From: Cliona cf. orientalis | Taxonomy: Eukaryota > Porifera > Demospongiae > Clionaida > Clionaidae | DNA: 64,000 nt | Assembly: GCA_963930775.1 (NCBI GenBank) | Contig: OZ005694.1 | Location: forward strand, 682,001 to 746,000 | Reading direction: 5' to 3' | Shown here: positions 1 through 64,000 of the stretch, piece after piece | Layout: each line of letters begins with the position of its first letter | Position numbering within the stretch: position 1 is the stretch's first letter | The notes under the pieces: model-generated | What the model was told of the DNA's origin: nothing | Databases searched by the model: none | Seen by the model: only the letters and a program-made list of their open reading frames with translations | Position numbers and translations under genes: made by a program

Positions 1-212
1 GTCAAGATGCTTTTGCTTTCCTCTGAAGACGTACACACACGGAAAAACAAGTCCTTTCCCCACCGCCGATCGTCGTCTGTTGCTGTCTACTTAGCAAGTC
101 ATCTCGCTGCCACTCTTTTGAAGAAAACTCTGGATATTTCCCGCGGTACGTGACCAACGATGGTGTCGTCCTTCCACACGGCGACTGCAAATGGATCGTG
201 ATCGTTGTTGCT
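1..212 (-). pseudogene. HIRAN-like domain fragment, broken
   Basis: Reading leftward, one frame gives a compact stretch beginning HDPFAVAVWKDDTIVGHVPR, followed after a frame change and a stop by a second stretch containing NRRRSAVGKGLVFPCVYVF. The pattern 'DP.AVAV..D..IVGHVPR.IS' followed by 'RRR....G.GL..PC.Y.F' is one I associate with HIRAN-like modules in invertebrate uncharacterised proteins; HIRAN domains in other proteins bind DNA ends. There is one frameshift near position 105 and one in-frame stop (TAA) just after it, so this copy looks non-functional, unless the break is a sequencing error. The fragment continues past the window edge and abuts a G-run small repeat on its upstream side. 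The domain name is a recollection, not a search result. Confidence 0.45.
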
Positions 213-217
213 TTCAC

Positions 218-560
218 AGAGGGGGGCTTATATTCGAGGGAAAGTGCATATTCGAAAATAAGCCCCCTCCCCAGTCTAGGTCATATCTACTACTGAAAAA
301 GGGGGGGCTTATTTTCGGGAGGATACGGTATTATGATATTTATTATTCGGACAATTTTAAGTGATTATGCATATCCTCAGAATGCCATGTCCCCACATAC
401 TACTATACGCATAATTATTATTCCTACATAATATCACCATAGAATCCCGCAATTACGCCCCTCCCCCCTCGCACATAAGCCCCCCTTACATTTTTAGCTC
501 AAATTCCTGCAATGGTAGTTTTGTCTCGCATATAAGCCCTCCATCCCTAACAGTAAAATG
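218..560. repeat. G-run/C-run small inverted-repeat element remnants
   Basis: Blocks of GGGGGGCTTAT and its complement alternate here, ending in GGAGGATACGGTATTA at about 318-334. The same kinds of blocks recur at 720-820, 23,340-23,430 and 24,655-24,740. They look like overlapping ends of short non-autonomous DNA elements whose termini contain TACCGTA. No gene is visible. Confidence 0.4.
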
Positions 561-1044
561 TAGATATTTTGAGTCCATAGGCCAATAAAAACTATCGCTA
601 CAGCTATAATTATTTGTGTCGTATTATGCCATACTTTCAGTTTTCTTGAGTTTTGCCCATCAAACAGCCAGAAAAAGTACAGAGATCGTGCGCCCACGTG
701 GTATTCGACCGTTGGTAATAGTCGTCACGCAGAAATGTAAGGATCCCCCCTCCCCATTTTTGCCCAAAGCTAGCATACACAAAGGGGGGGGCGTAATCTT
801 GGGATTCTACAGTATATGAATTTCTTTGTTTTAAATGGTAGCTAACTGGGCCCAGCCTTTTAAGTTAAAGAACCATACAACCTCATTATACAATCATAGT
901 GGCTAGAGTGCTGGCACTGGCACCCAAATATAAGGCTTATAGAGCTGGCATAACTCATGTGATCTATAGATTACGTGAATACCTAATAATAACAACATAG
1001 AACAAGCTATTACTGAGCGATGCGATACGCGGCAAGTGAGACTA

Positions 1045-1165
1045 ATAGGCTAGCGAGGGTTTGGGTTTCTGTAATCGGTTGTTGACGAGGGGTTTGGTTT
1101 TCAGTGATTTGTTGTTGGCGAGCTCGAGGGGTTTGGATTTCAGTAATCGATTGTTGATGAGGGGT
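1045..1165 (+). repeat. Short tandem repeat, about 3 units of 40-45 bp
   Basis: Three units each start with CGAGGG(G)TTTGG and run through a TCAGTAATCGATTGTTGA-like segment. It lies immediately upstream of a tRNA-like segment, so it may be the body of the same short interspersed element. Confidence 0.5.
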
Positions 1166-1225
1166 TAGTATTATAGAGGCAAGGTGTATAAATTTGGCAA
1201 AAAACAGTAGCCAGCAGTGGCAAGC

Positions 1226-1302
1226 CGAGTAGCTCAGCGGACTGAGGCCAGGGCTAGTGGAGCAGTGATCATGGGTTCAAGTCCCGCTTGATCTATGAAT
1301 TT
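1226..1302 (+). repeat. tRNA-derived SINE head
   Basis: The segment holds a recognisable RNA polymerase III internal promoter: an A-box-like TAGCTCAGCGGACTGAG and a B-box GGGTTCAAGTCCCGC at a tRNA-like spacing. The 5' end and the sequence after the T-arm do not pair into a 7-bp acceptor stem and there is no clear anticodon arm. I therefore read it as a tRNA-related SINE head, not a working tRNA gene. A short T-rich run follows. Confidence 0.45.
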
Positions 1303-2145
1303 TTTTCCCTACTTTCGAAAAATTTTTTGATGGGCTTAGTTGCCAGCTCTCTAACTACGGCCTTATACAATTACTAGTAAATTTTCTCTCAAAAAGTTGA
1401 GGGAGACTTCTACACCCTTGGCTCATACATAGCGAGTGTTTTAAAGAGTCCAGTGTGCCAACGAAAAAATTTAATATTCCTATCACCAACTAATGAGAAT
1501 AAGATTATTAATACTTAATAACCTATTATTTATGATTTTCCATGACAAAATCAACCATATTGCACAGACAATTGATTTTAATAATGCCACCATTACCAAT
1601 TACAACCTTTTGAATTATTACTCGTGTAAATTTGAAGTGTGTAGTCAAGGAGATATGGGCCAAATGTAGCTACCTAGATCGTCTGCAAAATTGCAGCAAG
1701 TGTGATGAAACATTGCTAATGTGGAAATCTGTACGCTCATCCATGATACGGCCATAGTTGCAGTCAGGCAAGCACAGCAACTGCAAAGTCTCCAGTCACT
1801 TGTTCATTTGATTTTTGTGCACTAACGATCTATAGACGTGATTATCTTTTCATTGTTTTCCATTGAAACACCAGCTGCCACTCTCTTTCAACGTTTTGGC
1901 GTTAACTTAATGTGCGTGGCCATATATTCAACGGTCAATGTTGGCTAAACGGCCAACTTCTTGGAGTCATAAGTTGGTAAGTAGCTATAGCTTTCTAGAA
2001 GCTATGAAGCTGATTTTTTTTGTAGAGGGATGATTCCCTATTGATCCATACCAAAAAAGTGAATTATCACTTTAGGCAACTATTTTGGCCTGTATCTCAG
2101 ATTGATATCCAGTGCATGGTTTTATCGTGGAGGGTGAAAACTTAC
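1303..2145. other. Non-coding stretch without recognised features
   Basis: AT-rich sequence between the SINE-like head and the last visible exon of the ankyrin gene. No long open frame, tRNA or inverted repeat was seen. It would be intron or 3' flank of the minus-strand gene. Confidence 0.4.
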
Positions 2146-2346
2146 CTTGCTTAACGCCAAGAATCTTTGCCATACTGACTTGTCCGATTAGGTGTAAACC
2201 TTCGACTACATTCTGTTTCGACAGTACCGATGCTCCAGAGAGAGCCAGGTCGAGGCTGACACCATTTTCATTTAGTTGGTCCAAGTACTCCGCCAGCAGT
2301 ATTTTGAGAATCCTCATCTCATTGTCAGTTAGGGGTGGGTGAACAT
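2146..2346 (-). CDS. Internal coding exon of the ankyrin gene, C-terminal region
   Basis: A 201-bp exon read right to left, with acceptor ATCCCTAG at 2347 and donor CAAG|GTAAG at 2146. It opens with two bases (AT) that complete a codon left by the exon at 3297-3376 (ACC G + AT), so the pair splices in frame. The product is charged and probably helical: it starts DVHPPLTDNEMRILKILLAE and ends near SMAKILGVKQ. I do not recognise the domain; a death-fold-like or other helical adaptor domain following ankyrin repeats is possible but is inference. It ends in phase 1, so at least one further exon lies at lower coordinates, possibly outside the window. No start codon is needed because the exon is internal. 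Confidence 0.55.
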
Positions 2347-2635
2347 CTAGGGATATGATTTTATAGACAGTTGTTGTGATTAAAATTGTTATACTACTAG
2401 TGTCCCAGGTAAGCGCCCATGGGTGCTTAAACGTAACTCACGATTTTGGCCCGCATGATGATGTGTGCTTACCCGGGATATAACTTCCATATTATGTTTG
2501 TATAGAAACTGTTACATTGACCCCTTGAAATGTGCTACATGCAGGGGTGGGCGCTTTTTCAGTACACTACTGTATAATTATACTTTTCAGACAATTACAT
2601 AGTCAGTGTCCTTTTCTGGAGGGCATAAAAGAATC

Positions 2636-2998
2636 CAGGAGCATATGAGCCGCCCGAAGGGCGGCGAAGGAGCGTCCGACTGCGTGTCAGATGTGTTAGG
2701 CGAAGTTCATTAGCAATGCTTGACCTTATATGGAGTGGCCAGCTGCAGGGTATTTCCATTGGTTAAGCTCCATAGTGATAGCACCGCCCGTAGTGCACAG
2801 TCTACAACCACACTACAGACTAAGTCAATTAGCTAGTACAGTGTGGCTTGTACAAAAGTAATCTGCTATGCACCGCACCAGCTGCACGTTCCAAATAAGG
2901 AAGTGTAGCCTTAAGGACTTCGCCTAACACATAGTACAGCCAACCCTACGGTAGTCGGACGCTCCTTCCCCGCCCTTCGGGCGGCTCATATGCTCCTG
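2636..2998. mobile_element. Small inverted-repeat element (MITE) with 7-bp target duplication
   Basis: The two ends are inverted copies: CAGGAGCATATGAGCCGCCC on the left and its complement on the right, with similarity extending roughly 75 bp inward through GGAGCGTCCGAC and GTTAGGCGAAGT. Each terminus carries its own small hairpin (GCCGCCCGAAGGGCGG). The flanks 2629-2635 and 2999-3005 are both AAGAATC, a 7-bp target duplication. There is no coding capacity. CAGG-type ends suggest a hAT-like or Mutator-like relative, but those usually make 8- or 9-bp duplications, so the family is open. Confidence 0.85.
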
Positions 2999-3296
2999 AA
3001 GAATCTGATGCGCTCTGCTACAAGTTCAAAAGGCCCACAATTGGTCACAAAATTTAAAATCACAAATCTGATTTAACATTCCTCAAAAATTACCGGCCAT
3101 ACAGTATGATAATGGGCTCATTATAAGTATGGTCTTGACAATTTTATGTCGACAAGCAGCTGTCATATATTGCATGTTTCATTGCTGTAGCTGTCAATTA
3201 TTTCTGTATAATATGCAAGTTTCCAATATCAACCCTATCCGCTCAAGAACTAACTTGCATATGAGAATATCGCATAATGTAACAATAAGTACTCAC

Positions 3297-3376
3297 CGGT
3301 TTCTGGTCGTGGCTCTGAATCACTTTTAATGTTAAGGTGTTCTTCAAGAAATGAAACAACTTCGTACTCATAATTT
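3297..3376 (-). CDS. Ankyrin-like exon C' of the minus-strand gene
   Basis: An 80-bp exon with acceptor TTCTCTTATAG at its upstream side and donor ACCG|GTGAGT. It starts with one base that completes a split codon, as all the ankyrin exons here do, and encodes NYEYEVVSFLEEHLNIKSDS followed by a short acidic/proline tail. 'N.EYEVVSFLEEHL' is a degenerate ankyrin first helix (compare NNHPEVVLCLIKN in exon C at 24,806-24,895). It ends in phase 1 and joins in frame to the exon at 2146-2346. It is probably the last, incomplete ankyrin unit before the C-terminal region. Confidence 0.6.
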
Positions 3377-5289
3377 CTATAAGAGAACGTTTGTGATAGT
3401 CAAATGGTGTTAGTCATAATTAACATTTTTAATGCATAAACTTTTGTAATTACCTCTATAATACAATAACACATCTAGGGGAATTCTCAGAAATCTGGAC
3501 TTAATATATTTGATTATAGCTATGGTTTGATTTCACAATCATGGGATAAGGTGGATAATAATAATAATATATTATGCAAGAGCTATTAATCAATAGCATG
3601 CTCAGTACAATCAAGATTGCTAGTGCACATGTGCAGATGAAAGCAGCACTGAATTTTGAACTTATGCCATGTGGACTTATGTTCGGCGGCCTTTCTTGAA
3701 ATGCATGGCGCTTTCTGCCATTTGCTCAAGAATGTGTACCTATGGCCACCCTCGTTTGTGCACACGGCACTACAATTCTGACCAATCATGAGCCTTCTTA
3801 ACTAGTCTTTCATGCCCTCCAGGTAAGGATATGGACTATAATATAAGAAATTATCACTCTGAAAATACTTTTCGTTTCACTAACTAACCATAAATTAATT
3901 TTGCAATGCGATAATAACTGCATGGGTGGATCAAACACAGCATAATATTCATATTATCCAAGTTGTGGTTAGGGGAGTACAGATACCACCCAGATAGTAT
4001 GTATAAAAAAATTTATCAATGAATATGGTGCTTCTTTAAAAACAATGGATCATCTACTGTATGTATTATCAACTGAATCGCTAACTTCACTGACAGCCAA
4101 CTACACAAGTATAGTGTAATGATTAGCCTCATACCCAGGCACAAAGCTTACTTCTACACAATGTAAGATAGACTCTTACTCATGCATTTATGTATACCCC
4201 CCCCCCCCCCCCCGAAACTTAATCACATGGAATCATAAGGGAGTCTTTCTAAGTATTTTACTTGCCTTACCTTGCAAAAAGTACAACTGATAGTCAAAAA
4301 CACTACTTGCATTATTACCCTTCGTGCATGTGCAAGAAGTAAAGTAATCAGTCGTGTCATCGTCGTTGTTGTCATGGTGAATACAAAAATCACAAAATAT
4401 TATTTTCAGATCTAGGCACCTGAGCCACTTGTAAGCAGATTAAATCCTGCGAATTTGGTGAAAACTGATTCAAAATGAGTGATACACTCCACATGTATCA
4501 CAAATAGTACCCTTTCTAGGTTACCATAGCCACACCTATCAACAGTGTCTACTCAATGCATACTGTATGCAGGCCATGTAGCCACTTTTGCTCATGTGCA
4601 CAACTAGTACAATATCGTCAAAATGTAGGCTCGTGACATGCTGGCCAAAATAATAGTTACTGTATTGTCATCTCTGTAGCTAGCTTCAGCTATTTGAGAG
4701 TGATGACTAATGAAGAGCAGCATCTGATCGAGTAAGTACAGTACACACATACATGATATTAGTAACTGAAGGAGCATCGTTGCATTTACAAGTATTAGCA
4801 TTGCTGAGAGCAGTTAAAGGCTGCAGGGGTACTTCAACACATTCAATGAGGGTAATTATTTCTGAAGAGGCTCTGCAGCTGTTTAAAAGGGCTGCTCTAT
4901 TCATACACAATCACATAATCTAAGGGCATAGGGATCAAGTTAAACAAAATTCATTTGATGCACAATTAATGCAGACATAAGCAGGTATTGATTATAATAA
5001 GAACAAATTACGGGTAAGGTAAATAAGTTGTTGCACCACTTCAGGCATGATCATCACACAGTAATATACGTTTCTAGCATTATTATCGTAAGTGAAAGGA
5101 ATGTTAGTGGCATATTCAGGATTTGAAGAATGCAGGTGCTGGGTAAAATGTTGGCCAAGCATGTGCAATAATTACTAACCACATTCCCAAAATAATTTTA
5201 TTATGCCTCTCATTAACGTGCTCTTGAAGATAGATGGCTCACAGTGGAAAACTGCCTTAGGCCAAATGGTGATACATTAACAGCACAAA
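3377..5289. other. Intronic sequence; C17 homopolymer
   Basis: No convincing exon or element seen. A pure run of 17 cytosines lies at 4197-4213. A minus-strand open stretch at about 4760-4900 has no supporting similarity and was not called. Confidence 0.4.
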
Positions 5290-6475
5290 TTTTAGAGGCT
5301 AGTAAGCATGTTGTTGCCAGCAGCTGCAAGCTATTGATTATGATTATCATTGAGCTACTGAGGTAGCTGGCCTTTGTGCCAGAATTGAGGGGGTAGGGCG
5401 TGCTCCACCTCCCTGAGCCTCGTGCACTAAACATACCAGATTGCCTCCCCACCCATTAGCCTCATTAGCAAGAATAAAAATATCAGTCATGAATATTCCA
5501 ATCAACCATGAGAATGATAGGATTGCAATGAAATTAATGTTGAAAATACTTCCAGACAACGGTGTTTCCTCTAGGACTGAATTCAAACAGGGTGGTTGAG
5601 TGTTAACATTACTATCATTGAATATTGTTATGGGATATTATATTGGCCATGAAGAGGGAATGATTTGCTTTACAGGCATAATTATGCAATGTGCACTTGG
5701 ATGGTCACTGTGTATGCACAATCCACTATGTGTGCATGTGCTGTGTACACGAGTACAACCACATTTCAACCACTAGTAGTGTGTCTCTGAGCTGATTATA
5801 GGAAGCCAAAGATACCCACAACCACTCGGGAGCTACTGCTGTCCTGCAAACCACTGTTGCAGCAGCTGTCAGCAATTTTGCAAACCAGCCACTCAAAAAC
5901 AGGGTGCATTGATCCATACTACCCACACTCAATCGCTTGTGAATGTTTTTGGTGTGCATTATAGGGCAAGTTACTTTAACAATGAACTAAAGTGTGAGCA
6001 GAAGAGATACATCTTGAGAGATGATGAACTAGCATAAAGAAGCTAAACAAGGAAACCAGCAGGCGTACACATCTCTGAAGATATAATGTACATACAATGC
6101 ACACACATAATATCGTTATACATTATATGTGGTAAGTTCAGACATGACTTTGCTAAGTTTAAACTGTTTCTGCCATTGTATAGCTGCATCTCTAATTGAG
6201 TTTTTCAATAAAATTTAGCATAGTAAGAAACAATTACCTTATATCACACAATGCTTCAGCAATACAAATAATAACACATAGCATTATTAAATTTTCAGGC
6301 ACTTTATGCTCTGAGCGGACCCTAAACAAGTCATTAGAATCCGATTCTGAAGTAGCTATGATTAAAATTAAGGATATCACTGCACATTGTTTTAAAATAA
6401 TAAAATTTAATATAAACCTAAGAACTAATTATGAGCTCAGCAAAATTTGGTGAGTACAGAAGAAATTGATTATGA
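5290..6475. repeat. Segmental duplication block (copy of 31.7-32.9 kb)
   Basis: This block is alignable in the same orientation to 31,740-32,060 and 32,740-32,872. Shared landmarks are the GCAACTGCAAGTTATCA/GCAGCTGCAAGCTATTGA region, the CAGATTGCCTCCCCACCCAT segment, and GAATCCGATTCTGAAGTA followed by GAGCTCAGCAAA. It lacks the 661-bp element present in the other copy, so it serves as an empty site. No exon identified. Confidence 0.7.
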
Positions 6476-6479
6476 GATT

Positions 6480-7109
6480 ATTTTTTCATTACAAATTTAC
6501 CAACATATTCCAGCATAAGTAAGCTAAGAGTGCCAGCAACAGCTAGCCTACTGGCACTCCACCACATGTCAATAAATACATAATTGGTGGGGGTGGTCCC
6601 CAGCGAGATCCTACTCCTCAGGCCCAATACATAGAACATATGGGGATGGTGGGCATAGTATCAATCAGCATGAGGTACTATGATTTGCTACCACTGTAGC
6701 ACCAAATAATAATGCCGGCAATCGGCTATGATAGTAGACAATAGCAGGTATAGGCATGAAGGTTATGCAAATAGCATGCACACTATACAGAAAATTAAGA
6801 ATGTACTGACAGTTACTAAAATTACAGCTGAAATAAATACTATAATTTGACTGACTACTTATACTAGGTGTATAATAGGCACCTACAAGCTTCTCATAGT
6901 CATCAACAAGGTTTTCAGTCACCTACAAGTTTGACCTTTGGCTCAAGCAATACTAATAATTATTATGATCTAATTTAATTTCTATATGTTTTATAAGATC
7001 TCAGGGCTCTCATAGAACCCTCGTCACATTGAGGATTCTATATATAGCTGGAAGCTAGAATCTTTCCGTTTTCTAAAACCTCCTAAACAGTATCTAACTA
7101 ATATGGAAA
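6480..7109. other. Intronic sequence without recognised features
   Basis: AT-rich DNA between a duplicated block and ankyrin exon B'. Open frames are short and unsupported. Confidence 0.35.
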
Positions 7110-8110
7110 ACATGGTATGAAATATAGCTACTACACCATTTCTCAGAATTAGTAGGTAACCAAGAAATGGGGAGGTATTATTCACATGCAGTAGTGCGAC
7201 TAATCAACATTATGCACATGACATAATTGTGTATTAGCTTACTCTCGAGCAAGGTCCAATGGAGTCTTGCCATCTTCATCCTCTGGGTTGACATCGCATT
7301 TCGACTTTGTTACCATGTACTTTACAACATCCAGCTTCCCCCATCTGAAATGATATGAACAAAGAGACACACATGTAGGCACCACAATGACAGCTATAAT
7401 TACCATAATAATTATACTTCCAGGTACAATACCATTAAGGGTTGCCTACTTGTACACACATGGTCAATAACAACAATGAGTGCTATCAGGCTGCAGGAGT
7501 GCGAATGAGTATCACTTTTTGCCATCCTAATGTATGAGGACTACAGCATAACTACGTATAGAATCTGCCCTAGCAGGAGTATTAACTACAGAGCAAGACC
7601 GTAATTACACTGGTACAAGTGCCAACCTCAGCATGGCTACAGAAATTGCAAAACATTAATATTGTTGAGATGCATAAAGGTGACGAAAATTATCAAGCAT
7701 TTATCATGTCCAGTAGCTGCATAGTTACAATTACTATAATTAATATTAAATAATAATCATTAATTTTTGGTAAAAGGTCGTCATTATAGTGGATACACAG
7801 TCATAACTCGATGCCTCAATCACAGACATGAATTTGATACAGTTTAAAACCAACTATCAGAAAAGAAAGTCCTTTGTAGAGAGCAAAAGCTATCACTTCC
7901 CGCTTAACTATTTTGCATTTTACCATTATTGTTACTACAACTCCCTCGCATGATTCCTCTGACATTAAGTGTTCCTGTTATTCCATTCCTGGTTGCCTCA
8001 TGCACTGTTCAGTATTACAGTCTGTACCTTAAACTGGATGAGCCAGCCACCCTTATCCTACATTCATAATCCTGAGACGAGAATAATTGACTCAAAAATT
8101 GTACCATCCA
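7110..8110. repeat. Segmental duplication block around exon B' (copy of 37.7-38.57 kb)
   Basis: The intron on both sides of exon B' aligns in the same orientation with 37,710-38,570, including a CAATGACAGCT(A/T)TAATTA segment and the CCTTTGTAGAGA..AAAAGCTAT segment. This shows that the exon was duplicated together with its introns. Confidence 0.75.
7243..7344 (-). CDS. Ankyrin-repeat exon B'
   Basis: A 102-bp exon (34 codons, phase-symmetric: 1 base at the start, 2 at the end), with acceptor CATATCATTTCAG and donor CGAGA|GTAAGC. The product begins WGKLDVVKYMVTKSKCDVN and ends DGKTPLDLAR, which carries the ankyrin signatures G.LDVVKYLV, A/C-DVN and G.TPLDLA. One ankyrin repeat is about 33 residues, so one exon encodes one repeat, a protein-interaction module. 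Its closest relative in the window is exon B at 37,848-37,952 (same KLDVV..YLVTK..CDVN core), and flanking intron similarity runs for about 850 bp. The gene is on the minus strand and has both upstream and downstream partners. Confidence 0.85.
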
Positions 8111-8124
8111 ACTATGCTACACTT

Positions 8125-8857
8125 TATTACCCCGCGTGCGCGCATGCGCAGCAAGGGGTAAAGCAATCGGTTTGTCTGTTGTCTGTCGTCTGTCGTCTGT
8201 TGTCTGTCGTCTGTTGTCTGTCAGCACAAAAATCGGCAAATCTCAACATTTAGGCAAAAATAGGATCAATAAATGGGATAAAATGATGTAAGACAGCGAA
8301 AAAACACCTCCTGTCTCATTCTTAACACTAGGCAATACCCAGGGAAGCTATAAATCGCGCGAGTATGTCGGACACGCCTACTTCAGACACGCCCACCTAG
8401 TACCTCTTAAAGTCTATTGCGCATACTCGAGCTGCTCCCTATTTCCAGGGAGTCTACTGCGCATGCTCGAGCGGCTCTACAGCATACTTCTAGCTCAATT
8501 TGTGATCGTGGACCTCAGAAGGGAACGACAAAGTTCATGAGTAGCTAGCAAGAGATCCAGGGAAGCTACAAATCGTGCGAGTATGTCGGACACGCCCACC
8601 TACTAGGGTAGCAGTACCTCATGAAGTATTTTGCGCATGCTTGCTCTAGGGAGTCTACTGTGCATGCTCGAGCTGCTCTACAGCATACTTCTAGCACAAA
8701 ATTAATGTCCTTTGTGATCATCGATCTCAGAAGGGAACGAAAAGGTTCATGAGTAGCAAGAGATTAAACTTCAAAGAATAGCCTCGGAGGTCTCTAACAA
8801 GAGGCATGGCCATAGGTGATATTGCCATGGCACGCGGGGTGTGTGCTCTATGAGCTC
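8125..8857. mobile_element. CCCCGCG-ended element with internal 218-bp duplication
   Basis: It starts TACCCCGCGTGCGCGCATGC, runs through a (TGTCTGTCGTC)n-like tract at 8172-8222, and ends ...CACGCGGGGTGTGTGCTCTATGAGCTCTAGTTAAC. The paralogous intron at 38,570-38,600 lacks this block. Inside, 8339-8556 and 8557-8768 are two similar copies beginning CCAGGGAAGCTA(T/C)AAATCG. A shorter relative with the same two ends is at 9643-10,068. No protein is encoded; it looks non-autonomous. Confidence 0.65.
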
Positions 8858-9151
8858 TAGTTAACAATAAAGTTAAAAGTAGTTTCACCATTCAATAAGC
8901 TTGGGCAATGGTTACTAGAACTATGCTAGCTAGAATGTGAGGATGTCACACAAACAGTCAGCTAGTAGCTGGCTTCATCATTGATCTTGCCACATGGCAG
9001 AACTGCAATACTAATTGGTTCCTGAATAGTGCCAATTAGTGTATTGTATACAGTGTACACAGTGTATTGTAGCATGTAGCTATAATCCAATTGATCCCTG
9101 TGTTGCAACAATATTATTATCAGCAGGTTGGATGATCTACATGCAAGGGTT

Positions 9152-9538
9152 CCCGGGTGAAAAGGACCGCACAAATACGTGGTTAGCGCGAGCGTTGGTG
9201 GGTACAAAGCGGATATCCGCGGAAATACGTGAAATATTGACCGTTCAACGTCAGGTCACGCCCAAACGCGTGGGTGCAAGCGGTTCAAAAATGAACGACG
9301 ATAGCGTTTCGACGTTCAAGCAAGCTTGTAGCGGGCGATATTCAGGGTCGTTGAAGTTTAGTAGCCGAAGGTTCGAACGCGCACAGAATCGAAGCGCTCC
9401 TTTCTTAACTTCGTTTTCGATCGCACCGGAAATAAACGGTTTGGGGCGGTACCGTGCGGTAATACGCGCGAAATTTGGTGTAAAAACCGCGTATTTTCGA
9501 CAAAAAACCGCGCGCGCACGCGTTCCTTTTCTCCCGGG
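9152..9538. mobile_element. CpG-rich small inverted-repeat element with empty-site proof
   Basis: The ends are CCCGGGTGAAAAGGA and the complement of CCCGGGAGAAAAGGA (14 of 15 match). The 387-bp body is much richer in CG dinucleotides than anything nearby. Two paralogous loci (about 11,240-11,260 and 38,850-38,865) read straight through as CATGCAAGGG-TCTGGTCAC and CATGCAAGAGGG-TCTGGTCAC without it. Retained CpGs suggest a recent insertion. A 182-codon open frame crosses the element and its flanks but has no support as a gene. Confidence 0.75.
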
Positions 9539-9642
9539 TTTGGTCACAGCTTCATCACGCAAGGGTACTCAAGGGTACTTGGTATGATGATGCAACTGAT
9601 CATGTGAACTAAAACAATGACTCTGGTTACCTGCATCACTAT

Positions 9643-9698
9643 AATAATTATTACCCCGCGCGCATGCGCAAGGGGTAAAGCAATCGGTTTGTCTGTCT

Positions 9699-9729
<31 letters not shown>

Positions 9730-10068
9730 GCACGAAGATCGCCAGATCTCGCTTTCTAGGCATCTATGCGTGCTGTAAGCACAACCAATCGGTAGATATC
9801 GGTGCAAAACTGGTTTGTACACGCTTCGAATTGCTCAAAAAGGCTTAGTAGTGCTACAAATCGTGTATTTTCTGTTCATCATGCCTGTGGTTTATCGACC
9901 ACTCCCACTCTTTTAGCATAATAGCAAGCTTATGCGACTGCGCATGCTCAAACTCAGTGTTGGAAAGGGTCGTCAAGTCATGAAACAGCTATGGCTCAGA
10001 GCGTTGCAATACTACGCTACAGTGGCTACAGAGCGCGCGGGGTATGTGCTCTATAGAGCTCTAGTTAT
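9643..10068. mobile_element. CCCCGCG-ended element, short copy, with empty site
   Basis: It starts near TATTACCCCGCGCGCATGCGC, contains a (TGTCGT)n tract at about 9690-9730, and ends GCGCGCGGGGTATGTGCTCTATAGAGCTCTAGTTAT. The second tandem unit at about 11,330-11,345 reads GCATCACTATTCAGAC with no insert. The flanks are consistent with a TA or TAT duplication. It is a deleted relative of 8125-8857. Confidence 0.7.
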
Positions 10069-10994
10069 ATTCAGACATTGGACTATAGCCTAGCTCAGTT
10101 ATCTGCATATCCACCAGCCTCCTATACTTACACTGCTTCTGTTGCAAAGGAAATCGTCTAGGCTATAGCGCCACCTCTCCTGCAGTGATTAATAGTTACC
10201 AATGACTACATAATCCATAATCATTAGTAACTATCTTTCTATGCTCTCCCCATTCTCTTACTGTCCATTCATCAATTTTTTTACGGAAGGAACCTTTCAT
10301 CCCTAGTCAGCTAATTTCAATGTCACTATTGTGTGCATAACAAAGATTACTCCAAGACAGTTGTAGCTACCTGAGAATTGAGGTGGACATCCCATATACA
10401 CCTTTCAATATACGCCAATGATAATATTATGATGTGGTTTAGCTAATGAAGTGGGTAAAGCTAATTCAACCACACTGCCTTCCCAGGCCTCTAGTGTTTT
10501 TGTCATCGGTAATGAACAAATAAAAGATCGGAAAAATTTGAGATTCCGCATAGACTCAATAAGTAGGGATGGCCCAGATATGCCATATCTGTATAATAAC
10601 TCAGAGCAACTTAATTTTAGCTTTCATATTTATGGGGCAAGAATATCAAAGCTAATATCGTATGTAATTATGTGGACACTATGCCATACTTTTTATGTTG
10701 CCACTGCAGTGGATTATATCCAAGAGCGATGCTATTACTAATTTGAACTTTAAAAGTTTTCCTAAACACACTACATTCAACTGACACATAAACAGTGTTA
10801 GCTATTCATAGAGAATGAGGTACGGGATAGTGAAGAAAATCAAAAACAAAGTGTTGGCCAATGACAGTGGAGTTCAGCGTTGAATGCCGGAGAAACCATG
10901 GCAGGTGATAGTATTGAGAGATATTAATTGCCCAGAGGGCAATAAAAAGAAACAATAGTTGAAGGAAAAAGTAGAGATGTATGGCAATAACCTC

Positions 10995-12250
10995 AAGCAG
11001 TGGTTACTAGCTATACTAGTTAGAATGTGAGGATGTCACACAAACAGTCAGCTAGTAGCTAGCTGGCTTCATCATTGATCTTGCCACATGGCAGAACTAC
11101 AATACTAATTGGTTCCTGATTAGTGCCAATAATTAGTGTATTGTGTACAGAATACACAGTGCATTGTAGCATGTGCAATCAATTATTGATCCCTTGTTTC
11201 ATTATAATATATTATCAGTAGCGCTGCATGATCTACATGCAAGGGTCTGGTCACGGCTGCATCACCTAAGGATACTAGGTATGATGATGTGACTGATCGT
11301 GTGAAGTAAAATAATGACTCTGGTCGCCTGCATCACTATTCAGACAATGGACTATAGCCTAGCTCAGCTATTTGCATACCGACCAGCCTCCCATACTCGC
11401 ACTGCTTCTGTTACAAAGGATATCATCTAGGCTATAGCACCACCTCTCCTGCAGTGGTTAATAGTTACCAACGATTATATAATCCATAGTCATTAGTGAC
11501 TATCATTCTATGCTCTCCCCATTCTCTTACTGTCCATTCATCAATTTTGTTAGGGAAGGAACCTTTCAACCGTAGTCAGCTAATTTTAATGTCACTATTG
11601 TGTGCATAACAAAGACTACTCCAAGACAGTTGTACCTGAGAATGAGGTGGACATCCCATATACACCTTTCAATATACGCCAATGATAATATTATTATGAT
11701 GTGGTTTAGCTAATTAAGTGGGTAAAGCTAATTCAACCATACTGCCTTCCCAGGCCTCTAGTATTTTTGTCATCGGTAATAAACAAATAAAAGTTCGGAT
11801 AAATTTGAGAATCGGCATAGACTCTATAAGTAGGGATGGCCCAGATATGCCATATCTGTATAATAACTCAGAGCGACTTGATTTTAGCTTTCATATATAT
11901 GGGGCAAGAATATCAAAGCTAATTATCGTATGTAATTATGTGGACACTATGCCATACTTTTAATGTTGCCACTGCAGTGGATTATATCCAAGAGCGATAC
12001 TATTACTAATTTGAATTTTAAAAGTTTTCCTAAGCATAATACATTCAACTGACACATAAACAGTGTTAGCTATTCATAGAGAATGAGGTACAGGATAGTG
12101 AAGAAAATCAAAGACGAAGTGTCTACCAATGACAGTGGAGTTCAGCATTGAATGGAGAAACCATGGCAGGTGATAGTATTGAGAGATATTAATTGCCCAG
12201 AGGGCAATAAAAAGAAACAAAAGTTAAAGGAAGAAGTAGAGATGTATGGC
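10995..12250. repeat. Tandem duplication, second unit
   Basis: Direct copy of 8880-10,990 without the two insertions. Open frames of 96 and 81 codons at 10,451 and 11,718 are the same sequence in the two units. Nearly every difference between them changes an amino acid, which argues against selection on a protein. Confidence 0.75.
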
Positions 12251-13020
12251 AGTGCCAAAAAGTGCACAAACAAGAATAGTAGTGGTAATTACATACACCC
12301 CTACGCTGGCTTTTTAAGTAGCCATGTGGCACAGGAACCAAATTACTGTCCCCCCATCTCAAATCATGATCATACATAGGAATTTCTCCCATGCAGAGTC
12401 AAGAACGCTTAAATGATAACACTAACATACCCTGAATCAGAAGAATACGCTTTCCCATAACAATATTATGGGAGTCAATATCAATGACAATACGTGCACG
12501 ATAATTGAGAAAAGCAAGTGTAGGTATATAGAGTGGATATCATTGTACCATTCATGTGATTATTACGTGTGGGATTTACTATTCATTCATGATGGTCCCA
12601 GCATCAGGGTTGCTCTGGTGTACATTTATACTGACTAGGAACAACATATAAGTCAACAATGATCATGAATATGAACAATTTGCATTTTAAAACAATAATT
12701 AAGAGCTGAGAGCTATTCAAGTGTCAGCGTTGGATGATAACTAACAGTTCTTGATCCAGCTAACATTCTCCTAGAGCTTTCACACTGTCATGATTACAAA
12801 TACTTTATTCTAAACGAGTTAAATACCTCGTCCAATGTGATCTACATTCTTAGACCCTCTAGCCCTTAGTAGCATCCTCACTGTGTATTCAGGATGCTAC
12901 AGCCTCAGGGCTTGAGGTCTCCAAATCACATCCCATGGACTCGGTTTCTAACTATTATGTACGTGGAACTCAAGGTTTCATGAATTACCTAACAAGATAA
13001 TAAATTGAATCTCCCACTCT
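12251..13020. other. Intronic sequence with GTAGGGAT-type repeat fragment
   Basis: A decayed copy of the GTAGGGATG...GTGCCAAAAAGT...CCCTACGC repeat family sits at about 12,236-12,320, and a piece in the opposite orientation at about 12,510-12,545. The same family forms the long terminal repeats of the element at 58.3-62.4 kb. Nothing else recognised. Confidence 0.5.
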
Positions 13021-13985
13021 CTGTTAGAGCTACATCTTCTGATGAGCTACCCAACAGATACAATGCACAGCTTAGGCAGGGGCAGGCAATAGCTAGAGTG
13101 GGATTGATGATCTATACAATAGGCTGCTTCACCAACTAGTTATGATTGTTTACTAATACATTATTATTGGCTGGTAGGAAGCCAGAGAGGAAATATAAGA
13201 TTGTTGCTAAAACCATAGCAGAGATTCAGATGAGGGTCATAAGGAATGAATGATGAGTAACATCTATTCCACATCTTATTCAAAGCTGCTGAGCGTGCAG
13301 GCAGCTCAAATCAAAGCATCTACATTAGACTAGTACAAAACTAACCACTACATGTACATATTTCATGGATTACACTCTTGGACAAGTAATGCTGGTGTAT
13401 CAATTCAACTTCAGTGGATAAGCAGCAATAGTAAAGCTGTGAATACAGTTACTGGAAGTGTTGGAATTAAAAACACGATATATCACATATCATAACATGA
13501 AATTTCAAAAGCAGGTGCGAAACCTACAATTGTAGACGTCTGTTTTTGCCCAATTGGGTCTTGTCACTAGGGCTTTGACCAATGATGCTAGCATAGCTAG
13601 TATAAACAGTAAGTTTCCTGCTAAAAAAACTTAGAGTAGTGAGATAAAAAGTCAAAGTAATTATTAATGTTTACAGTGAAATTCGAACCAATTAGTGCCA
13701 CTAAATTCTGTTCCATACATCAGTACCCTACCCACTCAGCCACCGCTGTTGTCACTGATGTAAGTTATTACTTTTTTTGCAGAGCTTATAGACCTTTTCC
13801 ATTCCCTCAAACGTGGTGGCTACTTGATAAAACTTACCCTGCTAATCATTTCTACCCGTAACCCAGCACAAAGATAGCATGTGTAAATTTGTCTGAGATT
13901 TGTAATACACACAGATACAGCCAGTTTGCCAAGTAAGGACATGTTGTGTGGGAAGAATTAATGATACTTTCGCTCATCCAAACGC
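13021..13985. repeat. Segmental duplication block upstream of exon A' (copy of 50.2-50.69 kb)
   Basis: The TCTGATGAGCTACCCAAC..GATA segment, AGGCAATAGCT(A/G)GAG, GGAAGCCAGAGAGG and the ACACACAGATACAGCCA segment occur here and in the same order at 50,210-50,640. This ties exon A' to exon A. Confidence 0.7.
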
Positions 13986-13993
13986 CAATTAAA

Positions 13994-14591
13994 TATGTGA
14001 CCGTCTACGGGAAAACCAGGCATATGGGATCCGCGCGCTATTCGCGCAATGCGCGTTTTTAGTAGCTCAGTTAGAAATTTGTCAAAGTCCACATTTTGTC
14101 ATATACATGTCGAACAACCTTTCTTCTAACTGTTACCGTCTTCTACGGAGGCTAGTCGTGCTATACAAAGGCAAAATAAGCCTTCATTTTGACCCACCTA
14201 GTCGGCACAGCCACTGTACACGGAGCCCGTTGCTATGGGCGGTAATTAGAATTCTCTACCTAGATACAGCTAGATTCATTGATCTACTGTACGTTCGATC
14301 TTTACGTTCATTTCGAACGACTCCGCCCAGGTCCATTTAATTGATTTCTGGGTCACGCGTAGTATGCGGAAACGCCATACGCGTGCATAGCAACGCCTTT
14401 GGATCGTAATTTCTCGATTATTGGGGGTGTGGCGCGATCGCAAACAAAGCGCTGTATCTCCACAACGAAGCGCATGATCGGTCTAGAACTTGAACGTGAG
14501 TTAGCTCTATGGTAGAGCTTATCGTAGATGCATCAAACTCAACTTTCCCAAAAAATCCCATATGGCGGATTTTCCCATAGATGGTCACATA
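13994..14591. mobile_element. Inverted-repeat element, TATGTGACC ends
   Basis: The left end TATGTGACCGTCTACGGGAA and the right end are inverted copies over about 40 bp, with matches continuing through the CATATGGGAT block. The interior is CpG-rich and non-coding. The paralogous intron at about 50,665-50,680 has no such block (it runs directly into AACTCAG), giving an empty site. Family unknown. Confidence 0.75.
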
Positions 14592-14638
14592 TAACTCAGT
14601 TGTAGATACGAAATGGCAACTGCAATCTATGAACTCAC

Positions 14639-14740
14639 TTGCAAGCCACGTGCAATGGAGTCTCTCCACGCCAGTTCTTGCAGTTGACATCAGCAGAGCA
14701 GGTAGTAACCAGGAAGGTTACTATATCAAGATGGCCACGA
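14639..14740 (-). CDS. Ankyrin-repeat exon A'
   Basis: A 102-bp, phase-symmetric exon (1 base + 33 codons + 2 bases), with acceptor TATGTCACTGCAG and donor TGCAA|GTGAGT. It encodes RGHLDIVTFLVTTCSADVNC, then a short linker, then RGETPLHVAC: a textbook ankyrin repeat (G.LDIV.FLV, ADVN, G.TPLH.AC). Exon A at 50,719-50,820 is nearly the same module with the same splice signals, and the introns around both are alignable. One repeat per exon of equal phase lets whole repeats be added by tandem duplication without a frame change. Confidence 0.88.
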
Positions 14741-15229
14741 CTGCAGTGACATAAACAAAGAGATATACACATGATTAATGACTAATATCATCAAGTTAAT
14801 TGCAACAGTTGTAAATTACAGAGCCACACTCCAAGCATTTTAATGCTCCACAGAGAAAAAGTTGAAACATTTATAACGAGGCTAGGGTTCAGGACTCAAA
14901 TACTGTACACACGTTTGCTAATTTTAGGTTACGGGAAACTGTTTTAATTTTGCACATGCATGATAATTACAAAACACTGGACATGAGCACCTGAACTCAT
15001 GTTAAAATATTTGGTGTTAATTTTTGCATAGCTGAAAGACCGCAAGAACGTATATATGGTCTGTTATAGCTACTTCTGCAATGATCAGTCCAGGGCCAGG
15101 TCTTTCAATGTTTGGTGTAGCACGTTGGAGGCCGGAGTTATGGGTGAATTTATGTGCAACAGTGCGGTAAGGATCTGATCATGCTACTACTTCGGCAATT
15201 CTTGAGCAAAAATGGAGTGACTTTTAAGT

Positions 15230-15840
15230 CAAAACGCCATATCTGGCCCTCGAGAGCATTGAAGGGTAGCGCTACTGGAGGTGTATAGGTCATAGATAGA
15301 CTACCAATCTCTATTGGCAAAAACTTACGCCAAAATATTTAAGCGATTGGGCTATACCACCGAGTGTGGACAAAGCCCACAAAACATCGTTCGAATCAAC
15401 TTTAGCTGGGCCAGGACGAGCATCGACAGGAAAGAAGATGGCTAGAATAGACTAGAAATCTATAACTATCTCTGTTTATGAGATAGAGATAGCTTCATTT
15501 CACATTCATTTAGGAAACATTATCCCATAAAAAACATTGTAAATAATTTCTGAATATTCTAATTCCTCATTCCAATTACAAATTCACAGTTTATCCTGCA
15601 TACAACACCTAAAAAAATTTGATTCAGTATTGAGAGCTAGTGTTTGTTTGTGGCTCACTCCTGGATATTCAACGATATATGAACACACTCGATTATGCTG
15701 CATGATCATGAAGTATTACGATAATATATTACAAATCCCAATACCATGCTCTTATGACTGCTTGATTAACTGAATCTGGTGCATGAGGCTCCCAAGGTTT
15801 CTATAGAGATATGCATACAGTTATTGTGATTGCAGCACAA
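15230..15840. repeat. Four-copy intron duplication, copy 1
   Basis: The block TAGACTACCAATCT...CCACCGAGTGTGGAC...GTTCGAATCAACTTTAGCTGGGCCAGG, plus the following 350 bp, recurs at 20,410-20,720, 42,650-43,160 and 63,080-63,620 in the same orientation. It contains a B-box-like GTTCGAATC in one copy, but no tRNA can be folded. No open frame is shared between the copies. Confidence 0.7.
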
Positions 15841-16004
15841 CAGAATAACACTGATAATGCCACAAAAAGCCTAATATCACCTTGTTTGCATCGTATACAC
15901 CAGGTATGTAGCAGCTGGTGTGGTAACAGAACACACACACACAGAACGACTACCGTACCCCTCGCGCATGTGCCGAGGGTTAATTAATGCATGCCAGAGA
16001 TAAA

Positions 16005-16330
16005 TGGACAAGTTCACTGCTTTAGATGACACAACAGTGAACCAAGGATCTTCAATAGAATCTGCTGAGACTCACAGCTTCTGGCCAGGTTGCTAACATC
16101 ATACCACAACCCACTCCACAGGCCAGGCAATAGTCGAGAGGACTGGAAAAGGCTCAGCTAATGTAGAAGTGCTACATGTAAAAGAGGCTGAAGGGAACTC
16201 ACATGCAGTGATATTAATAAACGAATGGAATTCAGGTTCGTTCACAGCACATGGACAAAGGCAGGAAAAGTAACCAATTATAAAATCACCACAAATTCAG
16301 CATGCTTTCATAGAGTCATTATAACACAAT
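16005..16330. repeat. Duplicated intron block (copy of 23.75-24.1 kb)
   Basis: ATGGACAAGTTCACTGCTTTA, TCTGCTGAGACTCACAGCTT and CACATGGACAAAGGCAGGA occur in the same order at 23,750-24,005. No protein frame survives in both copies. Confidence 0.7.
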
Positions 16331-16379
16331 ACATATTATTATGATTAATTTCCCATTGGGAAATTATGCCAAGGCTTAG

Positions 16380-16790
16380 CAATAACAACCAGCGGTTTGT
16401 ACATGTGAAACACAAACGCACCACAATTTACCTCACTTCCTAATACAGTATAGCTACAATACTGGCAGATTACAAGTCTCTGGCACATGCATGTATAGTA
16501 GTCATTGAGACATAACCAAAAATACACCCGGATCATTGGGAGTATGTTTTGCAATGAAATATTGCTATATGTGTTGAATGTGAAAGCCGTATACTCATCA
16601 CTGTAAAAAATACATGGCCCAGCCTATGTTAATGATCTAAATAACTGCCTAAATGCTTGAATAAGAGTAGCAGCCAAAATTAACTTTTGATGGAGAAGAC
16701 TAAACTCATCAGCAGCCAAAGTTAAATTTTGATAGAGAAGATTAAGGTACAGTAGGAGGCATAAAAACTCTATCCAGTACTGCTAGTTAG
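16380..16790. repeat. Four-copy intron duplication (16.4, 21.6, 24.4, 41.2 kb)
   Basis: TTTGTACATGTGAAACAC, CTCATTTCCTAATA and CACCTGGATCA-type segments recur at 21,635-22,020, 24,440-24,580 and 41,150-41,480, all in the same orientation. The blocks are non-coding. Confidence 0.7.
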
Positions 16791-17699
16791 TGTGATGGGT
16801 GTAGCTGACAAGCACAAGCACAGGGTTCTCTTTCTTTCATGGTTCTCGAAATACGGCTTCAAACTGAAACTGGTGTTGAAATGTGACCAGTGTTTATTTA
16901 TGCAAAGTGTCTATGCTAAGATATCCTAAATACTTTATAATGTTATCAACAATCAACCACAAGCGGGTGCTGGCTCGTGAGTGCACGCAGCACTGAGCGG
17001 ACCATGTATCAGTAAAAGTACCCTCTTTAAAAATTACAAATTTCTGCCACCTCTATAGCCTTCATACCTGGTAGGAAATATTAACACACACTTTTAATAA
17101 TCCACTCCACTCAATCACCCCTAAAATTCTGAAACATTTCAAATATAGCCAGCAAGGAGACTACAAATTTTTGGATCCATATCACATGAATCCAAGGTCA
17201 ATAGAACGAACACTTGGCACAGTGCGATTTTCCTGTTGCTCAAGTGCTTGCTATCATCGCAGTTTAGTAATAGACACTCTCCCTAGATCTTATTTCTGAT
17301 ACCTTTATCACCAGGGACATGGTCTCTTATTTGGTGTGCTAATCTGAGTGCATGCAGTAGCAGTCTTCAAATCAAGTATGTTTATCGCACCATGCACCAC
17401 GGCTTACTCCTTAAGGTTTTACCACTAAAAGACTCCCAGATTTTTAGGCTCTACTTTATAGTTACTGTGAATAATTATTGATTTGGCTCTTATCCTCCAA
17501 ATTTATAATTTTACACTACCAAATTGATGAGAATATTTCTCTTTAAAAGTGCATTTTCTCGAAATATAGAGGCAGAAAATTTTAGTGCTCTTCATCCACA
17601 ATCATTATCAGCCCCTCCCCCTCCCCTAATTACAAAAAAATTGTGTCTACACCCATGCAATAATTACGTTATGAAGATAATTGATTTTCAACTAGCTAC

Positions 17700-18245
17700 A
17701 ACTTGATTAGAGACTCAGTATGCCACTATCATTACGACAGCGTTATGTCTCAAAATTTGTTGTATACATACAAGCTAGTAGCTAACTCTATGTGTGGCGT
17801 GGAACTTGTTTTCAAGTAAAGTTTGATAAAATACATAATATCTTGATATGCGGTGGACATGTTGGTAGCAAATAATTCACAAATAATATAATACCTACAC
17901 GATGATGTCACATACATGCATGCTGCAGCTCTAGTTATCAACAATTAAATTTTATTTTTATTCCCAACTCTATGAGCGTTCGCCTACCAGGCTCATGATG
18001 GTACACAGCTATAGGCACACAATAGTAACAAATGCTATAATTATAATAAATATATAAACATGATTATGTACACACATACTGAGACTTTCAATACAACAGA
18101 TATGGAGAAAGAAAGGTCTATAAGAGAGAATTGGTGCTAATTTACAAAACATTGTGCTTTACATAATATCAAGGTTTATGTCAGCTAACTGTGGAGGAAT
18201 TAACTCAAAAGTATTCAGAGGAACGTGAATAATAATGAATTAGAT
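17700..18245. repeat. Duplicated intron block (copies at 22.6, 42.1, 55.5 and 62.4 kb)
   Basis: GATTAGAGACTCAGTAT, CTCTATGTGTGGCGTGGAACTT and CCCAACTCTATGAGC..TTCGCCTAC(C/T)AGGCTCATGATGGTAC recur at 22,640-22,770, 42,090-42,370, 55,540-55,600 and 62,365-62,880. The copy at 62.4 kb follows directly on the right end of the 4-kb element there. Confidence 0.65.
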
Positions 18246-18317
18246 AATAGTCACTCCGGCAGTGTCTATTCAGTGGACTGGACCACTGGACTGGACTACT
18301 GGACTGGAATACTGTAC

Positions 18318-19321
18318 GGGTAACTGCAAAACCTGGACTCTGGACTCTGGACTGGACCGTGGACTGGACTATGGACTGGACCGGTGACGACCATTACCAG
18401 CTTTCCGAGACTGAAAAAAGTGACAAGTAGTGTTTTGAAACCTGATGACTCACAGAGGAGTGAAGTCACTCTGTAGCTATTATCATTGTAGACTCAAAAG
18501 TGTATTATCAGAGCTCAAATCTGTACTTTAATATGCTATATACACTATAATCAGGCTTTAGTGTATGTAAAACTGGTATCAGCACATTGGATATAAACCC
18601 CACTGCTTGTAGAGAAATGCAAATAGATTATATTATGTAACCTATTCAGCCTGTAATCCAAATGTCTACTAGCTATCACAAGGCTCTGAGAGCCTGATTT
18701 GACAACTGTGACAAAGATGTTCACTATTGATTGGTTTATACAGATCACAGTCCCTGATTCGAAACATAGCTAGCTAGCCATCTGTTATTGCCGGAACAAT
18801 ACAGAGTTATTGTTTAGTGTATGTCAGAGATAAGCAATTAGTGAACAGTGCATAGCCTGGGACTATTTACTGTCATGTTCTGGGCCGGCTGGTGACTAAC
18901 GATCTCTAAACAGTGCATGTTAGAGTATGATCATGACTGCTCGTGTAGGTGAGTTTCCATGGAATAAAACAGCATTATTGACCTAAAAAGTGGCTCTATA
19001 TATACCATTCGCTGAGCCTTGAACCCAGGCTCACTGAGCAGACAAATTACGGGATCACTTTAGGAGGATCATGCAGTAGTGGTATATATTTGACCTACTG
19101 AATTTTTCACATGGTCAATTGTGTGGCCATTGGATGGTAGCATAAGTACAAATTTGAACTCTTGTCATACTTGGCAATGTACAAAGAGTGATCTGTGAGT
19201 CATCCAACCTTCAAAACACTATTCCCTGCCTCAGAACACTGGTAATGGTCGTCACCAGTCCAGTCCATAGTCCAGTCCACGGTCCAGTCCAGAGTCCAGA
19301 GTCCAGGTTTTGCAGTATCCC
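18318..19321. mobile_element. Mutator-like non-autonomous element, 9-bp target duplication
   Basis: The ends GGGTAACTGCAAAACCTGG and the complement of GGGATACTGCAAAACCTGG continue as inverted copies for about 130 bp, through a run of TGGACT-type heptamers, GTGACGACCATTACCAG and a GTGTTTTGAA..GATGACTCACA segment. The 9-bp flanks at 18,309-18,317 and 19,322-19,330 are identical (ATACTGTAC). Long inverted repeats with a 9-bp duplication are typical of Mutator-like elements. No transposase is present in the roughly 740-bp middle. More CTGGACT heptamers lie just outside on the left (18,270-18,308), hinting at a nested relative. Confidence 0.88.
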
Positions 19322-19330
19322 ATACTGTAC

Positions 19331-20400
19331 TCACCTTTGATCCCAAAAACCAACTTGAATGGGCATTTTTATAGCCTTAAATTCAGTTGTGACCCTATAA
19401 TTGTGCCAGTACGTACATGTACATGCAGTGGGCTTCCTAATTATATTGGGTGACCAATTTTATTCAGCTTAGCCTAGCATAGTCTATTTTAAGCAATTAA
19501 GTTGAACCAGTGAATTCTTCATGGCTCTCCTTGGGCCGGTCACACCCGCCCTCATCAATATCTACGGACTAATACTGCTTACTCCAGTCTAGGGGTCAAC
19601 TCTTTGCTCCTGCACTTTTGTCACTTCATTTTTTACTAGCTACTGTAAACAACTGTTGTCCACATCTGTATCTACGCTAGAGCTAATAGAGTGATTGTAT
19701 CTTATCTAATAAACACTAAAAGCATATTAAATATTATGCTAGTATTCTTCCATGGCCTTTGGAAAAATATAACATGAGGGAGGTACAAAATCTCGGCCAT
19801 GCCTCTTGGCCATCTACATGCAGCTATGCTGGAGATAGGACTGCTTGACTATTAGACCAATGCCCACTAAGTGCCTTGCACGACCATTTCACTGCAGTTG
19901 GAGCTCTCGAAGCAGCACCTATGGGAATGACCCTCCACCCCCCCCCCCCCCCCCCCAAACCCCTCGGGGGCATATTGTGAGGACTTAATCTGTGGCTGCA
20001 ATCTTATATAGGCACTCCAGTAGAGCTAAGTATAGCATGAATTTGAATTCCCTGTATGAAGCCTGTCTTTGCTGAGAGAATCGCATATTACACTATCCTG
20101 TAACGTTAGGATTAGGTGATCTTAATAGCAGGCTGGATTTGTCACAACTACTTTATTAAAAATTTAATAGTGGCAACTATGATATTCACAGCATTGCTAT
20201 AGGAGGGATAATTTAATCCTTTTGTGTGCTATTTTTTGGATCAAAGGATAGTCCAGTATTCCAGTCCAGAGCAGTGGTGAATCCTTATTATAGTAACAGT
20301 TTGTATTAATAGTGATAGGCTGGGAAGCCCTTACAAAAAGAATAGGGACAAAGTTGATTCCCTACGTAATAATATTAATGCATGTTGCTAATAATGAAGT
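19331..20400. other. Intronic sequence; C19 homopolymer; end of a larger insertion
   Basis: A run of 19 cytosines lies at 19,938-19,956. The block from about 18,250 to 20,265 is absent from the paralogous intron near 42,370-42,475, so the 1-kb Mutator-like element sits inside a larger insertion whose ends contain CTGGACTGGAAT and its complement. No coding capacity seen. Confidence 0.5.
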
Positions 20401-20409
20401 ATACCCTTT

Positions 20410-22770
20410 CTTTGCATTGAAGGGTAAGTGTAGGTCGTAGGTAGACTACCAATCTGTAGGCAAAAAAAACTGACGCCAAAAACATTTAAGTGGTTGGGCC
20501 ACCACCGAGTGTGGACTAAGGCCTCTAAACATCGTTCGAATCAACTTTAGCTGGGCCAGGAGAAGCATCTACAGGAAAGAAGAAGGCTAGAATAGACTAA
20601 AAGTCTATAACTATCTCTGTTTATAAAATAATATTATGCACTATGCTCTTATGACTGTTTAATCCAGTGGGACTCCCAAGGCTTCCATAACGCTATGCAT
20701 ACAGCTATTGTGATTGCAGCACAACAGAATCACAAGAGAAAATCAATAATTGAGACAAAACTGAAGCTTCTCAATGACATTAGGAAAGAGATGGCAGTAC
20801 TAGAATAGGATGAGACTAACAGTTACCATATACCATGACACATTACCTTTAGTTGCCCAGAGGGTAATAAAAGCGAACAGTAACAAATACTGAATCGGAA
20901 GTATCCACCTTCCCATATGGGAGTCAATATCAATACGTGCACAATATTAGAGAAAAGCAAGTGTAGGGATATAGGGTGGATGTTGTTATCGCTATAATTT
21001 TTTGTGTACTTTTTGGCATTGCTATAGGTGTTTATTATTCTTGACTTTGAATGTGTCTTTCCTCCCAAGCCCTCATTATTTAACTAGCTATGCACCTCCA
21101 GGCAGTCTACTACAGACTACAAAAAAAAGATAGCAACTAAAGCTAATGAAATAATTTGTAGTATCAAGAGTATATAATAGAGAGAGAGGGAGAGTGTACC
21201 TCCTGCTCCAGTATTGTACAGTGTAACAGCTATTAGGCAAGGTTATGTGTCCTTTATAATCATATTATTCATGCGTGTGTGCGAAGCTATACAGGGCGCT
21301 AGCATGCACACTACACTGCACTAGCAACAGCTTGTGTAAACTGTTAGATATGAATACCACAGCATATGAAGCCATGCCAAACAACCATGTCTTACAATAG
21401 ACTGCTCAATGAAACCGGCTGGGCTGGGGGGAGAATGTTTAGTGGTGTAAAATTAATCACCCACTGTTGTCTTGTGCGACCACATAAGAGTGCATGACAT
21501 AATGGACCCTTGAGATCAAACAAACTACAAACAATAGGAATTAATGAGTGCTAATTATTTGATTGTTTGTGCATTTCACATACACACTATTATGTGTGAA
21601 TACTGTACTTGGACTATCAACAGATCACTAAAGCTAATACAGCTGTTTGTACATGTGAAACAGAAACGCACCATAATTCACCTCATTTCCTAATATAGTA
21701 TAGCTACAATATCAGCACATTTGAAGTCTCTAGCACATGCACATATTTATGTAGTAGTCATGGAGACACAACCAAAAATATACCTGGGTCACTAGGAGTA
21801 GGTTTTGCAATGAAATATTGCTATATATGATGAAAACAAAAGTTATCACTTAAATATGTGGCCCAGCCCATGTCATTTATCTAAATAACTGCCTAAATGC
21901 TTGAACTAGAGTAGCAGCCAAAATTTAATTTTTGATAGAGAAGACTAACCTCATCAGACACAGTAGAAGGCAAAAAACAGTCACATTTCCATCCAGTACT
22001 GCTAGTTAAATAGTGTGATGGGTGTAGCTCATTCTCCGTCATGATCACTGTCTCATCATACTAGCCTAGGCTTATAATTAATGACCATTATTTTAATTAA
22101 GAAAGAAACAAACGCCGAGTACTTTGTATCTAAGGAATAAACTAGAACTCTCTAGCGCTGTATACACTCAAATACAAGCATGTGCTTTGATTTCCTTCAT
22201 GGCTCTTGAAAATCGGCTTCAAACTGAAACCGGCATTAACTGTGGCATCAACGCTAGCCATAGCTTACACACGTCCATCCCAGTTAGCTACATGTTAATT
22301 ATTGTTCCGTAATTGCCTTGTTGGCCCATGACTGGGCCCCTCTGAGTGGCCAACAATTTACAATGACTGCTATTAATATATTTTTTGTGGGTAGCTGGGA
22401 AGGCACTAGCTAATCTAGATTTATAATCCTTGCACTCTCTCATGCAGGTCCAGCCCATTGAATTCTGTTTCTCATGGGCAAGCGAATTAAAAATTCAGGT
22501 AGCTACCCCCATTATCCCCTGGGAAATGTACTTATTCTCATGACTAGGATCAACATTAATGTTGAAATGCTATCCCCAATAATTAAGATGTTACAAAGAT
22601 TAAGTTTTAAACTATAGCCATAACTTTAGTAGCGTGATTAGGGACTCAGTATGTCACTAGGACTACCACAGTGTTAACTGTGTCTCGAAATTTGTTCTAT
22701 ACAAGCTCTATGTGTGACGTAGAACTTGATTTCATGTTGATAAAATAGTGTTTGATAAAATATGCATTAT
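20410..22770. repeat. Duplicated intron blocks (copies of 15.2-17.9 and 41-43 kb)
   Basis: In order this contains the four-copy block (20,410-20,720), a GTAGGGAT-family fragment (about 20,950-21,020), a block shared with 40,860-41,150 (CAACCATRTCTTACAA..ACTGCTCAATGAAACCGG), the 16.4-kb-type block (21,635-22,020), and a GAGTACTTTGTATCTAAGGA block shared with 41,525-41,690. All are in the same orientation as their partners. No exon found. Confidence 0.6.
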
Positions 22771-22860
22771 TAACCCTCGGCGCATGCGCTAGGGGTACAG
22801 TAGTCATTCTGTGTGTGGTTGTGTCTCTGTATGTGTGTGTCTGTTATCACGCCAGCTGCT
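22771..22860 (+). repeat. ACCCTCGGCG-type element end with GT-rich tract
   Basis: TTAACCCTCGGCGCATGCGCTAGGGGTA followed by a GTGTGTG-rich tract. It interrupts a paralogous intron (compare about 17,840), so it is the start of an insertion. Related starts occur at 15,958 and 63,619. The far end was not identified. Confidence 0.5.
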
Positions 22861-24116
22861 ATACATACCTGGTTTATACAATGCAAATAAGGCGCCAATA
22901 GGCTTTTTACGGTATCTTCAAGGTATGAATTGTGTGTAAACGCCTAATTCCAAATTTCTGGCAACATTTGCTGACCACCATGGCCTTCTTCGCTTCTTGA
23001 CAAGCTCTCGATCGATGAAAGAGACAGCGATAACTTCATTTTAAGATTAGTAGCGTGTAGCTCTAGCGATAGTTCTTGTAACTAGACTACGCATGAAAAA
23101 AATATAATTTCAATTTTGAAAAATGCGTATTTTTCTGGTAAAGATCATCAATCACTCCATATATAAATGTTATGAGAATTCGTAAGATACTAATTTATTG
23201 CGTTAAATTGGATCATGCGTTGTATTCTATTAACTACGGTATGTATCAATTGGTTGCAAGTCACAATGGTGAAGCCAGCAGCAAATTGTACTCTTTGTAC
23301 TCGCTAACTGTAACTTTATGATTATCCTAAGGATAACGCTTAATACTACCGTAGGAGTTCCACAATTATGCCCCCCCACTTGTTCATAACCGCCCCCACC
23401 TAAACTTGAGCTCAAATTCCTGCATATGGATAGTGTTACTAGAGTGTACTAATTTGCTAGCACTATTTATTAATCCTACTCAAAAGGTTCATACATGTAA
23501 CTATTATATACATCCAGTTTAAGCCTAAAAAGGAGTATGGATGCAGCTCGGCTATTAATAGAATACTATTCCATATTATGCAAACATTGGTATTGTAATG
23601 CAAACCCACTGTCTCATCAAACGTATCAGTTGTCACTAATTTGTAAGCTAAATCAATGTTTCTGTGTCAGGAATTGAATGATAGTCATACATGATGGCAT
23701 GGGAAAGCAAATAATAACATGCATGATAACACTTAGTATGAGTCAGACAGCAATGGACAAGTTCACTGCTTTAAATCACACAACAGTGAACCAAGAATCT
23801 TCCAGAGAATCTGCTGAGACTCACAGCTTCTGGCCAGGTTGCTAGCATCATACTACAACCCACTCCACAGGCCAGGCTATAGTCGAGAGGATTGGAAATG
23901 GTTCAGCTAACGCAAATAAAAAAAGGCTGATGGGAACTCACATGCAGTGATATTAATGAAGAATGGGAATCAGGTTCATTCACAGCACATGGACAAAGGC
24001 AGGAGAAGTAATTAGTTATTAGAAGCCTAATCACTACAAATTAAGCATGCATTCATTGTATCAATACAATACAATACACATTGATTTATTTCCCATTATG
24101 TCAAACTTGAGCAATA

Positions 24117-24443
24117 GCTTCACATGCACAAAGAGTCTTAGCGATCTGAAAAGTCTGAAGTTGAAAATAGTACTTTAAGATGTAGCTTAGCAATCTGAAA
24201 AAAGCTTGAATTTGAAAAAGGGTAGAAAACCATAGCAATCTGAAAAACGCCTGAAGTTGTTAAAAATTAATGCTAATTTGATGCAATCTGAAGAAGTCTG
24301 CATCTGAAAAGTATCTAGTCTGACCACAACTCTGTGGCCATATCTTCCCCTCTTCCATCCACAGCTATCATTATAGCAATAATATTGTGATTAGTAAAGA
24401 GCCAAGTCATTCAGAATACTATTACTCTACTGTAGTTACAGTG
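24117..24443. mobile_element. Solo piece of the GTCTTAAAA-repeat element, with empty site
   Basis: The AGAGTCTTAGCGATCTGAAAA..GTCTGAAGTTGAAAA repeats here match 58,760-59,050 in the large element at 58.3-62.4 kb. The paralogous intron at about 16,360-16,390 passes from GCAATA to GGTTTGTACATGTGAAACAC without this roughly 330-bp block. It is a deleted, non-coding relative. Confidence 0.6.
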
Positions 24444-24805
24444 GTTTGTACATGTGAAACACAAATGCACCACTATTCACCTCATTTCCTAATACAGAAT
24501 AGCTACAATACCGGCAGATTTGAAGTCTTTAGCGCATGCATGTACAGCAGTCATTGAGACACCACCAAAAATACACCTGGATCACTGATAGAAAATGCAG
24601 AGATGGCGCGCCTATGTGACATTTGTGGTTGGTAATGGTCATCACACCAAAACATATGGATCCCCCCTCCCCTGTTTTGCCCAAGGCTAAAAGCATACAC
24701 AATGAGGGGGGGTACTCACGGTAACTCATGGTATATAGGGAAAAAAGCCTCTCTCCCTCTTTATCTCTCTCACCCATACTCCATCACTATACATAATTAA
24801 CTTAC

Positions 24806-24895
24806 CGACAAGCCCACTGTAGAATATCCTTTGCAGTATCATCATTGAGCTTGGTATTCTTTATCAGACACAGCACCACTTCAGGATGGTTGTTA
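24806..24895 (-). CDS. Ankyrin-like exon C
   Basis: A 90-bp exon (1 base + 29 codons + 2 bases), with acceptor TTCTCTCCACTCCAG and donor TGTCG|GTAAG. It encodes NNHPEVVLCLIKNTKLNDDT followed by AKDILQWAC. 'N.HPEVV..LI' and a final 'L.WAC' fit the two helices of a short, diverged ankyrin repeat that lacks the usual D-V-N turn. It shares entry phase with all the other ankyrin exons and sits between exon B (37.9 kb) and exon A' (14.7 kb). Its counterpart in the other duplicated set is the exon at 3297-3376. Confidence 0.7.
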
Positions 24896-25256
24896 CTGGA
24901 GTGGAGAGAATACACATACATAATTAAATGCAATCATGAACAATTTAATTTAAGAGACCAGACTAAGTAATAAACTCTCAGTTCCTTTGATGATATTCCA
25001 CTTCAATCACCACATACATGTAAGTAGTCCGATGGTGACTACTAAGTCATGCTGAAGGCATCAGAGTTCACAATAAATCTATCAAATTTATTGGCTTTCA
25101 AAGCAAAATCTGGGAACTACTACCTCAAACATTCTTACCAGGGTTTCAACGGGATAGGGGAGGGGGGGTGAGGGGAAACAGGGGAAGACTCCCCCCACCT
25201 CTTTGCTTAGGCTAAGAATCATCACAAGTATCAAAATCAAACTACTAATTAACTAG

Positions 25257-25574
25257 CAAGGCCGTACATAGGATTTTTCATGCAGGGGGGCAAATAAAAC
25301 GATTGCGCGCATAGCACACGCTAATTTTTTGCCACGCCCACAAACTTATTGACCACACCCACCAAATCGCTTCTAAGGAGGGGTTTTCGAGGAGATCGAT
25401 CCACACAGAGGTCGTTTCTGCGCTGGATGCTGCAGTTTTATGTATAATTTGACTGCTATACTAGCTGACAGAAGACCATTCGACTCAGACTAACAAAACA
25501 GTGAGGATAAGTTGTCACTATGGCCTGGCTCACTGGGGGGGCAACTGCCCCCCTTGCCCTATAGCTAGGTACGG
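25257..25574. mobile_element. Host MITE, left part, split by the transposon
   Basis: It begins CAAGGCCGTACATAGG. The matching inverted end GCTAGGTACGGCCTTG is reached only by skipping the large insertion: its first part lies at 25,564-25,574 and its last five bases at 31,341-31,345. The flanks 25,252-25,256 and 31,346-31,350 are both ACTAG, a 5-bp target duplication. The uninterrupted element would be about 323 bp and non-coding. Confidence 0.8.
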
Positions 25575-25649
25575 CCTAGCCTCGTGCCCAGGCCCTTTGA
25601 GGGGGAGGGGGAGGAGAAAGGGCCTGGTACATACGGGTTGCGCATGCGT
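25575..25649 (+). repeat. Left 75-bp terminal inverted repeat
   Basis: Identical to the complement of 31,261-31,335. It contains a 9-bp-stem hairpin around a polypurine tract and ends in GCGCATGCGT. It lies about 200 bp upstream of the transposase ATG and may carry its promoter. Confidence 0.9.
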
Positions 25650-25847
25650 CGATATGCACCGTAATCTAACCGCATTCTACACCGTCGCACGTAACGGGCC
25701 ACGTGGCGCTCACCCAAAATGTTTGCGTGCACCTCTCGCGCAATTGATTGTAAAAAGCCACAGAAATGTACATTGAGTCCACGTGGCCAGCTAGCTATGG
25801 CGCGCGTTTACCGCGATCCGCAGCTGCTACGTACTGACTAGTTTGCA

Positions 25848-26222
25848 ATGGATGCCAGACAGCTCTGTCGATTATGTGGTGGGGCAGCCGATTACAGTCA
25901 CCGATTTTCACTATTCAGTCTGTCCAACACAAAAAAGGACTTACCTGGAAGAGTGAGCAGAATGTTAGGTGTACCGGTCCTCCAAAACGATGGTCGCCCT
26001 AGTGTAGCATGCAGGCGTTGCATGAACAAGTTTTCAGCTTTGGAACGAGATTTGGAAGCACTAAAACAGAAGGCAAGAGCTGTATACGACAGCTATCCAG
26101 ATAAAGAGAATGTTGGGTGCAGAAAGAGAACACAGAACACTAGTGGATCTGTGGTCTCTCCTTCTACAGCTTCTGTTAGACCCCCTGCAAAGAGAATGGA
26201 TAGGTGTAGGCTATTTGCAAAT
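25848..26222 (+). CDS. Exon 1: ZAD-like zinc finger
   Basis: Residues 1-80 hold CRLC at about 7-10 and CRRC at about 55-58, followed by a leucine/lysine-rich helix (ALERDLEALKQKARAVY). This spacing and order match the ZAD (zinc-finger-associated) fold, which dimerises transcription factors and occurs in some transposon proteins. The rest of the exon is basic and serine-rich (KRTQNTSGSVVSPSTASV), perhaps a nuclear signal. The frame stays open for five codons past the donor before a stop, so a single-exon reading to 26,237 is possible but less likely given the downstream exons. Confidence 0.7.
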
Positions 26223-29200
26223 TGTGAGTCCACATAAACCGGACCTGTACCAGTACTGTTAATAATAATCATTGATACCGTTCAATAGGTGATACCAATG
26301 TGACTCGTGAGCACATAAACTCCACAGCATGTAGCTCTGTAAATCGTGAGTCCATAATCATATTAAAATTTAATATGGATAGCACCTTAAGCTTACAAAG
26401 CTAATAACTACAACTCTACTGTTTGATTAATTAATAGGTGCAGAGACAGGTCAGAACCTGCATCGATTAATGTGACTCGTGAGCCGGCTAACTCGACAGC
26501 ACGTAGCTCAGGTATACATACAGTGATTAATTGTATTAATAAATCATTCAATCAAGTACAAAATTATAATTAATTTTTACACAGCTATGGGGCAAAGAAT
26601 ATCTTCTGGTGTTAGATGCAGCACTATGCCTGTACAGGTACCTATAATTACTAAGCTAGTAATGGATACATTTATTATGTTATTGCTATGCAGGTCGTTG
26701 TTCAGACTCCCAACCTTCCTACCCCCTATAGTGCAGAATTACCAGCTGATCTTTTAAAGATTGGGAGAGCATTGGCTGGTGGTCATATACCAACGATAGC
26801 CAAAGCAGTCTTTAGTCATGCTCCTCTCAAGGAGGAGATAGTGCTGAAAGTGTTGGATACCGTGTCAAATGAATGTGGGGATTTGTGTCGTAAAGGTCCT
26901 GGTAACATCTCATTGTTTCGCAACATTCCACTGGAGCAAATGGAAGAGTTTGAGTGGGCTCAGTGTATTGAAGAACTCCAAAAGAAAGCACCAACACTAC
27001 TACACTTGCTCTCAACAATCATCCAGCACAATGACCATCGAAACACATCCAAGCGTGGTGATCGGCACAATCCTGGAATAAGCATGGCTGTGGCTGTTTT
27101 ACTGAAGGAGAGGAATCGAGAAATGTGTGGTCTGCAATCACTGACAGCCTTGCTGTTGTTCAAAGGGCAAGCACATAAGAAGGCAAGTATAATGTAGTGA
27201 GTTGGATTGGTGTGGCCAGGGTAGTGTGTGTGTTGTGGTCAATCTAATAATATTATCATGTACTATGAATGTGCAATTGTCATACATTGGGTGCAGTGCA
27301 AGTGTGTGTGTACATGTATGTACATGTACATAATATATTATGTGTGTATGCGTGTACCCATGCCGTGTGTGTATGTGTGTACCCATGCCATGTGTGTATC
27401 TGTATTATATTATTATGTGTGTATGCGAGTACCCATGCCGTGTGTATATGTGTGTATGCATGTACCCATGCCATGTGCGTATGTGTGTTTGTTGGTAGTT
27501 GCCTAGCAACCAAAGTTTTTATAGGCAATTTGCTGACTATGGGAAGGGGGTGAGTCATCATGAAGCAGGCCAATGATGAACAGAGGTCAACTACCAACAA
27601 AATAGTTATCTGCCAGTAATTGGGGTGCATGAGATGCATCATCTGCCAGTAATTGGGGTGCATTCGACCATGCATCTCATGCACCCCAATTACTGGCAGA
27701 TAACTATTATATGTATTATAATAATAATATTATTATTACTGTATGTGTGTATGCGTGTACCCATGCCGTATGTGTATGCGTGTATGTGTGTACCATGCCA
27801 TGTGTGTATGTCTATTATAATATTATTATGTGTGTATGTATTTCAGAGAGATAGTGTGTGTGTGAATGTATAATTATGTAGATGTGCATGTGTGTACATG
27901 CATTGATTAAGTCATTATTTTCCTAATGTTTCAGGTGTACACGTACCTTAACCATCTAAATGTCACCCTTAGCTACAATGCCATGCTAAAGCTTGTGTCT
28001 GATGTGAGCAAAAATAATGAAGCACCGCTACGCAAATGGCTCAGTGAGTCTTCCCCTCCAAATGTGAAGTTCGTAGGAGACAATGTCAGCAAGACAGTAG
28101 CGGTTAGGGATATTCGCAGTGACCATCAATCACATTTGAAGCATATGTATAGCATTCTTGTCGTGAAAGGCCGCATTCCCAACCCTCCTGCTTCTGATCA
28201 GCCATTCAAACCCCCACCTCTGACCTCCCTTTCATGTAGCACTTTTCTTCCGAATGAAGACGACATTGCAGCCATCAAGAGGAATCTTACTATGCTTGTA
28301 AGCAGAATTCTTGTCAAGCATGTAAAAGCTTTAAGATGCTTTAGCAAGATAGTCCCTAAGCACATTAGGCACAACCTAAGTGACGAGATGTCTGAAAAGT
28401 CTGAAGTAGCAGTGATAGACGTTCTGCATAAAAATGAAACCTGCAATAAAGATATGCATGAGATTATGCTCACAATGCAGTCCTATCTTGGAGATACTTT
28501 TTCTGAAAAGGTACTCTCTGGAGGTGATCAGGTGACTTGTGAGAGACAGAAGTGTGTTCAAAGGCATGTCATGGATTCAGATACACCAGCAGAGAGGTTG
28601 GAGATGCTAGAGCCAGTAGTGGAGGATTGGCATGCTCTAATGTGCTTTCTGACAGTAAGTAACATAATATAATATCGCTCACATACACCCCCCTTGAAGC
28701 TTGTAGTGCACACAACAGTCAATAGTTCTAATAATAATTTCACCATTACTATATATTTTTTTATGATGCAGTTGACCTGGAAAGTGTTATTCAGTGACAG
28801 TTCTCGTGATCATGGCACCCTCAGTCAACTATTCTCGCTTACAAAACGTCTACCTGCTGCAAAGAAACCCAAAGAAGATATGCATGCATGTACTGATGCC
28901 TTATTTACGGTGTTAAAAGGGTACATTGTTGCTGCTGCTTGTAGAGAACTTAAGATTGACGTAGACACAGAAGGTATTCCCTCACAAGAAATGAAAAGAT
29001 GGAGCTACAAGCAGAAGCTAGCCTGGTTGGTGAGTCTATCCTTTGTCAAGCTGTCAAAGAAAGTGGTGACAAGAAATATGATTATTCTCGTACATTATGT
29101 CACTATGCATGCTTGGCATTGGAGTTCACTGATTGTTGGGGTCAAGCCGATGGTATCAGAGACGTACGATGTTGGCGTCTTTTTTTGCCTCATTTTTCTG

Positions 29201-29748
29201 CCGGTGGAAGGACCAAGTATTCCTTAGAATCCTTGAGATTGCAGCTACAGTTGGCTGTGCTACCACCTCACCTGGTACAGCAGCTGACGTGGGGTCGTTT
29301 TATCAACACACATGGAGGACTGGGAAAAAACATCCCATGTGATTTGCACAACGAACACTTCAACAAGCTTTTCAAGGAAGCAATAAGTCATATGGGGGCA
29401 AACTTCACTAAGGAGGCTACAACACGAGTGGCGAGATCCGTCACTTTCATATCACATGTGGCTGACCGTTTTGAGAAACAAACGAACATCCGCCCTGATT
29501 CTACTGCTCACACAACTAGGAAGGACGATGACGATGTACAGAAAGTGGCAAAAGTGGTTATGAGGGAAAAATTGTGGGATATAATTCCAGGACGCACACA
29601 TCAGGGCTTCAAAAACATGTCAAGTAATCCCCTTAAACCCCTAAAAGTTGAAAAATTAAACTCATGGATTTCTGAAAAAATAAAAGAAACAATAAAGTAT
29701 AGGAGACTACAGGAAGGAAATGTGTCTAACTCTGATGATTCTGACTAG
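25848..29748 (+). CDS. Transposase candidate with ZAD-like N-terminal finger (multi-exon, one frameshift)
   Basis: The start is ATG 25,848 (MDARQLCRLCGG). Exon 1 ends AATT|GTGAGT near 26,222. Short exons follow at about 26,289-26,345, 26,440-26,511 and 26,585-26,637. The main exons are 26,694-27,182, 27,935-28,654 and 28,772-29,748, all joining in phase 0; the intron after 27,182 uses a GC donor (AAGAAG|GCAAGT). The N-terminus has a C-x2-C...C-x2-C finger; the middle is helical and lysine-rich. The last exon holds a conserved block with THGGLGKNIPCDLHNEHFNK and ISHMGANFTKEATTRVARS, which I associate with the DUF6589-type region of transposon-derived invertebrate and fungal proteins, the likely catalytic part. 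There is a one-base loss near 29,028 (between KLAWL and GESILCQ). Role inferred: cutting and joining the element's ends in the nucleus, together with the helicase gene. Confidence 0.75.
26289..26637 (+). CDS. Short repeated exons of the transposase gene (approximate)
   Basis: Two intron-bounded pieces encode near-identical peptides: DTNVTREHINSTACSS (about 26,291-26,338) and SINVTREPANSTARSS (about 26,463-26,510). A third piece (26,585-26,637) encodes AMGQRISSGVRCSTMPVQ and joins in phase to the main exon at 26,694. The first two look like an exon duplication. Their exact boundaries, and whether both are used in one transcript, cannot be settled because the phases of the first two are not compatible in every combination. 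Confidence 0.45.
27228..27860. repeat. GT-rich minisatellite and 39-bp inverted repeat in transposase intron
   Basis: Units of TGTGTGTATGCGTGTACCCA type repeat across 27,335-27,490 and again at 27,740-27,845. Between them 27,601-27,639 and 27,670-27,708 are a perfect 39-bp inverted repeat around a 30-base spacer, and the spacer itself contains another copy of CCAGTAATTGGGGTGCAT. The open frames across this tract are repeat artefacts. Confidence 0.8.
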
Positions 29749-31148
29749 AAACTATTTTATCCCTGCATACATCACAACATAGAGGATTAAGTGTTTCATT
29801 GTCAGTATGTTCTTCAGTTTGATCGAAGTACCTCAATAACTGACGTCTTCTACACTCTGTTGTGTTTTCTAAATATATTCGAACTGCTAACGTCTCTTCC
29901 ATGCGCTTGTTTTTTGCCTCTTTGTACTTTTTGGCATCTGAAGCGCACCAGTATATAGTTGAAGTAGCTTTTTCACCAGTCCTTCCACCTCTACCACTTT
30001 CCTGTAGGTAATCATCCAAGCTATGTGGGGCTCCATAGTGTATTACTGTGTTAACTCCTGCAAAATTCACACCCATTCCTAAAGCGTTGGTAGCAAATAC
30101 TACTCTTGTTGTTCCATCCAATGCTTCCATGCTTTTAAGAATAACAGCCTTATTATGTGGTGAGGTACTAGAATGGTACATACCAAAGAGACGGTTACTT
30201 GCTGTCTCCTCTGCTCCAGGTGGATAGTAGCTCATACTACCAAGCTCGTAAAGAAAGTGTGCATACAAGTCGGCACACATATTAAGTGATTTGCAATAAA
30301 TGATAACACGCAATGCCTTAACAGAATTAGTTTTCAAGTCGTCTACTACATTGGCCAAGTCTGTATCAAGATTAGTACGTAGCTTAACACTGTAATATAT
30401 ATTTGGTCTGTCTGGTGATTCATGGATAAATGTACACCCGTTCATGTCTAATTTTCGTATGATATCCTTACGTGTACATGCATTGACAGTAGCTGTGACA
30501 GCTATCATAGGAGTACCTGAAGGGAGTATAGCTCTGAGTTCATGGAGGGATGAAAAGCTTGGTCGAAAATCTGAACGCCTAGGCGGGTATAAAAGAGTTG
30601 TAAGCTACACGAGATCCGACATCAATATGTATTGAGACTAACCATTGGCTTACACAGTGAGCTTCGTCAATGGTAATTGTGACCATCTGATTGCATAGTG
30701 GTGCTTCTATCAGCATTTCCCTCCATTTATCACATAAAATAGCTTCTGGTGCACTATACAGTAGAGAGTACCCACCATCTCTTATTTCTTTGTCTGTAGC
30801 TAGCAAAACCTTGTCTATTCCCTTATTGCCACTGAGTATCGCAGCTCGAACCCCTTTAGCTCGTAGATTAACTACTTGATCGACCATAAGGGATACAAGA
30901 GGTGAGACTACTAGACACACACTCCTTTCCTTAGGGGGCAAATCCACCCTCTTAAGCTTATGGTCAAACAAGAAGGGGAGGCACTGGTAACAGAGAGATT
31001 TGCCATACCCCGTAGGCAGCCACAAGAACACGTCTTTACAATTGTACACTGCTTTGATAGCCTCTAGCTGCTTGTCTTTTACCTCTAATCCCTCCAAGCG
31101 GAGACAAGACAGAGCGTAGGACAGAGAGAGATCGAAGTTGCTCGCCAT
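29726..31148 (-). CDS. RecQ-type ATP-dependent DNA helicase (transposon-encoded)
   Basis: Two exons, 31,148-30,643 and 30,578-29,726, are separated by a 64-bp intron (CCAATG|GTTAGT...CCGCCTAG|GCG) that splits a tryptophan codon. The product is 452 residues from ATG 31,148. Motifs in order: LPTGYGKS at about 44-51 (Walker A), VSPLVSLMVDQ at about 81-91, DEAH at 161-164 followed by CVSQW, SDFRPSF, the AVTATV segment at about 195-200, RVVFATNALGMGVNF at about 327-341, and QESGRGGR at about 361-368. A RecQ-style zinc-binding tail follows: ECRRRQLL with Cys 411, then LCCDVC with Cys 436, 437 and 440. RecQ helicases unwind 3'-to-5'. This one stops after the zinc domain and lacks a winged-helix extension. 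Its stop lies inside the 3' end of the opposing transposase gene (23-bp overlap). All key residues are present. Confidence 0.9.
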
Positions 31149-31260
31149 TGCAAAATATTCGCGACCATAAGTAGTATACGATAGTTTACGTATTAATATA
31201 CTAGAGTGTGCGAAGGGAATCCAACGAAAATACGATCACCAGGAATCAGGGTGATTAATA

Positions 31261-31335
31261 ACGCATGCGCAACCCGTATGTACCAGGCCCTTTCTCCTCC
31301 CCCTCCCCCTCAAAGGGCCTGGGCACGAGGCTAGG
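31261..31335 (-). repeat. Right 75-bp terminal inverted repeat
   Basis: Exact inverse of the left repeat. It begins 113 bp upstream of the helicase ATG, so the same sequence may act as promoter for both genes. Confidence 0.9.
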
Positions 31336-31539
31336 TACGGCCTTGACTAGTATCAAAAGTAATGAAAAAATCCGGAAGAGTTAACACACTCTTAGAAAAA
31401 GACATCTCCAGAAACTTGGCATACTACATACGCCCACGCATTTATCGTGCTTCAACCCCAAAATTTACCATTAGATGAAACCTTGCTCAACAATACTCCC
31501 TCCTCGAGCATCATGTAGGTCTGGGGCAAGTATCAAAGT

Positions 31540-32065
31540 TGCTAGAGTGTACCAATTTGCTAGCATTATTTATTAATCCTATTCAGAATATTTATACATG
31601 TAGCTATTATATACATCTGATCTAAGATGAAAAAAGAAGTATGGGTGCAGCTCAGCAAAATTTAACAGAATACTATGCAATCATTATTGGAATGGCATTA
31701 TAATGCAAACCCACTGTTTTTCTCATAGAACATATCGGAACCTGTTGGTGGCAGCAACTGCAAGTTATCATTTATCATTGACAATATTTGTCAGCGAGGT
31801 ACTGAGCTGCCTGCTGTGCCAGAACTGAGGGGGTAGGGACACTCTACCTCCAAGAGCCTCATGCTTGATACACAACACCAGATTGCCTCCCCACCCATTA
31901 GCGAAGATATAATACACATACAATGTACATACATAGCTACACATTACGTGAGGTGGGTTCCGACATGCCTTCGCTAAGTAAATAGGAAACAATTACCTTA
32001 TATCGCTTTAGCAATAAGAATAACAATACATATCATTATTTCAGGCACACTAAGTGAATTCTTAA
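31540..32065. repeat. Duplicated intron blocks (copies of 23.4 and 5.3 kb)
   Basis: 31,540-31,730 matches 23,440-23,635 (CTAGAGTGTAC.AATTTGCTAGCA, then GCAAACCCACTGT). 31,740-32,065 matches 5290-6310. All copies have the same orientation. Confidence 0.65.
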
Positions 32066-32077
32066 CTTAAAGAAGTA

Positions 32078-32738
32078 GCGTAATGTGCCAATTACCGACA
32101 GGTATCAACTATCGGAAATACGGGTATCAATTATCGACATAGGGCCTTAGTATAGGCAGTGGGCGTGGCGCGTTTAATAATAACTTCGCGTGGTCGATCG
32201 CGACTCGCTTCTGTGCTTCAGGCTGGACTTTTGAAGGTAAGTTTTGCTTCATTTGTGATAAGATGACCCTCACAGTGTCTTACTTTCTCAATACAGGGGC
32301 AAAGACGCGATGGTGCCGTTCCCGAGGCGCTTCTGCCAAGATTGAAAAAACGATAAAGATCGAACAAGCTCACCTATGAACATGAAGTTGTCTCAGTAGT
32401 TAGAGCTCATGATTATGCACCTGCTAGTATTTTTTATATAATTTTCTTACTCTTGGATTGCATGCACTGTGATGACAAAGCTCCAAGTGACGATAATTGA
32501 TTGTATTGAAAGTATACGGTGTGCCGATAATACGTACCGACTGTTGATAATTGGCATTCGCAATTATAAGCTAAAAATGCCATTGCAGACGTATTTTGAT
32601 AGGCAGCCCCCTGAGACTTTAGGTACTTGTAGCCCTGGCGACCACCTACCTTTTGGTCCAAGTTCGAAGTTCAGGCGATGTTCCTAAGCAACAGCACACG
32701 CGGGAGAAAACCGTATGTCGATAATTGGCACTTTACGC
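32078..32738. mobile_element. TA-flanked inverted-repeat element, GCGTAA ends, with empty site
   Basis: The ends GCGTAATGTGCCAATTACCGACA and its inverted counterpart (GCGTAAAGTGCCAATTATCGACA) differ at two positions. Both sides are flanked by TA. The paralogous intron at about 6325-6345 lacks the block. Inside, 32,160-32,320 is CpG-rich and contains a convincing donor (TTTTGAAG|GTAAGT) and acceptor (CAATACAG|GGGC), so it may carry a captured promoter and first intron. No protein longer than about 75 codons. Confidence 0.75.
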
Positions 32739-33254
32739 TATAAGTCAATAGAATTCGATTCTGAAGTATCTTTGCATAATGTTAATGATATTATCAAGTA
32801 CTGCACATTATTTGGCTAAAATTAATAATCAGTAGACCAAAGAATTACATGTATAAGTGAGCTCAGCAAAGTTTAGCCTTGTCCCCAGGCCCTGCGGGGA
32901 GGGGAGAAGGGGGAGAGGGAAGAAGGCCTTGGTATCCATTACATGCATATGCATATTATCCATATTAGTAGCCTTATCCCCAGGCCACTACTACGTTTTT
33001 AATTTTGCATTAATAGCTATTACATACCGTCTCCACGAGTATAATGAACTTACTGATTAAACTTGTGTGATTGATCTTTGTGTAAGTACATGTACCAAGC
33101 ACATAATGTCGGAACATTTGATCTAGTAAGCACAATACATGTCTCTTAGTTATTAAGCAATGCGAGGTAGGATTAATTTGGGCGTAACCTGGGTCATTGA
33201 TGGCAGCTGGGTAACTTGACTGTATGACTGTAAGGTCAAGGTCACTGTGTTTGA

Positions 33255-33425
33255 GTACCAGCGTGGGAGTCCGGCCATCGAGGCCAGGTACTAACTGGTG
33301 AGTAGGCTAGTACCAGCGTGGGAGTCCCAACCTGAGTCAGGTGCCAACTAGCAGCTAAGGCCAGCGTGGGAGTCCTGACCGTGAAGTTGAGCACCAACTG
33401 GAACTAGGACAGTGACATCCAGCGT
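33255..33425 (+). repeat. Minisatellite, 3 units of about 50 bp
   Basis: Each unit begins with CCAGCGTGGGAGTCC (33,258; 33,313; 33,362), followed by a variable segment and a (G/T)(C/A)CAACTGG-type end. Confidence 0.7.
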
Positions 33426-33550
33426 TAGAAAACAAAGATATTGCTGGCGTGACCGATAAGTTACGTGTGACATTCAACCACCAATCAATTCCCCCCAAAT
33501 TACCCCCAAATTAGTGTCCGGTAGATACCAGATATTGTCCATGTGATATT

Positions 33551-33900
33551 GCCCTGCCTGCTAGGTGCAATGAGGTAGGTGATGCTGACATGTATGCCAG
33601 ATATGCTGCATTTAATCACCTGACATGGGCAAGTCTGTGAGGCAAAGAGGTGGTTGCTAATGTCTGAAGTTGACGCCAGCGGCAGAATTTAAGTACGATG
33701 TCTTGCCTGCTAGGTGCAATGAGGTAGGTGATGCTGACATGTATGCCAGAATGCTGCATTTAATCACCTGACATGGGCAAGTCTGTGAGGCAAGACCATA
33801 GCCTATGGCTATTGTGGTAATGATTTATAGTAGTGTATTATGTAAGAGGTGGTTACTAATGTCTGAAGTTGATGCCAGCGGCAGAATTTAAGTACGATGT
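33551..33900 (+). repeat. Two-copy direct repeat of about 150 bp
   Basis: CTGCCTGCTAGGTGCAATGA through GGCAAGTCTGTGAGGCAA, plus GAGGTGGTT.CTAATGTCTGA and GCGGCAGAATTTAAGTACGA, occur in both copies. The second copy contains an extra roughly 54-bp insert at about 33,793-33,845. Confidence 0.75.
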
Positions 33901-35230
33901 AGCAGTACAGTGTTGTAGTAGATACTGGGCTGCTGAGGTTTATACAGACTGTAAAATTTACGTAGTGTATTGTGTCGGTATAGTGAATGCTCAGATTGAC
34001 CTAACTGAGGTAAGTGCACTGAAATGGATTGTATGTGAGGTTAATGCCAGTGGCAGAGTGTGCATACCGTGCAGCAGTGTAGAAGAGCTCATCGTGGGAT
34101 AATTATGGCTGCTGAGGTCAATGCCAGTGGCAGAGTGCAGATACACTGTAGCCGTGTAGCCGAGCAACTTGTGGGCTATGGCTTAGATCAATGCCGGAGG
34201 CGGGGTGTACGTGCACTGTAGCAGCGTAGCAGAGCAATTTGTGGGCTATGGCTGCCAAGGTAAATGCCAGAGGCAGGGTGCACGTGTACTGTAGCAGCGT
34301 AGCAGAGCAATTTGTGGTCAATGCCAGAGGCAGGGTGCACGTGTACTGTAGCAGCGTAGCAGAGCAATTTGTGGGCTATGGCTGCCAAGGTCAATGCCAG
34401 AGGCAGGGTGCACGTGTACTGTAGCAGCGTAGCAGAGCATCTAGAGGGCTATGGCTGCTGAGGTCAATGTCAGTAGGCGAGTGCACGTACCCTGTAGCAG
34501 CATAGTAGAGCAATTAGTGGGCTATGAGGTTATTACCAGTGGCGGAGTGCATGTACACGCCTATACACTGTAGTAGTGTAACAGAGCAATTAGTTGGACT
34601 GTGGCTACTAACATCTTTCTTTTTGGCTGAATTAAAAGGGTATACTGGAGCAAGATAGCAGTATGTTTAAAGAACTATGACTGCTGAGGTCTATGCCAGC
34701 GGCAGGGTTACATGCATGAAGCTGTGCAGCAGTGTAATTAGTGAATTCAGGCTGATGAGGTTTATGCCGGCATCAGAGTTAGAGGAAGTGTACACTGTAA
34801 TGATTTAGCAATGCTATTAATGAGTTATGATTGTAACAGTTTATGCCAGCGGCAGCTTATAAATTGTTGTATTTATGAGTTGAGGCTTCCAGGGATTGTG
34901 CCAGTGGCAGAGTTAACGTGCATATAGCAGCATAGTAGAGTGGTTTGTGAACTATGACTGCTGAAATTGATGCCAGTGGCAGAGTGCACATACATTGTAG
35001 CAGCATGACAAACCAGTTAGTGGGATCTGGCTGTGCCGAGGTCAATGCCTGTAGCGGAGTGCACGTATGCTGTATGTACAATGTAGTGGCATAGCAGAGG
35101 AAGTAGTGAGGGCCATGGTAGCCATACCAGTGGTAGAGTGCAGATACGCTGTAGCAGCATCGCAGAGCAATATGACTGCTAAAGTTTATGTTAGTGGCAG
35201 GTTAAATTACACTAGCAGTGTCAATAAGTG
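33660..35230 (+). repeat. About 18-unit array, roughly 70-bp period, palindromic core
   Basis: Units share CTGCTGAGGT.AATGCCAG, then GGCAG.GTGCACGTACACTG, then TAGCAGCGTAGCAGAGCAAT. The most conserved part is the 11-base palindrome TGCCAG(T/C/A)GGCA. The units at 34,186-34,440 are nearly identical and those outside are diverged, the pattern of a satellite homogenised at its centre. No open frame runs through the array. Confidence 0.8.
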
Positions 35231-37401
35231 GACTATAGCAGCTGGGGGTTGTGACAGCAGAAGAGCTATAGCAATGCATGATTTACTGTGGATTACATCA
35301 TAATTATGTTAGCAGCAGAGTTAAACGTATTATTAGTACCTATCGGTACTGCTGTTTTCCCTAGTTGTATATGTACCGTCTTCTAACCAGAAATACATAG
35401 GTCCATGCATGATTACATGGGACAGGTAGTATGAAAGACTGTTTGCTGAAACCTGTGTACATGTTGTTGACATTTTAAACGATCTATTAAAACTCAGTTA
35501 GTACTGATGGGTACATCATCGGACAATTATGTCTGGTCTATGTTGACAGATCTTAGCTATTCGTTTTTGGGCTCCCTAGAGGTATGGGAGCGTATAATGA
35601 ACCAGTGCTAGCTGGTGAGAGTGAGATACTTACAAGTAGCGTGGTGCTGTTATAGCTTCATAGCTAGGTAGGAAAGGGTCTGTCATAGAGTCATCTTACT
35701 GTTATAGGAGTGGGACTGCTCAGTGTAATTTTTGAGTAACGCTGCATGTCTGCTTAATTCTGAATCCATGTCAGACATTTATATTTATGAGGGTTCTGAT
35801 TATTTTGTGCGCATGGGATGATGCTGACGAGAACCTATAAGCAAATGTGTTAACAGCTAATACAACAGATCTAGACATGTCTTGAAGGCCGATTTAACAT
35901 AAAATCAACTTCAGCATGTATGACCACATTGCATTGGGGCACATTATTGCATATGTGCAATGATGTTGGATAGATTAGATAACAGAGTGTGATTGGAGCA
36001 GGTCGCTGCATATGAAATGGAATATAATTCTGTAGAGCAGATCATAACGTGACCATATTAAAATGGAGCAGGATGTTGTACAAAATACTGTGGACTGCAG
36101 CCCGTGTGACCATGGTAAATGGAATAAATCACTGCACATGTGTGCAGTGATGTTACATGTAAATGTATAAGTCAAATCGAAGTAAAGTGGCCAACATTTG
36201 TCTAAATGTGGCCCCCGAACCCAGTGTGCATACTGTGATTTGCATGCTAGGAAGTGGGGGGATCATGGGTGACACAAGATTGTTTGGCTCGAAACAATAC
36301 ATGTTAGGGAATACTCCATATTTCTACACAATTAAGAACCTTCATGGTTGGAGGTCAAAGCCTCTGCTTGATTGGCTATTTCAACATGACGTTGATATAC
36401 ACCCGTGACCTCCTGATGTCATGAAATACAAGGACATGATAGTCTAAAAGTCTTGCGGACTCAGAATAGTTGTCCCTTACAAAGTGGACATGTGGGCATT
36501 TGATATTACAGAGTAATATGAACCCTCTGATTGAAGGTTTTGCATGTCCTATTGTGTAGTACTGCAATCGGGTCTGTTTGACCAGATGGTAATTGGTGAC
36601 TGGGAATTCTGTAGGACAACGGGCTACATGGCCATGAGGAGTATAAACAGGCAGCGGAAGTGGAATTAAATTCCTTGTGGAACCGGGACTGTAGATGCTG
36701 GGAGTACTAAAAATAGATGGCTTCCCGCATGTGAACCCGAGGCACTGAGTCTGAGTTGTGCATGCTGCCTAAAGATATGTACGTACCTGGTGCTGGCCAG
36801 GCTGTAAGTACAAAAAAGAGTGGCATATATATTCAGGTTTACAGTTTAGCCACTGCTTTGAATTTCAATCTAAAAGTATCTGTCATGGCCATGCATGCCG
36901 CCAGCGGACATCACAGGTTAATGAACTCTAATGATTAACTTACGGACCATTTGAGGAACAGAAAGGTACCGGTTGAATTGGTGATGTTGTAGTGTGTGTA
37001 ACACTCAGTACCGCATTGTCGTATTTTAATCCGGTTCAGCAAAGGTGGCTGTGACTGCATGGTCACCCCAAGTCGTGCACTGCGCTGTGAACGGGCCGTT
37101 CAGGATCTCCGCTGAAACGGGTCGTGACAAGCCGTTGGAGAATTTCTCATACTGTCGGACAGGGTGTCTGAGGTGTAACATGGACTATGCATGATCATGA
37201 ATTTAACTTCGGGAGGAAGGATCGTCTCCTGCATTGATCATGGCGGTAGCTTGTCTTATTAGGCTCTAGTCATGGCGTTGGCCGTTCGTAACTGTTCGGT
37301 GGCAAGGCGATTTAAAGATTTTTCCACTGCGATGTTCTTCTTGCTTGCAGGAGTTGTTGCGCAGTTAAAGTGTGCTTTATTTGGAATAATTGTATACTAG
37401 T

Positions 37402-37430
37402 GTGACGTATGCGCATGCGCCATACGTCAT
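37402..37430. repeat. Inverted repeat with CRE-like arms
   Basis: TGACGTATG and CATACGTCA form perfect 9-bp arms around CGCATGCGC, about 100 bp inside the right end of the 4.6-kb element. It may be a protein-binding or hairpin site; function unknown. Confidence 0.6.
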
Positions 37431-37709
37431 GGGCAAACGTGCTCTTTACGTCGGCCTGATGCTATTAACTATAGTTTATGCATGCATAAACTTCATTTAA
37501 AAACGTGTCAGTGGCCTGGGGATGAGGCTAGTAGTTTGGCACATAGAGTAGTGTACAATCTCAGCAACACCACAAGGATTTGTGGCACTACTAGCATACA
37601 GCAATTGAACTAGGATATGTCTGGACACAATGTCCACATAATTAAATTATGGAATTACAGTATACTATAAGTCGCCTACAAGCTAAATAGTGTGTATTTA
37701 TTAATGGTG

Positions 37710-38570
37710 AATGTGGTATGAACTATAGCTACTACACCATGTCTGCTATGAAATCAGAATTAATAGATAACCAAGAAATGGGGTGCTCTTATTCACATGC
37801 AGTAGTGCGACTAATAAACATTATAGCAAATGAATGCATTAGCTTACCTTCGAGCAAGGTCCAATGGAGTGTGGCCATAATATTTCTCCTTTACATTGAC
37901 ATCGCAGCTTGTCTTCGTTACCAAGTACTGTACAACATCCAGTTTCCCATTTCTAAAATGACATGAACAAACAGACACACACATAGTCACCGCAATGACA
38001 GCTTTAATTATCATAATAATATTATTACTATACTTCTGGGCATAATACTATTAAGGGTAGCCTACATACATGGCAAATGAAATGGTATGAATAAAAAGAC
38101 AATGACTGCTTTAATTATCATAATAATAATATACTTGCGGGCACAATACTATTAAGGGTAGCCTACTCGTGTATGTATTATGGTAAAAGGATATCAATAA
38201 TATAGTGAGTATGCAGTCAACATTCGATGGCTCAATCATAGAGATGAATTTGACACAGTTTGAAACAAACTGTCGGAAAAGTGAGTCCTTTGTAGAGACC
38301 AAAAGCTATTACTTCACTCCTAACCATTCTGCATCTTACTAATTAATAGATCATTATCACTACAACTCCCTTGCATGATTCCCCTGATATTAGTATTCCT
38401 ATTATTCCATTCCAGATTACCTCATGCACTGTTCAGTACTACAGTCCGTACCTTAAGCTGGAAGAGCTAGCCACCCTAATCTACTTGCATAATCCTGGAA
38501 TTATAATTATGCAAAACTGAGATGAGAATAATTGACTAATACATTTCACCAGCCGATTATTCGACACTTT
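37710..38570. repeat. Segmental duplication block around exon B (copy of 7.1-8.1 kb)
   Basis: Aligned in the same orientation with 7110-8110, including exon B itself and several hundred bases of intron on its upstream side. Confidence 0.75.
37848..37952 (-). CDS. Ankyrin-repeat exon B
   Basis: A 105-bp exon (1 base + 34 codons + 2 bases), with acceptor TCATGTCATTTTAG and donor CGAAG|GTAAGC. It encodes NGKLDVVQYLVTKTSCDVNV, a short lysine/tyrosine-containing loop and GHTPLDLAR: a complete ankyrin repeat one residue longer than exon B'. Splice phases match those of the exons on either side, so it can be joined between A (50.7 kb) and C (24.8 kb) without frame change. Confidence 0.85.
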
Positions 38571-39753
38571 ATCAGGTAGCTTCAACAACAAAGTTAATCA
38601 CTGTTCAATAAACTCAGGCAATCGTTACTAAAACTATGCTAGCTGGAACATGAGGATGTCGCATAAAAAAAGTCACCTAGTATCTGGCTTCACCATTGAT
38701 CTTGCCACGTGACAGAATTGCAATACAAATTGGTTCCCGATTAGTGCCAATTAGTGTATTATTGTATATAGTGTACACAGTGTATTGTAGCATGTGCAAC
38801 CAATATTGATCCATTGTAGTATTATCAGTAGGCTGCATGATCTACATGCAAGAGGGTCTGGTCACGGCTTCATCAAGCAAGGGTACTCAACAGTGCTGCG
38901 TATGATGATGTGACTGATCGTGTGAAGTAAAAAATAATCTGCATCACTATTCAGACAATGGGCTATAGCCTAGCTCAGTTATTTGCATGCCCATCAGGTT
39001 CCACACTCATATCGCTTAAATTGCAGAGAAATTGTCTAGGCTATAGCGCCACCTCTCCTGCGATGATTAATAGTTACCAACGATTGCATAATCAATAATC
39101 ATTACTAACTGTTTATGTTTGCACAAGACTACCACATCTTAGGACTTGAATGTTATGTAATGAACAGTAATACCTTAGCCTGTTTGTCACAAAGTGTGAA
39201 AATTTGATGGTTAACACTTCTTTAGCCTTACCTTTGTCTGTGCTAGGCCTTACTATTGTTGTGCACAGGGCCCCTGGGGCCTCCCTCCTCTAGAGTCGAG
39301 TTTTGTGCTTAGGTTTTACTAGTTTTGCTCAGTCTGTCTGTCAGTCTGTTTCTGCTGTTATTGAATGTTATTCTAAGTCAAGAACTTTGCTATTCTGTCA
39401 TTGTGACATTGCATGCACGCAGTGTAGTGGGTTGCAACCATAGCTAGCCAGTCTAGTCTCTATTAGCGCTGTTTCGATCGTCAATTGTCCTAGAAAGAAC
39501 GTAACACTAACCATCATTATATGGACTCTCAATTCTCTTACTGTTCATTTAAGTTTTGAGGGAAAAGAACCTTTACCCCTCACAAGTCATAATATACATT
39601 GAAATTTCTCCCACACGCAGAGTCAAGAAGACTCAAAGGATAATACTAACATACTGAATCAGAAGTATCCACTTCCCAACATCAACGACAATACGTGAAT
39701 GATAACAGACAAAGCAACTGTAGGGATGTAGAATGGATGTCACTGTCACTATA

Positions 39754-40241
39754 CCGTATAGCGGGAAACTTTGGCGAGGTTTTTAATTTGGCGATTTGGC
39801 GAATTTTGAAGAAAATCGCCAAATTAAAAACTCGCCAATATTTTTATGACGTAACGACTATGTGTGCGCATGCGCATGTGAACGAGAGCAGTGCGAATTC
39901 AGCAAAATTAGATTGCAACCTTGGTTTATAACAGAATCGTTTGTCAGGAATCAATGTCGCTGCTCAAGTTCTTTCAGGTTAAACATCTGATGCTACCTTC
40001 GTCATCAACATGTGCCTCGAACGCAACTGTCTCGATCTGACACGTCTCCAGCTGCTAGCTATATAGCTCGGTGAATGGAGCGGCCGGCCGGCCAGCGCTA
40101 GCTGATCCATGCATTACGTCAGTTTATCGCGTCATGCGCTTGCGCTCACAATTTGTCAAGTCGCCGAATTTAAAATTCGCCAATATCTTTAAGGGAGTGA
40201 TTCGCCAAATTTAATGCTCGCCAAATTAACCCGCTATACGG
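39754..40241. mobile_element. TA-flanked inverted-repeat element, CCGTATAGCGGG ends
   Basis: The ends CCGTATAGCGGG..ACTTTGGCGAG and its inverted copy lie between two TA dinucleotides. Subterminal TTGGCGA/TCGCCAA motifs repeat in both orientations. The 488-bp interior is CpG-rich (GGCCGGCCGGCCAGCGCTAGC) and non-coding. TA targets suggest a Tc1/mariner-like or similar family. Confidence 0.8.
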
Positions 40242-40859
40242 TATTTAAAATTTCTTGTTTATGTTTGGGAATCCAGTCCACTTTAGTTCCAGTGAAATAC
40301 ATCAACAATGAACACAATGAGAGCAGCTAAGTTGAATAGTTGATATCAGATGACTCAATCACAGTAATGTAATGTGGTGGTCAGTGCACACAGAGTAAAT
40401 ATATCATAGATTTAGAGATCATACTGTGAGATTATAGATAGAATCTGGCCAACTACAGCCTATACTCACACTGTTCATAGAAACAGCACAAAGATAGGGC
40501 TGGTGACATGTGAATATAATATTAAAGAAAATCCGTAACATTGATAGCTACGAGCTAGATCTTGTTACACCAATCCGGCATTAATTTCTCTCAATGAAAA
40601 ATAATAATGGCATTAGCATGATATAACAGTATGCTTGTCTATGAAAATGCTGATCATCACAGAGATTCGTAAGCTATACCACTTGCATATAAATCCCAAT
40701 ATTATTTTCCAAGTGAGATCCGCTATGAGAAGAATGAAATAAAATTTCATTTTCCAATAATAGCTAAAATATGAAGATCTCTTAATTTTCTATTTCTTTG
40801 ACCACACAGCACTATACATGCCAGAATAAAACAGAGTGATGAATATTTTCCAAGAGGAG

Positions 40860-43590
40860 AGTACCACAGCATAGGACGCCATGCTAAACAACCATATCTT
40901 ACAACAGACTGCTCAATGAAACCGGCCGGGCTGGGGAGAGAATGTTTAGTGGTGTAAAATTAATCACCCACTGTTGTCTTGTGCGACCACATAAGAGTGC
41001 ATGCACAAACATAATGGACCCTTGAGATCAAACAAACTACAAACAATAGGAATTAATGAGTGCTAATTATTCGATTGTTTGTGCATTTTACACACACACA
41101 CTATTATGTGTGAATACTGTACTTGGACTATCAACAGATAACTAAAGCAAATACAGCTGTTTGTACGTGTGAAACACATACGCACCACAATTTATCTCAT
41201 TTCCTAACACAGTATAGCTACAATATCAGCACATTTGAAGTCTCTATAGCACATGCACATATTCATGTAGTAGTCAAGGAGACACAACCAAAAATATATC
41301 TGGGTCACTAGGAGTAGGTTTTGCAATGAAATATTGCTATATATGTTGAAAACAAAAGTTATCTCTTAAATATGTGGCCCAGCCCATGTCAATTATCTAA
41401 ATAACTGCCTAAATGCTTGAACTAGAGTAGCAGCCAAAATTTAATTTTTGACAGAGAAGACTAAACTTGTCAGATACAGAAGCTTAAAATTAATGACCAT
41501 TATTTTAACCTAGAAAGAAATAAATGCCGAGTACTTTGTATCTAAGGAATAAACTAGAACTCTCTAGCGCTGTATATGCTCCAATACAAGCATGTGCTTC
41601 GATATCCTTCATGGCTCTTGAAAAAGGGCTTCAAACTGAAACCGGCATTAACTGTGGCATCAACACTAGTCATTACTTACACAAGGGCGTAGCTACCATT
41701 GAGGCAACCGAGGCAGCTGCCTCGGTCATCAATTCAGCCAGCTATATACTTAAATACACATACCAGAAGTGGGCGGGGCGCGAAATTTTCAGCGAGTGTG
41801 GAGCAATGATTGGAGAATCATTGTACCAAGTTTGAAGATTGTAGCTACTTCAGTCTTGAAGATATGCGCGATTTAAAACGAAAATTCGGCCTGCGCGCGA
41901 AATTACCCCTTTTCTCAGATCCTACCACAATTATCGAATGTTAATTTTAATTCGTTAAAATGAATACTCATTAAATGCACTATTTCTAAAATCCACTGAA
42001 ATTTGTACCTGCAAATAATCATAGCTCTAAGGTACATGCTATAGCTCTATGTTGTTGTAGCTACCTATCAATTTTGTTATCAATTTTATTTCATTCCCAA
42101 CTCTATACTCTCGATGGTACATAGCTGTAAGCACACAATAATTATCTACAGTCACAAATGCATATATTCGAATATAATAATGTCATCTATGCATAGAAAC
42201 ACTCTGACTGAGACTTTCAGTACAACAGGTATGGAGAAGGTAAACATAAGATCTACGAGGATGAATTGGTGCTAATTTACAAGACATTGTACTAGATTTA
42301 TAAGTTATACGGTTATGTCAGCTAGCTGTGGAGGAATTAACTCAAAACCAATCAGAGGAAAGAGAATAATGAATTAGATTAGATTTGCAGCGCTCAGTCC
42401 AGCCTCTCCTAACAATGGTACCCTTGGCTCCATGGTCAAGCCAATTAAGGCTACACTGATTATAACCAATAATAGTAAGAGCAGTAGTGAATCCTTATTA
42501 TAGTAACAGTTTGTATTAATAGTGATAGGCTGAGAAGCCCTTATAACAGATTTTAATGAACATGAAAGCAAAAAGAATAGGGACAGAATTGGTTCCCCAC
42601 ATAATAACATTAATATGCATGATGCTAATAATGAAGTATACTCTTCCATTGCATTGAAGGATAAGTGTAGGTCGTAGGTAGACTACCAAACTGTAAGCAA
42701 AAACTGATACCAAAAACATTTAAGTGGTTGGGCCACCATCGAGTGTGGACTAAGGCCTCAAAAAATCATTCGAGTCAACTTGAGCTGGGTCAGGAGAAGC
42801 ATCTACAGATAAGAAAAAGGCTAGAACAGACTAGAAGTCTATAACTAACTCTGTTGATTTCATGCTCATTAATTATTTGTGAAACAGTATCCATCAACCT
42901 TAAAACATTGCAAATAATTTCTAAACATTTCCAATTCCTCATTCCAATTACAAACTAACAGTTTACCCTGCGTACAACACTTCCAACCAATTTGATTCAG
43001 TATTTAGAGCTAGTTTTGTTCGTTGGCTCTCTCCTAAATATTCAATGAGATGTGAACACACTCGATTACATTGCGTGAACGTGAAATATAATCTCAGTAC
43101 TATGCTCATAATATTATGAGGTTTGGGTTTGGAGCTATGCATACAGTTATTGTGATTGCAGCACAACAGGATCATAGGAAAGAATCAAGGATTAAAACAA
43201 ACTGAAGCTTCATAGTGATATTAGGAAAGAGATGGTAGTACTAGACTAGGATGAGACAATCAGTTACCACAATATACCATATTATTATTAAAAACAAACA
43301 GTAACAAAAGCTGAAGGAAAAAGTAGGGATGACAGTGCCAAAACGATACAAACAAGAATTGTAGTGACAATCACTTACATCTCTACGCTTACCTTTTGAG
43401 TAGGTATATGGTGAGCAGGAACCAACCCCTCACAAATCAAACATAGAAATTTTTCCCATATACAGAGCCAAAAAGATTGAAAGGATAGCATCAACATACT
43501 GAATCAACATACTGAATCAGAAGTATCTGCTTTCCCATATGGGAGTCAACATCAATGACAATACGTACAAATTATAGAGAGTACATGTCG
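40860..43590. repeat. Duplicated intron blocks (copies of 21.4-22.3, 42-type and 15.2/20.4 kb)
   Basis: 40,860-41,480 matches 21,360-22,020; 41,500-41,690 matches 22,080-22,270; 42,060-42,370 matches 17,950-18,245; 42,470-43,200 matches 20,270-20,780. At about 41,683 an AAGGGCGTAGCTACCATTGA segment begins a roughly 250-bp CpG-rich block not seen in the partner. No exon found. Confidence 0.6.
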
Positions 43591-44114
43591 TTATCCCTGA
43601 ACTGTAAATGAAACAATGTGTAGTATATATTGCATACACTACTATCATCACAGAGCTGGGGTGAATTAAAGATCATTAACGTCCCATAACTATAAATGCC
43701 AGCCAGCCATCATTCCATACAACTTAAAATTATCAAAACACTGATAGTTACATCATAAACAATATTATCAAAACAAAGACATATTGCACCAGAAGGCAGT
43801 AGATCATGTATCATGATATACGTACAGGCAGTAGATAATATACAATGCTGTATTACGACCATAAACCAGGAAATTCACACAAATCTGGCACACTTTCATG
43901 GAAGTTGAGTAGAATGCACTTCCTATTGTAAATCGTGCCAAGCTTACACAAATAACTTATTCATGTGATTATTACGTGTGGGATTTACTATTCATACAGG
44001 ATGGTCTCAGCTCATATGATCATTAATTTTATGACAATAGCTGCTAGTGGTTGAAATTGCTATCTCACAGGAGCAAACCACACTTCCTTGCAATAGCATG
44101 ACATGCTTGTCTAT

Positions 44115-44366
44115 TGTTATGGGAAGCGCAGATATTATGACTGCTATCATCAGTTACCTATTCATTGTTAATCATTCACACATGCCAATGCACTAGTTGT
44201 GTCTGTGTGTCTGTCACCCCTTACAATTACTGGGCTCTATAAAAGCCCCTGACACGTATTCAGTTCAGTATAAGAGAGAAAGAAACATGATCTCAAAATT
44301 CTGCAACTGGCTAACTCTACGCAAGCCTAGCAATGCAAACCGAAACACTGGTGTCAGGAGTGGGAT
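44115..44366 (+). repeat. LTR and primer-binding site of a Gypsy-type element
   Basis: A plausible LTR starts TGTTATGGGAAGCGC (about 44,115), has a TATA-like CTATAAAAG at about 44,237, and ends ...CGAAACA at about 44,346. Three bases on, TGGTGTCAGGAGTGGGAT (44,349-44,366) complements the 3' end of a tRNA-Leu including CCA, the expected primer-binding site. The matching 3' LTR was not found. Confidence 0.6.
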
Positions 44367-44434
44367 AGCTACTGACTCAGGGCGGCATAACAAGCTGGTG
44401 ATGACAAACCACCTTGGGGGACGGCTGCACCCTA

Positions 44435-44945
44435 CAGTGAAGTAACAAAAGCTTATTGGATGCAGTGGGAAAGCCTTGAGTTGAAAGCAAAGATATCAAA
44501 GCCTATGTACTTCCAGACGGGGTTCAGCAAGGAAGATACGAGCCTCACTAAGCTAGTACAACATTGGAGCACCCATGGAGTGGCTGGCTATTGACATTCT
44601 CGGACTACTTCCGCAGAGCAAACAAGGCAACAAATACATCTTGATCGCAGCCAACTACTTCATCAAGTGGGTGAATCAGGAGGCAGTCACAGTGGCTGAA
44701 GTTTTAATTCGAGAATTCATCAGCAGATTCGAAGTTCCTCTGATCCTGCACTCTGACCAGGGACGGAACTTTGAGAGTGCTGTGTCTTCAGAGATGTGCT
44801 TTCAGAGATGTGCAAGCTGCGAGTCGATAAACAAGGACCACTCCCATCCACCCATAGTCTGACGGTATGGTGGAACGCTTTAACCGTACCCTTGAGGCTC
44901 AACTCTCAAAATTTGTTGAGGATCACCAATAAGACTGGGATCTCG
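44435..44945 (+). pseudogene. Gypsy pol fragment: integrase, degenerate
   Basis: Between 44,435 and 44,520 a frame resembles the segment that precedes the integrase in Gypsy polyproteins (AYWMQWESLELKAKI). From 44,575 an open stretch gives the integrase core with AIDILGLLP (first catalytic Asp) and LHSDQGRNFES (second Asp). After about 44,790 the frame breaks twice. A later piece, SDGMVERFNRTLEAQL, is the conserved end of the core and is followed by a stop. The zinc-binding N-terminus, the third catalytic residue and the earlier gag, protease and reverse transcriptase genes are missing. Clearly dead. Confidence 0.8.
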
Positions 44946-44949
44946 AGGA

Positions 44950-45270
44950 ATCTCTCGCAGGGGTGCTACTCGTGTTGTCACAGTGATATTCACTGGAATT
45001 CTTACAGCAACTCGATATGTCGATATCTTGAAGAATAATTTCCTTCCATTCTTGGAGGCTGCATATCCAGATGGCCACCAATATATGGGAGACGATGATC
45101 CCAAGCACACTAGTTGGTACACTCAGTGGTGGTATGAAAACAATGAGATCAATTGATAGAAAACACCAGCATCTAGCCCTGACCTTAACCCATTTGAGGG
45201 AATTCCTGCGCAATGAGTACAAACCTCCCAACCTATCTGTAGCAGATGTATAGGACATCTGAAAAAAGTA
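44950..45270 (+). pseudogene. Tc1/mariner transposase C-terminal fragment
   Basis: Starting abruptly after the Gypsy fragment, the frame reads ISRRGATRVV, then TGILTATRYVDILKNNFLPF, then GDDDPKHTSWYTQW. A stop follows, then SPDLNPFEG and a shifted LREFLRNEYKP and IGHLKKVIP. D-x-P-K-H-T and SPDLNP are the second catalytic Asp region and the DDE end region of Tc1-type transposases. There are at least two stops and one frameshift, and the N-terminal DNA-binding half is absent. It probably inserted into, or recombined with, the Gypsy remnant. Confidence 0.8.
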
Positions 45271-45599
45271 ATTCCCAATGTAGGACCATTTGGTTATTAA
45301 TTTTGTCCTTTTTTTTAATTTAGTTCTCAGTGTGTGTACATGTACGTTATCTACTTTATTGTGATTATTATTAGTGGTGGGTGGGGATCACTCGTGCTTT
45401 GAACAAGTGTTCTTTAGACATCTGTATTGGTATGAAAAATAGGATCATATATCAATTTGTTTAGGCCTTTATCACTTAGTTTGTTTAATGTGCCTAATCG
45501 GTACACCATAAGTATTCATGTTGTTTTAACCAGAGCTCTGAGTTAGTTTCATGGGTCGGTGCCAGCCTGGGCTAAGATTTGGAATCTAGTGTTCGGATA

Positions 45600-47380
45600 T
45601 TCTATTTATGATGCTCCTGGTGGTGTAGCCTACATATTGTGCTCCACAACCAGATGTTGTGCATATAATAAGGTATATAACATTTTTGGATTTACAGTTA
45701 AAGAATTGCTTAGGGTGTGGTAGGTTTATTGGAACTTTTTTGTTTAAGGGTTGTATTGCACATGCATGACAGCAGCGTTTAATGGGGTTTCTGAAAATTT
45801 GTAGTGTATTGTTGAATATGGTGTGTGGGTATCCGACAGGTAAAGATTGTGTGGTATGTTTGGGTTCACTAGCATTTGGTTGTGTGTTGTCTACTTGGGT
45901 GCTTTTGTCTATAGGTTTTAGTTTGCTCGGACTAGTTTGTGTCGTAGGGATGCGTTATTTCTGTATGCTATTACTGGGGGTTCCGGGAAAATATGGCTCA
46001 ATGTTCTCTTATTTTTGGATTAATTTCCAGTGTTTTTGAGTATTTGTTTAAGTCTTTGAGCGTAATCACAAAATTGTGTGACAAAGACCAATTTCTCGGT
46101 TTTCCTTTGAATAAGATCTGGTATGTGGCAAGATTTGTTTGTGTTTATATCCTCTTTGTAAAAGTCTATTTGTTAATTTTTGTTTCATAATAATTTCGGA
46201 ATTCTCTCTCATCTGAATTCGTTTGTAGGTATCTGTTGACTTCGCCTTTGCGTATGGCGTTAATTGTGGTTGGGGGGTGGTATGAGGATGCATGGATGTA
46301 TAATTGTTTGTTGGTTGGTTTTATGTGGGTTCGTACGTCTAGGATCTGATTTCTGTCAAATCGGTCACCCTTATACAGGGTTATGTCTAGGAATGTGAGT
46401 TCTGTTTCACTTATTAATTCGTATGTGAATTTGATTGTGTGGTGTAATTGGTTGATTGTATTCATGTATGTTGTGAATTCGAATGCAGATCCGGTCCTGA
46501 TGACAAAAATGTCATCTATGAACCTTTTCCATAGCCTAATTCATTCAAATTTTCTTCTAATTTTCCCATAAATAGATTTCCATATGCTGGCGCCATTTTT
46601 TTACCCATTGCTATTCCTTGGATTTGCAGGTAATATTTATTGTTAAATTCAAATACGTCATTTTTAGGACAATATCAATCAATTCGACTAAAACGTCTGG
46701 TGTTGGTTGTTTGGGTCGTGTGTAATTATCTGGATTGTTTTGTAGATAATATAATACACTTTGTTTACCACCACTGTGTGGAATGTTGGTGTACAGTGAG
46801 GATACGTCTATGGATGATATTAAACAATTTGAGGGTATTTTTATGGTTTCTTTTAATTTTAGGAATTCTGTTGAGTCTCTCAGATATGAAGGGAGGTAGC
46901 TATATTTCTTTTGTGGTCTATTGGTTGTTCTTAGTTCATATATAGTCTTTAGTCTGTGCATGAAATTCCTAATGTCTGTATGTAGTGTCTCTATGGGTAG
47001 GCTCTTAGGTTTGGGTATAAATTTTAGACCTTTTTTAAGAACATTTTTCTGGGAATCCATCAGAGTTGTTTGTTTTGCTAATATTACTAAAGAGTCATCA
47101 TCCTTAGTGTCTGTAGTGTGGTTAATAATAATGTTATTATCTGTATGAATGTTTTGGCACTCAATATTGTCATGGTTAGTATTGTGTGAAATGGTATTAG
47201 TTTGTATAAGTTTCTGTCTATGTCTGTTTTTTGGAAAGCCTTTTCCGTTGGCGGGGCCCTGGTGGTATAGACCCTCATTCTCTCTTCATTGGATCGGGCT
47301 ATAGGTGAATGTGTCCATATCCTCGCTTCATCTAGCCACATAGGACTATTGTAATTATGATAATATTGCATGATATTATG
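45600..47380 (-). pseudogene. Penelope-like retroelement: reverse transcriptase plus GIY-YIG endonuclease, degenerate
   Basis: Read right to left: an N-terminal stretch ends in KGLKFIPKPK; the reverse transcriptase core follows with ISSIDVSSLYTNIP (first Asp), [18 protein letters not shown] and FIDDIFVI (catalytic DD pair), then ELTFLDITL and RGYKHKQIL. Near 45,700-45,620 a GIY-YIG-type module appears with NVIYLIICTTSGCGAQYVGY and R-S-I-I-N-R-I-S-E-H, the endonuclease characteristic of Penelope-like elements. Frameshifts occur near 46,530 and 46,190, and several stops lie between the two domains. Plus-strand open frames here are antisense shadows. Confidence 0.82.
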
Positions 47381-47757
47381 AATTATCGTGTTAGCAGTAA
47401 TAATAATATTATATGTGCGGGTATTGTATTTGTTGAATAGTAATCATCGTTATGGAATAGTCATGACTGTACTGTACAAAAACATAGAGGGTCAAATCTG
47501 GCCATGGTCTTCACAAAAATGGGCAAGGGTACAAAGTTGGAATGCAAAATATTTGACGTAGTTGATTAAAGAACAAAGGCTAAAGACGCTTATGTAGCAT
47601 TTATCATTCAAAGGTCGTTTAGTTTGACAGGTGTTGATACTCAGTGTAGAGTGCCTATAAAAGCTAAGGGGGATTTTAGTCAGCTGTTCTACAGTTTCTC
47701 CAGAGAAATCTCCTGCGATCCTGAAACTCTTATATTCATCAACACAGCACACGTCAC
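47381..47757. other. Upstream region of the BEN-domain gene
   Basis: AT-rich sequence with no element recognised. It probably includes the 5' untranslated region and promoter. The ATG used for the gene at 47,758 lies in GTCACCATGACT, a good initiation context. Confidence 0.35.
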
Positions 47758-49741
47758 CATGACTACTGATCGTCAGAAGTTACTGGCCGCTGTCCAGGCC
47801 ACAGGTACTAGCTATTTCGTTGTCAAGTTCTTGAGGATCAGTGCATATCCGCGATTCCATCTAAGAGGATCGTCGAGCCGGCAGCTGGTGCACTTGCTAC
47901 TAGTGATTCTTGCGTCGTTTGTTGGACAGATGGCTGCCGGTACGAGACAAATGTGCTAGAAATTGCCCAGGACTACGCCACTGCCAAGAGGTACGAAAGG
48001 CAACACCTTGAAGAGCAGTCACCAGCACCTCCTCCGCGAAGAAGGCCAAGGTAGCAAAATAGGGGATGGCGTCTACAGCTGTCAAAGGGAAGAGCAAACA
48101 ACCATCGAAAACGAAGAGAAAAGGGAATATCTTCCACCACCACCACCAAAGACTCGAAAGGAGAATGATAAGGTTGTGATGGAAGTTGGTTCACAGCCCC
48201 CCTGAAGCTTGTCCCTCTAGCAGATAACAAACCTTCCCAGCAATCTTCCAAGCAAGCAGCTAGTCCCAGTGAACAGCCAACCAATAAAAAGCCTTCTCAG
48301 AGATCTTCAAAGCCAGCAGCTGATCCCAACATAGGTAAGAGAGGTTCCAGTGAACAGCCAGTCAATGGGGAGTCTTCTCAGCAATCTTCAAGGCAAAAAG
48401 CTAGTCTGAGTGAACAGCCAGCCAATCAAAAGCCTTCTCAGATATCTTCAAAGACAGTAGCTATTCCCAATGAAAAGCAAGCCAATGGGGAGCCCTCTCA
48501 GCAATCTTCAAGGCAAGAACATATACCTTCCAAGTAACCCTCATCTCGCTGGTCCGACCAGCATTTACACGTCAAACTACCCGACCAGCAAGAAAGTCTC
48601 AAAACCAGCATTTGTGGCTATAGTAGAATTCCAGTTCAAGTGATGGGCCAGATGTTATTGTGCACTCTGAATCAAATGTTATCACGATCGATGTGGATTT
48701 GTCCACTAAGGAGTCGGTGATAAACGTTGGCACACAAACCAATGTGGTATACAGTATTGCAGATGTGAGGAGGCCATTGCAGCAATAACTCGACTCGCCA
48801 AGTAGACACATCTTTTGAGAGGTTGACAGGACAATTGAATCTGGCTTTAGATGCTATAATCAGCCATCGCTCACAGGTATTTTATTATAGTGAAGATAGT
48901 ACATGTAAATGTGCATACAAAGATAGATACATATACATGTAAAACTGACAAATGGATGTACACATTCATTTTCTGTTGTTTCTTTTAGGTATCAACATCT
49001 ATATACTCCAGTTTGTCCTGCAAATAGCTCCTCCGTCAAATGTCCAATCTCTATCTCCATTCACCCCACTACCACCACCTCCACGACAGCTCGCTAGTCC
49101 AACCATGGTACTGTCCCCTGGCACATCAGCAGCTCCTCAATCGGCAGCACAACTACTCCCACCACCTGGTCCAACAACCCCCAGCCATCACTCAATGGTA
49201 TTTTATACTTGAATGATTACATTTATACATAGTGAAGATATACATGTAGATGTGCACATAAACAATATTATGATACCGTAGAAGTACATACATACGTGTA
49301 CTGACACATGCATGTACACGCATTCGTTTTCTGTTGTTTCTTTAGGCATCAACATCTACTACAATGTGTCCTGCACAACTACTCCCACCACCTGGTCCAA
49401 CAACCCCCTCTCAGGCAAATCAACATCCCAAACCATTCTCCATGTCCCACCCATCTGAAATCATCCAACATGAAATTTCAATGGAGGACCTGGTTCTCAT
49501 AAAGATTGAGAGCTGTTCACGTAGGAACTTTGCCTTGCATCAAGCAGGAAAGATGTTTGAAAAGGGAGAGTGGATAGGGAGTAATTGTGAGGGAAGGAAA
49601 GGGAAGAGGAAGCTGGACCCCGTGAGGATAGAGAGGATCCAGGCAGCAACCTTTAAGCTGTGGCCATTGGAAGGAAAAGAGAAGTATGAGGATGCCTGGA
49701 AAGAGTGTAAAAAAGCTATTGATGAGGGGGTAGATAATTGA
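47758..49741 (+). pseudogene. BEN-domain protein gene, multi-exon, several frame breaks
   Basis: It starts ATG at about 47,758 (MTTDRQKLLAAVQATGTSYF). Next come a cysteine-containing segment (SCVVCWTDGCRYETNVLEIA), a basic region, and a serine/proline/glutamine-rich tract of repeated units (SEQPTNKKPSQRSSKPAA and variants, 48,205-48,535). An acidic segment (SDGPDVIVHSESNVITIDVD) and proline-rich exons follow. The final BEN domain contains EDLVLIKIESCSRRNFALHQ, a GRKGKRKLD segment and YEDAWKECKKAIDE. BEN domains bind DNA or chromatin. Introns lie at about 48,878-48,988 and 49,199-49,345. Reading the gene needs frame changes near 47,855, 48,035, 48,200 (inside a C6 run) and 48,760, plus a stop at about 48,060. 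The copy is either a recent pseudogene or contains sequencing errors. Confidence 0.65.
48870..49400 (+). repeat. Tandemly duplicated exon-intron unit in the BEN gene
   Basis: The two introns both start GTATTTTAT, both contain ACATGTA.ATGTGCA, and both end TTTCTGTTGTTTCTTT(T)AG. The exons after them both begin .(G/C)ATCAACATCTA and both contain CAACTACTCCCACCACCTGG. An exon with its intron was duplicated, lengthening the proline-rich linker. Confidence 0.7.
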
Positions 49742-50205
49742 AGATGAAACTGAAGCTTCAAGACAAAACTAATTTTATGTAATGTTGTACCAGTACTTGC
49801 TGCACATGCACACATTTAATATTCAATTTATGCATTTTCTTTCTTGTATTATACCACCTGAAACAACTTGTAATAAAGACAACATTGGTCAGAACATAGA
49901 TAAGTTTTCCCTTAGTAGTGCTTGGGAATGAACTGTTATGTCACACTCTTGCTCACTGTGTGTGCTTGCACATATTATGGTTCTGCACATGCACACACGC
50001 ACGCACACACGTACGTATACATAATTCCCTATGACTGCGTGTGCAGAGTGCGTATGTATGCGTGTGTTACCTATGGGTGCGTGAGTGTGCAGCCAAGACA
50101 TAAACCGCAGATAGAGGTGTGAGCTTCTGCGCTGGCTAAGCGTTTATTATACGAATCAACACAGGGAGCAATGCGTTACACATTTAATTTTTCGCTGATC
50201 TGTAC
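49742..50205. other. 3' flank of the BEN gene; CA/CG-rich simple repeat
   Basis: A polyadenylation-like AATAAA lies at about 49,872. A (CACACG)n-type tract is at about 49,985-50,020. No further gene seen. Confidence 0.4.
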
Positions 50206-51010
50206 TGTGCATTATCTGATGAGCTACCCAACTGATAAAATGCACAGCTTAGGCAGTGCTTGGCAGGCAATAGCTGGAGCGGGATTGATGACCTACACAA
50301 TGGGCTGGTTCATGGTCATAGTGGAGTTGTGACTGTTTACTCATTATCTTTCAGATTGTAAGTTAATTTAATTATGAGCATCTAGGAAGCCAGAGAGGCA
50401 ATGTGGTAGTAGGTATATTCAGATGGAAGTCATAAGGAATGGATGAGTTTATAGACCTTACCTCTATAATAGTATCCCCTCAAACATGGTGGCTGTTTAG
50501 TCAAACCCTGGAGACTTAGCTACCCTGCTAAATATTTCTACCCATAACCCAGCACAGTGTAAATTTATCTGAGATTTCTAATACACACAGATACAGCCAC
50601 TTTACTAAGTAAGAACAAGTTATGTGGGAAAAATTAATTACAACTTTCATTTATCCCAAGACTATTTCAAAAAACTCAGCTACAGAGATGAAATGGTAGC
50701 TACTACCTATGAACTCACTCGCAAGCCTTGTGTAATGGAGTGTATCCATTCTTGTTCTTACAGTTGACGTCAGCACGTCCAGTAGTAACCAGGAAGATTA
50801 GTATGTCAAGATGACCACGACTGCAGTGACATAAACAAAGAGACATATGAAAAATGATTAATGTCATTAAGTTATTATAATAGTGGTAAATTATAGAGCC
50901 TCACTCCAAGTTGAAACATCTGTAATGAGGCCAGGGTTCAGGACTCACATACTACACACGTTTGCTAACTAAAGGTTACAGGATACTGTTTTAATTTTGC
51001 GTGCGTGTGA
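50206..51010. repeat. Segmental duplication block around exon A (copy of 13.0-15.0 kb)
   Basis: Matches 13,021-13,960 in part and 14,600-14,960, interrupted in the other copy by the element at 13,994-14,591. Confidence 0.7.
50719..50820 (-). CDS. Ankyrin-repeat exon A
   Basis: A 102-bp phase-symmetric exon with acceptor TGTCACTGCAG and donor TGCGA|GTGAGT. It encodes RGHLDILIFLVTTGRADVNC, then KNKNGYTPLHKAC, a full ankyrin repeat. It is the most upstream repeat of this gene seen in the window; the N-terminal exons would lie beyond 51 kb or outside the window. Nearest relative: exon A' at 14,639-14,740. Confidence 0.88.
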
Positions 51011-51688
51011 TATTTAATCTCCATATGAATTGGAAGGCAGTACAATATTCTGATGAGACTATCAGTTACTATAACATCATACCCCACACCATAAATGATG
51101 GCTAACCAATTCCCAAGTTAGTCGGTCATTTGCTCCATTTGCTCGGACATTCCCCTTAGTCCAGATCCCTTGCTATCACTAGTCTATGCTTATACAACTG
51201 GGAGTACAAGTACGAATAGGCTGTACTAGGAAGCAACAAACTAGCCTTCTTGAGCTTCAGAGATCTGACAAAATCCCTTCGCTGAAGTTAGACAATTGCC
51301 TCAGTGTTAATACTCTGGATTACCGTATTCGCTCGATCAGACGCCGCGGCTACTATTTATTTCATCGCCCGAGTTTGTGCGGCGTTTATTTGAGAGCGGC
51401 GACTATTCGAGAGCGGCCTTTATTAATACCAGTAGCTGCCAGAGAGGCAATCCTTAGAGAAACTGTCGATTGACAGAACCGATCTAGGAGATTCTGGCCC
51501 TTTTGCTGATGTAGAAGAAGATTATGCACCTATCAATGTAATGCCCCACTACCCCCCTTACGGGCAGCACACGGGTCATACAGGGGGGTTCTTCAAGAAA
51601 TCTGTGCCCCACACAGGGGGATTTGACATTCCCCATCATCGTGACAATTTGGCCACGCCCACACATTGTTAGCTAGGGTCGTGGTGAA

Positions 51689-54322
51689 AATTACGTAAAA
51701 TGGAAGAAAATCCCATGAGTGACTCATGGGAAGGATTTACGTCACCAAACCCATGAGTGACTCATGGGATTGATTTACGTCACTTTTCCCATGAGTCACT
51801 CATGGGAAGGATTTACGTCTCTCTTAAGTGGCGTAAATTCCCCGAAAGATAATCTTTTAAAGTTTATATACATGGGAATGATTTACGTACTTTTCATCAA
51901 AGAGTAAATCCCCATCTGACTGGTATTTAACGAGAAATGCGTAAATCCTTCCCATGTATAGACACACGTCTAACAAATTATTAAGGAAGGATTTACGCAA
52001 TGAGGAGCCCCTGTAATAAAGTGAATTTGACGTAATTCATTCCCATGTGTATAACAAAGGACCAAGGATTTCCAAGCATATGCATAGAAACTTTCACAAC
52101 AAGAAATGCGTAAATCCTTCCCATGTATACACACACACCGAGCAGTTTTATTAGGGGAGGATTTACGCAATGAGGAGCCCCTGTAATTAGGTGAAGTTGA
52201 CGTAATTCATTCCCATGTATCATCACAAAGGAGCAAGGATTTACAGGGTACAACATTAGTATGCACAGAAAGCACATTAAACTAATACAATCATTATGGA
52301 GATCGCCAATTAATTATAGATTGAATTAGATAAGCATAATTATTACATTATGACAAATTTGCTTGTATGGCTTAGTCTGGTGAGCAGGAGAAAAGAGAGA
52401 ATGGTCAAGTTAATGTTCCTATGCATGTATGTCCGTATAGAGGAAAATTCTTGGGGGTCCAATTTCGTGGTTTTCATCCATGAAAATTCAGCCCACGAAA
52501 ATTTTGTATATAGTTTAAAATGGGCATGATTGCCTGCATGCAGGAACATTATACTGTGAAAATCGACGACAGGCTTTCTGTGAAAATTTGATTCCACTAA
52601 AATTTTTGCTATGATGCACATACATGTACAACCATGCATGTGTTTATTATTATCCAACTATATTATATCCCAGGGTTTGTATGCAATATAGGTGTAAAAA
52701 TCAGAGAATGAAGTCGGTCTTGCATTTATTTCTCTGTCTCTAGAAGTATTTGGCCTGGCCTTTCATGAACTGTTTGAAAAAGTTATAGATGGTGACCTAT
52801 CACGTCATATTTGGACCCCCGAAATATTCGGACCCCCCTTGCAGACCCTGAAGACTAACCCTGGGAACTAACCCTGCTAACCATTCATACCCAGAATCCA
52901 GCCTGCCTGACCCTTCTGAATCTCTGTTATAGTTGATAGTATGCATGGGGGGTCCATAATATTATAAGGGCAGGGGATCCAAATATTTCAAAATAATTAT
53001 TTGGACCGGTGGGGGGAGGGGGGAGGGGAATAAAAGAGCAGGGATCAAAATTTATTGTGCCGGACCACATTGCTATACTGTGGTACTAGATAAAAGTGCC
53101 AAAAAGTACTCAAACAAGATTTGTAGGGATAATCACATCCACTATACATCCCTATGCTTGCTTTTTGAGTATGAGTTGACACACATATCAGTGATAATAG
53201 CTAAGTGTACAATAATATAATCAAGAAAACTCCTGTTTATTTTATTCTCAAATTTTTACGCTTATATTGCATACAAGCCATTGTACAAATGGTTGTATGT
53301 CCATCCACTATAATACATCCCTATGCTTGCTTTTTGAGTACACAGATCAGTGATAATAGCTAGGTGCATGATATAGCTAGTAAAAAAAATCCTGTTTATT
53401 TTATTCTCAGGTTTTTACGTTTATATTGCATACAAGCCATTGACCAAATGGTTGTATGTACATTACAGTGAAAAATTTTAATGGGGTCAAATGTACGGTA
53501 TAATGTTCACAGGTGCACGCAATCATATCCATTCTATACTGTACAAAATTTTCATTGGACTAATTTTTATGAATAATGACATAATACCCATGAAATCCAC
53601 GAAAATTGGACCCCCGCAAAAATTCCCCAGTATACAGGCATACATCCATGATTAACTCGACCATTCTGTCTTTTCTCCTGCTCACCAGACTAAGCCATAC
53701 AAGCAAACGTAATAATTATGCTTATCTAATTCAATCTATAATTAACTGGCGATCTCCATAATGATTGTATTAGTTTAATGTGCTTTCTAATGTTGTATCC
53801 TGTAAATCCTTGCTCCTTTGTGATGATACACGGGAATGAATTACGTCAACTTCACGTAATTACAGGGGCTCCTCATTGCATAAATCCTCCCCTGATAAAA
53901 CTGCTCGGTGTGTGTCTATACATGGGAAGGATTTACGCACTTCTTGTTGTGAAAGTTTCTATGCATATGCTTGGAAATCCTTGGTCCTTTGTTATACACA
54001 TGGGAATGAATTACGTCAAATTCACTTTATTACAGGGGCTCCTCATTGCGTAAATCCTTCCTTAATAATTTGTTAGATGTGTGTTTATACATGGGAAGGA
54101 TTTACGCATTTCTCGTTAAATACCAGTCAGATGGGGATTTACTCTTTGATGAAAAGTACGTAAATCATTCCCATGCATATAAACTTTAAAAGATTATCTT
54201 TCGGGGAATTTACGCCACTCAAGAGAGACGTAAATCCTTCCCATGAGTCACTCATGGGTTTGGTGACGTAAATCCTTCCCATGAGTCACTCATGGGATTT
54301 TCTTCCACTTTACGTCATTTTC
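51689..54322. mobile_element. Giant foldback element, arms of about 0.9-1.0 kb
   Basis: The left arm (51,689-about 52,710) and right arm (about 53,395-54,322) are inverted copies along almost their full length, separated by roughly 0.7 kb. The outer third consists of units holding the near-palindrome CCCATGAGTGACTCATGGG and the motif GGAAGGATTTACGTC. The left arm has one extra roughly 39-bp unit. The arms differ by scattered substitutions and small gaps, so they are not an assembly mirror. Open frames of about 94 and 91 codons are the same sequence in the two arms and have no support. No transposase is present. This is Foldback-type architecture; the family is not recognised. Confidence 0.85.
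53125..53462 (+). repeat. Direct repeat, about 165 bp x 2, in the foldback loop
   Basis: ATCCACTAT..ACATCCCTATGCTTGCTTTTTGAGTA, then CAGTGATAATAGCTA, CCTGTTTATTTTATTCTCA and TATATTGCATACAAGCCATTG, occurs twice, starting at about 53,146 and 53,290. It contains a piece of the GTAGGGAT-family repeat. Confidence 0.75.
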
Positions 54323-54906
54323 TATCTGACCGTTAGCTAGCACCCCAAAACTATCACTTCCCTGGAAACTTACCCTCATAGCAGACACTGGCGAAAACCT
54401 TGTAGGTTCAATTTATAATAGCAAGAAGAGCTAAAGGCTAGCTATAGCGCTATAAGCGCGCTAGATCTATAGAACTGTTGTGCTATGTGCTTCACTGGGA
54501 GGTCACAGGTCGAATTACATCATGGTAAGTCACACCCATCATACTTGCAAGTCAAATCTCCTTGTTATCCCTTGTTCCATGGTGGGGGTGGGTGGGGCAG
54601 TTGACAGAAAGAGGAAGCCCCTAGTAGGGGCAATTGATTAATTATTCTGTCAAATCCCCTGTATTGCCCCACATGTCCCGTAAGGGGGGTAGTGGGGCAT
54701 CACATTGATAGGTGCATTAGAACTTGTTCTAGTCTGTTTCTCGTGTACCTGCCATCGAAAACGAGTCGCGAGGCATGTCCACGTGCTGGTGTTCTCGAAT
54801 AGTAGGCGTGGCACAGCTACTATTCGAGAGCGGCGACTATTTCGTTCAGCACTTCCGGAGGTGCGGCGACTAATCGAGAGCGGCGTCTGATCGAGCGAAT
54901 ACGGTA

Positions 54907-56290
54907 TTCATCTAAACACTTGACTTCCTGTAGCCAGCAAATTGCCTATAAAAACTTTGATAGCTAAGCAACTACCAACTAAGTATTATGAATATACCCT
55001 GCAATAAGTTTGGTTGCTAGGCAACAGCCAACAATTTATAATGTCTGCTATTAATAATTTTTTGTGGGTGTTGAAGATAGCTGTGAAGGCACTAGCTAAT
55101 CTAGACTTGTAATCCTTGCCTTTTCTCATGCAGGCCCAGCCAAGTGAATATGGGCAAGCGATTTAAAAATTCAGATAGCTAGCCCCCAGTATCCGTAGGA
55201 AGAAATGTACTTATTCTCATGTGATTGGGATCAATAATATTAATGTTGAAATGCGATTCCAAATACATGCTTGGTGTAGACATCGGGGTTTGGGGGCTGA
55301 AGGATCCCCCAAATTTTCAGACTCTACTTTATATTTATTGAAAACAATTGTTGACTTGTATTAAAATTTAATGCTGGCTTTTATAATTGCATTTTATGAC
55401 ATTCTTAATAACAGACAGAAAATATTGCACTCTTCATGTGCAATCATTATGAGCCCATCCCCCCATTACAAATAATTGTGTCTACACCCATGCAATTATG
55501 ATGGTATGAACATAAAATTTTCAACTAGCTACAACTTGATTAGAGACTCAGTATAGCTACCATTAATATTACCACAGCGTTGTGTCTCTGACTCTCAAAT
55601 TTTATCATAGAGTCGGTAGACTCTATAAGTAGGGATGACCCGGATATGCCATATATATAATACATTACAAAAAAGTGAATAACTCAACAACCATAAATTT
55701 TTAGGTCTTCTACATCTGATTTTCTTAATCCTCGGCTAATTTTCTATCCAACAAGCCCAAGAATGTAGTTGCAAATTATCTTATGTGTCTGAGCTAGGTG
55801 AGTAAAAAAATTAAAAAAAAGCACTAAAATCTCAATCTTCTGGTCTTCTACTTTTCCAGGGCTAACTCAAGAGTGCATTGATGTCTCTTCATAGTTTGAA
55901 TATAAATCAACTCTATTTCATAGCGCGCATGTCTGTGATACAATAATTTTTGTTTATTTGACTAATTAATTTTTACGAAGAATTTGTTCAACATATTGTC
56001 AATATGAGTACCCATGATACGCCATTTTGTTAAGATATACGCATGCTCAGAATATGTTACCACGGAAAAATTCATGTGCACGTGACAGGGGCACGCTGCC
56101 CGGGCAGTGTTGTCAAGGTGATATCTACCTAGTACCTCTGATCCTCGCCAATAAAGTAAAGTCGCCGAGCCTATACGTGCAGCGCTACCTGTTGCCGAGC
56201 TGATACTGTGTATCCACTCGCTCCTACACCATAAAATTATTCTCTCAAGTCACAACTCGTACTACCTCCTATCCTAGTAAGTTAATACTC
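54907..56290. other. Intergenic sequence; duplicated block at 55.0-55.6 kb
   Basis: 55,020-55,610 matches 22,370-22,700 and 17,580-17,750 (TTTTTTGTGGGT, GGCACTAGCTAATCTAGA, GATTAGAGACTCAGTAT). 56,090-56,280 is more CG-rich and may be the promoter/5' region of the OTU gene. Nothing else recognised. Confidence 0.45.
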
Positions 56291-56300
56291 ATATGATTAA

Positions 56301-56944
56301 TTTAAGCAAGTACAAACTTCGTCTACCAAGACGAGGAAAAGGTCCCTGCCACTGAGCAGTGATTGTGATAGACCCAACAAGGTGCCACGTGCTAGCGACC
56401 ATGACATTGTACTTGTAAATGTACAGGGAGGAAGTGGAACCTGTCCATTCAGATTCCATCCCATAGACGAAGCCTGGCAGCGTGCTGCATGCCGCCATGT
56501 TGGGGTTAATTTTGTGACAAAGTGTGACCTAGGTGAAGGTGGTCCCAATGTCCCTCTCACTCATCCACGTAGGTGCAGACTCATTAAAGGAGATGGCAAC
56601 TGTTCGTTCCGTTCCTTTTCATATCTCATAACTGGAACTGAACGACAGCACGCGCAAGTGCGTCGGGCAATTCTCAACCACTTACGCATTATTGAGCGTT
56701 GGATGTTGCCCCATTTCAGTGACCGGGGTCTCAGTGCCACTGCGTATATTGAAGGCACTCACATGGACAGAAATGGAACATGGGGTTCGGATGTTGAAAT
56801 TTTGACTTTAGCCCATATGTTAAACACTTGCGTGTATGTATACGACCCAAGATATCGCAGTTGGGATCGGTATGGACCCAATAATGTTGATCAGACACTC
56901 AGACATGTCTATGTTCATTCGATACCCACCACATCATTTTGATG
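56301..56944 (+). CDS. OTU-domain cysteine protease-like protein (last exon)
   Basis: An open frame runs from after a TAA at about 56,299 to a TGA at 56,942. No in-frame ATG precedes the domain, so an upstream exon is likely (an acceptor-like TTAATTTAAG is at 56,307). Counting from codon GTG 56,382, the catalytic-Cys motif KGDGNCSFRSFSYLI is at about 69-83 (Cys 74), preceded by FHPIDEAWQRAAC at 25-37, and the conserved TWGSDVEILTLAHML is at 133-147. The chain ends soon after in HVYVHSIPTTSF. OTU proteases remove ubiquitin. The usual C-terminal catalytic His followed by an aromatic is not evident, so activity is doubtful. OTU proteins of this type are multicopy in some invertebrates and often transposon-linked; no inverted repeats were found around this one. 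Confidence 0.75.
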
Positions 56945-58306
56945 TTGTGTATACAATTACGTAGCTAACTTGCTACTAACATTATTATACCGGTACATAC
57001 ATGTACAGGTACTACATTGTCAAGAGTAAATAGTGAGGAGAAGAGAGTATCAAACGCGCTATATGCTCCGCGTAAGATGTGTACGGAAAGTCACACGCCA
57101 GGAATTCAAAATTTGACCAATGAGAATGCTTGATTCAAATAGCACGTTGTGGGCGTGGCCTCGAGTGCAAGCTAATGTGAGCACGATTTCGACTGAAAAT
57201 GTTAGCAGATCACTATATAAAACGAGCATTCATGATCAATCTACTCAAGAAAAATGCCTCCATTCTTCATAGTCTTATGAAAAATCAAGTGTTTAGTGCC
57301 TTGGAGTTAGTCATGTGTGCAGTCACGTTACTTGCCGAAAACATTACATGAGGTATGTAGCATGTTTGACACTCTTTCCCATCACTCACTCTTGATATTA
57401 TTGTGTACATGTTGATTGATGACCTCTGTGAACTTTTCTGGACACTTAATATGCAGTTACAATGTACTCATGCACACTCTATCTATGCAGAACACTATCT
57501 TGAGGCTGATCAGTGTTTTGCAGATTATACATGACATTGTGTGTACATGTGAAGAATACTTCACTCCAAAAGATAAGTGACAACTTTGTGTATTATGTCA
57601 CTGTACATGGCTGAATGCTATGTACCATCCACACTGCTGTAAAGCGAGCAGCACCACTTGCTGAGCTAGCAATCATCATGATGTGCTCTCAAGTTAATTT
57701 ACCTGGACTGAATCAAATGTGGTGGTACCACTTACATGTATGTCCGTCAAAGTGAGTATAAAAAAACATGCACAAAATATTATGCTAGCCTGGTGCACAG
57801 ATGTGTGGAGTCAGCACACTAGTGTGTGTTGATCACAATATTTTTGGGTTTCCATGCACTCCGGGGTCCTCGTCCCGTAACCTGGAATCAAAGGTTGATG
57901 ATTCAATATTAGTACAATAAGCAGAAAAAAACTAGATGTTGGTTAACCTTTGTTGCTGACGGGAGTGTGATACCGATTGTGTACCATTAAATTTCTTATG
58001 TTGATATTGATGTACAATACATGCACACACTTTTCTCCAGCAACCATTAAAACAAGTTATTGCATCGCAAGTTAACCATTCAACTGACATTCCAACAATA
58101 CTTGAATAATCATATTGATACTATTATTATTATACTTTCCAATCTTCACTCTGAAATGAAAAAAAATTCTTGGTAATGTCATGATAATATCACGGTATGA
58201 TGACTCGCTATCAGGTGTGTGGTACTATAAGTAATGTATATGCCCCTCATCATATCATATTATGAGAACTGGACAGTATGCAATATCATTGATAAAAAAA
58301 GAAGGG
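56945..58306. other. Non-coding sequence downstream of the OTU gene
   Basis: No open frame above about 60 codons with support. Scattered GTGTACATGTG-type simple sequence. No inverted repeats noticed. Confidence 0.35.
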
Positions 58307-58541
58307 CAACAAGTATAAAAAAGAATTAAAATTGAAGGGTGGTGAAGTAGGGATGACAGTGCTAAAAAGTACACAAACAAGATATGTAGGGATAATGTAT
58401 CACATCCACTATACATCCCTACGCTTGCTTTTGGAGTAGCGAAGGGGACAGCATAAAATTAATTTCTCCCACATGCATAGAGATAATAATTGAGGACCCC
58501 CCTCACAAGTACACAAGTCATAAACATTCAATGATGTGTAC

Positions 58542-58581
58542 ATAGGCTCCCCGAGTGGTATATACCACTCGGGGAGCCTAT
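58542..58581. repeat. Perfect 40-bp palindrome
   Basis: The half-site is ATAGGCTCCCCGAGTGGTAT and the second half is its exact complement, with no spacer. It lies about 110 bp inside the left inverted repeat of the 4-kb element. It could form a cruciform or be a dimeric protein site. Confidence 0.95.
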
Positions 58582-58759
58582 CACTACTGGACTAGAATAG
58601 TCTGAAAAGTAACTTGATAGTGTCTTATATGTGTCTTAAAATGTGTCTGTGAAATTGATCTCACTGAAAAGTATCTCAAAAGAGTATGAAGGTCTCTGGC
58701 TGGGACTCTAAGAAGAGTCTTAAAATTCTACATGGTCTCAAGTTACTTTAAGATAGAGT

Positions 58760-58985
58760 CTTAAAAGAGTCTTAGCAATCTGAAAAAGTCTGAAGTTGAA
58801 ATGATACTTTAAGATGTAATCTTAAAAGAGTCTTAGCGATCTGAAAAAGTCTGAAGTTGAAAATGGTGCTTTAAGATGTAGTCTAAAGAGTCTTAGCAAT
58901 CTGAAAAAAGCTTGAATTTGAAAAAGGGTAGAAAATCATAGTAATCTGAAAAAGGCCTGAAGTTGTTAAAAATTAATGCTAATTT
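58760..58985 (+). repeat. About 65-bp tandem repeats (TCTTAGCAATCTGAAAAAG units)
   Basis: Three to four units of CTTAAAAGAGTCTTAGC.ATC, TGAAAAAGTCTGAAGTTGAA and a TACTTTAAGATGTA segment. Same family as 24,130-24,310. Confidence 0.75.
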
Positions 58986-59514
58986 AAGATATAGTCTTAA
59001 AAGAGTCTTAGTATTGATGCAATCTGAATGGCAAGCATCTGAAAAGTATCTGAGTACGAGTGCGCGCGCGTTCCGCGGCGCGGCGCCTGTATCACGTGAG
59101 GAGGGAACTTTTGAATTTGAACGCCATATGCAGGTACATAGCTACCAGCTCTATGATGACTGTTTGAAGAAGGCTGTGAAGAAATGATAAATAAAGAAGG
59201 CTAATAAGCGTCGAGAGCCTCAAGATTTTCATTCTGTCCAGCCGATCATGACTCGGATAAAACGGTGTCACCGATGTCACTGTGTCTAGGAGGTTGATTG
59301 ATAAGAAGGCTCAGCTCCGGAACGAAATCAACGTTGAGATTATCAGTCACAAGCCAACAAGTAGGTAATGTAAATAGGCTATCAAGCTATCAATCCTCAG
59401 TTGGCTCTGAATTTGTTAGTTTGTCCTCTATTTTTCTAATTAGTGCCCCTCCATCCTCTCTCTCTCTTTCCCCCCTGCATGCTTTCCTTGTCTTTAATTC
59501 TTGTGATGGAAATA

Positions 59515-59822
59515 TAGATAATAGAGGGAGGAGGGATTGGAAACGCTTGTACAGGTATGCAGAGGATGCTTGTCATGGTCACGTAAAAGTTTGCGAATTG
59601 CTCAATTTTGCTACACCACAAAGACTGTATTTATTGCCCTCAAGAAAGATTTTGTGCATTGTAGCCGAGTTGCCCGAAGTCCTAAGACCAAAAAAGAAAG
59701 AATCAAGCACCTTTTCTGTAGATGGACTGCCATTTGGCCTTGTGGTTTTTCCTGGGACTTGCAAGTGGTGTAGGCCTTCATTAAATGCCTCGATAGATCC
59801 AGAATCAGGCAAAGAGTGCTAG
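59515..59822 (+). CDS. Possible exon of the 4-kb element, unknown protein
   Basis: After acceptor-like GGAAATATAG a frame stays open for about 100 codons to TAG: DNRGRRDWKRLYRYAEDACH, then a leucine-rich stretch, two CxxC-like cysteines (GTCKWC) and a short tail (DPESGKEC). A possible earlier exon is at about 59,090-59,131 (EEGTFEFERHMQ, donor CAG|GTACAT) and another at about 59,288-59,362 (RRLIDKKAQLRNEINVEIIS). I do not recognise the protein. The second forward frame across 59,540-59,770 is also open, so the reading is uncertain. Confidence 0.3.
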
Positions 59823-60239
59823 TGACGACCTAAAGTACAGTGCTTTTTTATAAAGTAAGCTCAGGTAAAATTAATTCAATCTGCGTATGACTCGGTCTGT
59901 TATTAAAGCTCATAGACCCAAGTGCTTGAGTTTGCTGAGTTCGTTTCAAGTTTGTACCACACGCTGAAACTATCTACTCGTTTCACCCTGGTTTTATTCC
60001 ATATTTGAAATTCACGGAATTTATTCATTCATTCCAAAATTTACTTTACCATGTCCATTTGATATAAATTACTCCGTATACTTTATCTGAGTTCTGCCCA
60101 CAGTAGTTGGAAGTGGTCGTTTCCAACTACTCGGCATTTTTTGCTGCCATTAAAAGCCAACACACAGACTAAAAGTGCAGTTTGACTATTGACCAACATC
60201 ACTCAAATCATCCTGGGCAGAACCCTATTCTACATATGA

Positions 60240-61480
60240 GGCTATAAATAGAATATTATGTGGAGCCCACATACCTTATACTAAATCAGCGGTCATTTAT
60301 GGCGGCATACATAAGTGCATGCTTACTGTGCTATCATTTACATGTATGTAGGTATCTACGCTGAATTATCATTCAAGATGCACATGCTAATGACAATTGT
60401 GAAGGACTGAGTCTCTACAACAGTGGCTAAAGAAAATAAGAGCACAGGAAGTGGGCAGAAGACTGAGTTTAAAGAGCTGGAGGTAAACAATTATGATAAC
60501 ATGCCTTTACATGCCTTTGTATACATTTCTGAAAAGCTGGAGCAAACATTAGCAGGTAGCTTATGATTGGAAACCTTAGTTTGAATTCCCATATATATAA
60601 ATGCATTCGGTCCTAAATAGGCAAATTACATTTGTCTGCCGGTCTGTCCGTCAGTAACAGAGGGCCAGCGGAAGCAATTTGACCTCGAGGCACACCATGC
60701 TGGATCTCGGGCTATACTGAGCGTTTCAAGTGAGAGCTCGGCGTTCTCTGTGAATGGAAATTGTGGCATTGGCTACAAGTGGGAACGATAGCTACTAAAC
60801 GGATCGTTCAAAGGTTAAGCAACACTGGACACTTACATGTAGCAGCCTGCAGTTAGCTAGGCAGCTGGATTCATGAGGTGAAGTCATTGTCATGGAGGTA
60901 GCAGATTCCGTGATTGGCTTCTTGTGTTCAGATGTCTGGAGAGGGAGACGGCAAACGAACTAACAAGTTTCTTGGCCAGTTGATTAATTAGAATACAGGA
61001 TGTCAAAATGTGCATGCTTATGGAAGGTTTTAGTAATTTGGCCATGTGCTCCAAGTTGGTGTCAAAATGTGCATGCACAACAGAATTTTGAGAGTTAACT
61101 TGGCCAGTCTTTGCTAGCAATGGTGATAACCTTTGCTCTCAGAAGCAACATGTACTATGAGAGTCGTCTACGAGCATCAGTTCACTTTCTCCCGTGCACA
61201 CTACAAACCTAACAAACCAGGGAGTGGGCGAGCGAAGCAAGCCCCATAAGCTATAACAAATTAACTAGCATCTATATATACTGAGCAATGATAATTATGA
61301 TGCTCTGGTACTTGTATATTCACAGGAAGATGACTTCTTTTGGTGAAAGAGTGAAAAGTTGGCAAAGAAAACGAACCTCAGATCAAAAGAAGAGAGGAGT
61401 AAAGACACACTTCTAGTGATCATGACTGTACGTAAGATGTACATGTGCCAACATTTGATTAATATTACGACTTTCCAAAA
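60240..61480. other. Interior of the 4-kb element, little recognised
   Basis: Contains a (GTCTGTCCGTC)-like tract near 60,637 and a short open frame ending HF-stop at about 61,414 that starts MTSFGERVKSWQRKRTSDQK; the latter could be a final basic exon. No family recognised. Confidence 0.25.
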
Positions 61481-62364
61481 TTAAGTTACCATTAAAACTC
61501 TTTTAAGATTTATACTGCTGCTTAATGCTCTTTTTTTGGCTGATTTCAGATTGATTTTAATGTATTTTTCAAATAAAATTAAGTTCATTTTGCGACAGCA
61601 ACAAATTTAAGACTGTACATTAAGATTGTTTTCATATAATATTAAGATAGATGCGTGCTCATGAACACACATTTTAAGACTTGTTTCAGACACAACTAAG
61701 ATCATTGTAAGACACTTTTAAGGTATTTACTATTTTGAGACTATAAATTAAGATTATTTTCATATAGTATTAAGACAGTTGTAAGCTATTTTAAGATCAT
61801 TTTGAGACACCTTTAAGATCTCTATTGGTTTCTACACATTATTCTTTTCATACCCCACTCAGACCCTTTTCAGTAGTTTTTAAGTACCTTAAGTTGTCCA
61901 ATTTTAAGTCTATTTTCCGACCGTTTTTTGGCCGTTTTCAAACCCTTTCTTGACCCTTTTCAAGGACTTTTCATGTTCTGTGGTCCTATGCATTCCCAGA
62001 CAAATTGTTAAGACACTTTTCATGGCATTTTAAGACTCTCTTCTCCAGTAGTGTATGTACACGTATATGGGGATGAGCTAGGTTAGGGGACAACGTGAAA
62101 TTCTCCAACAAGCAAGAATGCTTCAAAGGGTATTTATTCCAGCACTAACAGGTTGATGCACATCAATATTATAGGTACCAACTTCGAAGGTCATTGCTAT
62201 CAATGTGGGTATTCTTTGATCATGATAAACGAGAAAAGCAAGCGTAGGGATGTATAGTGGATGTGATACATTATCCCTACATATCTTGTTTGTGTACTTT
62301 TTAGCACTGTCATCCCTACTTCAGCACCCTTCAATTTTAATTTTTTTTTATACTTGTTGTATAT

Positions 62365-63617
62365 AAGCTAGTAACTCTATGTGTGGAACTTATTTTCAAG
62401 ATGATAATTTAATACACAATATGTGGTGCACATGTTGGTATATAGCAAAATTCACATTAATTTTGAGTGAATATTATGATGCATACACAATGATGTTACA
62501 TACATACATACATACATACATGCTGCAGCTCTGTGTGGTTGTAGTTATCAACTTTGTTATCTATCTTACTTTATTCCCAACTCTATGAGCTTTCGCCTAC
62601 TAGGCTCATGATGGTACGCAGCTACAGGTACACAATACTAATCTACACATAATTCAATCATAAATGCACATATTTAAATATGATAATGTCATCTATGCAT
62701 GTACACACACAGAAACTTCCAATACAACAGATATGGAGAAGATAATATATGGAGAAGGTAAATGTATTAAGATCTACGAGATGATGAATCGGTGCTAATT
62801 TACAAAACATTGAGCTAGATTTAGGTTTATGTCAGTTAGCTGGGGAGGAGTTAACTCAAAACCAATCAGAGAAAAGATAAACTAGGTTAGATTTGGCCAA
62901 TTAAGGCTACACTAATTAAAATTAATAATATTATTACTAAGCGCCTTATTATAGTAGCAGTTAGTATAGGCTGGGAAGCACTTACAACAAATTTGAACAA
63001 ACATGCAAGCAAAAAAAAATAGGGATAGAATTGATTCCCTACATAATAATATTAATGTGCATGATGCTAATAATGAAGTATACTCTTTCTTTGCATTGAA
63101 GGGTAAGTGTAGGTCGTAGGTAGACTACCAATCTGTAGGTAAAAACTGATGCCAAAAACATTTAAGTGGTTGGGCCACCACCGAGTGTGGACTAAGGCCT
63201 CTAAAAATCATTTGAGTCAACTTTAGCTGGGCCAGAAGAAGCATCTACAGGTAACAAGAAGGCTAGAACAGACTAGAAATATATAAATATCTCAGTTTAT
63301 GAGATACAGACAGCTATATTTCATATTCATTTAGAAAACAGTATCACAAAACATTGTAAATAATTTCTGAATGTTTCCAATTACATATCAACAGTTTATC
63401 CCGTGTACACACTTCCAAAAAATTGATTCAGTACTGAAAGCTAGTTTGTTTGTTGGCACTCTCCTAGATATTCAATGACATGTGAACAAACTCGATTATG
63501 CTGCATGATCATGAGGTATTATGATAAATCATAATACCATGCTCTTATGACTGCTTGACTAACCGAATCTCATGCATGGGGCTCCCAAGGTTTCCATAGA
63601 GATATGCATACAGTTAT
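62365..63617. repeat. Duplicated intron blocks (copies of 17.7-18.2 and 15.2/20.4/42.6 kb)
   Basis: 62,365-62,880 matches 17,760-18,245 and 42,060-42,370; 62,930-63,617 matches 20,280-20,720 and 42,480-43,160. A (CATA)n tract lies at about 62,503-62,522. Confidence 0.65.
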
Positions 63618-63618
63618 T

Positions 63619-64000
63619 AAACCTCGCCGCAAAGCGTAGGCGGAGGGTTACTGCAGTTGTTTGGCGATTTATGTCCGTCTGTCCGTCCGTCCGTCGCAAC
63701 CCTCCTTTGCTAAATGGTAAGGGTCGTCATAGAGAAAGTGCGCATTCTAGGTATACTTCGCATAAAGAAGAGTGGTCATGTTAAATCCTGCCCAGTGGTG
63801 TAGTAATGTCCAGCTGTTGCAACTTGCCAGTCTGTGTTTACATGGCACCTACCTCAACTACATGACTGATTGCCATTCTGTGCTCTGCTGGTCAGTTATC
63901 AATGCAGTGATAGGATAAACAGGCAGTGGCTCTCAAGTGCATAATTCAGTTGAAGTATGTCACAGAGGGTTTCAGTTTATATAGTGACATAGCCAGGTGC
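63619..64000 (+). mobile_element. Left end of an inserted element, cut by the window edge
   Basis: Paralogous introns read GATATGCATACAGTTATTGTGATTGCAGC. Here the sequence after CAGTTATT switches to AAACCTCGCCGCAAAGCGTA, a CGGAGGGTTA hairpin and a (GTCCGTCT)n tract. The right end is beyond 64,000. It is similar in layout to the ends at 15,958 and 22,771. Confidence 0.55.

Follow-up and report, generated by a model that had tools for sequence, protein, structure and literature searches.

A probable AcademH transposon in the sponge Cliona cf. orientalis with convergent genes for a predicted zf-AD/DUF6589 transposase and a RecQ helicase

Introduction

AcademX, one lineage of the Academ superfamily of DNA transposons, carries an XPG-like nuclease. 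The AcademH lineage encodes a helicase instead, and its target site duplications measure 9–10 bp, compared with 3–4 bp in AcademX, according to the text available from the source (PMC10045372). AcademH has been reported from animals and fungi (Kojima, 2020, title), and the accessible part of another report gives its copy number in fungi as low (PMC10799480). By 2013 a RecQ had been described for Academ elements (PMC3627910, partial text), and a RecQ helicase is also encoded by KolobokH elements, with one red-algal Kolobok carrying it on the complementary strand (PMC9587614, partial text). In the text searched for Academ together with sponges, the terms sponge and Porifera were absent; in that looked at for ZAD together with a transposase, ZAD occurred only among the references. 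A literature search on DUF6589, a Pfam family without assigned function, returned no paper.

Here we describe a DNA transposon in a 64,000-nucleotide stretch of the Cliona cf. orientalis genome (the window, to which all coordinates refer). It very probably belongs to the AcademH lineage already described, a placement made on features in published descriptions rather than by sequence comparison with named families.

Results and discussion

The transposon spans positions 25577–31333 and is bounded by perfect 73-bp terminal inverted repeats (TIRs). The left TIR (25577–25649, + strand) starts with TAGCCTCGTG, the right TIR (31261–31333, − strand) is identical to it, and the terminal sequence 5′-TAGCCTCG begins at 25577 and 31333, respectively. 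The element is flanked by a 9-bp target site duplication, GGTACGGCC, at 25568–25576 and 31334–31342. A preliminary description had reported perfect 75-bp repeats with a 5-bp duplication, TACGG. The long perfect pair is real and its true length is 73 bp: our inverted-repeat search returned 91-nt arms, 92% complementary, whose outermost 75 positions are identical between arms, two bases on each side belonging to the target. TACGG is the middle of GGTACGGCC and was misread as the whole duplication because a chance GG and CC in the target lengthen the repeats by two bases per end. The transposon had entered an older, MITE-like element, element X (25257–25576, + strand), near its right end; the last three bases of element X lie beyond the transposon at 31343–31345, and its own duplication, ACTAG, is found at 25252–25256 and 31346–31350. 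Empty-site copies of element X are compatible with both the 5-bp and the 9-bp readings owing to the same GG/CC coincidence; the twin of the transposon and its other copies place the end at TAGCC, which rules out the 5-bp duplication.

A search of the host genome with the end of the element, as had been proposed, gave 6,249 matches to a 19-base terminal motif at no more than one mismatch and none to the reversed control, in contrast to the low copy number described for AcademH in fungi. We scored duplications in 24 distinct two-ended elements, including that of the window. Exact duplications of 9 bp flank 16 and of 10 bp another 3, while 5 lack an exact duplication, two of these matching at 8 of 9 positions. 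Elements that came up under several handles (L027, L073 and L074; L001–L004 for the window element and its twin) were counted once each, and the count left out L025, where the match on the left does not form a proper end, and the one-ended loci L005, L009, L011, L012, L016 and L019.

The two genes between the TIRs are convergent and fill the space, as first described. On the + strand lies a spliced gene with zf-AD and DUF6589 domains. Its first exon region (25848–26237; ORF of 129 aa, splice donor approximate) encodes the N-terminal finger, already noticed in the preliminary description and now assigned to zf-AD (32.2 bits; Pfam cut-off 28). An exon of 163 aa, free of Pfam domains and ending at a GC donor, follows at 26694–27182, its limits predicted from the sequence; an unrelated dispersed repeat (27487–27716, + strand, ends approximate) occupies an intron. 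DUF6589 starts in the exon at 27935–28654 and is completed in the last exon (28772–29748), both on the + strand. Here the reading frame is broken: relative to a 98.6%-identical twin, the window copy has a frameshifting 43-bp deletion at 29021–29022. The element had been called complete or nearly complete; it is nearly full-length but by itself non-autonomous.

In protein alignments, from which L064 and L057 were left out for their stop codons, the His/Asn/Gly-rich C-terminal block is conserved, as had been claimed. The zf-AD/DUF6589 protein is a putative DDE-type transposase, with candidate catalytic Asp codons at 28079–28081 (motif GDN) and 28526–28528 (GDQ) and a candidate Glu codon at 29353–29355 (NEHxN); these residues are conserved in 14/16, 15/16 and 20/20 sequences, respectively. 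Between window element and twin, two transposase stretches differ at 11 of 309 silent and 4 of 1128 replacement sites (p = 2e-5), a per-site excess of silent over replacement changes; these counts leave out one further transposase exon and the beginning of the last one. A single-sequence structure model of one window exon alone reached a pLDDT of 36, too low to support a fold. A PDB search with one DUF6589 exon gave as its best match a ubiquitin-conjugating enzyme (E = 0.0066), with no stretch passing alone, which we took as chance, and PDB searches with DUF6589 alignments gave unrelated proteins at best (E = 0.58 and 0.75) and no credible relative. With the DUF6589 C-terminal alignment, none of 32 pattern matches among GTDB genome contigs and none of 22 among viral contigs was confirmed.

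The RecQ helicase gene lies on the − strand and retains an intact 452-aa frame. Exon 1 (30643–31148) encodes the Walker A motif and DEAH box, exon 2 (29726–30578) the Helicase_C and RecQ zinc-binding domains, and a predicted 64-bp intron (30579–30642) separates them. The suggested profile search bore out the RecQ motifs and zinc tail seen by eye: the helicase scores 276 bits against TIGR00614, the RecQ family (cut-off 219.8), and 35.2 bits against RecQ_Zn_bind (cut-off 25). Pfam domains over their cut-offs in the element are zf-AD, DUF6589, DEAD, Helicase_C and RecQ_Zn_bind. The protein resembles E. coli RecQ, WRN, RECQ1 and BLM in its core helicase and zinc-binding domains (best E-value against solved structures, 3.3e-45), but differs from them in that Pfam reported neither an RQC winged helix nor an HRDC domain in its two exon frames. 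Relative to the twin, 6 of 299 silent and 7 of 1060 replacement sites in the helicase have changed, again with more silent than replacement changes per site (p = 0.045, from only 13 changes).

The same pairing recurs across the 217-Mb genome. A DUF6589 locus lies within 10 kb of 60 of the 78 helicase-related loci, tail-to-tail in all 60, and the other 18 have none within that distance. RecQ_Zn matches have a DUF6589 locus within 10 kb in 37 of 62 cases (0.6 expected), again always tail-to-tail (37/37). From the other side, the genome search placed no helicase within 10 kb of 44 of 103 DUF6589 loci (the locus of the window together with the 102 main matches out of 125, whose remaining 23 are fragments of those loci), and inspection of 8 of these 44 revealed helicase similarity at 6 and, by eye, a RecQ-like zinc tail at 2. 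Helicase similarity was found at 21 of the 24 loci inspected closely.

Both genes also occur together inside matching ends. A second copy (L071) holds transposase and RecQ genes within the same ends as the window element, and a second family (L077 and L078, 99.4% identical over 5,059 bp) has 67-bp TIRs, related to those of the window element, around the same two genes; the RecQ zinc domain of L078 scores 22.1, below the Pfam cut-off of 25. Short derivatives with such ends and neither gene occur as well. The search for genes without the ends, or for ends that never enclose the genes, thus left the original two-gene transposon standing. The element might instead be a host RecQ gene that lies beside, or was once captured by, an unrelated repeat, and RecQ zinc domains do exist away from listed DUF6589 loci (25/62, a figure that includes that of the window, whose DUF6589 is not listed there). 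We regard this as next to impossible, since copies carry both genes inside the ends (L071, L077 and L078); the 60 tail-to-tail pairs speak against it too, as do the correlated distances of transposase and helicase (r = 0.93 over 20 loci, a value inflated by the inclusion of near-identical pairs; 0 of 2000 permutations as high). A tree of helicase C-terminal halves comprised 20 sequences, host RecQ not among them; of two stretches sought as host RecQ, one gave a 124-residue match and the other none. The genome contains many divergent families of such elements, among them two near-identical copies of a second family, which makes it a good source for comparison.

The duplication sizes as published, the pairing of helicase and DUF6589, and the lack of a nearby XPG domain together support AcademH, and the assignment made at the outset holds as far as it could be tested. 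XPG_I occurs at four places in the genome, the nearest about 777 kb, start to start, from a listed DUF6589 locus (103 loci), and AcademX is ruled out by this and by duplication length. Apart from AcademH, KolobokH is the one eukaryotic DNA transposon lineage for which we found a RecQ helicase described. In its favour, a RecQ helicase lies beside a transposase here, and the red-algal Kolobok has its helicase on the complementary strand (PMC9587614, partial text), but Kolobok duplicates TTAA, and the duplications here are 9–10 bp of varied sequence, which excludes KolobokH; moreover, the transposase matches DUF6589 and zf-AD and no other Pfam family over cut-off. We therefore consider a KolobokH element highly improbable. 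Given RecQ in Academ and in KolobokH (PMC3627910; PMC9587614; both partial text), the division of labour between helicase and transposase is not unusual, contrary to what was first stated.

We propose that the zf-AD/DUF6589 transposase would bind and cut the TIR ends and join them to the target with a stagger of 9–10 nt. The co-encoded RecQ helicase would be a dedicated partner acting on DNA during transposition, for instance to open the palindromic, GC-rich ends or intermediates that are branched or single-stranded. The window copy would move only if another copy supplied the transposase, as is evidently so for the short derivatives lacking genes.

Whether the helicase takes a direct part in the reaction is, judged from sequence, an evenly balanced question. 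RecQ helicases function in the repair of broken DNA, and the helicase is encoded in a separate gene. It could be an accessory of AcademH outside the reaction, repairing or re-copying the donor site afterwards and so favouring gain in copy number; the accessory proteins of other lineages are of quite different kinds (PMC9587614, partial text). This account, which shares the AcademH identity and competes over the role of the helicase only, is a serious possibility that stops short of an even chance: it sits less easily with helicase similarity at 21 of the 24 closely inspected loci and with the difference in duplication length between AcademH, with its helicase, and AcademX, with its nuclease, a difference that the source ties to these enzymes (PMC10045372, partial text). 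That difference hints at a helicase role in the strand-transfer step.

Each TIR contains a palindrome, recognized by sequence and fold, at 25588–25627 on the left (11-bp arms CCAGGCCCTTT and AAAGGGCCTGG, 18-nt loop) and at 31283–31322 on the right. Genome-wide, the matched arm pairs CCAGGCCC/GGGCCTGG and CCAGACCC/GGGTCTGG occur 433 and 488 times and the mismatched combinations 12 times each (921 against 24 in total, counted as copies and not as independent changes). The excess of matched pairs suggests that the symmetry itself is maintained. A direct role for the helicase could, on a speculative and rather unlikely view, extend to this selected palindrome by the cleavage site, which would form a hairpin or cruciform that the element's own RecQ helicase must open; end recognition in this transposon would then be built around a dedicated helicase. 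More plainly, the symmetry may mark where a transposase dimer binds double-stranded DNA.

Conclusion

DUF6589 as a transposase, the fixed convergent layout and the covarying TIR palindrome are possibly new. The element makes it likely that DUF6589, a family of unknown function in Pfam, is the transposase of AcademH, and transposase and RecQ helicase form a convergent pair in numerous and diverse elements. The covarying palindrome in the TIRs offers a testable clue to why a cut-and-paste transposon may need a helicase of its own.

Ends, target site and insertion history

The transposon occupies positions 25577–31333 (5,757 bp). Both terminal inverted repeats (TIRs) are 73 bp long, identical, and start 5'-TAGCCTCGTG; taken with two flanking bases per side, the arms cover 91 nt at 92%. 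The preliminary description had reported 75-bp perfect repeats; the perfect identity stands, but the CC and GG are target bases, which leaves 73 bp to the element. The target site duplication, GGTACGGCC, lies at 25568–25576 and 31334–31342. A near-identical copy on contig C7 of the same genome (L071, the twin) has a 9-bp duplication, AATATGGTG, immediately outside TAGCC, which fixes the end of the element.

Duplications were surveyed in a set of 30 loci plus seven other loci; L025 was dropped and six loci with one end only were left out. An exact 9-bp duplication flanked 15 of the 22 distinct two-ended elements and an exact 10-bp duplication two more (L022 and L023), while five had no exact duplication (L007 and L024 agree at eight of nine positions; L010, L017 and L026 do not). 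Lengths were 212–811 bp in 20 of the 22, although sampling 1.5 kb beyond an end favours short elements. If symmetric ends are assumed, the two members of a second family of related elements, L077 and L078, have duplications of 10 bp (CAGCATACAT) and 9 bp (CACTGATCA). Published duplications are 9–10 bp for AcademH and 3–4 bp for AcademX, lineages that encode a helicase and a nuclease, respectively (PMC10045372). The search for XPG_I found it at four places in the genome, none of them closer than approximately 777 kb to any listed DUF6589 locus.

The transposon is nested in X, an older MITE-like element (25257–25576 and 31343–31345) with ends CAAGGCCGTAC and its own 5-bp duplication, ACTAG; the insertion point is close to the right-hand end of X. 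Copies of X elsewhere preserve the unbroken junction, as CTAGGTACGGCCTTG in L083, L084 and L085 and with one change in L082. L081, a paralogue of the surrounding locus, has neither X nor the transposon and a single ACTAG. The likely order of events is local duplication, insertion of X, and then insertion of the transposon. The two window flanks were not found joined among 40 scored matches.

Coding capacity of the element and its twin

The helicase gene lies on the reverse strand in two exons (31148–30643 and 30578–29726) separated by an inferred 64-bp GT-AG intron. Its 452-aa product contains DEAD, Helicase_C and RecQ zinc-binding Pfam domains, and its proposed RecQ identity was borne out by a TIGR00614 RecQ family score above the cut-off; the nearest solved structures are E. 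coli RecQ, WRN and RECQ1. The forward-strand transposase gene has several exons, with a zf-AD finger in the first, DUF6589 in the last two, and putative small exons in the stretch 26222–26693. Between its first exons lies a 41-nt direct repeat (83%; 26297–26337 and 26469–26509), perhaps a duplicated small exon. The transposase intron also contains a dispersed repeat of about 225–240 bp (27487–27716), with 30 near-full-length copies elsewhere among the matches listed (84–94% identity); the twin retains only part of it.

Alignment of 20 DUF6589 loci, anchored on the query, shows the Asp of GDN conserved in 14 of 16 covering rows, the Asp of GDQ in 15 of 16 and the Glu of NEHxN in 20 of 20. These residues, the first of them upstream of the Pfam match, may constitute a candidate DDE triad.

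The window element and its twin share 98.6% identity (5,358/5,435 aligned bases). Compared with the twin, the window copy has a frameshifting 43-bp deletion in the transposase gene at 29021/29022; the twin has a 1-bp insertion in the first transposase exon and, in a helicase exon (window position 30190), an insertion of approximately 228 bp that includes a long T run; neither copy therefore appears to have both genes intact. Across transposase stretches 27935–28654 and 29029–29745, the copies differ at 11/309 silent versus 4/1128 replacement sites (p = 2e-5). For the helicase the silent excess is weak (6/299 versus 7/1060, p = 0.045).

L077 and L078 share 99.4% identity across 5,059 bp, have 67-bp TIRs starting TAGCCTCGTCCCCAGG, and encode the helicase in an intronless 445-aa frame, in the same layout as the window element. 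In L078, zf-AD, DUF6589, DEAD and Helicase_C pass the Pfam cut-off and RecQ_Zn_bind fails (22.1 versus 25). Walker A reads GYSKS in L077 and GYGKS in L078, so one of the two helicases may be inactive.

Association of the two genes across the genome

Searches of the host genome (216.8 Mb, 149 contigs), in which only the best candidates were scored, gave 125 DUF6589 matches in 102 loci (103 after manual addition of the locus in the window) and 110 helicase protein matches merged into 78 loci. A DUF6589 locus lay within 10 kb of 60 of the 78 listed helicase loci, leaving 18 unpaired, and all 60 pairs were arranged tail to tail, 55 of them 218–684 bp apart. Among listed DUF6589 loci, 59 of 103 were paired with a helicase and 44 were not. 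Contig C1 makes up 17% of the assembly, yet holds 45 of the 103 DUF6589 loci and 26 of the 78 helicase loci.

We closely inspected 24 loci: the 20 top-ranked for DUF6589, the window's own, the twin and two of the second family. Helicase similarity was present in 21, and on the opposite strand in all 20 with more than 100 aligned helicase residues; of the remaining three, L066 lies 1.75 kb from a helicase in the genome search, and L060 and L065 have an opposite-strand frame with, as judged by eye, a RecQ-like zinc tail. The 24 include eight of the 44 unpaired DUF6589 loci, namely L060 and L065 together with L054, L055, L061, L062 (69 residues only), L068 and L070, which show helicase similarity. 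Protein distances of the pair were correlated across 20 loci (r = 0.93, inflated by near-identical pairs; 0/2000 permutations).

Terminal motif and palindrome

The terminal motif TAGCCTCGTNCCCAGNCCC occurs 3,136 + 3,113 times in the genome with at most one mismatch, and its reversed control not once. Motif-like sequences with 1–3 mismatches at window positions 32874 (+), 32969 (+), 37512 (−) and 4124 (+) are perhaps other short derivatives. In L018, 42-bp near-perfect palindromes near 951 (+) and at the reverse-strand end at 2082 consist of two TAGTCTCG-type ends fused with nothing between.

Eleven bases inside the end lies a palindrome, CCAGGCCC...GGGCCTGG, with a variable loop; its inner arms differ between families and still pair in part. 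Using an exact genome-wide pattern (CTCGTNC, arms and T, loop of 8–34 nt), we counted 433 matched CCAGGCCC/GGGCCTGG and 488 matched CCAGACCC/GGGTCTGG arms, against 12 and 12 mixed combinations. Matched arms far outnumber mixed ones, and the symmetry has therefore been kept through two-sided change, although the counts are of copies rather than events and the double change may have arisen once. The pattern would be no different if the palindrome were a protein site with dyad symmetry.

Relationship to known elements

RecQ helicases in Academ were mentioned in 2013, with Kapitonov et al. cited (PMC3627910). KolobokH likewise carries RecQ (PMC9587614), and AcademH is cited as having few copies in three phyla of fungi (PMC10799480). 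The convergent layout and TIR palindrome may already have been described in the original AcademH paper. A single literature search found no mention of 'DUF6589', and on that basis its identification as an AcademH-type transposase domain is possibly new.

In conclusion, the window element very probably belongs to the known AcademH lineage as a new but degenerate member, and its host genome is rich in AcademH-type elements. The helicase has a putative direct role in the transposition reaction, a proposal that we regard as evenly balanced.
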